Notes under the pieces: model-generated | Database searches by the model: none | What the model was told of the DNA's origin: nothing | Seen by the model: the letters and a program-made list of their open reading frames with translations, nothing else | Translations under genes and position numbers: made by a program | Shown: one piece after another, positions 1 to 35,803 of the stretch | Layout: every line of letters begins with the position of its first letter | Numbering within the stretch: position 1 is the stretch's first letter | DNA from: Haloimpatiens lingqiaonensis | GTDB lineage: Bacteria; Bacillota; Clostridia; Clostridiales; Clostridiaceae | NCBI RefSeq assembly: GCF_901447495.1 | Contig: NZ_CABDWS010000031.1 | Span: forward strand, 1 to 35,803 | Direction of reading: 5' to 3' | DNA length: 35,803 bases

Positions 1-479
1 GGGGAGCCCCTTATTTAAAAATTTGAAAGAGAATTTTACAAAACTCTTACAAAATATGAATAACTTCCATTATATTTTACTATTAATTTTTAGAAATGTC
101 AAAAAATTATGCAATAGTCTGTATATTCAACCAACTGCTTTTGAGTTGCTATATCTTTAAGCAAAGAGTAAATATTATTCTAAAATTTTTTATTTTTTAA
201 AAATTTTAATTATAATAAATTATATACAAAAATAATTAATAATAAAAAGACAAAAAAAGAAAAATGTTTTAAAATCAAAGAAAAAAACAAAAAAAATGAC
301 GAAACAAGTTAAAGGATTGCTAATTTCTAATAAAATCGACCTATTTCGAGTTTAATTTTTTTAAAATTTTATGTTATTATTAGATAGCTTAAGAACTATA
401 AATTTTAAGAATATTTTAAAATTATAATTAGTTCTAAAAGTGTTGAATATATAATTTGGTTAATAAGGAGGGTAAAAAA
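1..479. other. AT-rich intergenic region upstream of the OPT transporter
   Basis: No credible gene is visible. The first bases (GGGGAGCCCC followed by TT) may be the end of a terminator of a gene outside the window. The rest is very AT-rich, with long A and T runs between about 170 and 300. Any promoter of the downstream transporter must lie here, but I could not pick a convincing -35/-10 pair. A TATAAT at 450-455 is too close to the ribosome site to be the main one. Confidence 0.6.
354..368. promoter_or_regulatory. possible CodY-like box upstream of the peptide transporter
   Basis: AATTTTTTTAAAATT matches 13 of 15 positions of the published CodY motif AATTTTCWGAAAATT. CodY commonly controls peptide uptake in Firmicutes, so the position is sensible. 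In DNA this AT-rich such a match can easily be chance; the central C and G are both missing. Confidence 0.2.
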
Positions 480-2435
480 ATGGAACAAAAGAGGAAACTT
501 TCTCATACTGCTTATGGTGGAATAAAAGGAGAAGATTATATTCCTTTTGTACCTACTAGTGAAGCGATGCCAGAGACGACTTTAGTGTCTATAGCAATAG
601 GGTGTATATTTGCAATAATTTTTGCAGCAGCAAATGTTTACCTAGGCTTACAGGTTGGACTTACAATAGCAGCAGGAATTCCAGCATCCATTTTAGGTGC
701 AGGGATGCTGAAAATAATTTTTAAAAGAAACAATATTTTAGAAGCAAATATGATACAGTCCATAGCATCTATGGGAGAATCTATAGCAGGCGGTATTATA
801 TTTACACTTCCAGCAATTATAATGTGGGGAATGAAACTAAGCCTTACAACTATAGTTATATGTACATCTTTAGGAGGACTTTTAGGCATACTATTTGTAG
901 TTCCTTTTAGAAAATACTTAATAGTGGAGCAACACGGCGAGTTGGTATTCCCAGAAGGAATGGCTGCATCAGAAGTTCTTGTTACAGGAATGGAAGGCGG
1001 ATCAGGATTTAAGACAGTTATGACAGGGTTACTAGGTGGAGGAATATATAAATTTTTCTCCAGTGGGTTAGCTTTATGGAAAGAAGCACCAGAATGGACT
1101 ATAGCACCTATGCAAAACACAATATTTGGGTTTAATGCTATGGCATCAATAGCTGGTGTTGGATATATTGTTGGTATAGAAGTAGCTTTATATATGTTTG
1201 GTGGAGCTTTAGTGGCTTGGTTAGGACTTATACCTTTAATAAAATACGTAGGAGCAGGGCTAGCAGTACCATTATTTCCATCAACAGAATTAATTGCCAA
1301 TATGGATGCTTGGGCAATATGGAGCAAATATATTAGATATATAGGAGCTGGTGCTGTTGCAGCAGGTGGATTTATAAGCCTTGGAAGATCTTTGCCTACT
1401 ATAATAAGATCTTTTAAAACCGCAATGGCAGGAGTAGGTGGCTCAAAGGAAGGAAATGCAAATCTTAAGAGAACTGATATAGATACACCAATGTCTTGGG
1501 TACTAGGTGGAGCGGTGTTAGTATTCTTATTATGCTGGTTGTTACCAGGATTAAGATTAGGAGCTATTGGTTCAATACTTGTAGTGTTATTCTCATTCTT
1601 CTTTGCAGTAGTATCAGCTAGAATGGCTGGTATAATAGGGGTTTCAAATAATCCAGTATCAGGTATGACTATCGCCACGTTATTATTTGTAACAGCTGTA
1701 TTAAAGGCTACTGGATATACTGGAAATGCAGGAATGCTTGTGGCTATTACTGCAGGAGCTATAGTTTGTATAGGAATAGCGGTTGCAGGTGGAGCAGCGC
1801 AAAGTTTAAAAACAACTTATATAATAGGTGGAACTCCAAAGAAAGTTGAATGGGGTATGTATATAGGTCTTGTTGTAGCATCAGTGGCAGCAGGTGGAGT
1901 GCTTTTAATGTTAAATGCTACTTATGGCATGGGAACAAAAGCAATACCAGCACCACAGGCTATGCTTATGTCAATGGTTGTTAAGGGAGTTATGACAGCA
2001 CAACTTCCATGGGCTCTAGTATTTGTTGGAGCTATAATAGGAATATTCTGTGCATTAGCAGGACTTCCAATACTTCCAGTAGCACTAGGCCTATACCTTC
2101 CAATACACTTAAGTGCAGCAGTATTATTTGGTGGAATAATAAGAACACTTGTAGATAAAAAATTCCAAAACAACGAGGCGCAGAAAAAATTACAAACAGA
2201 AAGAGGAATACTTCTTTCCTCAGGACTTGTGGCAGGAGATGCCCTTATGGGTATAGTTGTAGCTATATTAACAGCTATAAAAATAGGTGGAGACACTGTA
2301 GCAGCTAAAATTATGATAGGGCCAAAACTTATACCTGCTCTGGCAGGAAGTTCATGGACAGCATTAGTTACATTCTTAATACTAGGATTGTGGATATACA
2401 GATTCTCATCTAAAGTAGAGGAAGTTGCTAAATAA
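480..2435 (+). CDS. OPT-family oligopeptide transporter
   Basis: Polytopic membrane protein of about 651 residues with roughly 15 hydrophobic segments from residue 35 to the end. It is recognisable as the bacterial OPT (oligopeptide transporter) type by its overall pattern, including the conserved early stretch NMIQSIASMGESIAGG and Gly/Ala-rich helices. OPT proteins import peptides or metal-chelate compounds with protons. I place the start at ATG 480, because AAGGAGGG (465-472) sits 7 bases before it. A TTG at 456 would add eight residues and has no ribosome site. A PqqD-like gene and a dipeptidase follow on the same strand, suggesting peptide uptake coupled to hydrolysis. The substrate is not decided by sequence. 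Confidence 0.9.
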   Translation: MEQKRKLSHTAYGGIKGEDYIPFVPTSEAMPETTLVSIAIGCIFAIIFAAANVYLGLQVGLTIAAGIPASILGAGMLKIIFKRNNILEANMIQSIASMGESIAGGIIFTLPAIIMWGMKLSLTTIVICTSLGGLLGILFVVPFRKYLIVEQHGELVFPEGMAASEVLVTGMEGGSGFKTVMTGLLGGGIYKFFSSGLALWKEAPEWTIAPMQNTIFGFNAMASIAGVGYIVGIEVALYMFGGALVAWLGLIPLIKYVGAGLAVPLFPSTELIANMDAWAIWSKYIRYIGAGAVAAGGFISLGRSLPTIIRSFKTAMAGVGGSKEGNANLKRTDIDTPMSWVLGGAVLVFLLCWLLPGLRLGAIGSILVVLFSFFFAVVSARMAGIIGVSNNPVSGMTIATLLFVTAVLKATGYTGNAGMLVAITAGAIVCIGIAVAGGAAQSLKTTYIIGGTPKKVEWGMYIGLVVASVAAGGVLLMLNATYGMGTKAIPAPQAMLMSMVVKGVMTAQLPWALVFVGAIIGIFCALAGLPILPVALGLYLPIHLSAAVLFGGIIRTLVDKKFQNNEAQKKLQTERGILLSSGLVAGDALMGIVVAILTAIKIGGDTVAAKIMIGPKLIPALAGSSWTALVTFLILGLWIYRFSSKVEEVAK

Positions 2436-2451
2436 TATTAAAATCTAGATA

Positions 2452-2500
2452 AAAGAGCTATGGACTATAATGCATAATATGTATGGTCCATATGCTCTTT
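2452..2500 (+). terminator. hairpin after OPT transporter, possible terminator or attenuator
   Basis: Arms AAAGAGC-TATGGAC (2452-2465) and GTCCATA-T-GCTCTTT (2486-2500) pair over 14 bp with one bulged T and a 20-nt loop. It ends in TTT and is followed by AAATTT, so the U-tract is weak. It may only partly stop transcription into the next gene. Confidence 0.5.
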
Positions 2501-2528
2501 AAATTTATAATCACAAGAGAGGGAATAT

Positions 2529-2936
2529 ATGGTTAATAAAAATAATAATATTAAAGAAGATAAAAATTTTGATGATAATTTTTTGCTATACATTCCAATA
2601 AAAAAACATAAATACTGGGAAAAAAGAAATGGAAATGTATATTTAATATTTTATCATGAAAAGGCTATTGAGAAATTTTTAAGATGGCTTGTTAAAAAGC
2701 CGGCAGTTAGTGATATTAAGCTTGATAAATTAGGAACTGCTGTATGGGAATCTATGGATGGAAAGAATAATATATATGATATAGGTAATATATTATTAAA
2801 TGTTCCAGAAATACAAAAGGAATATAAAAATTTAAACAAGGATAATTATAAGGAAACTTGTCATCCTATTTATGAAAGGCTTATAATGTATATGAGATAT
2901 TTAAATAAAAAAGGATGGATTTCCTTTAAAAAATAA
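2529..2936 (+). CDS. stand-alone PqqD-like protein
   Basis: Small soluble protein of 135 residues. The part from about residue 50 to the end resembles the PqqD family: LDKLGTAVWESMDGKNNIYDI, then a C-terminal ERLIMYMRYLNKKGWI segment. This is the fold used as a peptide-recognition element (RRE) in RiPP biosynthesis. The N-terminal 45 residues are charged and not recognised. No radical SAM enzyme or precursor peptide is adjacent; the neighbours are an OPT transporter upstream and, 19 bp downstream, a dipeptidase. A role in binding or sensing a peptide linked to that transporter is an inference. The start is ATG 2529 with a modest AGAGGGA ribosome site. Confidence 0.75.
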   Translation: MVNKNNNIKEDKNFDDNFLLYIPIKKHKYWEKRNGNVYLIFYHEKAIEKFLRWLVKKPAVSDIKLDKLGTAVWESMDGKNNIYDIGNILLNVPEIQKEYKNLNKDNYKETCHPIYERLIMYMRYLNKKGWISFKK

Positions 2937-2955
2937 AAATATAGGGGGGAACACC

Positions 2956-4347
2956 GTGGAAATCAATAAAAGAATTGACCAGATGAAAGATGAATTAATA
3001 GAATCAACACAAGAACTACTTAAGATTAAAAGTGTTGAGGGAGAAGCTAAAGAAGGAATGCCCTTTGGAGAAGGCCCAGCAAAGGCTTTAGAATGTGCAC
3101 TTAAAATAAGTGAAAAATTAGGTTTTAAAACAGTTAACTTAGATAATTATGTAGGATATGCTGAATACGGCGAAGGTGAAGATTATGTAGCTGTACTAGG
3201 GCACTTAGATGTGGTTCCAGAGGGAGATGGATGGATATATCCTCCATATTCAGCTGAAATACATGATGGAAAAATATATGCAAGGGGAACTTTAGATGAC
3301 AAAGGACCTATAATGGCAGCACTTTATGGACTAAAAGCTATAAAGGATGCAGGATTAAAATTAAACAAAAGAGTAAGAGTAATTTATGGAACAAACGAAG
3401 AAACAGGAAGCAAAGAAGTAGAGCATTATTTAGAAAGAGAAAAGGCCCCAGTAGCAGGATTTACTCCTGATGCTCAGTATCCAATAATTAATGGGGAAAA
3501 AGGAATAACTATATTCAACATAGTTAAAGACTTAAATAACAAGTCTAAAGGTGATATAGTTTTAAAGAGTATTAAAGGTGGAAATGCGGCTAATATGGTT
3601 CCAGATAAATGTAATGCTGAAATTATAGCTAAGGATACAGAAGCTATAGTTAAGTCTGTAGAGGAATTTGCTAAAAAAACAGGATACCAAATGAGTACAG
3701 AAGTTAATGAAAATAACGTAGTGATTAAATCTGTAGGTATGTCAGCTCATGGAAGTTTACCACACCTAGGAAAGAATGCTATAATGCAATTATTTGCATT
3801 TCTTTCAACATTAGAACTTGAAAAATGTGATGCAATAGATTTTGTAAGATTTATGAACCAAAATGTTGGTATGGAAACTCATGGAGAATCTTTTGGAGTG
3901 TGTCTTGAAGATGAAGCTTCAGGAAAACTTTCATTTAATGTGGGAGTTGTAGATATAACAGAAGATAAAGCTGTTATGACTTTAAACTTAAGATATCCAG
4001 TTACTAATAAATTAGATGACATGATGAAGCCATTTAATGCTAAAATAGAAGGCACTGGAATTAAAGTTGAAAACTTTAAGCATCAAGAACCACTTTACTT
4101 TGATCCAAATCATTCTTTAGTAAAATCATTACAAAAGGTTTATGCTGAACAAACTGGTGAGGAAGCTAAGCTTATATCAATAGGTGGCGGTACTTATGCA
4201 AAGGAAATGCCTAATATAGTTGCATTTGGACCAATATTCCCTGGAAAGCCAGATCTTGATCACCAACCAAATGAATATATAGAAATAGAAGATTTAATTT
4301 TAAACGCTAAGATATATGGTCATGCTATATATGAATTAGCAAAATAA
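2956..4347 (+). CDS. pepV: M20-family dipeptidase, PepV/Sapep type
   Basis: Cytoplasmic metal-dependent dipeptidase of 463 residues, the usual length for the PepV/Sapep group. The two-metal site is visible: HLD at 83-85, the bridging Asp in GTLDDKGP (D114/D115), and the catalytic Glu pair in GTNEETGS (E148/E149). The C-terminal GGGTYAKEMPN and DHQPNEYI motifs complete the site. These enzymes use Mn or Zn to release amino acids from dipeptides, including those with an unusual N-terminal residue. The start is GTG 2956 with the ribosome site AGGGGGGAA just upstream. It lies 19 bp after the PqqD-like gene, probably in the same transcript as the OPT transporter. A terminator follows. Confidence 0.93.
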   Translation: MEINKRIDQMKDELIESTQELLKIKSVEGEAKEGMPFGEGPAKALECALKISEKLGFKTVNLDNYVGYAEYGEGEDYVAVLGHLDVVPEGDGWIYPPYSAEIHDGKIYARGTLDDKGPIMAALYGLKAIKDAGLKLNKRVRVIYGTNEETGSKEVEHYLEREKAPVAGFTPDAQYPIINGEKGITIFNIVKDLNNKSKGDIVLKSIKGGNAANMVPDKCNAEIIAKDTEAIVKSVEEFAKKTGYQMSTEVNENNVVIKSVGMSAHGSLPHLGKNAIMQLFAFLSTLELEKCDAIDFVRFMNQNVGMETHGESFGVCLEDEASGKLSFNVGVVDITEDKAVMTLNLRYPVTNKLDDMMKPFNAKIEGTGIKVENFKHQEPLYFDPNHSLVKSLQKVYAEQTGEEAKLISIGGGTYAKEMPNIVAFGPIFPGKPDLDHQPNEYIEIEDLILNAKIYGHAIYELAK

Positions 4348-4362
4348 TACTAAAATAATTAA

Positions 4363-4397
4363 AGGGTCTATTCATTATGAATAGACTCTTATTTTAT
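4363..4397 (+). terminator. rho-independent terminator after pepV
   Basis: AGGGTCTATTCA-TTA-TGAATAGACTCT forms a 12-bp stem with a 3-nt loop, followed by TATTTTATTT. It closes the peptide-use operon. Confidence 0.85.
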
Positions 4398-4459
4398 TTA
4401 TATATAAAGTTTGTTTAAAAAATATTAAAAAAAACTAAATATATAATACATAATATTAG

Positions 4460-4488
4460 TTGAAAATACTATGGGTAAAAGGTAGAAT
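4460..4488 (+). promoter_or_regulatory. probable sigma-A promoter of ftsH
   Basis: TTGAAA (4460-4465) and TAGAAT (4483-4488) are separated by 17 bp, about 40 bp before the ftsH start. It is a good consensus match just downstream of a terminator. Confidence 0.7.
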
Positions 4489-4529
4489 AGTTTTAGACCG
4501 TTTTTTAGGGAAAGTGTGAGGAGGCAAAT

Positions 4530-6509
4530 ATGATAGATAAAAAGAAGAAATATATAATTGGATATATAATTGCAGCTATATTGCTTATAACTATCGGAAA
4601 TTATTTCTTGGAGTCTTTAAGAGTTCAGGAGGTAGGCTACGATAAACTATTAAAGTTAGCCAATGAAAATAAAATCCAAAGTGTAAGAATTAAGTCAGAT
4701 AGGATAATGGTTGTTCCTAAAAAGGATAGTGGTATAAATAAGGAAGTGCTTTATACTGGAAGAATAACTAATTCTTCTTTAGAAAATAAATTTTTAGATA
4801 CCATTGAAAAAAATAAAGTGACATATTTAAGTCCAATTCAAAATAATAGCTTTGTAATAGATTTTTTATTGTGGTGGGTTGGCCCATTGCTCTTTGTATT
4901 TATAATGGGAAAAATGCTTTTTGGAAAACTGGACAAAAAAATGGGCAATGGTGTTATGTCCTTTGGTAAGAATAATGCTAAAATATATGGAGAAGATGAA
5001 ACAGGAGTTAATTTTTCAGATGTAGCAGGAGAAGATGAGGCTAAGGAATCCCTTATAGAAATAGTGGATTTTCTTCACAACACTGAAAAGTATACAAAAA
5101 TAGGTGCCAAACTTCCTAAGGGAGCTTTATTAGTAGGGCCTCCAGGTACAGGAAAGACTTTGCTTGCTAAGGCAGTGGCTGGTGAAGCTAAGGTTCCTTT
5201 CTTTTCTATGTCTGGCTCAGAATTTGTAGAAATGTTTGTTGGTATGGGGGCTGCTAGAGTTAGAGATTTATTCAAGCAAGCAGAAGAAAAAGCTCCATGT
5301 ATAATTTTTATAGATGAGATAGATGCTATAGGAAAAAGTAGAGATAATTCCATGTCTACTAATGACGAGAGAGAACAAACATTAAATCAGCTATTAACTG
5401 AAATGGATGGTTTTGATTCATCTAAAGGAGTTGTAATATTAGGGGCTACCAATAGACCTGAGATACTTGACAAAGCTCTTTTAAGACCAGGAAGATTTGA
5501 CAGAAGAGTTATTGTGGATAGACCAGACTTAAGAGGAAGAGAAGCTATTTTAAAAGTTCATACTAAGGATGTAAAAATATCTACAGAAGTAGATTTAAAT
5601 GAAATAGCTAAATCTACTCCAGGAGCTGTAGGAGCAGACCTTGCTAATATGGTTAATGAGGCAGCTCTTTTAGCGGTGAAAAATGGAAGAGAAGAAGTTA
5701 TTCAGGAAGATTTACAAGAGGCTGTGGAAATAATAATAGCTGGAAAAGAAAAGAAAGATAGAATCTTGTCGGATAAAGAAAAGAAAGCGGTGGCTTTCCA
5801 TGAGGTTGGTCATGCATTAGTGGCGGCACTTTTAAAAAATGCAGATCCAGTGCACAAGATAACCATAGTTCCAAGAACTATGGGAGCTTTAGGATATACT
5901 ATGCAGCTTCCAGAGGAAGAAAAATATTTAGTTTCAAAAGAAGAAATGTATGATGAAATAACGGTGCTTTTAGCAGGTAGATCCGCAGAGGAAATTCAGT
6001 TTAATATGGTGTCAACAGGGGCATCTAATGATATAGAAAAAGCTACTCAAGCAGCAAGAAATATGATAACTATATATGGTATGAGTGAAAAATTCGACAT
6101 GATGGGATTAGAGTCTCCAAGCAATAGATATTTAGATGGAAAGCCTGTTCAAAATTGTAGCCAAGAAACCTCAACTCTTATAGATGAGGAAACTTTAAAA
6201 ATAATAAAGGAAAGCCATGAAAGGGCTAAGAAACTTCTTCTTGAAAATAAAGAACTTCTAGAAAAAATAGCAGAAGTACTCCTAGAAAAGGAAACTTTAA
6301 TGGGAGATGAATTCATGAGAATAGTTAATGAATATAAGGGAATAAAGGATGATGAAGAGGTAATTACCAATGAAGATAAAAGTGAAGAAAAAGTTGAAGA
6401 AAATCTAAATGTAAAAGGAAATTTAGATGAATTATTAGAAGAAGATGCAGTAGAAAAAGAAAAAGTTATAGAGGGAAACAAAACAGAAAAAGTAGAAGAA
6501 ATGAAATAA
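4530..6509 (+). CDS. ftsH: ATP-dependent zinc metalloprotease FtsH
   Basis: Membrane-anchored AAA+ protease of 659 residues that degrades damaged or short-lived membrane and cytosolic proteins. Two transmembrane helices (about 7-25 and 107-128) flank a small extracytoplasmic domain. The AAA module has Walker A GPPGTGKT at 203-210, Walker B IIFIDE at 258-263, and a second region of homology ending in RPGRFDRR. The zinc motif is HEVGH at 424-428, a permitted variant of HEAGH. The final 60 residues are a very acidic and lysine-rich tail rather than a folded domain. The ribosome site is GAGGAGG, 8 bases before ATG 4530. The gene has its own promoter and terminator, so it is likely monocistronic. 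Confidence 0.96.
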
Positions 6510-6549
6510 GAATCAAATAAGAAAAAATATAAAACATTATAATAAACAT

Positions 6550-6587
6550 AAAAATGCGACTTAAGATTATTTGTCGCATTTTTATTC
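6550..6587 (+). terminator. terminator after ftsH
   Basis: AAAAATGCGAC (6550-6560) pairs perfectly with GTCGCATTTTT (6573-6583), and the descending arm supplies the U-tract. It lies only 26 bp before helD, so that gene may rely on read-through or on a promoter overlapping this structure. Confidence 0.85.
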
Positions 6588-6608
6588 TATAAAAAGGGAG
6601 AGGATAAT

Positions 6609-8732
6609 ATGGAGAAGGAAGAAAATAAGATGAGTAAAGAAATTGATTTGCATATAGAAAAGCAGCATTTGGATTATGTCATTAAATCCATAAAAGAAGA
6701 AATATTAAATTATATAAATAAAAGAAATAAAATAACAGAGAATTTATTAGATTATAGAAAAAAGGTTATAGAAGAATATAAAGATGATGAAGATAAAATG
6801 ATAGAATATTTTGATCATGAAAGATTTGTCCAAGAAGAGACTTATAAAACTATAGATAAAAAACTAAAGGAAATGGCTATTTTACAAACTTCTCCATATT
6901 TCGGTAGAGTAGATTTTTTAGATAAGGAATTTGATGAAGAGGATAAAATATATGTAGGTAGATTTGGATTCACTAGGGAAGAGGATTATGAACCAGTGGT
7001 AGTGGATTGGAGAGCTCCTATAGCTTCATTGTTTTATGCGGGTAAGTTAGGAGAAACGGATTACTCAGCACCTTCTGGAAAAGTTCCTGTGGATATACTT
7101 AATAAAAGGCAATATGTAATAAAACATGAAAATTTAGTTGGTATGTTTGATTCTTCTATAGATATAAAAGATGAGATACTTCAAATGGTTTTAAGTAAAA
7201 ATGCAGAAGAAAAATTAAAAGATATAATAATGACTATACAAAAGGAGCAGGATGAAATAATAAGGGAATCTAAAGATAAAACTGTAGTGGTAGACGGGGT
7301 AGCAGGCAGTGGAAAAACTACTATAGCCCTTCATAGAGTTGCCTATTTACTTTATAACTATAGAAAATCTTTGCAAGACAAAGTTGTGATATTTGGACCT
7401 AATAATGTGTTTATGGAGTATATATCTATGGTACTTCCTAGTCTTGGAGAAACTGGAGTTAAACAAACTACCTTTACAGACTTCGCTTGTACATTGTTAG
7501 GTATAAATAGATTAATGGATTTAGGAACTTATATGGAAAATATAATTGGCGGAGATGTGGAATTTATAAATGAAGTTAAGTATAAGACATCTTTAGAGTA
7601 TAAGGAAAAAATGGACTCAGTAATAGATGAAATGAATCGAGATTTGTTTAAAATAAAAGATGTTAAATTAGCGGGACAAATAGTATTGAAGGAAAAAGAA
7701 ATAAAGAATTTATTTTATGAATACTACAATTATATGCCTTTATTTAGAAGAAGTAAAAAGATTAAGAGGATAATTTTTTCAAAAATAAGAGATGTAAGAG
7801 ATGAATTAGTAAGAGAAATAAATTTAGAATATAAAAAGGCCATAGAGAAATTAAGCAAAGAGGAATTAGAGTTAGAAGGAAGCTTTTTAGAACTTAAGAG
7901 AAAGATAAGGATAAGAGAGATTGTTAAAGAAGTAATTATAACAAAAAAATCTTTAAAGTGGTTAAATTCAAGAGATTGCATAGATATATATAATGATATT
8001 AATGGTAATAAGGAGTTAACTATAGATGATTTAGCTCCGATACTTTATTTAAAAATAAAGTTAGACGGTTTTAAGTATAATGAAGAAGTTAAACATGTAG
8101 TTATAGATGAGGCTCAAGACTATAGTTATCTACAATTTATTGTTATAAAAGAACTATTAAATCCAATATCTATGACTGTAGTTGGTGATGGCAATCAAAG
8201 GTTAATACCTTTAGAAGGAAAAATCCCTATGAGCAGTATGAGTCAATTTATAAGTGGATTGGATGTTGAATATTTTAAACTGGAAAAAAGCTATAGATCT
8301 ACTGCTAGAATTATGCGATATGCTAATAAATACTTAGGAGATAATAGTATTGTACCTATGGTTAGAGAAGGAAGACCAGTAGCTCAGGAAGAATATAAAA
8401 GTAGTGAGGAACTCAAGGAGTTAATTCTATCTAATATAGAAGAAATTAAGGAAAGAGAATGTGAAAGTATAGGTATTATATGTAAGGATTTATTTGATGC
8501 TAGAAAGGTATATAATTTGCTAAAAGATAAGATATATATTAAATTAATAGATGAAGAAGATAGTATATACAAAGGTGGGTTGGTAATAATACCATCCTAT
8601 TATGCAAAGGGATTGGAATTTGATGGAATAATTTTAGTGGATAAAGACATGGATTCTGAACAAATGAATAAAATTAAATATGTAATGTCAACTAGAGCTT
8701 TGCATGAATTAGTAGTTTTAAAGGGAAAATAG
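6609..8732 (+). CDS. helD: HelD-like UvrD/Rep-family helicase (RNA polymerase recycling ATPase)
   Basis: Soluble superfamily 1 ATPase of 707 residues. The N-terminal 100 residues are a charged, coiled-coil-like arm (two helices rich in Glu and Lys), typical of Firmicute HelD, which inserts into stalled RNA polymerase. The motor contains Walker A GVAGSGKT at 230-237 and Walker B VIDEAQD with DE at 500-501. The middle region (about 330-440) is a second charged helical insertion. HelD of Bacillus subtilis frees RNA polymerase from DNA; equating this protein with it is by family, not proven. ATG 6609 has AGGGAGAGG upstream. A second ATG at 6630 is possible but has a weaker site. Confidence 0.88.
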   Translation: MEKEENKMSKEIDLHIEKQHLDYVIKSIKEEILNYINKRNKITENLLDYRKKVIEEYKDDEDKMIEYFDHERFVQEETYKTIDKKLKEMAILQTSPYFGRVDFLDKEFDEEDKIYVGRFGFTREEDYEPVVVDWRAPIASLFYAGKLGETDYSAPSGKVPVDILNKRQYVIKHENLVGMFDSSIDIKDEILQMVLSKNAEEKLKDIIMTIQKEQDEIIRESKDKTVVVDGVAGSGKTTIALHRVAYLLYNYRKSLQDKVVIFGPNNVFMEYISMVLPSLGETGVKQTTFTDFACTLLGINRLMDLGTYMENIIGGDVEFINEVKYKTSLEYKEKMDSVIDEMNRDLFKIKDVKLAGQIVLKEKEIKNLFYEYYNYMPLFRRSKKIKRIIFSKIRDVRDELVREINLEYKKAIEKLSKEELELEGSFLELKRKIRIREIVKEVIITKKSLKWLNSRDCIDIYNDINGNKELTIDDLAPILYLKIKLDGFKYNEEVKHVVIDEAQDYSYLQFIVIKELLNPISMTVVGDGNQRLIPLEGKIPMSSMSQFISGLDVEYFKLEKSYRSTARIMRYANKYLGDNSIVPMVREGRPVAQEEYKSSEELKELILSNIEEIKERECESIGIICKDLFDARKVYNLLKDKIYIKLIDEEDSIYKGGLVIIPSYYAKGLEFDGIILVDKDMDSEQMNKIKYVMSTRALHELVVLKGK

Positions 8733-8749
8733 ATGATTATTTCAAAAGG

Positions 8750-8794
8750 GGACTGTATTATTGAATCATAAAAATTAGTACAGTTCTTTTTTTT
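8750..8794 (+). terminator. terminator after helD
   Basis: GGACTGTA (8750-8757) pairs with TACAGTTC (8779-8786), followed immediately by eight T residues. This isolates helD from the Wood-Ljungdahl cluster. Confidence 0.85.
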
Positions 8795-9199
8795 AAGTGA
8801 AACACAATGAAAAAATATAAATAGATGTTGGATTATTTATACAAATGTTAAATAATAATCATTTTTAGTGTCAAAAAAGAATTTAAAAGTTTCAAAAAAA
8901 TAATTCCAATGTAGAAAAAGATGATATTAAGTAGATTATTGATTAAGGGGCAAAATAGCTAGTAAGTTGTTGATATGGGTAGGGTTTAGAAAAAAGTTGC
9001 GTAAATATTTGAAGACGTTATATTGAATATTCTGAAAAAAGAAGGAAAAAACTCTAGTTAATTTGTTAAAAAAATATCTTTTTTGTGTTTCTTTTTTGTT
9101 GTAAAAATACTATAATTAAAATGTAAGAATAAAACTAATTTTCAGTTTAGTTTTTATGTGGTATTTTTAGAAAATATTTAAGAGAGTGGGGGTAAAACT
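8795..9199 (+). promoter_or_regulatory. promoter and leader region of the Wood-Ljungdahl cluster
   Basis: This is the only long gap before cooS, so the main cluster promoter should lie here. A perfect -10 TATAAT is at 9111-9116; at 17 bp upstream the -35 is poor (TTTCTT, 9088-9093), hinting at an activator. A 24-bp inverted repeat, AAAACTAA-8 nt-TTAGTTTT (9131-9154), lies just after the expected start point and could be an operator or a leader hairpin. AATATTCTGAAAAAA (9026-9040) matches 12 of 15 positions of the CodY motif. No ORF is evident. Confidence 0.5.
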
Positions 9200-11092
9200 G
9201 TGGAGGAGAAAATATTAAGTATTCAAACTGCACAAAATGAATTATTGGAAAAGGCTAAAAAGGATGGAGTAAAGACAGCTTGGGACAGAAAGGTTGACTT
9301 AAAGGCACCATGTGGATTTGGTGTAGCTGGAGTATGCTGTAGAATTTGTGCTATGGGACCTTGTAGAGTTAGCCCAGTACCAGGAAAGGGAGCTGACAGG
9401 GGAATATGTGGTGCTACAGCAGATGTTATAGTAGCAAGAAACTTTGCTAGAATGGTAGCTGGTGGAGCAGCAGCTCACTCAGATCACGGTAGAAGTATAG
9501 TTTTAACTCTTCTTAACGCAAGTAAAGATGGTGACTTTAAAGTAAAAGATGAAAAGAAATTAATGAAAGTTGCTAAAAGACTTGGTGTAGAAACAGAGGG
9601 AAGAGACATTTATGATATAGCTCATGACACAGCAAAAGCTGGATTGGAACAATTTAGTAAACAAATTGGAACATTGACATTGCCACCAACAGTTCCAGAA
9701 AAAAGAGCTGAAGTTTGGAATAAGCTAGGTGTAATGCCAAGAAATATAGATAGAGATATAGTATCTATAATGCACTCAACTCATATAGGATGCGCAGCAG
9801 ATGCTGAAAGTTTAATAAAAATGTCAATGAGAGCTGCTATAGCAGATGGATGGGGCGGTTCTTACTTGGCAACAGAATTTAGTGACATTATGTTTGAAAC
9901 TCCAAAGGAAATAGACACAGAAGCAAACCTTGGGGTATTACAAGGAAATTCAGTTAATGTAGTTCTTCATGGACACGAACCAACTCTTTCAGAAATGATA
10001 ATTTTAGCATCAGAAGATCCAGAACTTATTGAATTAGCAAAAGCTCAAGGAGCTGATGGAATTAACCTTGTAGGTATGTGTTGTACAGCTAACGAAGCTA
10101 CTATGAGACACGGGCTTAAATTAGCAGGAAACTTCCTACAACAAGAATTAGCAGTAGTTACTGGCGCTGTAGAAGCAGTAGTAGTTGACGTACAATGTAT
10201 AATGCCAGCACTTGCACAACTATCTAAAAATTATCATACTAAATTCATAACAACATCTCCAAAAGCTGAAATCACAGGTTCAACTCATATTGAATTTGAT
10301 GAAGAGCATGCATATGAATCAGCTAAAAAGATATTAAAAGAAGCTATAATGAACTTTAAAAATAGAGATAATTCTAAAGTATATATTCCAGATGTTAAGA
10401 GTAAAGCAGTGGTTGGATACAGTACAGAAAGTATAGTATCAGCTTTAGATAAAGTAACTAATTCAAACATAGGAGTAGCAGGTACAGTTAAACCATTAGC
10501 AGATTGTATTGTTTCAGGAGTTTTAAGAGGAGCAGCAGGAGTTGTTGGATGTAACAACCCTAAAACACCTCATGATAATGGTCATGTAGAAATTATTAAA
10601 AACTTAATTGCTAACGATGTAATAGTAGTTGCTACTGGTTGTGCAGCTCAAGCAGCAGCAAAAGCTGGATTATTACAAAAGGAAGCTAGAAACTATGCTG
10701 GTGCTGGACTTAAAAAGGTATGTGAACTTGTGGACATACCACCAGTATTACACATGGGTTCTTGTGTAGATATAAGCCGTATATTAGAACTTGTAGGAAC
10801 TGTTGCAAACCACTTAGGAGTAGATATATCAGATTTACCAGTAGTAGGTGTTGCACCAGAGTGGATGTCTGAAAAAGCAGTTTCTATAGGAACTTACGTA
10901 GTATCATCAGGTATAGATACATGGCTTGGAGTAGTTCCTCCAGTAACTGGTGGACCAGAAGTTGTTGATATACTAACAAATAGGATGGAAGATATGGTAG
11001 GAGCTAAATTCTTTATAGAAACAGATCCTAAGAAGGCTTCTGAGCAAATGGTAGAAAGAATAGAAGAAAAACGTAAAAGAATAGGAATATAA
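9200..11092 (+). CDS. cooS: anaerobic carbon monoxide dehydrogenase catalytic subunit
   Basis: Ni-Fe enzyme that interconverts CO2 and CO and supplies CO to acetyl-CoA synthase (also called acsA). Length 630, normal for the family. Cysteines for the intersubunit D cluster (C38, C46) and the B cluster (C47, C50, C55, C70) are spaced as expected. C-cluster ligand candidates are the HGHEP histidine (H257), C294/C295, C333, C451, C481 and C522. The start is GTG 9200 with GTGGGGG upstream, since the protein would otherwise lose its conserved N-terminus. It is the first gene of the cluster, and a CooC maturation ATPase follows after a 108-bp gap with a hairpin. Confidence 0.97.
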   Translation: MEEKILSIQTAQNELLEKAKKDGVKTAWDRKVDLKAPCGFGVAGVCCRICAMGPCRVSPVPGKGADRGICGATADVIVARNFARMVAGGAAAHSDHGRSIVLTLLNASKDGDFKVKDEKKLMKVAKRLGVETEGRDIYDIAHDTAKAGLEQFSKQIGTLTLPPTVPEKRAEVWNKLGVMPRNIDRDIVSIMHSTHIGCAADAESLIKMSMRAAIADGWGGSYLATEFSDIMFETPKEIDTEANLGVLQGNSVNVVLHGHEPTLSEMIILASEDPELIELAKAQGADGINLVGMCCTANEATMRHGLKLAGNFLQQELAVVTGAVEAVVVDVQCIMPALAQLSKNYHTKFITTSPKAEITGSTHIEFDEEHAYESAKKILKEAIMNFKNRDNSKVYIPDVKSKAVVGYSTESIVSALDKVTNSNIGVAGTVKPLADCIVSGVLRGAAGVVGCNNPKTPHDNGHVEIIKNLIANDVIVVATGCAAQAAAKAGLLQKEARNYAGAGLKKVCELVDIPPVLHMGSCVDISRILELVGTVANHLGVDISDLPVVGVAPEWMSEKAVSIGTYVVSSGIDTWLGVVPPVTGGPEVVDILTNRMEDMVGAKFFIETDPKKASEQMVERIEEKRKRIGI

Positions 11093-11137
11093 CAAGCAAC
11101 ATAAAAAAGTAAATCAAATCATACAGTAATTTTTTAG

Positions 11138-11173
11138 GCACCTACTTAGTAAAACTTAAAATAAAGTAGGTGC
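11138..11173 (+). promoter_or_regulatory. intercistronic hairpin between cooS and cooC
   Basis: GCACCTACTT (11138-11147) pairs perfectly with AAGTAGGTGC (11164-11173) around a 16-nt loop. No T-tract follows (TTGACACAAT), so it looks like an mRNA 3'-end stabiliser or processing site rather than a full terminator. It could let cooS mRNA exceed the rest of the operon. Confidence 0.6.
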
Positions 11174-11200
11174 TTGACACAATAAAAGGGGGAATCAATT

Positions 11201-11977
11201 ATGAAAATGAAGATAGCTATAACAGGCAAAGGTGGAGTGGGAAAAACAACTTTTTCTGCAATATTAAGCAGAATATATGCAGAGGAAGGATATAATGTTT
11301 TAGCAGTAGATGCAGATCCAGATCCAAATTTGGCATTGGCACTTGGTTTCCCAGAGGAAATTATAAAAGAAATAGTTCCTATATCAGAAATGAAGACTAT
11401 GATATCAGAAAGAACTTCCTCTACTCCTGAAACTTTTGGTAAAATGTTTAAAATAAATCCTAAAGTTGATGACATACCAGAAAAATTCTGTAAAAAACAT
11501 AATGGTGTTAAATTGCTAACCATGGGAACTGTAGATAAAGCAGGCATGGGATGTTTTTGTCCAGAAAATGTACTTTTGAAGAAATTAACATCACATTTAA
11601 TACTTCAAAATAAAGATATAGTAATAATGGATATGGAAGCTGGTATAGAGCACTTAGGCAGAGGTACAGCTCAGGGAGTAGATTTATTCATTGTGGTTAT
11701 AGAGCCGGGAATAAGAAGCATTAAAACCTATGAACATGTTAAGAATTTGGCAGAGCAGTTAGGAATAAATAGGGTTTTAGTTGTAGCTAATAAGGTCAGA
11801 AATGTGGATGATGAAAAGTATGTATTAGAACATGTAGGAGAAGAAAATTGTTTAGGATTTATACATTACAGGGAAAATGTAGGGGATTCTGACAGAGTTA
11901 ATCATTCTCCTTACGATTCTAAAGAAACCGTTGGGGAGGTTAAAAAAATAAAAGAAAAATTGGAGAAGGGGGCATAA
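11201..11977 (+). CDS. cooC: CODH nickel-insertion ATPase CooC
   Basis: Soluble MinD/ParA-like ATPase of 258 residues. It has the deviant Walker A GKGGVGKT at 9-16 and the DADPDPNLA signature after strand 2. A CxC motif (C118-F-C120) matches the metal-binding cysteines of CooC dimers, which load Ni into the CODH C-cluster. It sits directly after cooS and only 3 bp before fhs, so it is co-transcribed. The second CooC paralogue in the cluster (18386-19159) has GKGGTGKT instead. This copy is the likely partner of CooS by position. Confidence 0.93.
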   Translation: MKMKIAITGKGGVGKTTFSAILSRIYAEEGYNVLAVDADPDPNLALALGFPEEIIKEIVPISEMKTMISERTSSTPETFGKMFKINPKVDDIPEKFCKKHNGVKLLTMGTVDKAGMGCFCPENVLLKKLTSHLILQNKDIVIMDMEAGIEHLGRGTAQGVDLFIVVIEPGIRSIKTYEHVKNLAEQLGINRVLVVANKVRNVDDEKYVLEHVGEENCLGFIHYRENVGDSDRVNHSPYDSKETVGEVKKIKEKLEKGA

Positions 11978-11980
11978 AAA

Positions 11981-13660
11981 ATGGGTTTTAAATCCGATAT
12001 AGAAATAGCACAGGAGGCTAAAATAACACACATTAAAGAAATAGCTGCAAAGCTAGGGTTAACAGAGGATGACATAGAGTACTATGGAAAGTACAAAGCA
12101 AAAGTAGATTATAATTTACTAAAGAGAGATAATGGAACAAAGCCAGGAAAACTTATATTGACAACAGCTATTAATCCAACTCCAGCTGGAGAAGGAAAAA
12201 CAACTACAGCTATTGGGGTGGCTGATGCTTTATCAAAATTGGGGAAAAATACAGTTGTAGCACTAAGAGAACCATCACTAGGACCAGTATTTGGTGTTAA
12301 AGGTGGAGCAGCAGGTGGGGGATATGCACAAGTAGTTCCTATGGAAGATATAAATCTTCACTTTACAGGGGACTTACATGCTATGACAGCTGCAAACAAC
12401 CTATTAGCAGCAATGATAGACAACCATATATATCAAGGAAATAAATTAAACATAGATCCAAGAAGAGTTACTTGGAGAAGATGTATAGATATGAACGACA
12501 GACAGTTAAGATTTGTTGTAGACGGTCTTGGTGGAAAAGCTAATGGCTCTCCAAGAGAAGACGGCTTTGATATAACAGTTGCATCTGAAATAATGGCTAT
12601 ATTCTGTCTAGCAAATAATATTACTGATTTAAAAGATAGACTTTCAAAAATAGTTATTGGTTACACCTATGCAGGAGAACCAGTTACAGCTGGACAATTA
12701 AATGCTCACGGAGCTATGGCAGCTCTATTGAAAGATGCTTTAAAACCAAATCTTGTACAAACATTAGAGGGAACACCAGCATTTGTACATGGTGGACCAT
12801 TTGCTAATATAGCTCATGGATGTAACTCTGTAATAGCTACTAAGATGGCTATGCACTTTGGAGACTATGTAGTTACTGAAGCAGGTTTTGGTGCTGACCT
12901 TGGAGCGGAAAAATTCCTAGATATAAAATGTAGAATGGCTGGTTTGAAACCTGATGCAGTTGTAATAGTTGCTACAGTTAGAGCATTAAAATACAATGGT
13001 GGAGTTCCAAAAGCAGAACTTAATGAAGAAAACCTAGAAGCTTTAGAAAAAGGTTTACCAAACCTATTAAAGCATGTTGAAAATATAACTAAAATATATA
13101 AGTTACCAGCAGTGGTTGCTTTAAATAGATTCCCAACGGACACAGAAGCTGAGCTTAAACTAGTATCTGATAAGTGTAAGGAATTGGGAGTAAATGTTAC
13201 TTTATCAGAAGTTTGGGCAAAAGGCGGAGAAGGTGGAATTGAAGTTGCTAAAGAAGTTTTAAGATTAATAGATGAAGCTGAAAATAACTTCACATATTCA
13301 TATGAATTAGATCTTTCAATAAAAGAAAAGATAAAAGCTGTTGCACAAAAGGTATATGGAGCTGACGATGTGGATTTTACAGCAGGTGCGTCTAAACAAA
13401 TAGCTGAATTAGAAAAGAACGGATTTAAAAATGTGCCAGTATGTATAGCTAAAACTCAATATTCATTAACAGATGATCAAACTAAATTAGGAAGACCAAC
13501 AGGCTTCAAGATAACTGTAAGAGAAGTTACTATTTCAGCAGGAGCTGGATTTGCAGTAGCTGTTACAGGACAAATAATGAAGATGCCAGGACTTCCAAAG
13601 CTTCCAGCAGCGGAGAGAATAGATGTAAATGAAAATGGAGTAATAAGCGGATTGTTCTAA
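11981..13660 (+). CDS. fhs: formate--tetrahydrofolate ligase
   Basis: Catalyses ATP-dependent formation of 10-formyl-tetrahydrofolate from formate, the first folate step of the methyl branch. Length 559 matches the clostridial enzyme. The ATP-binding loop [10 protein letters not shown] is at 66-75, followed by [18 protein letters not shown] and the DINLHFTGD segment, all hallmarks of the family. The start lies 3 bp after cooC with the ribosome site GGAGAAGGGGG inside the cooC end, which indicates tight translational coupling. fchA follows after 21 bp. Confidence 0.98.
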
Positions 13661-13681
13661 AATTTTTAGGAGGTAGGAGAT

Positions 13682-14314
13682 ATGAAATTAGCAGATAAGA
13701 CTTGCGTAGATTTTGCAGAAGTGCTAGCTTCTAAAGAACCAGTACCAGGCGGTGGTGGTGCAGCAGCATTAGTTGGTGCCATAGGCACAGCATTAGGTAG
13801 TATGGTTTGTAATTTAACCATAGGAAAGAAGAAATATGCTCAGTATGAAGAAGAAGTTAAAGGCATATTAGAAGAAGCTGGAGAAATTCAAAAAGAACTC
13901 CTAAAAATGATAGATGATGATGCGGAAAACTTTCTTCCACTTTCTAAAGCTTATGGCATGAAGAAAGATACTGAGGAAGAAAGAAAATTAAAAGAGGAAA
14001 CTCTAGAAAAAGCACTTAAACAAGCTTGTGAAGTTCCAGTTTCTATAGTTAAAAAATCATATGAAGCTATAAAGCTACATGAAAACTTAGTAAATAAGTG
14101 CTCAAAATTAGCTATAAGTGATGTTGGAGTAGGAGTACAATGTTTAAGAGCAGCTATCATAAGTGCGCAATTAAATGTGATAATTAACATAAATTCTATT
14201 AAAGATGAAAATTATGTATCTAGAGTTAAGGAAGAAACAGAAAAACTAGTAAAAGATGGAACAGAAATAGCAGACAAGGTTTATGAAGAAGTGGTAAAAG
14301 CACTTTCGAAATAG
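13682..14314 (+). CDS. fchA: methenyltetrahydrofolate cyclohydrolase (cyclodeaminase/cyclohydrolase family)
   Basis: Soluble all-helical protein of 210 residues of the formiminotransferase-cyclodeaminase family. Its signature PVPGGGGAAAL lies near residue 21. In acetogens this stand-alone enzyme converts 10-formyl-THF to 5,10-methenyl-THF. That assignment is strengthened here because the neighbouring FolD lacks the lysine normally needed for cyclohydrolase activity. The ribosome site is AGGAGGTAGG, and it is in an operon with fhs (21 bp gap). Confidence 0.92.
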   Translation: MKLADKTCVDFAEVLASKEPVPGGGGAAALVGAIGTALGSMVCNLTIGKKKYAQYEEEVKGILEEAGEIQKELLKMIDDDAENFLPLSKAYGMKKDTEEERKLKEETLEKALKQACEVPVSIVKKSYEAIKLHENLVNKCSKLAISDVGVGVQCLRAAIISAQLNVIININSIKDENYVSRVKEETEKLVKDGTEIADKVYEEVVKALSK

Positions 14315-14324
14315 TATATTTACC

Positions 14325-14361
14325 TTTCTATGCCCTCATTATTTAATGGGGGCTATAGGAA
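14325..14361 (+). promoter_or_regulatory. intercistronic hairpin between fchA and folD
   Basis: The arm at 14325-14339 (TTTCTATGCCCTCAT) pairs with 14346-14361 over 15 bp with one bulged T and a 6-nt loop. No U-tract follows. It is similar in character to the other hairpins that punctuate this operon. Confidence 0.55.
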
Positions 14362-14416
14362 TGTATAAATGTAAAGTATTATTTATAATAGAATTTATTA
14401 AAGAGGAGGCTTTAAA

Positions 14417-15271
14417 ATGGGACAAATTATTAAAGGTAAACCCGTGGCCGATGCAATTACAGAACAGTTAGCAAAGGATGTGGAAGAACTTAAGGGAAAA
14501 GGTATAACTCCCAAGCTTACTATAATGAGAATAGGAGAAAATCCTAGTGACCTTTCTTACGAAAGAGGAGCCTTAAAAAGATATGCAAAGGTTGGAATAG
14601 ACACAGAAGTTAAAGCTTATCCAGAAAATATATCACAAGAAGAATTTATAGAAGAAATTAAAAAAGTAAATGAAGATAATAAAACTCACGGTATTTTAAT
14701 TTTTAGACCGTTACCAAAGCAAATGGATGAAGATATAATTAAACACGTCATATCTCCAGAGAAAGATATGGATTGTTTCAGTCCAATAAATGTAGCAAAA
14801 TTAATGAGTGGAGACAAAACAGGTTTTCCGCCATGCACACCAACTGCAGTTATAGAAATTCTAAAACACTACAATGTAGATATGAAGGGTAAAAATGCTG
14901 TAGTTATAGGAAGATCTATGGTAGTGGGAAAACCAGTATCAATGCTTTTACTAGATGAAAATGCTACAGTAACTATATGTCACTCTAGAACAAAGAATAT
15001 GGCAGAAATAGCTTCTAAAGCTGATATATTAGTAGTTGGAGTAGGAAAAGCTAAAATGGTTACAAAGGATTATGTAGGTAAAGACGCTGTAGTTATTGAT
15101 GTGGGTATCAATGTGGATGAAGAAGGAAAATTATGTGGAGATGTGGATACAGAGGATTGTTTAGAAAGAGCGTCATTAATAACACCAGTGCCAGCAGGAG
15201 TAGGTTCAGTTACCACTTCTATATTAGGAAAACATGTAATTAAGGCATGTAAAGCTCAAAATAATTTATAA
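14417..15271 (+). CDS. folD: methylenetetrahydrofolate dehydrogenase FolD, probably monofunctional
   Basis: FolD-family protein of 284 residues with the conserved IKGKPVAD start and the nucleotide-binding GRSMVVGKP motif near residue 173. Bifunctional FolD uses a YxxxK motif whose lysine drives the cyclohydrolase. Here the aligned segment is SYERGALK, with Tyr48 but Ala52 in place of the lysine and Lys54 two residues on. I therefore infer a dehydrogenase that leaves cyclohydrolysis to FchA. It reduces methenyl-THF to methylene-THF; cofactor choice (NADH or NADPH) cannot be read here. The ribosome site is AGAGGAGG. Confidence 0.94.
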   Translation: MGQIIKGKPVADAITEQLAKDVEELKGKGITPKLTIMRIGENPSDLSYERGALKRYAKVGIDTEVKAYPENISQEEFIEEIKKVNEDNKTHGILIFRPLPKQMDEDIIKHVISPEKDMDCFSPINVAKLMSGDKTGFPPCTPTAVIEILKHYNVDMKGKNAVVIGRSMVVGKPVSMLLLDENATVTICHSRTKNMAEIASKADILVVGVGKAKMVTKDYVGKDAVVIDVGINVDEEGKLCGDVDTEDCLERASLITPVPAGVGSVTTSILGKHVIKACKAQNNL

Positions 15272-15316
15272 TATATAAAACATTATATTTACTAATATTT
15301 AAATGGGGGAAGAAAT

Positions 15317-15967
15317 ATGGTTATTTCAGAAAAGAAGCCTTTAGAAGAAATTCTTAAATACCTTGAAGGAAGTAAAAAAGTAGTACTTACAGGATGTTCT
15401 CTATGTGCTAGCTCTTGCCAAGTAGGTGGAGAAGAACAATTAGTAGAAATGAAAGCTAAGCTAGAGGAAAATGGAAAAGAAGTATTGGGATTTAAAGTTT
15501 TAGACCCATCTTGTAATTTTCTAAAAGCAAAAAAAGATTTGAAAGAACTAAAAGAAGCTATAAAGGAAGCAGATGCAGTTCTTTCATTAGCTTGTGGAGA
15601 TGGAACACAAACTGTTGCTAAGCTTGTTAAAGTTCCAGTATATCCTGCCAACAATACAAAATTCATAGGAGAAGTTGAAAGAGTAGGTAAATTTGACGAA
15701 GCTTGCAGAGCTTGTGGAGAATGTCAATTGGGATGGACAGGCGGCATTTGCCCAGTAACTAAATGTGCTAAGGGTCTTTTAAACGGACCATGTGGTGGCG
15801 CAAGAGACGGAAAATGTGAAGTAGATCCAAATAATGATTGTGCTTGGATTCTTATATATGAAAAACTTAAAGACTTTGGTAAACTTGACAATTTAACAGA
15901 AATAAGAGAACCAAGAGATTATCAATTAGATATGCATCCATCAAAAGTGGATATAAGAAATAGATAA
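15317..15967 (+). CDS. metV: methylenetetrahydrofolate reductase zinc/Fe-S partner MetV
   Basis: Soluble Cys-rich protein of 216 residues of the MTHFR C-terminal-domain-containing type, which pairs with MetF in acetogens. An N-terminal GCSLCASSC motif (C27, C30, C34) and a central SLACGDGTQT are followed by a C-terminal cysteine block (CRACGECQLG, ICPVTKC, GPCGG, then two more Cys) near residues 131-175. Work on the Moorella complex assigns a zinc-binding, structural or electron-passing role to the homologue. It lies 19 bp before metF, with GGGGGAAG upstream of ATG 15317. Confidence 0.9.
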   Translation: MVISEKKPLEEILKYLEGSKKVVLTGCSLCASSCQVGGEEQLVEMKAKLEENGKEVLGFKVLDPSCNFLKAKKDLKELKEAIKEADAVLSLACGDGTQTVAKLVKVPVYPANNTKFIGEVERVGKFDEACRACGECQLGWTGGICPVTKCAKGLLNGPCGGARDGKCEVDPNNDCAWILIYEKLKDFGKLDNLTEIREPRDYQLDMHPSKVDIRNR

Positions 15968-15986
15968 AAGCTAGAGGGGGATTATT

Positions 15987-16862
15987 ATGAGTTTATTACA
16001 GCAGGCCTTTGAAAAAAAAGAGTTTGCAATAACAGCGGAGATGGCTCCTCCAAAGGGAACAGACCTTGCTCACTTAATAGAGTGTGCTAAGGCTATAAAA
16101 GGAAGAGCTCACGGAGTAAATGTTACTGACTTTCAAGCAGCTACAGTGAAGGCTACATCTTTAGCAACTTGTAAGATGCTTAAAGATGCAGGATTAGAGC
16201 CAGTATTACAAATAACAGGAAGAGATAGAAATAGAATTGCTATAGAAGGTGAACTTTTATCAGCAGGTATTTTTGGTATTGAAAACGTATTAGCTCTAAC
16301 AGGAGACTATACAGTATTAGGAGACCACCCAGGTGCAAAGCCAGTATATGATTTGGATAGTGTAGATATACTTAAGGTTGCATCAACCATAAGCTCTGGT
16401 GTAGATATGATGGGCAACGAATTAAAAGGAACACCAAGTTTTTATCTAGGAGCTTGTGTATCTCCAAAATATGACCCGTTAGAATTACAAATATTAAAAA
16501 TGAAAAAGAAAATTAGAGCAGGCGCAAAATTTTTCCAAACTCAAGCCGTTTATGATATAGATACTTTAAGAAACTTTAGAGAAATGACAAAGGATTTAAA
16601 TACAAATGTAATGGTTGGAATTATACCACTAAAATCAGCAGGTATGGCAAAATATATGAATGCTAATGTAGCTGGTGTGTATGTACCAGATGAAATAATT
16701 GAAAGAATGAAAGGTGCAGAAAACAAAGTACAAGAAGGAATAAACATAGCTGCAGAATTCATAAAACAGGCTAAAGAAGAGGGATTATGTGAAGGAGTCC
16801 ACATAATGGCTATCGGAGCAGAAGAAAATGTTCCAGTAATACTAGATAGAGCTGGACTTTAA
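15987..16862 (+). CDS. metF: methylenetetrahydrofolate reductase
   Basis: Flavoprotein TIM barrel of 291 residues that reduces methylene-THF to methyl-THF, the last folate step before methyl transfer to the corrinoid protein. Recognisable by AEMAPPKGTDL near residue 16, the LQITGRDRNR segment and the ALTGDYTVLGDHPGAKPVYD loop. It lacks an obvious NAD(P)H domain of its own, and in acetogens the electron donor varies with the partner subunits. MetV is encoded directly upstream. No RnfC2 or other diaphorase-like subunit is in the window, so the reductant is open. Confidence 0.95.
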   Translation: MSLLQQAFEKKEFAITAEMAPPKGTDLAHLIECAKAIKGRAHGVNVTDFQAATVKATSLATCKMLKDAGLEPVLQITGRDRNRIAIEGELLSAGIFGIENVLALTGDYTVLGDHPGAKPVYDLDSVDILKVASTISSGVDMMGNELKGTPSFYLGACVSPKYDPLELQILKMKKKIRAGAKFFQTQAVYDIDTLRNFREMTKDLNTNVMVGIIPLKSAGMAKYMNANVAGVYVPDEIIERMKGAENKVQEGINIAAEFIKQAKEEGLCEGVHIMAIGAEENVPVILDRAGL

Positions 16863-16964
16863 TTTATAAGAAAACCATAAAATCTATAAGGTAGATTAGT
16901 ATTATTAAACAGGGGAATTTTAATTTGAAGTAAAACTATAAAATTAATGAGAGAGGCGATTGGG

Positions 16965-18338
16965 ATGAAAATAGTAGTTATAGGCGGAGGCCCAGGAGGA
17001 TATGTAGCAGCATTAAAGGCAGCTATGAAAGGGGCAGAAGTTACTGTAGTTGAAAAGGCACATGTAGGAGGAACTTGTTTAAATGTAGGATGTATTCCAA
17101 CTAAGGCATTGATAGCTTGTTCAGAAACATTAGAAACTATAAAAAATGCTGATAAATATGGAATAAAAATAGAAGGCGAAGTAAAAGCAGATTTTAACGA
17201 AATTATAGCAAGAAAAAGAAAAGTTACAGACCAACTAGTAAAAGGTATAGAATTTCTTTTCGATGAAAAGGGAGTAAAGCTAGTTAGAGGTACTGGTAAA
17301 ATAGTAGATAAAAATAATGTAGAAGTAGAAAAAAATGATGGAACAAAAGAGATAATCAAAGCAGATAAAATAATTATAGCTACAGGTTCCGTTCCAGTGG
17401 TTCCACCAATGTTTCCATACGACGGAAAAAGAGTTATAATAAGTGATGAAGTGCTAGAATTAGAAAAAGTTCCAGAATCAATGATAATTGTAGGTGGAGG
17501 CCCAATTGGTTGTGAAATTGGACAATTCTACAATGAGTTAGGAACAAAGGTACAAATAGTTGAAATGGTAGATCATTTAGTACCATTTGAAGATGAAGAT
17601 GTAGCTAAAATACTTCAAAGATCATTTAAGCAAAGCAAAATTAAGTTCTTTGTTAAAGATGGTATATCTAAAGTAGATGTAAAAGAGGACAAGGTTGTAG
17701 CTACATTAGGTAGTGGAAAAGAATTGGAAGCTGAAATTATGTTAGTTTCAGTAGGTAGAAGACCATATACTCAAGGTTTAGGATTAGAAGAACTTGGAGT
17801 TAACATGGAAAGAGGAAGAATAGTAGTAAATGAAAAAATGGAAACAAGTATTGAAGGAATATATGCAATAGGTGATACAGTAAGTACACCAGCATTAGCT
17901 CACGTAGCTTCTAAAGAAGGAATGGTTGCAGTAGAGAATGCTTTAGGTGGAGACAAAAAAATGGATTACAGAGCTGTTCCAAGATGTGTATACACTAGCG
18001 TAGAAGTGGCTGGAGTAGGAGCAACAGAAAAAGCTCTTAAGGATCAAGGAATAGAATACAAAGTAGGAAAATTTGACTTCAGAGGACTTGGAAAAGCACA
18101 AGCTATGGGTAAATTCCAAGGTTTTGTAAAGGTTATAACTGACATGAACGACAAAATATTAGGTGCAGCAGTAATAGGGCCTAATGCCACAGATTTACTT
18201 ACAGAACTTACATTAGCAGTACATTTAGGACTAACTACTGAGCAAGTGGGAGATGTAATACATCCACATCCAACATTGTCAGAAGCACTAATGGAAGCTG
18301 TTCATGATGTAAATAAAGAAAGTGTACACGCAGTTTAA
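16965..18338 (+). CDS. lpdA: dihydrolipoyl dehydrogenase
   Basis: FAD-dependent pyridine nucleotide-disulphide oxidoreductase of about 457 residues. It shows FAD-binding GGGPGG at 7-12, redox disulphide C38-x4-C43 in GGTCLNVGC, a second GxGxxG-like GGGPIGCE, and the C-terminal HPHPTLSE that supplies the catalytic His-Glu pair of the partner subunit. No lipoyl domain is fused. I choose ATG 16965: GAGAGG lies 9 bases before it, while an ATG at 16947 has no site and would precede the conserved MKIVVIGGG. Together with gcvH it suggests a link to lipoyl-based glycine or reductant metabolism, although gcvP and gcvT are absent here. Confidence 0.94.
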   Translation: MKIVVIGGGPGGYVAALKAAMKGAEVTVVEKAHVGGTCLNVGCIPTKALIACSETLETIKNADKYGIKIEGEVKADFNEIIARKRKVTDQLVKGIEFLFDEKGVKLVRGTGKIVDKNNVEVEKNDGTKEIIKADKIIIATGSVPVVPPMFPYDGKRVIISDEVLELEKVPESMIIVGGGPIGCEIGQFYNELGTKVQIVEMVDHLVPFEDEDVAKILQRSFKQSKIKFFVKDGISKVDVKEDKVVATLGSGKELEAEIMLVSVGRRPYTQGLGLEELGVNMERGRIVVNEKMETSIEGIYAIGDTVSTPALAHVASKEGMVAVENALGGDKKMDYRAVPRCVYTSVEVAGVGATEKALKDQGIEYKVGKFDFRGLGKAQAMGKFQGFVKVITDMNDKILGAAVIGPNATDLLTELTLAVHLGLTTEQVGDVIHPHPTLSEALMEAVHDVNKESVHAV

Positions 18339-18339
18339 A

Positions 18340-18363
18340 GCATAGGGTTTTTAAACCCTATGC
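18340..18363 (+). promoter_or_regulatory. intercistronic hairpin between lpdA and the second cooC
   Basis: GCATAGGGTTT-TT-AAACCCTATGC is a perfect 11-bp inverted repeat, followed by ACTAAATAAAGG rather than a U-tract. It lies immediately after the lpdA stop and probably protects or processes the upstream mRNA. Confidence 0.6.
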
Positions 18364-18385
18364 ACTAAATAAAGGAGGTTATACT

Positions 18386-19159
18386 ATGGGATATAAAATA
18401 GCTGTAGCAGGTAAAGGCGGTACTGGAAAAACTACATTAACTGGATTATTAATGGATTATTTAGTGAAACAGGGAAAAGGCCCTATATTAGCAGTAGATG
18501 CAGATGCTAATGCTAATTTAAATGAAGTACTAGGTGTAGAAGTAGAAGAAACTTTAGGAACAATAAGAGAAGAAGTTAGCCAAATGTCACTTAAAGGTGA
18601 TGGATTTCCAGGGGGAATGTTAAAAGCTGATTATTTAAAATACAGATTAAATACAGGATTAACTGAAGGTAATGGCTTTGATTTATTGGTAATGGGAAGA
18701 TCACAAGGTGAAGGCTGTTATTGTTATGTAAACGGTGTTTTAAAAGCTCAGATAGATTCCTTAGCTAACAACTACGATTACATAGTTATTGACAATGAAG
18801 CCGGTATGGAACACTTAAGCAGAAAAGTTGTAGATGATATAGATTTATTATTCTTAGTAAGTGATTCTTCAAGAAGAGGAATACAAGCAGTAGGAAGAAT
18901 AAATAAATTAGTAAAGGAATTAAAATTAAATGTTTCTAAAATATACCTTATTGTAAACAGGGCTCCACAAGAGGAACTAAATGATGGAATAAAAGAAGAA
19001 ATAGCAAATCAAGAACTAAATTTAATAGGTGTTGTTCCAATGGATCCTATGGTATATGAATATGATTGTGCAGGAAAACCATTAGTTAAATTACCTGAAG
19101 ATAGTATGTCAAAGAAAGCTTTAAAAGACATATTGTCCAAGGTTGGATTAAATAAGTAA
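18386..19159 (+). CDS. second CooC-family nickel maturation ATPase (AcsF-like position)
   Basis: MinD-like ATPase of 257 residues with deviant Walker A GKGGTGKT at 9-16, DADANANLNEV after strand 2, and a C111-Y-C113 metal motif. It is clearly a paralogue of the first CooC. Its position, immediately before the corrinoid protein and acetyl-CoA synthase genes, matches acsF of other acetogens, where the product has been linked to Ni activation of acetyl-CoA synthase. The division of labour between the two copies is inference from position. The ribosome site is AAAGGAGG. Confidence 0.88.
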   Translation: MGYKIAVAGKGGTGKTTLTGLLMDYLVKQGKGPILAVDADANANLNEVLGVEVEETLGTIREEVSQMSLKGDGFPGGMLKADYLKYRLNTGLTEGNGFDLLVMGRSQGEGCYCYVNGVLKAQIDSLANNYDYIVIDNEAGMEHLSRKVVDDIDLLFLVSDSSRRGIQAVGRINKLVKELKLNVSKIYLIVNRAPQEELNDGIKEEIANQELNLIGVVPMDPMVYEYDCAGKPLVKLPEDSMSKKALKDILSKVGLNK

Positions 19160-19179
19160 AAACAAGGAGGCTACCAGTT

Positions 19180-20124
19180 ATGTTCAAAAAAACAGTACAA
19201 AAATACTCAGGTAAAATCAACGAAGTTCAAATAGGAACAGGGGAAAAGGCAATAAAAATAGGGGGGCAAAATACACTTCCTTTTTACACTTTTGATGGAG
19301 ATACAGGAAATACTCCTAAAATAGGAATGGAAATAATAGATATATATCCTGAAAACTGGATAGAAGCATTAAAAGAAATATACAAAGACGTATGTAATGA
19401 TCCAGTTCAATGGGCAAAATTTGTAGAAGAAAAATATAATCCAGATTTTATATGTTTAAGATTAGCGGGAGCAGATCCAAGTGGAGCAGATAAATCCGTT
19501 GAAGAATGTACAAAAGTAGCTAAAGATGTGGCAGAAGCTATAAATGTTCCTCTAGCTGTAGCAGGTACAGGAAATCATGATAAAGATGCAAAATTATTTG
19601 AAAGCTTGGCAAAAGAATTAGATGGACATAATGTATTGTTATTATCAGCAGTAGAAGAAAACTATAAAACTGTAGCAGCAGCAGGCGCATTAGCTTATAG
19701 TCATAAGGTTGGAGCAGAATCTTCAGTTGATATTAACCTTGCAAAACAATTAAATATATTAATAAACCAATTAGGTGTTAAAACTGAAAATGTAGTATCA
19801 AACGTAGGATGTTCAGCAGCTGGTTATGGTTATGAATATGTTATATCAACTATGGATAGAATCAGACTTGCAGCGTTAGGACAAGATGATAAAACTCTAC
19901 AAACTCCAATAATAACACCAGTTTCTTTTGAAACATGGAAAGTTAAAGAAGCTATAGAATCAGAAAAAGATTCTCCACAATGGGGTTCTCAAGAAGATAG
20001 AGGAATATCTTTAGAAATAGCTACTGCAACAGGCGTTTTATCATCAGGATCAGATGCTTTAGTATTAAGACATCCAAAATCACTAGAAACTTTAAGAACT
20101 TTAGTAGAGGGATTACTAGCATAA
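19180..20124 (+). CDS. acsD: corrinoid iron-sulfur protein small subunit
   Basis: TIM-barrel protein of 314 residues, the beta subunit of the corrinoid/Fe-S methyl carrier (AcsC/AcsD). Family features include the N-terminal GTGEKAIKIGGQNTLPFYTFDGD, the LRLAGADPSG segment and the later NVVSNVGCSAAGYGYEY loop. It caps the cobamide together with the large subunit so the methyl-cobalt can visit AcsE and AcsB. It lies 20 bp after the second cooC with ribosome site AAGGAGG. The 119-bp gap to acsC holds a possible weak promoter. Confidence 0.95.
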   Translation: MFKKTVQKYSGKINEVQIGTGEKAIKIGGQNTLPFYTFDGDTGNTPKIGMEIIDIYPENWIEALKEIYKDVCNDPVQWAKFVEEKYNPDFICLRLAGADPSGADKSVEECTKVAKDVAEAINVPLAVAGTGNHDKDAKLFESLAKELDGHNVLLLSAVEENYKTVAAAGALAYSHKVGAESSVDINLAKQLNILINQLGVKTENVVSNVGCSAAGYGYEYVISTMDRIRLAALGQDDKTLQTPIITPVSFETWKVKEAIESEKDSPQWGSQEDRGISLEIATATGVLSSGSDALVLRHPKSLETLRTLVEGLLA

Positions 20125-20165
20125 TTTGTCGAAATACTTGATTTAATCTAAATTATTTGTAAATT

Positions 20166-20192
20166 TTGGCACGTTAGAATATAAGGTATAAA
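20166..20192 (+). promoter_or_regulatory. possible weak internal promoter before acsC
   Basis: TTGGCA (20166-20171) and TATAAA (20187-20192) are 15 bp apart, slightly short for sigma-A. The gap is the longest inside the 3' half of the cluster without a strong hairpin. Confidence 0.25.
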
Positions 20193-20243
20193 TTCGGAAA
20201 ATTTTTAGATATGTAAATTCAGATTGTTAGAGGAGGATAAAAA

Positions 20244-21590
20244 ATGGCTTTAAAAGGATTAGATATATTTAAATTAACACCAAAAAAGAATTGTAAAGAT
20301 TGTGGTTTCCCAACATGTTTAGCATTCTCAATGAAAGTTGCTGCAGGAGCAGTAGAAATAAGCAAATGTCCTCATATGGATGCATCTGCATTAGAAAAAT
20401 TATCAGAGGCTACTGCACCACTTATGAAAACCATAACAGTTGGAAAAGGTGAAAGTGAATATAAATTAGGAGGAGAAACAGTTCTTTTCCGTCATAGCAA
20501 AACTTTTGTAAACAGAAACAGATTTGCTATCATGTTCTGTGATTGCATGTCTGATGAAGAAATAGATAGAAAAATAGCAAACATGAAAAATGTTGATTAT
20601 GTAAGAATCGGCGAAGAAATGAAGGCTGAAATTGCTGCAATAAATTACAGCGGCAATAAAGATAGATATTTAGAAATAATAAACAAAATTAAAAACAGCG
20701 GATTAAAAGTGGCTTACATGTTAACTTGTGAAGATGTAGCTGTTATGAAAGAAGCTTTAGCACTAGTAAAAGATGAAAATCCTATAGTTTATGGTGCTAA
20801 CAAAGACAACTATAAAGAGATGGTTGAATTAGTTAAAGCTGATAAGTTAGTTTTAGGAGTTAAAGCTCCATCAATAGAAGAATTATATGCATTAGTAGAA
20901 GAAATACACAAAGCAGGTCATAAAGAATTAATACTTGACCCAGGTTCTTCTTCAATTAAAGAAGCTTTCCAAAATACAGTTCAAATAAGAAGAATAAATT
21001 TAGATGGACAAGATAGAGTATTTGGTTATCCATCAGTAATATTTGCAAATAAACTTGCTAATAATGACAAGTTTATGGAAGTAGCTCTAGGCACATTATT
21101 TACCATGAAATATGGTTCAATCATAGTGTTAGATGATATGGATTATGCAAGAGGACTTTCACTATTTGCTCTAAGACAAAACATATTTACAGACCCACAA
21201 AGACCAATGAGAGTTGAGCCAAATGTTTATCCAATAAACAACCCAGATGACAATTCACCAGTAATGGTAACAGTTGACTTTGCTTTAACTTACTTCATAG
21301 TATCTGGAGAAGTTGAAAGATCAAAAGTTCCAGTATGGATGTTAATCCCTGATGCAGGTGGATATTCAGTTCTTACATCTTGGGCAGCAGGTAAGTTTAC
21401 AGCATCAAGTATAGCTAAATTCGTAAAAGAAAGTGGAGTAGAAGAAAAGACTAAGTCAAGAAAACTTATAATTCCAGGTAAAGTTGCTGTACTTAAAGGT
21501 GATTTAGAAGAAAACCTACCAGGATGGGAAATTGTTGTTGGAACTAATGAAGCTCTACACATTCCAAAATTCTTAAAGGAATTTAAATAG
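20244..21590 (+). CDS. acsC: corrinoid iron-sulfur protein large subunit
   Basis: Alpha subunit of the corrinoid Fe-S protein, 448 residues. The N-terminal [4Fe-4S] domain is clear: C17, C20, C25 and C42 in a CKDCGFPTC plus KCPH pattern. This low-potential cluster reduces the cobalt. A TIM barrel and a C-terminal cobamide-binding domain follow, the latter with the GGYSVLTSWAAGK loop. It receives methyl from AcsE and delivers it to AcsB. The ribosome site is AGAGGAGG. A strong hairpin follows in the gap to acsE. Confidence 0.96.
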   Translation: MALKGLDIFKLTPKKNCKDCGFPTCLAFSMKVAAGAVEISKCPHMDASALEKLSEATAPLMKTITVGKGESEYKLGGETVLFRHSKTFVNRNRFAIMFCDCMSDEEIDRKIANMKNVDYVRIGEEMKAEIAAINYSGNKDRYLEIINKIKNSGLKVAYMLTCEDVAVMKEALALVKDENPIVYGANKDNYKEMVELVKADKLVLGVKAPSIEELYALVEEIHKAGHKELILDPGSSSIKEAFQNTVQIRRINLDGQDRVFGYPSVIFANKLANNDKFMEVALGTLFTMKYGSIIVLDDMDYARGLSLFALRQNIFTDPQRPMRVEPNVYPINNPDDNSPVMVTVDFALTYFIVSGEVERSKVPVWMLIPDAGGYSVLTSWAAGKFTASSIAKFVKESGVEEKTKSRKLIIPGKVAVLKGDLEENLPGWEIVVGTNEALHIPKFLKEFK

Positions 21591-21601
21591 GAAATATACT
21601 T

Positions 21602-21633
21602 CTTACATAGAGGGGAGCCCCCCTTTATGTAAG
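21602..21633 (+). promoter_or_regulatory. strong intercistronic hairpin between acsC and acsE
   Basis: A 14-bp stem (21602-21615 with 21620-21633) and a 4-nt AGCC loop; the inner part is GC-rich. The following bases are AGTTTAAAATAAA, so no U-tract is present. It is the most stable of the four operon-internal hairpins and may set the ratio of acsDC to acsEB message. Confidence 0.65.
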
Positions 21634-21669
21634 AGTTTAAAATAAAAAATTGAAAAGGGGAGAAAAAAC

Positions 21670-22455
21670 ATGGAAAAATTCATGATTATAGGGGAAAGAA
21701 TTCACTGTATATCACCAACTATAAGAAAAGCATTAGCAGAAAGAAATCCTGAACCAATATTAAAAAGAGCAAAAGAACAACTAGATGCAGGTGCTCATTA
21801 CCTAGATTTAAATATAGGACCTGCTGAAAAAGATGGCGAAGACGTAATGCCATGGGCTGTACAATTACTACAAAACGAATTCAATAACGTTCCTCTTGCT
21901 TTAGATACAACTAATAAAAAAGCAATAGAAGCTGGAATAAAAGTTTATAACAGAGAAAAAGGAAAGCCAATAATAAACTCAGCAGATGCTGGAGAAAGAA
22001 TAGAAATGATAGATTTAGCAGCTGCTAACGATGCAATGGTAATAGCTTTATGTGCTAAAGAAGGTATTACAAGAGACAATGACGAAAGAATGGCATATTG
22101 TACAGAAATGCTTGAAAGAGGAATGTCTTTAGGATTAGAACCAACAGATATGTTATTTGACCCTCTATTCCTAGTTATAAAAGGAATGCAAGAAAAACAA
22201 AAAGAAGTTCTAGAAGCAGTTAGATTAATAAGCGAAATGGAGCTTAAGACTGTTTGTGGATTAAGTAATGTATCTAATGGAGCACCAAAACATTTAAGAC
22301 CAATAATGGATGCTAATTTCTGTGCTATGGCTATGCAAGCAGGATTAACATCAGCAATTATGAACCCATGTGATCAAAGATTAATGGAAACTATAAAAAC
22401 TTGTGATATTATAAATGGAGCAGTTTTATACGCAGATTCTTATTTAGATCTATAA
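21670..22455 (+). CDS. acsE: 5-methyltetrahydrofolate:corrinoid iron-sulfur protein methyltransferase
   Basis: Pterin-binding TIM barrel of 261 residues that moves the methyl group of methyl-THF onto the cobalt of AcsCD. Typical features are the MIIGERIH start, the AHYLDLNIGPAEKDG segment near residue 42, PLALDTTN, and a C-terminal GLSNVSNGAP loop. Length equals that of characterised acetogen enzymes. It lies 16 bp before acsB and is presumably co-translated with it. The ribosome site is AAAAGGGGAG. Confidence 0.96.
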   Translation: MEKFMIIGERIHCISPTIRKALAERNPEPILKRAKEQLDAGAHYLDLNIGPAEKDGEDVMPWAVQLLQNEFNNVPLALDTTNKKAIEAGIKVYNREKGKPIINSADAGERIEMIDLAAANDAMVIALCAKEGITRDNDERMAYCTEMLERGMSLGLEPTDMLFDPLFLVIKGMQEKQKEVLEAVRLISEMELKTVCGLSNVSNGAPKHLRPIMDANFCAMAMQAGLTSAIMNPCDQRLMETIKTCDIINGAVLYADSYLDL

Positions 22456-22471
22456 AAGGGGGTAAGGGAAG

Positions 22472-24598
22472 ATGAATTTATTTCAAACTATATTTACAGG
22501 CTCAAATCAAGCTTTAGAAGCAGCTAAAGGCCTAGTTGCTCAAGCTATAAGTGAAAAAGGTAAAGATTGTAAAGTTGCTTTTCCTGACACTGCTTATGCA
22601 CTTCCAATAATTTTTGCAGCTACAGGAAAGAAAATAACTACTCTTGAAGAACTAGAAGGAGCTTTAGCTGTAGTAGAAAGCTTAATAGTTCAAGAAGAAA
22701 GATTAGAAAAGGCTTTAAATGCAGGACTTGCTACTGCAGTAGCAGCAGAAATAATTGAAGCTGCTAAATATGTATTAAGTGACACACCATACACAGAACC
22801 TTGTATAGGCTTTGTACCAGACCCAGTTATCCGTTCATTAGGAGTTCCACTAGTTACTGGCGATATCCCTGGAATAGCAGTTGTTTTAGGAGAATGTCCA
22901 GATAGTGAAACCGCAGCAAAAGTTATAAAAGATTACCAATCAAAAGGACTTCTTACTTTCTTAGTAGGAAAGGTAATTGACCAAGCTATAGAAGCTAATG
23001 TAAAAATGGGTCTAGACCTAAGAGTTATTCCTGTTGGATATGATGTAACATCAGTAATTCATGTTGTATCAGTAGCTATAAGAGCAGGATTTATATTTGG
23101 TGCACTTGAAGGCGGTAAATTCGGTGATTTCTTAGAGTACACAGACAAGAGAATTCTTGCTTTTGTAAATGCCTTTGGACCACTTAGTGAATTAGTAGTT
23201 TCTGCAGGAGCAGGTGCTATAGCACTTGGATTCCCAGTAATTACTGACCAAGATGTTCAAGAAGTTCCAACATTATTATTAACTCAAAAAGATTATGATA
23301 AAGTACCAAAAACTTCATTAGAAGCTAGACATATAAAAATAAAAATAACTGAAATTCCTATACCAGTAGCTTTTGCAGCAGCATTTGAAGGTGAAAGAAT
23401 AAGAAAGAATGATATGTTTGCTGAATTTGGTGGAGGAAAAACTGATGCTTGGGAACTAGTAATGCAAAGAGAACTTTCAGAAGTTGAAGATCATAAGATT
23501 ACATTAATAGGTCCAGATGTTGATACTATAACAGAAGCACCAGGAAGACTTCCATTAGGAGTATTCATAGAAGTTGCTGGAGCTAACATGCAAAAAGACT
23601 TTGAACCAGTTCTTGAAAGAAGACTTCACTATTTCTTAAACTATATAGAAGGTGTAATGCACGTTGGTCAAAGAAACTTAACTTGGGTTAGAATAGGTAA
23701 GGAAGCTTATGAAAAAGGCTTTAGATTAAACCACATAGGAGAAGTTATCTATGCTAAGATATTAGATGAATTCGGATCTGTTGTGGATAAATGTCAAGTT
23801 ACTATAGTAACTGATCCAGATAAATGTGGAGAATTAAGAGAAAAATATGCTATGCCAAGATACATGGAAAGAGATGAAAGATTAGAATCTCTAATAGACG
23901 AAAATGTAGATACTTTCTACACTTGTAACTTATGTCAATCTTTCGCTCCAGCTCACGTATGTGTTGTAACACCTGAAAGACTTGGACTTTGCGGAGCAGT
24001 TAGTTGGTTAGATGCTAAAGCTACACTAGAATTAAATCCAACAGGACCATGTCAAGCAATACCAAAAGAAGGAGTTATTGACGAAAACTTAGGTATTTGG
24101 CAAAAGGTAAATGAAGTTGTTGAGCAAATGTCTCAAGGTGCAGTAAGCCAAGTTACATTATACAGCTTACTTCAAGATCCAATGACATCTTGTGGATGTT
24201 TTGAATGTATCTGCGGTATAATGCCAGAGGCTAATGGTGTTGTAATAGTAAACAGAGAATATGGTTCAATTTCTCCTCTAGGAATGACTTTTGGAGAACT
24301 TGCATCTATGACAGGTGGTGGAGTCCAAACTCCAGGATTTATGGGACATGGAAGACCATTCATATCTTCAAAGAAATTCTTAAAAGCTGAAGGCGGAGTT
24401 TCAAGAATCGTTTGGATGCCAAAAGAATTAAAAGAATTTGTTAAAGAAAAATTAAATAAAACAGCTAAAGAATTATATGATATAGATAACTTTGCAGATA
24501 TGATTTGTGATGAAACTATATCTACAGATTCAGAAGGCGTATTAGCATTCTTAGAAGAAAAAGGTCATCCAGCATTAACTATGGATCCTATTATGTAA
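22472..24598 (+). CDS. acsB: acetyl-CoA synthase (CODH/ACS alpha subunit)
   Basis: Ni enzyme of 708 residues that condenses methyl, CO and CoA to acetyl-CoA. A-cluster ligands are complete: C485, C488, C497 and C507 for the Fe4S4 cubane, and C574-G-C576 for the distal Ni. Spacings (3, 9, 10, 67) equal those of the Moorella enzyme (506, 509, 518, 528, 595/597). The N-terminal domain, which contacts CODH, is present, so this is the bacterial rather than the short archaeal form. The start is ATG 22472, 16 bp after acsE, with AAAGGGGGTAAGG upstream. A 518-bp repeat-rich gap separates it from gcvH. Confidence 0.98.
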   Translation: MNLFQTIFTGSNQALEAAKGLVAQAISEKGKDCKVAFPDTAYALPIIFAATGKKITTLEELEGALAVVESLIVQEERLEKALNAGLATAVAAEIIEAAKYVLSDTPYTEPCIGFVPDPVIRSLGVPLVTGDIPGIAVVLGECPDSETAAKVIKDYQSKGLLTFLVGKVIDQAIEANVKMGLDLRVIPVGYDVTSVIHVVSVAIRAGFIFGALEGGKFGDFLEYTDKRILAFVNAFGPLSELVVSAGAGAIALGFPVITDQDVQEVPTLLLTQKDYDKVPKTSLEARHIKIKITEIPIPVAFAAAFEGERIRKNDMFAEFGGGKTDAWELVMQRELSEVEDHKITLIGPDVDTITEAPGRLPLGVFIEVAGANMQKDFEPVLERRLHYFLNYIEGVMHVGQRNLTWVRIGKEAYEKGFRLNHIGEVIYAKILDEFGSVVDKCQVTIVTDPDKCGELREKYAMPRYMERDERLESLIDENVDTFYTCNLCQSFAPAHVCVVTPERLGLCGAVSWLDAKATLELNPTGPCQAIPKEGVIDENLGIWQKVNEVVEQMSQGAVSQVTLYSLLQDPMTSCGCFECICGIMPEANGVVIVNREYGSISPLGMTFGELASMTGGGVQTPGFMGHGRPFISSKKFLKAEGGVSRIVWMPKELKEFVKEKLNKTAKELYDIDNFADMICDETISTDSEGVLAFLEEKGHPALTMDPIM

Positions 24599-24617
24599 TT
24601 AAGAATTAAGAATTAAT
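24597..24617. repeat. heptanucleotide tandem repeat (AATTAAG, three units)
   Basis: AATTAAG, AATTAAG and AATTAAT run in register, beginning inside the acsB stop codon and ending at the left flank of the 314-bp element. Similar 7-bp arrays occur at three other places in this window. Confidence 0.7.
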
Positions 24618-24680
24618 AATTCAACTTTCGCAGCTATAAAATAAAAATATAAAATTTGTAGATAAGTAATGGGTATTAGA

Positions 24681-24708
24681 TAAGAAGTAAGAAGTAAGAG
24701 TTAAGGAT
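24681..24708. repeat. degenerate heptanucleotide repeat (TAAGAAG, four units)
   Basis: TAAGAAG, TAAGAAG, TAAGAGT and TAAGGAT run in register. The first two units are complementary to TTCTTACTTCTTA near 24750-24762, so transcripts could also fold here. Confidence 0.6.
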
Positions 24709-24727
24709 AAAACTCTAGGAGTTTTTT
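24709..24727 (+). terminator. possible terminator downstream of acsB
   Basis: AAAACTC-TAG-GAGTTTT with a following TT gives a 7-bp stem, a 3-nt loop and a short U-tract. It could end the acs transcript, in which case gcvH would need its own promoter. Confidence 0.5.
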
Positions 24728-24787
24728 ATAATTAATCTATAAGTAATAATTCTTACTTCTTACCTTATATAGCGTAAAGCTTAAAGT

Positions 24788-24911
24788 TTATCCGATGACT
24801 ACCTGCCGTAACACTTCCACCTCTAACAAAGTGGGAGATAACGGCAGCTACGTCCCTGGATAACGATCTCTAACCTTCAGTTGGAGTGAAAACTCCATCT
24901 GAAGCTAAGAG
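24788..24911 (+). ncRNA. candidate structured RNA inside the acsB-gcvH element
   Basis: A compact, nested fold can be drawn by eye. P1: TTATCC (24788-24793) with GGATAA (24858-24863). P2 inside it: CTGCCGT (24803-24809) with ACGGCAG (24841-24847). P3: CTTCCAC (24814-24820) with GTGGGAG (24831-24837). A second arm has CTCT/AGAG (24868-24871 with 24908-24911), CTTCAG/CTGAAG (24875-24880 with 24899-24904), and TGGAGT/ACTCCA (24882-24887 with 24892-24897) capped by a GAAA tetraloop. The segment is clearly more GC-rich than its surroundings. The strand is assumed from the GAAA loop. The class is not recognised; a mobile-element guide-like (omega) RNA or a self-splicing remnant are candidates. Confidence 0.55.
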
Positions 24912-24928
24912 TTCTGTTTATATGCGAA

Positions 24929-25027
24929 AGTTGAGTTAATAACTATAGTTATTGTTTAAGATACTTGCATAATCTGTGCTATTACCACCTTCATCAGTTG
25001 AGTTAATAACTATAGTTATTGTTTAAG
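24929..25027. repeat. 67-bp-spaced tandem duplication carrying a 16-bp perfect palindrome
   Basis: A 32-bp sequence at 24929-24960 recurs exactly at 24996-25027. Each copy contains the palindrome AATAACTATAGTTATT. The first copy straddles the right end of the 314-bp element (it starts with the last bases AGTTGA), so the duplication includes a piece of the element end. Confidence 0.85.
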
Positions 25028-25030
25028 TTC

Positions 25031-25071
25031 AGTTATAGTGGGTTTAAATATAATTTAAATCCGCTATAACT
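25031..25071 (+). promoter_or_regulatory. long hairpin in the gcvH leader
   Basis: AGTTATAGTGGGTTTA (25031-25046) pairs over 16 positions, including two G-T pairs, with TAAATCCGCTATAACT (25056-25071). It ends 45 bp before the gcvH start. There is no U-tract, so it may be a protective 5' structure or a protein-binding site. Confidence 0.55.
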
Positions 25072-25116
25072 ACAATATGGTCATTTATGTTTAAAATATT
25101 TTAGGGAGGCATATAT

Positions 25117-25491
25117 ATGAATCATCCAGAAAATTTATATTATAGTAAAGAACATACTTGGGCAAGAGTTGAGGGAGATACAGCTTATGTTGGAATAACT
25201 GATTTTGCTCAAAGTCAATTGGGAGAAATATTGTTTGTTGAAATGCCAGAAGTAGACGATGAAATAACTCAAGATGAAACTTTTGGAGTAGTTGAATCTT
25301 CTAAAAAGGCTTCAGATTTATTTGCTCCAATTTCAGGAACAGTGTTAGAAATAAATGAAAAGTTAGATGATGAACCAGAATATATAAATGAAGATGCATA
25401 TGATGCTTGGATTATAAAAGTTCAATTAAGTGATAAAGGTGAGCTAGATAATTTATTAAGCTCTGCTGATTACCAATCAAGTATAAAATAG
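25117..25491 (+). CDS. gcvH: glycine cleavage system H protein (lipoyl carrier)
   Basis: Small lipoyl-domain protein of 124 residues. The lipoylated lysine is Lys63 within VVESSKKAS, and the family signatures HTWARVEGD and GITDFAQSQLGE are intact. In glycine cleavage it shuttles aminomethyl groups between GcvP, GcvT and Lpd. Here it ends the Wood-Ljungdahl cluster, as in several clostridial acetogens, with lpdA eight genes upstream and no gcvP or gcvT in the window. Its ribosome site is AGGGAGG. A perfect-palindrome terminator follows at once. Confidence 0.95.
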   Translation: MNHPENLYYSKEHTWARVEGDTAYVGITDFAQSQLGEILFVEMPEVDDEITQDETFGVVESSKKASDLFAPISGTVLEINEKLDDEPEYINEDAYDAWIIKVQLSDKGELDNLLSSADYQSSIK

Positions 25492-25497
25492 TATAGT

Positions 25498-25530
25498 CTT
25501 TCTCGGCCTAGGCCGAGAAAGCTTTTCTTA
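25498..25530 (+). terminator. terminator after gcvH
   Basis: CTTTCTCGGCC-TA-GGCCGAGAAAG (25498-25521; strictly self-complementary) is followed by CTTTTCTTA. Strong GC core; it separates gcvH from acsV, possibly with partial read-through. Confidence 0.75.
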
Positions 25531-25546
25531 CAGGGGGTATTGATTT

Positions 25547-27475
25547 ATGGCTAAAGTTAATTTTACTTCTCATGGAGTACAGGTAGAAGCAAAAAATGGA
25601 GAAAGCTTGCTTGCAGTAATACGAGGAGCTGGAATATTTATAGATGCACCTTGTAATGGTAATGGCTCTTGTGGAAAATGCAAGGTTAAGATAATTAATG
25701 GACAAGTAAATTGTAGTAAAAGCAATCATATAAGTGAAGAGGAACTAGCACAGGGTTATGTATTAGCTTGCTGCTCTACTGTAAATGGAGATGTGGATGT
25801 AGAGATTCCTTCCACTGCTGATGATGCTATGCACAATATGAAGATAGAAGACTTAGGTGGAGAAAAGGAAAAGATAATATTTAAAGAAGCAATAGAAAAA
25901 CTAAAAGAAAATGGAATAAAGCTTGGGATAAATATTAAAAAAAGTTTTTTACAAATTCCAGAACCAACTCTAGACGATAACATATCAGATGTGGATAGAT
26001 TAATAAGACAGGTAAGAAATACATTGGGATGTGGAAATGTTCAATGTGGGCTTTCAGTAATCAAAAATATACCTCATATCTTAAGGAAAAATAATTTTAA
26101 TATTACTATAACTTATATTGAAGAAGAAAATAACATAAACATAATAAATATAGAGGGAAATGACACCTCAAATAAATTATATGGAGTAGCTATAGATATT
26201 GGTACTACTTCAGTTGCAGCATGTATTATAAACTTAAATTCTGGAGATATAATAGCTAAGGCCTCTTCAGGAAATGCACAAATACAATATGGAGCAGATG
26301 TAATAAATAGAATAATTTATGCAGGTAAGAAGGATGGAATTAAAAAATTAAATGACGCCATCATAAAATATACCATAAATCCATTATTGGCAAAAATGTA
26401 TAGAGAAAGCAGTATAGAATCTCATGAAATTGCATCTTTTGTAGTAGCAGGAAATACTACTATGAGTCATTTATTCTTAGGCATTCAGCCTGATTACATA
26501 AGGATGGAGCCTTACATACCAGCATTTTTAAGTTCTCCATACATAAAAGCAAATGAATTAGGAGTGGATGTAAATCCTGAAACCACTATATATTTAGCCC
26601 CATCTGTGGCAAGTTATGTAGGAGGAGACATTACTGCAGGAGCGTTAGCCTCTGGTATTTGGAATTCTGAAGAAAATGTTTTATTTATAGATTTAGGAAC
26701 CAATGGAGAGATAGTTTTTGGTAATAGGGAATTCTTAATGAGTTGCGCGTGCTCAGCAGGACCAGCTTTTGAAGGTGGAGAAATAAGTTGTGGTATGAGA
26801 GCATCTAGTGGAGCTATTGAAAAGGTGGAAATAGATAAAAATACCTATGAGCCAAAGATTCAAATAATAGGTGAAGAAAAACCTATAGGTATATGTGGTT
26901 CTGGTATAATAGACTTAATATATCAGTTAATGGTCGCTAAAATAATTGATAGAAGAGGAAAAATTGTTAAAGGTTTAAACACACCTAGAGTTAGATTTGA
27001 TGAGCATGGTATGGGTGAGTATATATTAGCCTTTAAAGAAGAATATAATATAGAGAAGAATATAACCATAAATGAGGTTGACATAGATAATTTTATAAGA
27101 GCTAAAGGAGCTGTTTATTCTGGGATATCATCAATGATTTCCAGTGTGGGAATGGACTTTGATTGTATAGATAGATTATACATAGCTGGAGGCATTGGAA
27201 ATAACTTAGATGTAGAAAGCTCAATAATGATAGGTATGCTTCCAGATATACCTAGAGATAAGGTGAAGTATATAGGTAATAGCTCATTAATAGGATGTTA
27301 TTTAACTATAATGAGTAAAGAAGCCAAGGATAAACTTGAGGAAATATCCAGTGGTATAACTTACTTAGAATTAAGTGTGGAGCCTGGATATATGGATGAA
27401 TTTGTATCAGCATGTTTTTTACCACATACTGATATAGAAAGATTCCCAACAGTAAAACAACTGTTAGGAGAATAG
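25547..27475 (+). CDS. acsV: reductive activator of the corrinoid protein (RACo/AcsV), ferredoxin-ASKHA fusion
   Basis: Protein of 642 residues. The N-terminal [2Fe-2S] ferredoxin domain has C36, C42, C45 and C75/C76 in PCNGNGSCGKC plus a later CC. A linker (about 95-210) is followed by an ASKHA ATPase core starting with VAIDIGTTS (D217), a second phosphate motif FIDLGTNGE, and a C-terminal adenosine motif IAGGIGNN. RACo proteins use ATP to drive reduction of accidentally oxidised Co(II) in corrinoid proteins. Lying directly behind acsDCEB, the target is almost certainly AcsCD. cooT follows 23 bp downstream. The ribosome site is CAGGGGGT. Confidence 0.93.
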   Translation: MAKVNFTSHGVQVEAKNGESLLAVIRGAGIFIDAPCNGNGSCGKCKVKIINGQVNCSKSNHISEEELAQGYVLACCSTVNGDVDVEIPSTADDAMHNMKIEDLGGEKEKIIFKEAIEKLKENGIKLGINIKKSFLQIPEPTLDDNISDVDRLIRQVRNTLGCGNVQCGLSVIKNIPHILRKNNFNITITYIEEENNINIINIEGNDTSNKLYGVAIDIGTTSVAACIINLNSGDIIAKASSGNAQIQYGADVINRIIYAGKKDGIKKLNDAIIKYTINPLLAKMYRESSIESHEIASFVVAGNTTMSHLFLGIQPDYIRMEPYIPAFLSSPYIKANELGVDVNPETTIYLAPSVASYVGGDITAGALASGIWNSEENVLFIDLGTNGEIVFGNREFLMSCACSAGPAFEGGEISCGMRASSGAIEKVEIDKNTYEPKIQIIGEEKPIGICGSGIIDLIYQLMVAKIIDRRGKIVKGLNTPRVRFDEHGMGEYILAFKEEYNIEKNITINEVDIDNFIRAKGAVYSGISSMISSVGMDFDCIDRLYIAGGIGNNLDVESSIMIGMLPDIPRDKVKYIGNSSLIGCYLTIMSKEAKDKLEEISSGITYLELSVEPGYMDEFVSACFLPHTDIERFPTVKQLLGE

Positions 27476-27498
27476 ATTATTAAGAGGAGGATTTTGCT

Positions 27499-27690
27499 AT
27501 GTGTGAATCAACAGCTTATTTAATAACTCCTGAGGGAGAAGAAAAGATAATGGAATATGTGGTAGAAGTTTTACCAAAGGAAGATGGAAAAATATTTTTA
27601 GCAGATCTTTTAGGAGAAGAAAAGATAGTAGATGGCGTGTTAAAAGAAATAAAATTATTAGATCATAAAATTATAATTGAAGGAAAATAG
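27499..27690 (+). CDS. cooT: CooT-family nickel-binding protein
   Basis: Very small protein of 63 residues starting MCESTAYL. Family members are dimers with a Cys at position 2 that helps bind one Ni(II) at the dimer interface. The pattern of a short beta-barrel, with hydrophobic strands ending in KIIIEG, is kept. It is encoded 23 bp after acsV with a strong AAGAGGAGG site, between a corrinoid activator and a His-rich protein. This supports a role in supplying nickel to CODH/ACS, by analogy with Rhodospirillum CooT. Confidence 0.88.
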   Translation: MCESTAYLITPEGEEKIMEYVVEVLPKEDGKIFLADLLGEEKIVDGVLKEIKLLDHKIIIEGK

Positions 27691-27743
27691 TAAAATAAAT
27701 AATAAAGTAAAAATATCAAATAACAAAGTAAAAAAGCAAATAA

Positions 27744-27767
27744 CATTTTCAGCCAAGGCTGAAAATG
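27744..27767. terminator. perfect hairpin after cooT
   Basis: CATTTTCAGCC-AA-GGCTGAAAATG is an 11-bp stem with a 2-nt loop. No strong T-tract lies on either side, so terminator function is uncertain. Confidence 0.4.
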
Positions 27768-27773
27768 AACAAT

Positions 27774-27851
27774 ATTTGATATTTGATATTTGAACTTTGA
27801 TATTTCAACAACATTTGATATTTGATATTTGAACTTTGATATTTCAACAAC
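27774..27851. repeat. 39-bp tandem repeat, two exact copies, built from ATTTGAT heptamers
   Basis: 27774-27812 and 27813-27851 are identical. Each unit itself starts with ATTTGAT repeated in register, so the array again has a 7-bp basis. It lies in the 251-bp gap between cooT and the His-rich gene; no promoter was identified there. Confidence 0.85.
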
Positions 27852-27941
27852 ATTAAAAAATAGGCATTATAAGCTGGAATTTATGAATAAAAGTTTAATA
27901 GTTTAAATTTGCAAAAATATAAATACGTGGAGGGGATAATT

Positions 27942-28400
27942 ATGTGTAAAGATTTAAAACATGAACATACCCATGAGCATTGTCACGAACATGCTCATGA
28001 ACATTTTGATGGAGAGCATACTCACGAGCATTGCCATGAGCACACTCATGAACATTGCCATGAGCACACTCATGAACATTGCCATGAGCATACTCATGAA
28101 GAGTGTCATGAACACACACATCATCATGAGCACTGCCATGAACACACACATGAACATACACACGATCAAAATGAATGCTGTTGTGGTGAAAATTCATCAT
28201 TAAATAAAGAAGAAAAAACTCTAAAAATATTATTATCCCATTGGATAGATCATAATAAATCTCATGAAGATGGATTTAAGGAATGGGTAGAAAAATCTAA
28301 AAAAATGGGCAAAGAAGATACAGCCAAATATATAGAAGAAGCTATAAAATATATGGAAAAGGCAAATGAAATGTTAAAGGAAGCTGGAAACAACATTTAA
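27942..28400 (+). CDS. histidine-rich metal-binding protein with C-terminal helical domain
   Basis: Protein of 152 residues in two parts. The N-terminal 80 residues are a low-complexity chain of CHEHTHEH-type units carrying about 33 histidines plus regular cysteines, ending in CCCG. The C-terminal 65 residues (from LSHWIDHNKSH) form a charged helical region; the same domain occurs in other clostridial His-rich proteins. His tracts of this kind bind Ni or Zn and occur in nickel chaperones such as HypB, SlyD or Hpn. Because cooT, acsV and the CODH/ACS genes are adjacent, Ni storage or delivery is the likely role; Zn cannot be excluded. ATG 27942 follows GGAGGGG. An upstream TTG at 27909 has no site. 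Confidence 0.85.
   Translation: MCKDLKHEHTHEHCHEHAHEHFDGEHTHEHCHEHTHEHCHEHTHEHCHEHTHEECHEHTHHHEHCHEHTHEHTHDQNECCCGENSSLNKEEKTLKILLSHWIDHNKSHEDGFKEWVEKSKKMGKEDTAKYIEEAIKYMEKANEMLKEAGNNI
28033..28104. repeat. 24-bp coding minisatellite in the His-rich gene
   Basis: Two exact 24-bp units (28033-28056, 28057-28080) and a third with changes (28081-28104) encode CHEHTHEH-type octapeptides. In-frame expansion or contraction would change the number of metal-binding residues. Open frames on the other strand and frames through this stretch are by-products of the repeat. Confidence 0.8.
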
Positions 28401-28429
28401 CCTTAAAACGAGAGGATGAAATAGGGCTA

Positions 28430-29062
28430 ATGGATAAAAAAGCTGTGGAAGAAAGAAGAAAAGATAAAATACCGTATGAACACTATAAAGATATATTGAA
28501 AAACTATAATCCAAAAGCAATAGTAGAAAATACTGGATGCACATTTGATGAAGAAAAACAAGAGTTTACTATAAAAATCATGGGACAAGATTATATAGTT
28601 AAGTATCCATTAGGTGAAGTATTAAATGGGGATTATTCTTCAATAGAAAAGTACCCTATAAAAACATTAATACTTAGATACTTAATAAATGCTAAGGGAG
28701 TACCTCCAATTAATCATGATATAACTTATAGAGATGTGCCAGGGGGAGAAGTGTATTACAATAATTTTTATGGAAGATGTATCTTAAGATTAATAAGAAC
28801 CTTTGGAAAGGATTTGGACAAGTTTCGCAAAGCATTCGAAAACATTCCAAAGGAAGAAGTGCAAATGGGAGATATAGCTTATAAATTTCAATTTATAAAT
28901 AGAGTATATGTAACTTTTGCTTTATGGTCAGGGGATGAAGAATTTCCTCCATCAGCTCAAATACTTTTCGATAAAAACGCTTCTTTCTACTTTACAGCAG
29001 AAGATTTAGCTGTAGTAGGTGATGTTTCTATAGGAATTTTAACTCAGAATGCATATAAGTAA
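28430..29062 (+). CDS. DUF3786-family protein
   Basis: Soluble protein of 210 residues that I recognise as DUF3786, a family of unknown biochemical function seen in acetogens, methanogens and sulfate reducers. Conserved-looking segments are ILRYLINAKG near residue 82, a DVPGGEVYYNNFYGRCI stretch, and PPSAQILFDKNASFYFTAEDLA towards the end. It has few cysteines and no transmembrane segment. It follows the His-rich gene after 29 bp, so the two are probably co-expressed. An accessory role in the CODH/ACS or corrinoid system is inferred only from neighbourhood. The ribosome site is weak (AGAGGA about 13 bases, or TAGGG about 4 bases upstream). Confidence 0.8.
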   Translation: MDKKAVEERRKDKIPYEHYKDILKNYNPKAIVENTGCTFDEEKQEFTIKIMGQDYIVKYPLGEVLNGDYSSIEKYPIKTLILRYLINAKGVPPINHDITYRDVPGGEVYYNNFYGRCILRLIRTFGKDLDKFRKAFENIPKEEVQMGDIAYKFQFINRVYVTFALWSGDEEFPPSAQILFDKNASFYFTAEDLAVVGDVSIGILTQNAYK

Positions 29063-29113
29063 AAAGCTTGAAAAAGTGAAATATACATTTTAATTTACTG
29101 CTTAATGTACCGC

Positions 29114-29185
29114 AATTCGTAATGTATGGTTATACGATAAAAATTAAAGCGTTAAAATTAAAAATTATATTACAAATTACGAATT
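29114..29185. repeat. short inverted repeat in the DUF3786-focA gap
   Basis: AATTCGTAAT (29114-29123) and ATTACGAATT (29176-29185) are complementary and 52 bp apart. Could be a tiny MITE-like remnant or chance. Otherwise the 29063-29330 gap shows a weak stem near 29262-29284 and no clear promoter. Confidence 0.35.
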
Positions 29186-29330
29186 CTAGTGTAATGTAAT
29201 CAAAAAACAAATAAATATGAACTTATGACTCAAGATGATTTTTTTGGGGTACATATTTGTTAATAAGCTGCTTTAAATAGGGCAGTTTGTTAAATAAAAT
29301 ATTGAAAAATAAAAAGGGGATGTGGGTCAT

Positions 29331-30191
29331 ATGGAAAGTAAAATCTTAAAACCGGCTGAAATAAGAGAGATTACTATTAAAGCAGGAGAAACAAAGGCAA
29401 AAATAGGACTTAGTCAGGGAATTATATTAGGAATACTGGCAGGGGCATTTGTAGCTATAGGGGGGGCTGTAGCATCAGTAGGAACTCATAGTATTACTAA
29501 TGTAGGATTATCCAAATTGGTAGGAGGGGCACTGTTTCCAATAGGGTTAATATTAGTAATTATATGTGGAGCTGAATTGTTTACCGGAAATAGTCTAATG
29601 TTTTTAGGAGTACTAGAAGGAAGAGTTAGTTTTAAAAAGTTATTGAGAAACTGGATAATAGTGTACATTTCCAATTTTGTAGGAGCTATTATTATATCTT
29701 TTTTAGTTTTTCAATCAGGCATGCTTAATTTAAGTGGTAGAAAACTTGGAGGTAGCGTTATAAAGGTAGCAGCAGCTAAGGGAGGCTTAAGTTTTGGTCC
29801 AGCTTTTGCTAGTGGTATATTATGTAACATGTTGGTATGTCTTGCGGTTTGGGGTGCCACAGCATCAAAAGATGTTATTGGAAAGGTAGTTATGTCATGG
29901 TTTCCAGTTATGACATTTGTTACTTGTGGATTTGAACACTGTATAGCAAATATGTATTTTTTAACAGTAGGCATTTTTGCAAAATCTAATGTAGCGTATG
30001 TACAAGCGTCAGGATTAACTCCAGAAAAATTGGCATTGGTTAGTGGAAAAGGAATTTTTAATAATTTACTGCCAGTAACTTTAGGAAATATAGTTGGAGG
30101 AGCTGTTTTAATAGCAGGAGCTTATTTCTTAGCTTATAAAAGTAATGTTAGCAGTGTAAATAATTCATATTCAGCAACTACTAATAAATAG
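29331..30191 (+). CDS. focA: formate/nitrite transporter family channel (FocA-like)
   Basis: Six-helix membrane protein of about 286 residues of the FNT family, which forms aquaporin-like pentamers moving formate, nitrite or hydrosulfide. Helices are visible from about residue 27, with the GAELFTGNSLMF segment and the later FVTCGFEHCIANMYF, both FNT hallmarks; the family's pore histidine lies in FEHCIANM. The genomic setting beside a formate-using pathway makes formate the likely substrate. I place the start at ATG 331 of this kilobase (29331), 10 bases after AAGGGGA; a GTG at 29322 would be too near that site. Confidence 0.88.
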   Translation: MESKILKPAEIREITIKAGETKAKIGLSQGIILGILAGAFVAIGGAVASVGTHSITNVGLSKLVGGALFPIGLILVIICGAELFTGNSLMFLGVLEGRVSFKKLLRNWIIVYISNFVGAIIISFLVFQSGMLNLSGRKLGGSVIKVAAAKGGLSFGPAFASGILCNMLVCLAVWGATASKDVIGKVVMSWFPVMTFVTCGFEHCIANMYFLTVGIFAKSNVAYVQASGLTPEKLALVSGKGIFNNLLPVTLGNIVGGAVLIAGAYFLAYKSNVSSVNNSYSATTNK

Positions 30192-30275
30192 ATTTTATAT
30201 AGGCTTTGATTTAAGAAGCTGAAGAGGTTATTAATAGCCTTCATATGAACACTAATAAAAAAAGGTGGTTATTTG

Positions 30276-30680
30276 ATGAGAGTAGCAGTAATTGATGGAT
30301 TAGGCGGCGGATTAGGAAAAGTTATAATTGAAAAAATTAGGGAGCAGTATAAAGAAGGATTTGAAATTATCGCATTAGGAACAAATTCTTTAGCCACTTC
30401 AAGCATGATAAAGGGTGGGGCTCATGCAGCAGCTACAGGTGAAAATGCCATAAAGGTTATGTCACAAGAAGTAGATGTAATTATAGGACCTATAGCTATG
30501 CTTGTAGCAAATTCAATGATGGGAGAAATAACTCCAGTTATGTCAGAAGCTATTGCAATTAGTAAAGCAAGAAAAATAATTTTGCCTTTAAATAGATGTA
30601 ATGTAATTACTGTAGGTACTAGACAGTTATCTATGAGTCAAATGGTGAACTTAGTTATTGAAGAGTTGAGTATTTGTTAA
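30276..30680 (+). CDS. DUF3842-family protein
   Basis: Small soluble protein of about 134 residues of the DUF3842 family. It opens with a Rossmann-like VAVIDGLGGGLGK glycine-rich motif and ends in an amphipathic helix. The central GGAHAAATGENAI segment is typical. The function is unknown; it resembles a nucleotide-binding fold without an attached catalytic domain. It follows focA by 84 bp and ends with a strong terminator, so it is the last gene of the plus-strand block. ATG 30276 is preferred over a TTG three bases earlier, given AAAGGTGG at 30261-30268. Confidence 0.82.
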   Translation: MRVAVIDGLGGGLGKVIIEKIREQYKEGFEIIALGTNSLATSSMIKGGAHAAATGENAIKVMSQEVDVIIGPIAMLVANSMMGEITPVMSEAIAISKARKIILPLNRCNVITVGTRQLSMSQMVNLVIEELSIC

Positions 30681-30689
30681 TATTAAAAT

Positions 30690-30740
30690 AAAAAGCCAGT
30701 AAAGATTCTTGTTTATAAAAGACTCTTTACTGGCTTTTTT
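30690..30740. terminator. strong bidirectional terminator
   Basis: AAAAAGCCAGTAAAGA (30690-30705) pairs with TCTTTACTGGCTTTTT (30724-30739). A-tract on one side and T-tract on the other allow termination from both directions, between the plus-strand block and the convergent CDF gene. Confidence 0.9.
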
Positions 30741-30813
30741 AGTCTACAATCCACAAATTTTAATCTATAATTATAATTTAGATACTAGTTTATTTATATG
30801 ATAGACTTTATTT

Positions 30814-30862
30814 AGGTACTAGGTACTAGGTACTAGGTACTAGGTGCTAGGTGCTAGGTACT
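30814..30862. repeat. heptanucleotide VNTR, seven units of AGGTACT/AGGTGCT
   Basis: Seven consecutive 7-bp units: four AGGTACT, two AGGTGCT, one AGGTACT. The internal variant shared by two adjacent units shows that the array grew by local duplication. It lies between convergent genes. No function is evident. Confidence 0.95.
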
Positions 30863-30890
30863 AGATTATAGGTATATAGGAATGAAATAT

Positions 30891-30917
30891 ACCCCACTTG
30901 CTTCGTTGAAGTGGGGT
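30891..30917. terminator. GC-rich hairpin downstream of the CDF gene
   Basis: ACCCCACTT (30891-30899) pairs with AAGTGGGGT (30909-30917) around a 9-nt loop. It could end the minus-strand CDF transcript. Subterminal palindromes of this look also occur at IS200/IS605 ends, so a mobile-element scar is an alternative. Confidence 0.45.
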
Positions 30918-30992
30918 GTTTCGTGGTTAGTAATACTAATGTAGCAAGTTTCGCTTAAAATAAAGTCTTTGAGGAGGATTGGAGAATAATAG

Positions 30993-32180
30993 CTACCTTA
31001 TAAAGGTGTAATTTTTATCTATAGTTATTAAACAATTATAAGCAGGATTTATAGCTTTTAACTTTTTATCAATTTGTAATATAATTTCATCTTCTTTCTT
31101 TTGGTCTATATGAATATCATGGTCAACCACTACGTCAAATATTAAGTTAATATATTCATTTTCACCAACCATTCTGAAATCATGCATGGATTCTATTTCT
31201 GGTATGGTATTGAGTACAGATATAACATGATCTTTGCATTTTTGAACTTCTTTGTTGTTGGTATTAATGGGGTCCATGTGTATAACTAATAAGATATTGT
31301 GTTTTTTAGACATTTCTTTTTCAGCTCTATCTATTATTTCATGTATCTTTAATATAGATATATCGCAAGGAACTTCAGCATGTAAGGATACCATGAATTT
31401 AGATGGACCGTAGTTATGAACTATTATGTCATGAACTCCGGTTATATATTCATAACTAAGTAAATCCTTCTGTATATTTTCTACTAATTCAGCATCTGGA
31501 GCTTCACCTAAAAGAGGATTTATAGTTTCCTTTACAAGACTAAAACCAGAGTAAATTATGAAAAGTGCTACTAAAATACCTATATATCCATCTATGGGTA
31601 GAGAGGTGAAGTTTGATATAACAAAGGATAGAGCAACTACACTGGTGGTTATTACATCACTGAAAGCGTCCATGGAAGTGGCACTTAAGGTGGTGGAATT
31701 TATTTTTTTACCGAGCTTTTTATTAAAAAATCCAAGCCACACCTTCACCAGTATAGAAAAAAGTAAAAGAATAAATGGTATTATTTGAAAATTTATTTTT
31801 GTAGGGTTTACTATTCTATCAAAGGAGGTTTTTACAAATTGAAAACCTACCATCATAACAAAAAAGGAAACTACAAGAGCAGCTAAATACTCCACACGAC
31901 CATGTCCAAAGGGATGTTCCTTATCAGCAGGTTTATTTGCCAATTTAAAAGACACTACTGTTATTAAAGAAGAGGCAGCATCTGATAAATTGTTAAAAGC
32001 ATCAGCAGTGATAGCTATACTGTGAGAGATAAAGCCCACTGTAAGTTTTATGGAGGATAGCAGTATGTTTGCAAATATTCCTACTACTCCTGCAAGATAT
32101 CCATATTTTTGTCTAACCCCTTCATCATCTGTATCTTTATAGTTTTTTATAAAACGTGAAATCAAAAAATTAGTTAACAA
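30993..32180 (-). CDS. cation diffusion facilitator exporter, probably manganese type
   Basis: Membrane protein of 395 residues with about six helices (from residue 28 to 212) and a long cytoplasmic C-terminal region carrying His and Asp residues. The CDF transport site aligns as Asn63 and Asp67 in helix 2 (FNNLSDAAS) and Asp171 and Asp175 in helix 5 (MDAFSDV). Zn-type CDFs have Asp/His at the first and third positions; an N-D-D-D set is associated with Mn-exporting members. HPFGHGRVEY is the usual loop signature. The start is TTG 32180 with AAGGACGG 9 bases upstream, and a promoter lies at 32230-32258. Confidence 0.88.
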   Translation of the reverse strand: MLTNFLISRFIKNYKDTDDEGVRQKYGYLAGVVGIFANILLSSIKLTVGFISHSIAITADAFNNLSDAASSLITVVSFKLANKPADKEHPFGHGRVEYLAALVVSFFVMMVGFQFVKTSFDRIVNPTKINFQIIPFILLLFSILVKVWLGFFNKKLGKKINSTTLSATSMDAFSDVITTSVVALSFVISNFTSLPIDGYIGILVALFIIYSGFSLVKETINPLLGEAPDAELVENIQKDLLSYEYITGVHDIIVHNYGPSKFMVSLHAEVPCDISILKIHEIIDRAEKEMSKKHNILLVIHMDPINTNNKEVQKCKDHVISVLNTIPEIESMHDFRMVGENEYINLIFDVVVDHDIHIDQKKEDEIILQIDKKLKAINPAYNCLITIDKNYTFIR

Positions 32181-32229
32181 GCTAAAACACCGTCCTTAAA
32201 ATTAAAAAATAAATAAACCATTAATTAGT

Positions 32230-32258
32230 ATAATATACTATTTAGCAATAAAATCCAA
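32230..32258 (-). promoter_or_regulatory. probable promoter of the CDF gene
   Basis: On the minus strand, TTGGAT (32258-32253) and TATTAT (32235-32230) are 17 bp apart, about 50 bp before the TTG start. Confidence 0.55.
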
Positions 32259-32272
32259 GGGGTAGTAGTTTA

Positions 32273-32306
32273 TATTGACAATATTTAAAATTCAATATTG
32301 TTGATA
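32273..32306 (-). terminator. possible terminator of the twin P-loop ATPase gene
   Basis: A 13-bp stem (32273-32285 with 32294-32306, two G-T pairs) with an 8-nt loop lies 36 bp beyond the ATPase stop. AT-rich and with no clean T-tract, so weak. Confidence 0.4.
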
Positions 32307-32341
32307 TTCAATAACTAGTTATCAAGCATAGGAAATTAATT

Positions 32342-33478
32342 TTATACGAAAAATATATCATTTTTTATTTGTTTAAAGGCATTATCTACGGTGTTTTTAC
32401 TTTCATATTCTAAAAAATTATTTAAGACTTTTTTATATTTTTCGTTTACTTTTGTGAAGTCCATGGCAGGTATATAGTAAGCTTCTAACTGATCATGTAA
32501 CGTTTTTGCTCCAGAGATTATCTCTAATCCTTTATCTAAAAGGAGATAAAAGGTTTCTTTTTCATCTTGTATTTTAGTAAGATTTTTATTTAGTATATTT
32601 TCCTTTTGTAGTTCATTTGTATATATTTGAGTTCCAGAAAACTCTTTTTTATTTATTTCATTAGAAGTTAATAATGCTACGTTTAAATCGGGAATTAAAA
32701 CATGTTCTATTTCTTGCGGAATAAGAGGTTTATGGAATATTTCCACATAATGTCCCCTTTTAATAGCTTCATTACCTAAAAAGCTTAATATATTAGATTT
32801 ACAGGTACCAGGTTCGCCATTTAATACATATATATTTTTATAATTTTCCTGTAAATTGTCTATATAAGTGACGATTCCATTAGGAGTAAAGGCAGTGGCA
32901 AATAAATGTCTTTCCTTTCCTAATGTACTTACTTTATTTTTGAAAAGCTCCTCTTTTAACTTTTCTTTCAACATATTTAATTTTGAAAAATCCATAGCTT
33001 CCAAATTTAAATTGCTCCATCCATCATGAATAATTTTAGCTGCTTCAATATACTTATAAGCTCTTTTAAAGGTATTGCCTATGGCATTATTTATGGAAAT
33101 TATTTCACTCTTATTATTTCGAAGTTTTTTTTCATCCCAACAGTCACTTAAATTTAAAACTTCATCTACAGCGCCGGGATTTTTAGGATCCACTATGTGG
33201 GGAGCTGTAGCATCTAATATAGCAACTTTTAAAGCAGGGATTAATACTCCATCTAGAGAATTGTTATCCGATGAGCAGTGATGATATTCTATATTGTATC
33301 CATTAGAGTTAAAGTATTCACCAATTTTTTTCATCATTGAAGATTTTCCAGTACCAGGTCCCCCCTTAATGCAAATGATTTTATTAGCATCTTCCTGAGA
33401 TAAAATGTAATGGTAGTAAGAATAAAAGCCCTGTGATGTATTTCCACCAGGGAATAAGTGTCTTATAGTTCCTTTCAC
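32342..33478 (-). CDS. twin P-loop ATPase of the PRK06851 type, second Walker A degenerate
   Basis: Soluble protein of about 378 residues built from two similar P-loop halves. It matches an uncharacterised clostridial ATPase family (PRK06851 type) that starts KGxIRHxFPGGNT. The first Walker A is GGPGTGKS (39-46). The second is GEPGTCKS (221-228), where the last glycine before Lys is Cys226, so nucleotide binding there may be altered. Both halves repeat an AxDFxKxN segment. I favour GTG 33478 as start: GGAG lies 10 bases upstream, while a GTG at 33487 is only 1 base after that site. Cellular role unknown; the neighbours do not help. Confidence 0.72.
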   Translation of the reverse strand: MKGTIRHLFPGGNTSQGFYSYYHYILSQEDANKIICIKGGPGTGKSSMMKKIGEYFNSNGYNIEYHHCSSDNNSLDGVLIPALKVAILDATAPHIVDPKNPGAVDEVLNLSDCWDEKKLRNNKSEIISINNAIGNTFKRAYKYIEAAKIIHDGWSNLNLEAMDFSKLNMLKEKLKEELFKNKVSTLGKERHLFATAFTPNGIVTYIDNLQENYKNIYVLNGEPGTCKSNILSFLGNEAIKRGHYVEIFHKPLIPQEIEHVLIPDLNVALLTSNEINKKEFSGTQIYTNELQKENILNKNLTKIQDEKETFYLLLDKGLEIISGAKTLHDQLEAYYIPAMDFTKVNEKYKKVLNNFLEYESKNTVDNAFKQIKNDIFFV

Positions 33479-33573
33479 ATAAATCACACTCCATGAATTA
33501 CTAAAATTTTACTTAATAATATAATACTCATAATTCAGTATTTTAATACATTTTTTACATTGTAAATCTATAT

Positions 33574-33603
33574 TTGGAGTTGCAATAATATATATGTTAT
33601 AAT
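33574..33603 (+). promoter_or_regulatory. probable promoter of the M18 aminopeptidase
   Basis: TTGGAG (33574-33579) and TATAAT (33598-33603) are 18 bp apart, about 50 bp before the ATG. It lies in the divergent gap with the minus-strand ATPase. Confidence 0.6.
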
Positions 33604-33653
33604 CAAACTATGTAAATAAATAAAAATTATATAAAATTTCGGGGGAATTTATA

Positions 33654-34955
33654 ATGACAAAGGAATTAGAATTAGCTCAAAATCTTATTGACTTTATTTA
33701 TGAAAGTCCAACAGCTTTTCATGCAGTAGAAACTGTAAAAAATGAATTAAATGCTAATGGATTTAAGGAAATAAAGGAAAGCGAAAAATGGAATTTAGAA
33801 AAAGGCGGAAAGTACTATGTTACTAAAAATGGTTCAGCTTTAACAGCCTTTGTAGTTGGAAATGGAGAAATGGAAGAATATGGATTTAAACTAATAGGAG
33901 CTCATACAGATTCTCCAACATTTAGAATTAAGCCATCTGCAGAAATGGTTTCAGAAAACACATATGTAAGATTAAACACTGAAGTATATGGAGGACCTAT
34001 ACTTAATACATGGTTAGATAGACCTCTTTCAGTGGCTGGTAGAGTAGCATTAAAGAGTGAAAACCCATTATGCCCAGAAATAAGATTAGTAAACATAAAA
34101 AAACCTATACTTATAATACCTAATCTTGCAATACACATGAATCGTGAAGTAAATAGCGGTGTAGAATTAAACAAGCAAAAGGATACATTGCCATTACTAG
34201 CATTAGTAAATGAAAATTTAGAAAAGGGAAATTATCTTTTGAATACAGTAGCTAAAGAGCTAGATGTTAAAAAAGAAGATATAATAGACTTTGATTTATT
34301 CTTATATGAGTTTGAAAAAGGAAGTATAATAGGACTTAATGATGAATTCATATCTTGCGGAAGATTAGATGACTTAGCTATGGTTCATGCAGGAATAAAA
34401 GCTTTAATTAATAGTAAAACTACAAAAGGAACAAATGTAATGGTTTGTTTTGATAATGAAGAAGTAGGAAGTTCTACAAAACAAGGTGCAGATTCTCAAA
34501 TGCTTGCTAATGTATTAGAAAGAATAGCATTATCTATGGGAAAAGGCAGAGAAGATTTCCTTAGAGCTTTATCAAAATCATTTATAATTTCTGGAGACTT
34601 AGCTCATGCAGTTCATCCAAATTCAGGAGAAAAACATGACCCAACTAATAGACCAGTAATTAATAAGGGACCAGTAATAAAAGTAAATGCAAATCAAAGT
34701 TACACTACAGACAGTGAGTCATGTGCTGTATACGAAATGGTATGCAAAAGGGCAGGAGTGCCTTATCAAAAATTTGTTAACCGTTCAGATTCAAGAGGAG
34801 GCTCTACTATAGGACCTATATCTTCAACTCATTTAGATATAAGATCCGTAGACATGGGAACTCCAGTGCTTGCAATGCACTCTGTACGTGAATTTGGCGG
34901 AGTTCAAGACCACACTTATGTACTAAAATCTTTCGAAGAATTTTATAATATTTAG
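33654..34955 (+). CDS. M18-family aminopeptidase
   Basis: Cytoplasmic Zn (or Co) aminopeptidase of 433 residues of the aspartyl-aminopeptidase-like family. Metal ligands are visible in GAHTDSP (H84, D86), in the CGRLDD segment, in the CFDNEEVGS block that carries the catalytic Glu pair, and in a late SGDLAHAVHPN and DSRGGSTIGP. It releases N-terminal residues, with acidic ones favoured in some homologues. It is a second peptide-degrading enzyme in this window, but it has its own promoter and is far from the OPT/PepV module. The ribosome site is CGGGGGAA. No clear terminator follows. Confidence 0.94.
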   Translation: MTKELELAQNLIDFIYESPTAFHAVETVKNELNANGFKEIKESEKWNLEKGGKYYVTKNGSALTAFVVGNGEMEEYGFKLIGAHTDSPTFRIKPSAEMVSENTYVRLNTEVYGGPILNTWLDRPLSVAGRVALKSENPLCPEIRLVNIKKPILIIPNLAIHMNREVNSGVELNKQKDTLPLLALVNENLEKGNYLLNTVAKELDVKKEDIIDFDLFLYEFEKGSIIGLNDEFISCGRLDDLAMVHAGIKALINSKTTKGTNVMVCFDNEEVGSSTKQGADSQMLANVLERIALSMGKGREDFLRALSKSFIISGDLAHAVHPNSGEKHDPTNRPVINKGPVIKVNANQSYTTDSESCAVYEMVCKRAGVPYQKFVNRSDSRGGSTIGPISSTHLDIRSVDMGTPVLAMHSVREFGGVQDHTYVLKSFEEFYNI

Positions 34956-35115
34956 AATAGATTGTGAAGTAAGTGCTATAGGAAAAATCTGCTTTTAATT
35001 CCGTGATAAATGTGAAATTTTGGACTGTGAACAATACGCCAAGAATTAAGTAAGAACTTAGAGTATAATTTTAGTAGGCAAAGATAGTAGTAATTACTGC
35101 TTAGAAAATTTAAAA

Positions 35116-35136
35116 GGAGATACAAAAAGTATCTCC
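35116..35136. repeat. hairpin in front of the ISLre2-type transposase
   Basis: GGAGATAC (35116-35123) pairs with GTATCTCC (35129-35136) around AAAAA. It may mark the left end of the element, a block to outside transcription, or the terminator of the aminopeptidase. The exact IS end could not be defined because the right end lies outside the window. Confidence 0.35.
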
Positions 35137-35198
35137 CATGTACATAAAAAATCCATTATAATGTAAGTTGAAAAAACTATAAGATAATGGGTGATATT

Positions 35199-35803
35199 AT
35201 GTACAATACAAGTTTAAATGAAAAAGAGATAACTTTCAATGATTTAGAGAAAAAAATATATAAATATGTATGTGATGAAGCATGCAGGTTCATGAGAGAG
35301 GTGCTAACGCACCTAGACCGTAGGTTGATGGATGAAAGAAATACTAAGGTTTATAGAAGTAAAGGTTTAAGACGTACGTGTATAAAGACTATTATGGGGG
35401 ATGTAGAATTTGAGAGACGTCTGTATGAATTTAAAACAGAGGATGGCAAAAAAGCTTATAAATTCTTACTAGATGAATATTTACAAATGGATACAATAGG
35501 TCAGATTTCAACCACGTTAGTAGAAAAGATTGTAGATAATGTGACTAATGTTTCTTATAGGGATACTGCGAAAAATATTAAAGAGTTAACCAACCAAGAA
35601 ATCAGCCATACAGCAGTATGGAATGTAGTACAAAAATTAGGTTCTAAACTTGAAGAAAAAGAAGAAAGAAAAATAATATTAAATAAAAAAGGTAAATTAA
35701 ATGGATCGAAAGAAGTTAAAGTTTTATTTCAAGAAATGGATGGAATTTGGTTGAGTATCCAAGGAAAAGATAAACCTAAAGGAAAAAAGTCTAAAAAGAA
35801 AGA
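35199..35803 (+). CDS. ISLre2-family transposase, N-terminal part (truncated by window end)
   Basis: An ATG at 35199 opens a frame of 201 codons with no stop, running off the window. The translation begins MYNTSLNEKEITFNDLEKKI and contains GLRRTCIKTIMGDVEFERRLY and the segment QEMDGIW, where the Asp is likely the first catalytic acidic residue. This is the layout of ISLre2 (UPF0236) transposases, of which the usual length is about 450 residues or more. A basic KPKGKKSKKK patch follows at the edge. The visible part is intact; whether the rest is cannot be told. Confidence 0.85.
   Translation, partial: MYNTSLNEKEITFNDLEKKIYKYVCDEACRFMREVLTHLDRRLMDERNTKVYRSKGLRRTCIKTIMGDVEFERRLYEFKTEDGKKAYKFLLDEYLQMDTIGQISTTLVEKIVDNVTNVSYRDTAKNIKELTNQEISHTAVWNVVQKLGSKLEEKEERKIILNKKGKLNGSKEVKVLFQEMDGIWLSIQGKDKPKGKKSKKK

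Follow-up and report, generated by a model that had tools for sequence, protein, structure and literature searches.

What is the 314-bp stretch at 24621–24934, bounded by inverted repeats and lying between acsB (22472–24598) and gcvH (25117–25491), with acsV downstream of gcvH, in the window analysed here (the whole stretch of DNA, 35,803 nucleotides)? A first-pass annotation had placed it correctly between these two genes and had seen no protein in it, which holds, since no open reading frame of at least 80 amino acids overlaps it; it had read the whole as a single MITE with a built-in structured RNA. The GC-richer, non-coding folded part that it described is real and folds far better than shuffled sequence, but the single element gives way: the stretch is two mobile repeats, the inner one sitting inside the outer. 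We put at about 75% the probability that it is a nested pair, in which a MITE between acsB and gcvH contains a non-autonomous transposon of the single-strand (HUH/Y1) type to which IS200/IS605 elements, PATEs and REPs belong. Its location between these two genes is probably incidental.

The outer element has 13-bp inverted ends and a perfect 7-bp flanking TTAATAA. These are the two features of a DDE-type MITE, and together they mark a MITE that has transposed and duplicated 7 bp of its target. The arms at 24613–24632 and 24923–24942 are 90% complementary over 20 nt. The 12-bp inverted ends first described at 24621–24934 are thus real, but the true span is 24620–24935, one base more on each side; the element measures 316 bp with the inner insert and about 186 bp without it. 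Its features are:

24613–24619, no strand: left target-site duplication TTAATAA of the outer MITE, identical to 24936–24942.
24620–24935, no strand: outer AT-rich MITE, recognised by its inverted ends, its target-site duplication and two relatives that lack the core (L217 and L218, both from the sister genome G002).
24620–24632, plus strand: left terminal inverted repeat TTCAACTTTCGCA, 13 bp, from the inverted-repeat and target-duplication analysis.
24923–24935, minus strand: right terminal inverted repeat TGCGAAAGTTGAG, 13 bp, from the same analysis.
24936–24942, no strand: right target-site duplication TTAATAA, identical to 24613–24619.
24929–25027, plus strand: local duplication, an exact 32-nt repeat (24929–24960 and 24996–25027) that includes the right end of the MITE.

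Both the palindrome AATAACTATAGTTATT and the right end of the outer MITE lie within this 32-nt direct repeat, which is probably a local 67-bp duplication that postdates the MITE insertion. In G002 the outer AT-rich MITE is a family of its own (L218, L217, L221, L224 and others), with internal TAAGAAGTAAG repeats and variable length.

The two parts are separated by their distribution. A DNA search with the window region in its own genome (3.29 Mb, 184 contigs) found at least 42 places at 87–100% identity, the window copy included, with the best 40 of 401 candidates scored; the mobility suspected at first reading is borne out. Most of these matches span just 24787–24922 or so, and few other places show any match to the AT-rich left part. 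Flanks of most copies of this inner part, hereafter the core, are unrelated, and the printed copies nearly all begin with TTTAT and finish with TGTTTAT. Conversely, the outer MITE occurs in G002 without the core (L217 and L218): L218 has ACTTTATGTGGGAAAGTTGAG at the point where the window has AAGTTTAT, then the core, then ATGCGAAAGTTGAG, and TTTAT is present at the insertion point of this core-free relative. Three loci of the own genome (L002, L010 and L015) seem to have the core at the same place in the outer MITE, with flanks compared by eye and the left-part match computed for L002 only; either this site has been hit repeatedly or the composite sometimes moves. That the core is simply an internal part of one composite MITE is hardly credible: L001, L002, L010 and L015 carry it at what by eye is the same place, and such a unit may sometimes move, but the independent copies of both parts, with core-free outer MITEs and unrelated flanks around most cores, contradict it. 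We rejected the single MITE with a built-in RNA because the outer element is found core-free and the core mostly elsewhere.

Among 41 distinct own-genome copies of the inner element examined, all 41 have TTTA at the left end, while at the right end 40 have TTTAT and one has TCTAT; in 32 of the 41 an A follows the right pentamer. Copies that depart from full TTTAT ends include L002, with TTTAC on its left side, and L022, whose second copy has TCTAT on its right side. From these near-constant ends we define the element as the TTTAT at 24787–24791 plus the 130 nt that follow, up to 24921. Tandem core copies have one TTTAT common to both neighbours. The alignment contains no terminal inverted repeats, and the core has no coding capacity. 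Its features are:

24787–24791, plus strand: target pentamer TTTAT, the putative equivalent of the left cleavage site; TTTA in 41/41 copies, a single pentamer in empty sites.
24792–24921, plus strand: inner 130-nt hairpin element (core), probably non-autonomous; at least 42 places by DNA search, at least 150 model matches, 69/146 genomes of the family.
24788–24863, plus strand: hairpin 1, with outer stem TTATCC:GGATAA and a tip like the left-end hairpin of IS605, from covariation and tip match.
24868–24911, plus strand: hairpin 2, the right-end hairpin, from covariation.
24917–24921, plus strand: right terminal pentamer TTTAT (TTGAT in the type-B subtype); TTTAT in 40/41 own-genome copies.

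Empty sites, for which a search had been suggested at the outset, were found. In the acsB–gcvH interval of the sister genome G002 the whole composite is absent, in an intergenic region too diverged for a base-exact junction, and elsewhere single-pentamer empty sites were recovered. At a locus beside a Y1 transposase gene, G000 has the filled arrangement TTTAT-131 nt-TTTAT and G002 a single TTTAT (ATAAA on the printed strand). Comparing joined flanks with all loci collected gave 63 junction-spanning rows, many of them self or tandem matches; the informative rows, which lie in repeated DNA and come from C. ragsdalei, C. magnum, G002 and the own genome, have a single TTTAT-like pentamer, often with 1–2 base changes.

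Such sites, together with TTTAT on both sides of most copies, would also be produced by an ordinary DDE-type MITE with a preference for TTTAT and a 5-bp target duplication, and in the TTTAT-ended subtype taken alone a duplication and a fixed right end are indistinguishable. The type-B subtype bears on the choice between the two: with ends located by pattern, 13 of its 14 copies have TTTAT at the left and TTGAT at the right, which argues that the right pentamer is part of the element, as in IS200/IS605, and is not simply a target duplication. Among the loci compared, none was an empty site of type B. With the lack of terminal inverted repeats in the core and the TTTAT held in common by tandem copies, these unequal ends make the DDE-type account very improbable; single-pentamer empty sites and unequal pentamers are what is expected of PATE-type elements, which carry a fixed pentamer and make no target duplication.

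Secondary structure is strong and conserved. The 24621–24934 sequence has a folding energy of –103.5 kcal/mol, compared with a mean of –59.2 for shuffled sequences (z –8.0; 0/100 shuffles as good), and the fold of its minus strand is as strong (–103.3; z –9.0). Across 43 sequences, a hand-drawn two-hairpin model has 90.4% of cells paired and double changes at 24 of 39 pairs; 0/500 shuffles reach any of five measures, and sliding one partner lowers pairing to 36–49%. These 43 are taken from 45 representatives (L119:429-538 and L085:2040-2227 omitted) that were drawn from 85 distinct sequences, L100, L130 and L144 being dropped and eight more places having no recognisable right end. In a second alignment of 56 distinct rows, itself fitted to the model, 94.7% of cells are paired and 26/39 pairs have double changes. 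The covariation that the first-pass annotation proposed as a check on its stems is thus present, and, with pairing and double changes above those of shuffles, the hairpins look selected. Its GAAA-capped arm is found in the window copy and does not extend to the family: the loop is TAAAAA in 37 of the 41 distinct own-genome copies, TTAAAA in three and TGAAAA in one, the window copy itself. Two covarying hairpins and no inverted ends correspond to the near-terminal palindromes of PATE-type elements.

Does this structure act as RNA or as DNA? In RNA stems G-U is tolerated and A-C is not, whereas for a DNA structure either strand counts. On the hand-drawn structure, on which the covariation also rests, the core has 72 G-U against 58 A-C cells, or 45 against 55 when one fixed U-G pair is set aside; on plus-strand structures from RNAalifold it has 12 against 16, compared with 48 against 6 in a control of 30 SAM riboswitches from 16 core-bearing genomes, whose structure was likewise taken from RNAalifold. 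G-U and A-C are therefore about equally tolerated in the core, unlike in the riboswitch control, which points to single-stranded DNA. The mismatch test favours DNA without proving it.

The rival of a structured non-coding RNA (an omega-type guide, a regulatory RNA or a transcript end) that has multiplied in the genome under selection on the RNA draws on the strong fold and the covariation, on the orientation of the core (along co-oriented neighbour genes 31 times, against them 12 times, by simple ORF calls) and on two counts in which G-U exceeds A-C. One of these, 50 against 24 in the 38 best-scoring copies, owes part of its excess to the fixed U-G pair and to a model that favours G-U; the other, 42 against 23 in the minus-strand RNAalifold structure, resembles a riboswitch on its non-native strand (65 against 28 for SAM). 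Against this rival also stand the near-equal plus-strand mismatches, the equal folding of both strands, the absence of a U-run 3' of hairpin 2, and the databases. The comparison with Rfam that had been called for was run and no family matches the core: the whole window gave no match at the gathering threshold, and below it the 24560–25060 interval gave chance-level matches only, the best (E 0.035) to the flanking palindrome.

Of the classes that had been raised for the RNA, the intron remnant and the guide RNA find no support. The intron remnant has no match to group I or group II intron models. An omega or guide RNA would overlap the 3' end of tnpB and the right end of an insertion sequence, and there is no tnpB at the window copy; a right end common to the core and TnpB loci was not found in the 30 loci compared of 59 listed, which yielded only inserted core copies or fragments (L179, and probably L171 and L152), matches to the tip of the left hairpin and chance-level matches. 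A search for TnpB with PF07282 at E 1e-5 finds no match in 6 of 16 core-bearing genomes, and this, with the missing Rfam match and the nearly strand-symmetric mismatches, speaks against the guide as well. In its appearance the core is closer to folded DNA than to an RNA with a function; we hold the RNA reading to be unlikely and give it little weight. The 31:12 orientation bias may reflect insertion into the lagging-strand template, or selection, and carries no decisive weight.

Which enzyme could move such an element? The tip of hairpin 1 resembles the left ends of IS605 elements of the same clostridia. Among 25 left ends, taken at loci located by TnpA protein similarity (30 returned; L464–L468 dropped as partial or distant), 18 match the tip at 18 or more of 22 positions, compared with 10 of 3000 background windows; the seven that fall below include L450, from a short contig, whose left end probably escaped the search. 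An earlier set of IS605 elements, chosen after blastn had shown the likeness, gave 18–21 of 22 in 8/8 left ends; five of the 25 elements are also in this set of eight, and the background included IS605 loci for the eight and not for the 25. An IS200 element of G002 scores 14 at both ends. Hairpin 2 has no match at the right ends of IS605 in the loci compared, so the relation to IS605 ends concerns the left tip only. The hairpin tip speaks for IS605 TnpA as a partner, but the presence of this enzyme does not track the core, which occurs in 17/29 genomes with TnpA and 52/117 without, no significant association (p 0.21, phylogeny ignored). G002 has no TnpA match at E 1e-20 though near-identical core copies are present, and among 33 genomes examined the core-bearing G006, G009 and G016 have no Y1_Tnp match at E 1e-5.

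Alternatively, the core could be a REP/BIME-like element whose specific transposase is the REP-associated tyrosine transposase (RAYT) that these genomes encode, a 196-aa protein that matches the NCBIfam model REP_Tyr_transpos at E 3e-20 and 72.5 bits, below the cut-off of 80. This partner was attractive from the cores lying beside its gene in G000, G003 and later G102, and the core does occur more often with it (25/39 genomes with a REP-type transposase, 44/107 without; Fisher p 0.016, phylogeny ignored). The proximity weakens on counting: a core lies within 1.5 kb of the gene in only 3/50 RAYT loci, where repeats flanking the gene would be expected, and element density, at least 150 copies in the own genome, may explain even these. 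The core beside the gene in G000 is an insertion that is absent in G002, and G016, G006 and G009 have no close RAYT match, nor was any found in Pectinatus. REP hairpins measure 20–40 nt and have a GTAG/CGTC-type foot; the core measures 130 nt, has the consensus ends TTTATCCGATG..CTGTTTAT and, by eye, no GT[AG]G foot tetranucleotide. We therefore regard this specific pairing as doubtful. The REP-type transposase is interrupted by a stop codon in C. ljungdahlii and C. ragsdalei; in G102 (L277, 1900–2980) its frame runs into a comM-like Mg-chelatase gene with two core copies, and in G000 (L113) it also adjoins a comM-like gene, these names being given by eye.

The family is large and widespread. 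Covariance-model matches at E 0.01, with at most 22 per genome listed, place the core in 69 of 146 Clostridiaceae genomes and 24 of 46 genera. With the best 150 candidates scored in each of eight genomes, so that all figures are lower bounds, there are at least 150 matches in the own genome (3.3 Mb), in C. magnum and in C. ragsdalei, at least 117 in C. ljungdahlii, 53 in C. mobile, 44 in C. carboxidivorans, 38 in G002 and 23 in Pectinatus haikarae. Pectinatus lies outside the Clostridiaceae, as does a 4-kb contig of an Acholeplasmataceae MAG, possibly misbinned, that also carries the core (loci L341 and L329). The region gave no blastn match in plasmid and phage collections, and one exact 28-base pattern none in viral contigs.

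Median nearest-neighbour identity is 0.993 in the own genome (n=45), which suggests recent spread, 0.985 in G002 (n=9), 0.940 in C. ljungdahlii (n=6), 0.926 in G016 (n=12), 0.924 in C. ragsdalei (n=9) and 0.850 in G032 (n=7); in 7 of 13 genome sets the pattern used picked up one copy at most. By this measure the own genome and G002 have young copies, and G016, a genome with no Y1 transposase by PF01797, has older ones. Simple ORF calls place the core between genes in 65 of 68 rows, two of the three in-ORF rows being one place counted twice and the copies inside the comM-like gene of G102 being absent from the count. At L215 and L216 of G002, core copies stand in the same flanking sequence at no fewer than two places near TnpB genes, where the core seems to have been carried along when an insertion element was copied.

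The closest published description that we found is that of the palindrome-associated transposable elements (PATEs) of Haloquadratum walsbyi. As far as the consulted part of that description goes, PATEs and the core alike lack terminal inverted repeats and a target duplication, have near-terminal palindromes, which in PATEs are related to IS605 ends, are too short to encode a transposase, and occur in many copies, often nested with other repeats (PMC3119063). PATEs are archaeal, whereas the core is bacterial (Clostridium); the right end and target pentamer differ, and in the core only the left hairpin tip is like resident IS605 ends, with no source insertion sequence found. The IS200/IS605 elements of the same clostridia have in common with the core a pentamer target, subterminal hairpins and, in the 18 of 25 left ends, a similar tip (CTCCCATC..GGTGGGAG), but the core is gene-free and adjoins TTTAT, whereas IS605 left ends mostly adjoin TTTAA (by eye), and no common right end was found. 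REP, BIME and REPIN elements, in the parts consulted of a source that also sets out the Y1 subclasses and REP types, resemble the core in their paired hairpins, high copy number, mostly intergenic placement and RAYT genes in some hosts (PMC6006769); the core differs from them in its length, in the lack of a visible GT[AG]G foot and in the 47/50 RAYT loci with no core within 1.5 kb. Group A IStrons, according to the sections consulted, insert after TTGAT, ATTAT or TTTAT, have an IS200/IS605-type IS component and end in TCAG (PMC4227781); the TTTAT target is alike, but the core has neither an intron match nor open reading frames. In the part consulted of a paper on C. autoethanogenum repeats no such element is named (PMC4022347), the terms sought do not occur in PMC3733652, and the open-access literature yielded no description of the clostridial core repeat. 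The core is a real family of a known kind, undescribed as far as the literature was searched.

The TTTAT boundaries, single-pentamer empty sites, TTTAT-sharing tandems, covarying hairpins, lack of coding capacity and high copy number together argue for a non-autonomous element of the HUH/Y1 type. At this locus, an AT-rich MITE would have landed between acsB and gcvH, duplicating TTAATAA, and the 130-nt two-hairpin element would then have entered a TTTAT near the right end of the MITE, a site also present in the core-free relative. The hairpins would form on single-stranded DNA, for example on the lagging-strand template, and be bound by a Y1 transposase acting in trans. The internal GGATAA may pair with TTTATCC as a guide, and a cut after TTTAT at both ends would free a single-stranded form able to insert 3' of another TTTAT. 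Target-guide pairing is known from IS608-type systems, and by analogy the outer stem TTATCC:GGATAA could be such a pairing. More tentatively, the core might be a hairpin parasite of IS605-type transposases that has kept the left-end tip to which resident IS605 TnpA would bind and, with its own guide GGATAA, has shifted the target of that single-strand transposase from TTTAA to TTTAT, reaching more than 100 copies in acetogenic clostridia; we hold this as a possible reading only.

More than 100 copies are thus present in acetogens, C. ljungdahlii and C. ragsdalei among them, of a repeat that no Rfam family matched and of which no published description was found in the open-access literature. 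Since its hairpins covary, the core could be mistaken for a conserved structured RNA, and comparing G-U with A-C mismatches is a cheap way of telling whether structure is kept at the level of DNA or of RNA. Should the core be moved by a resident transposase with a different guide, the family would exemplify, in nature, single-strand transposition that has been retargeted.
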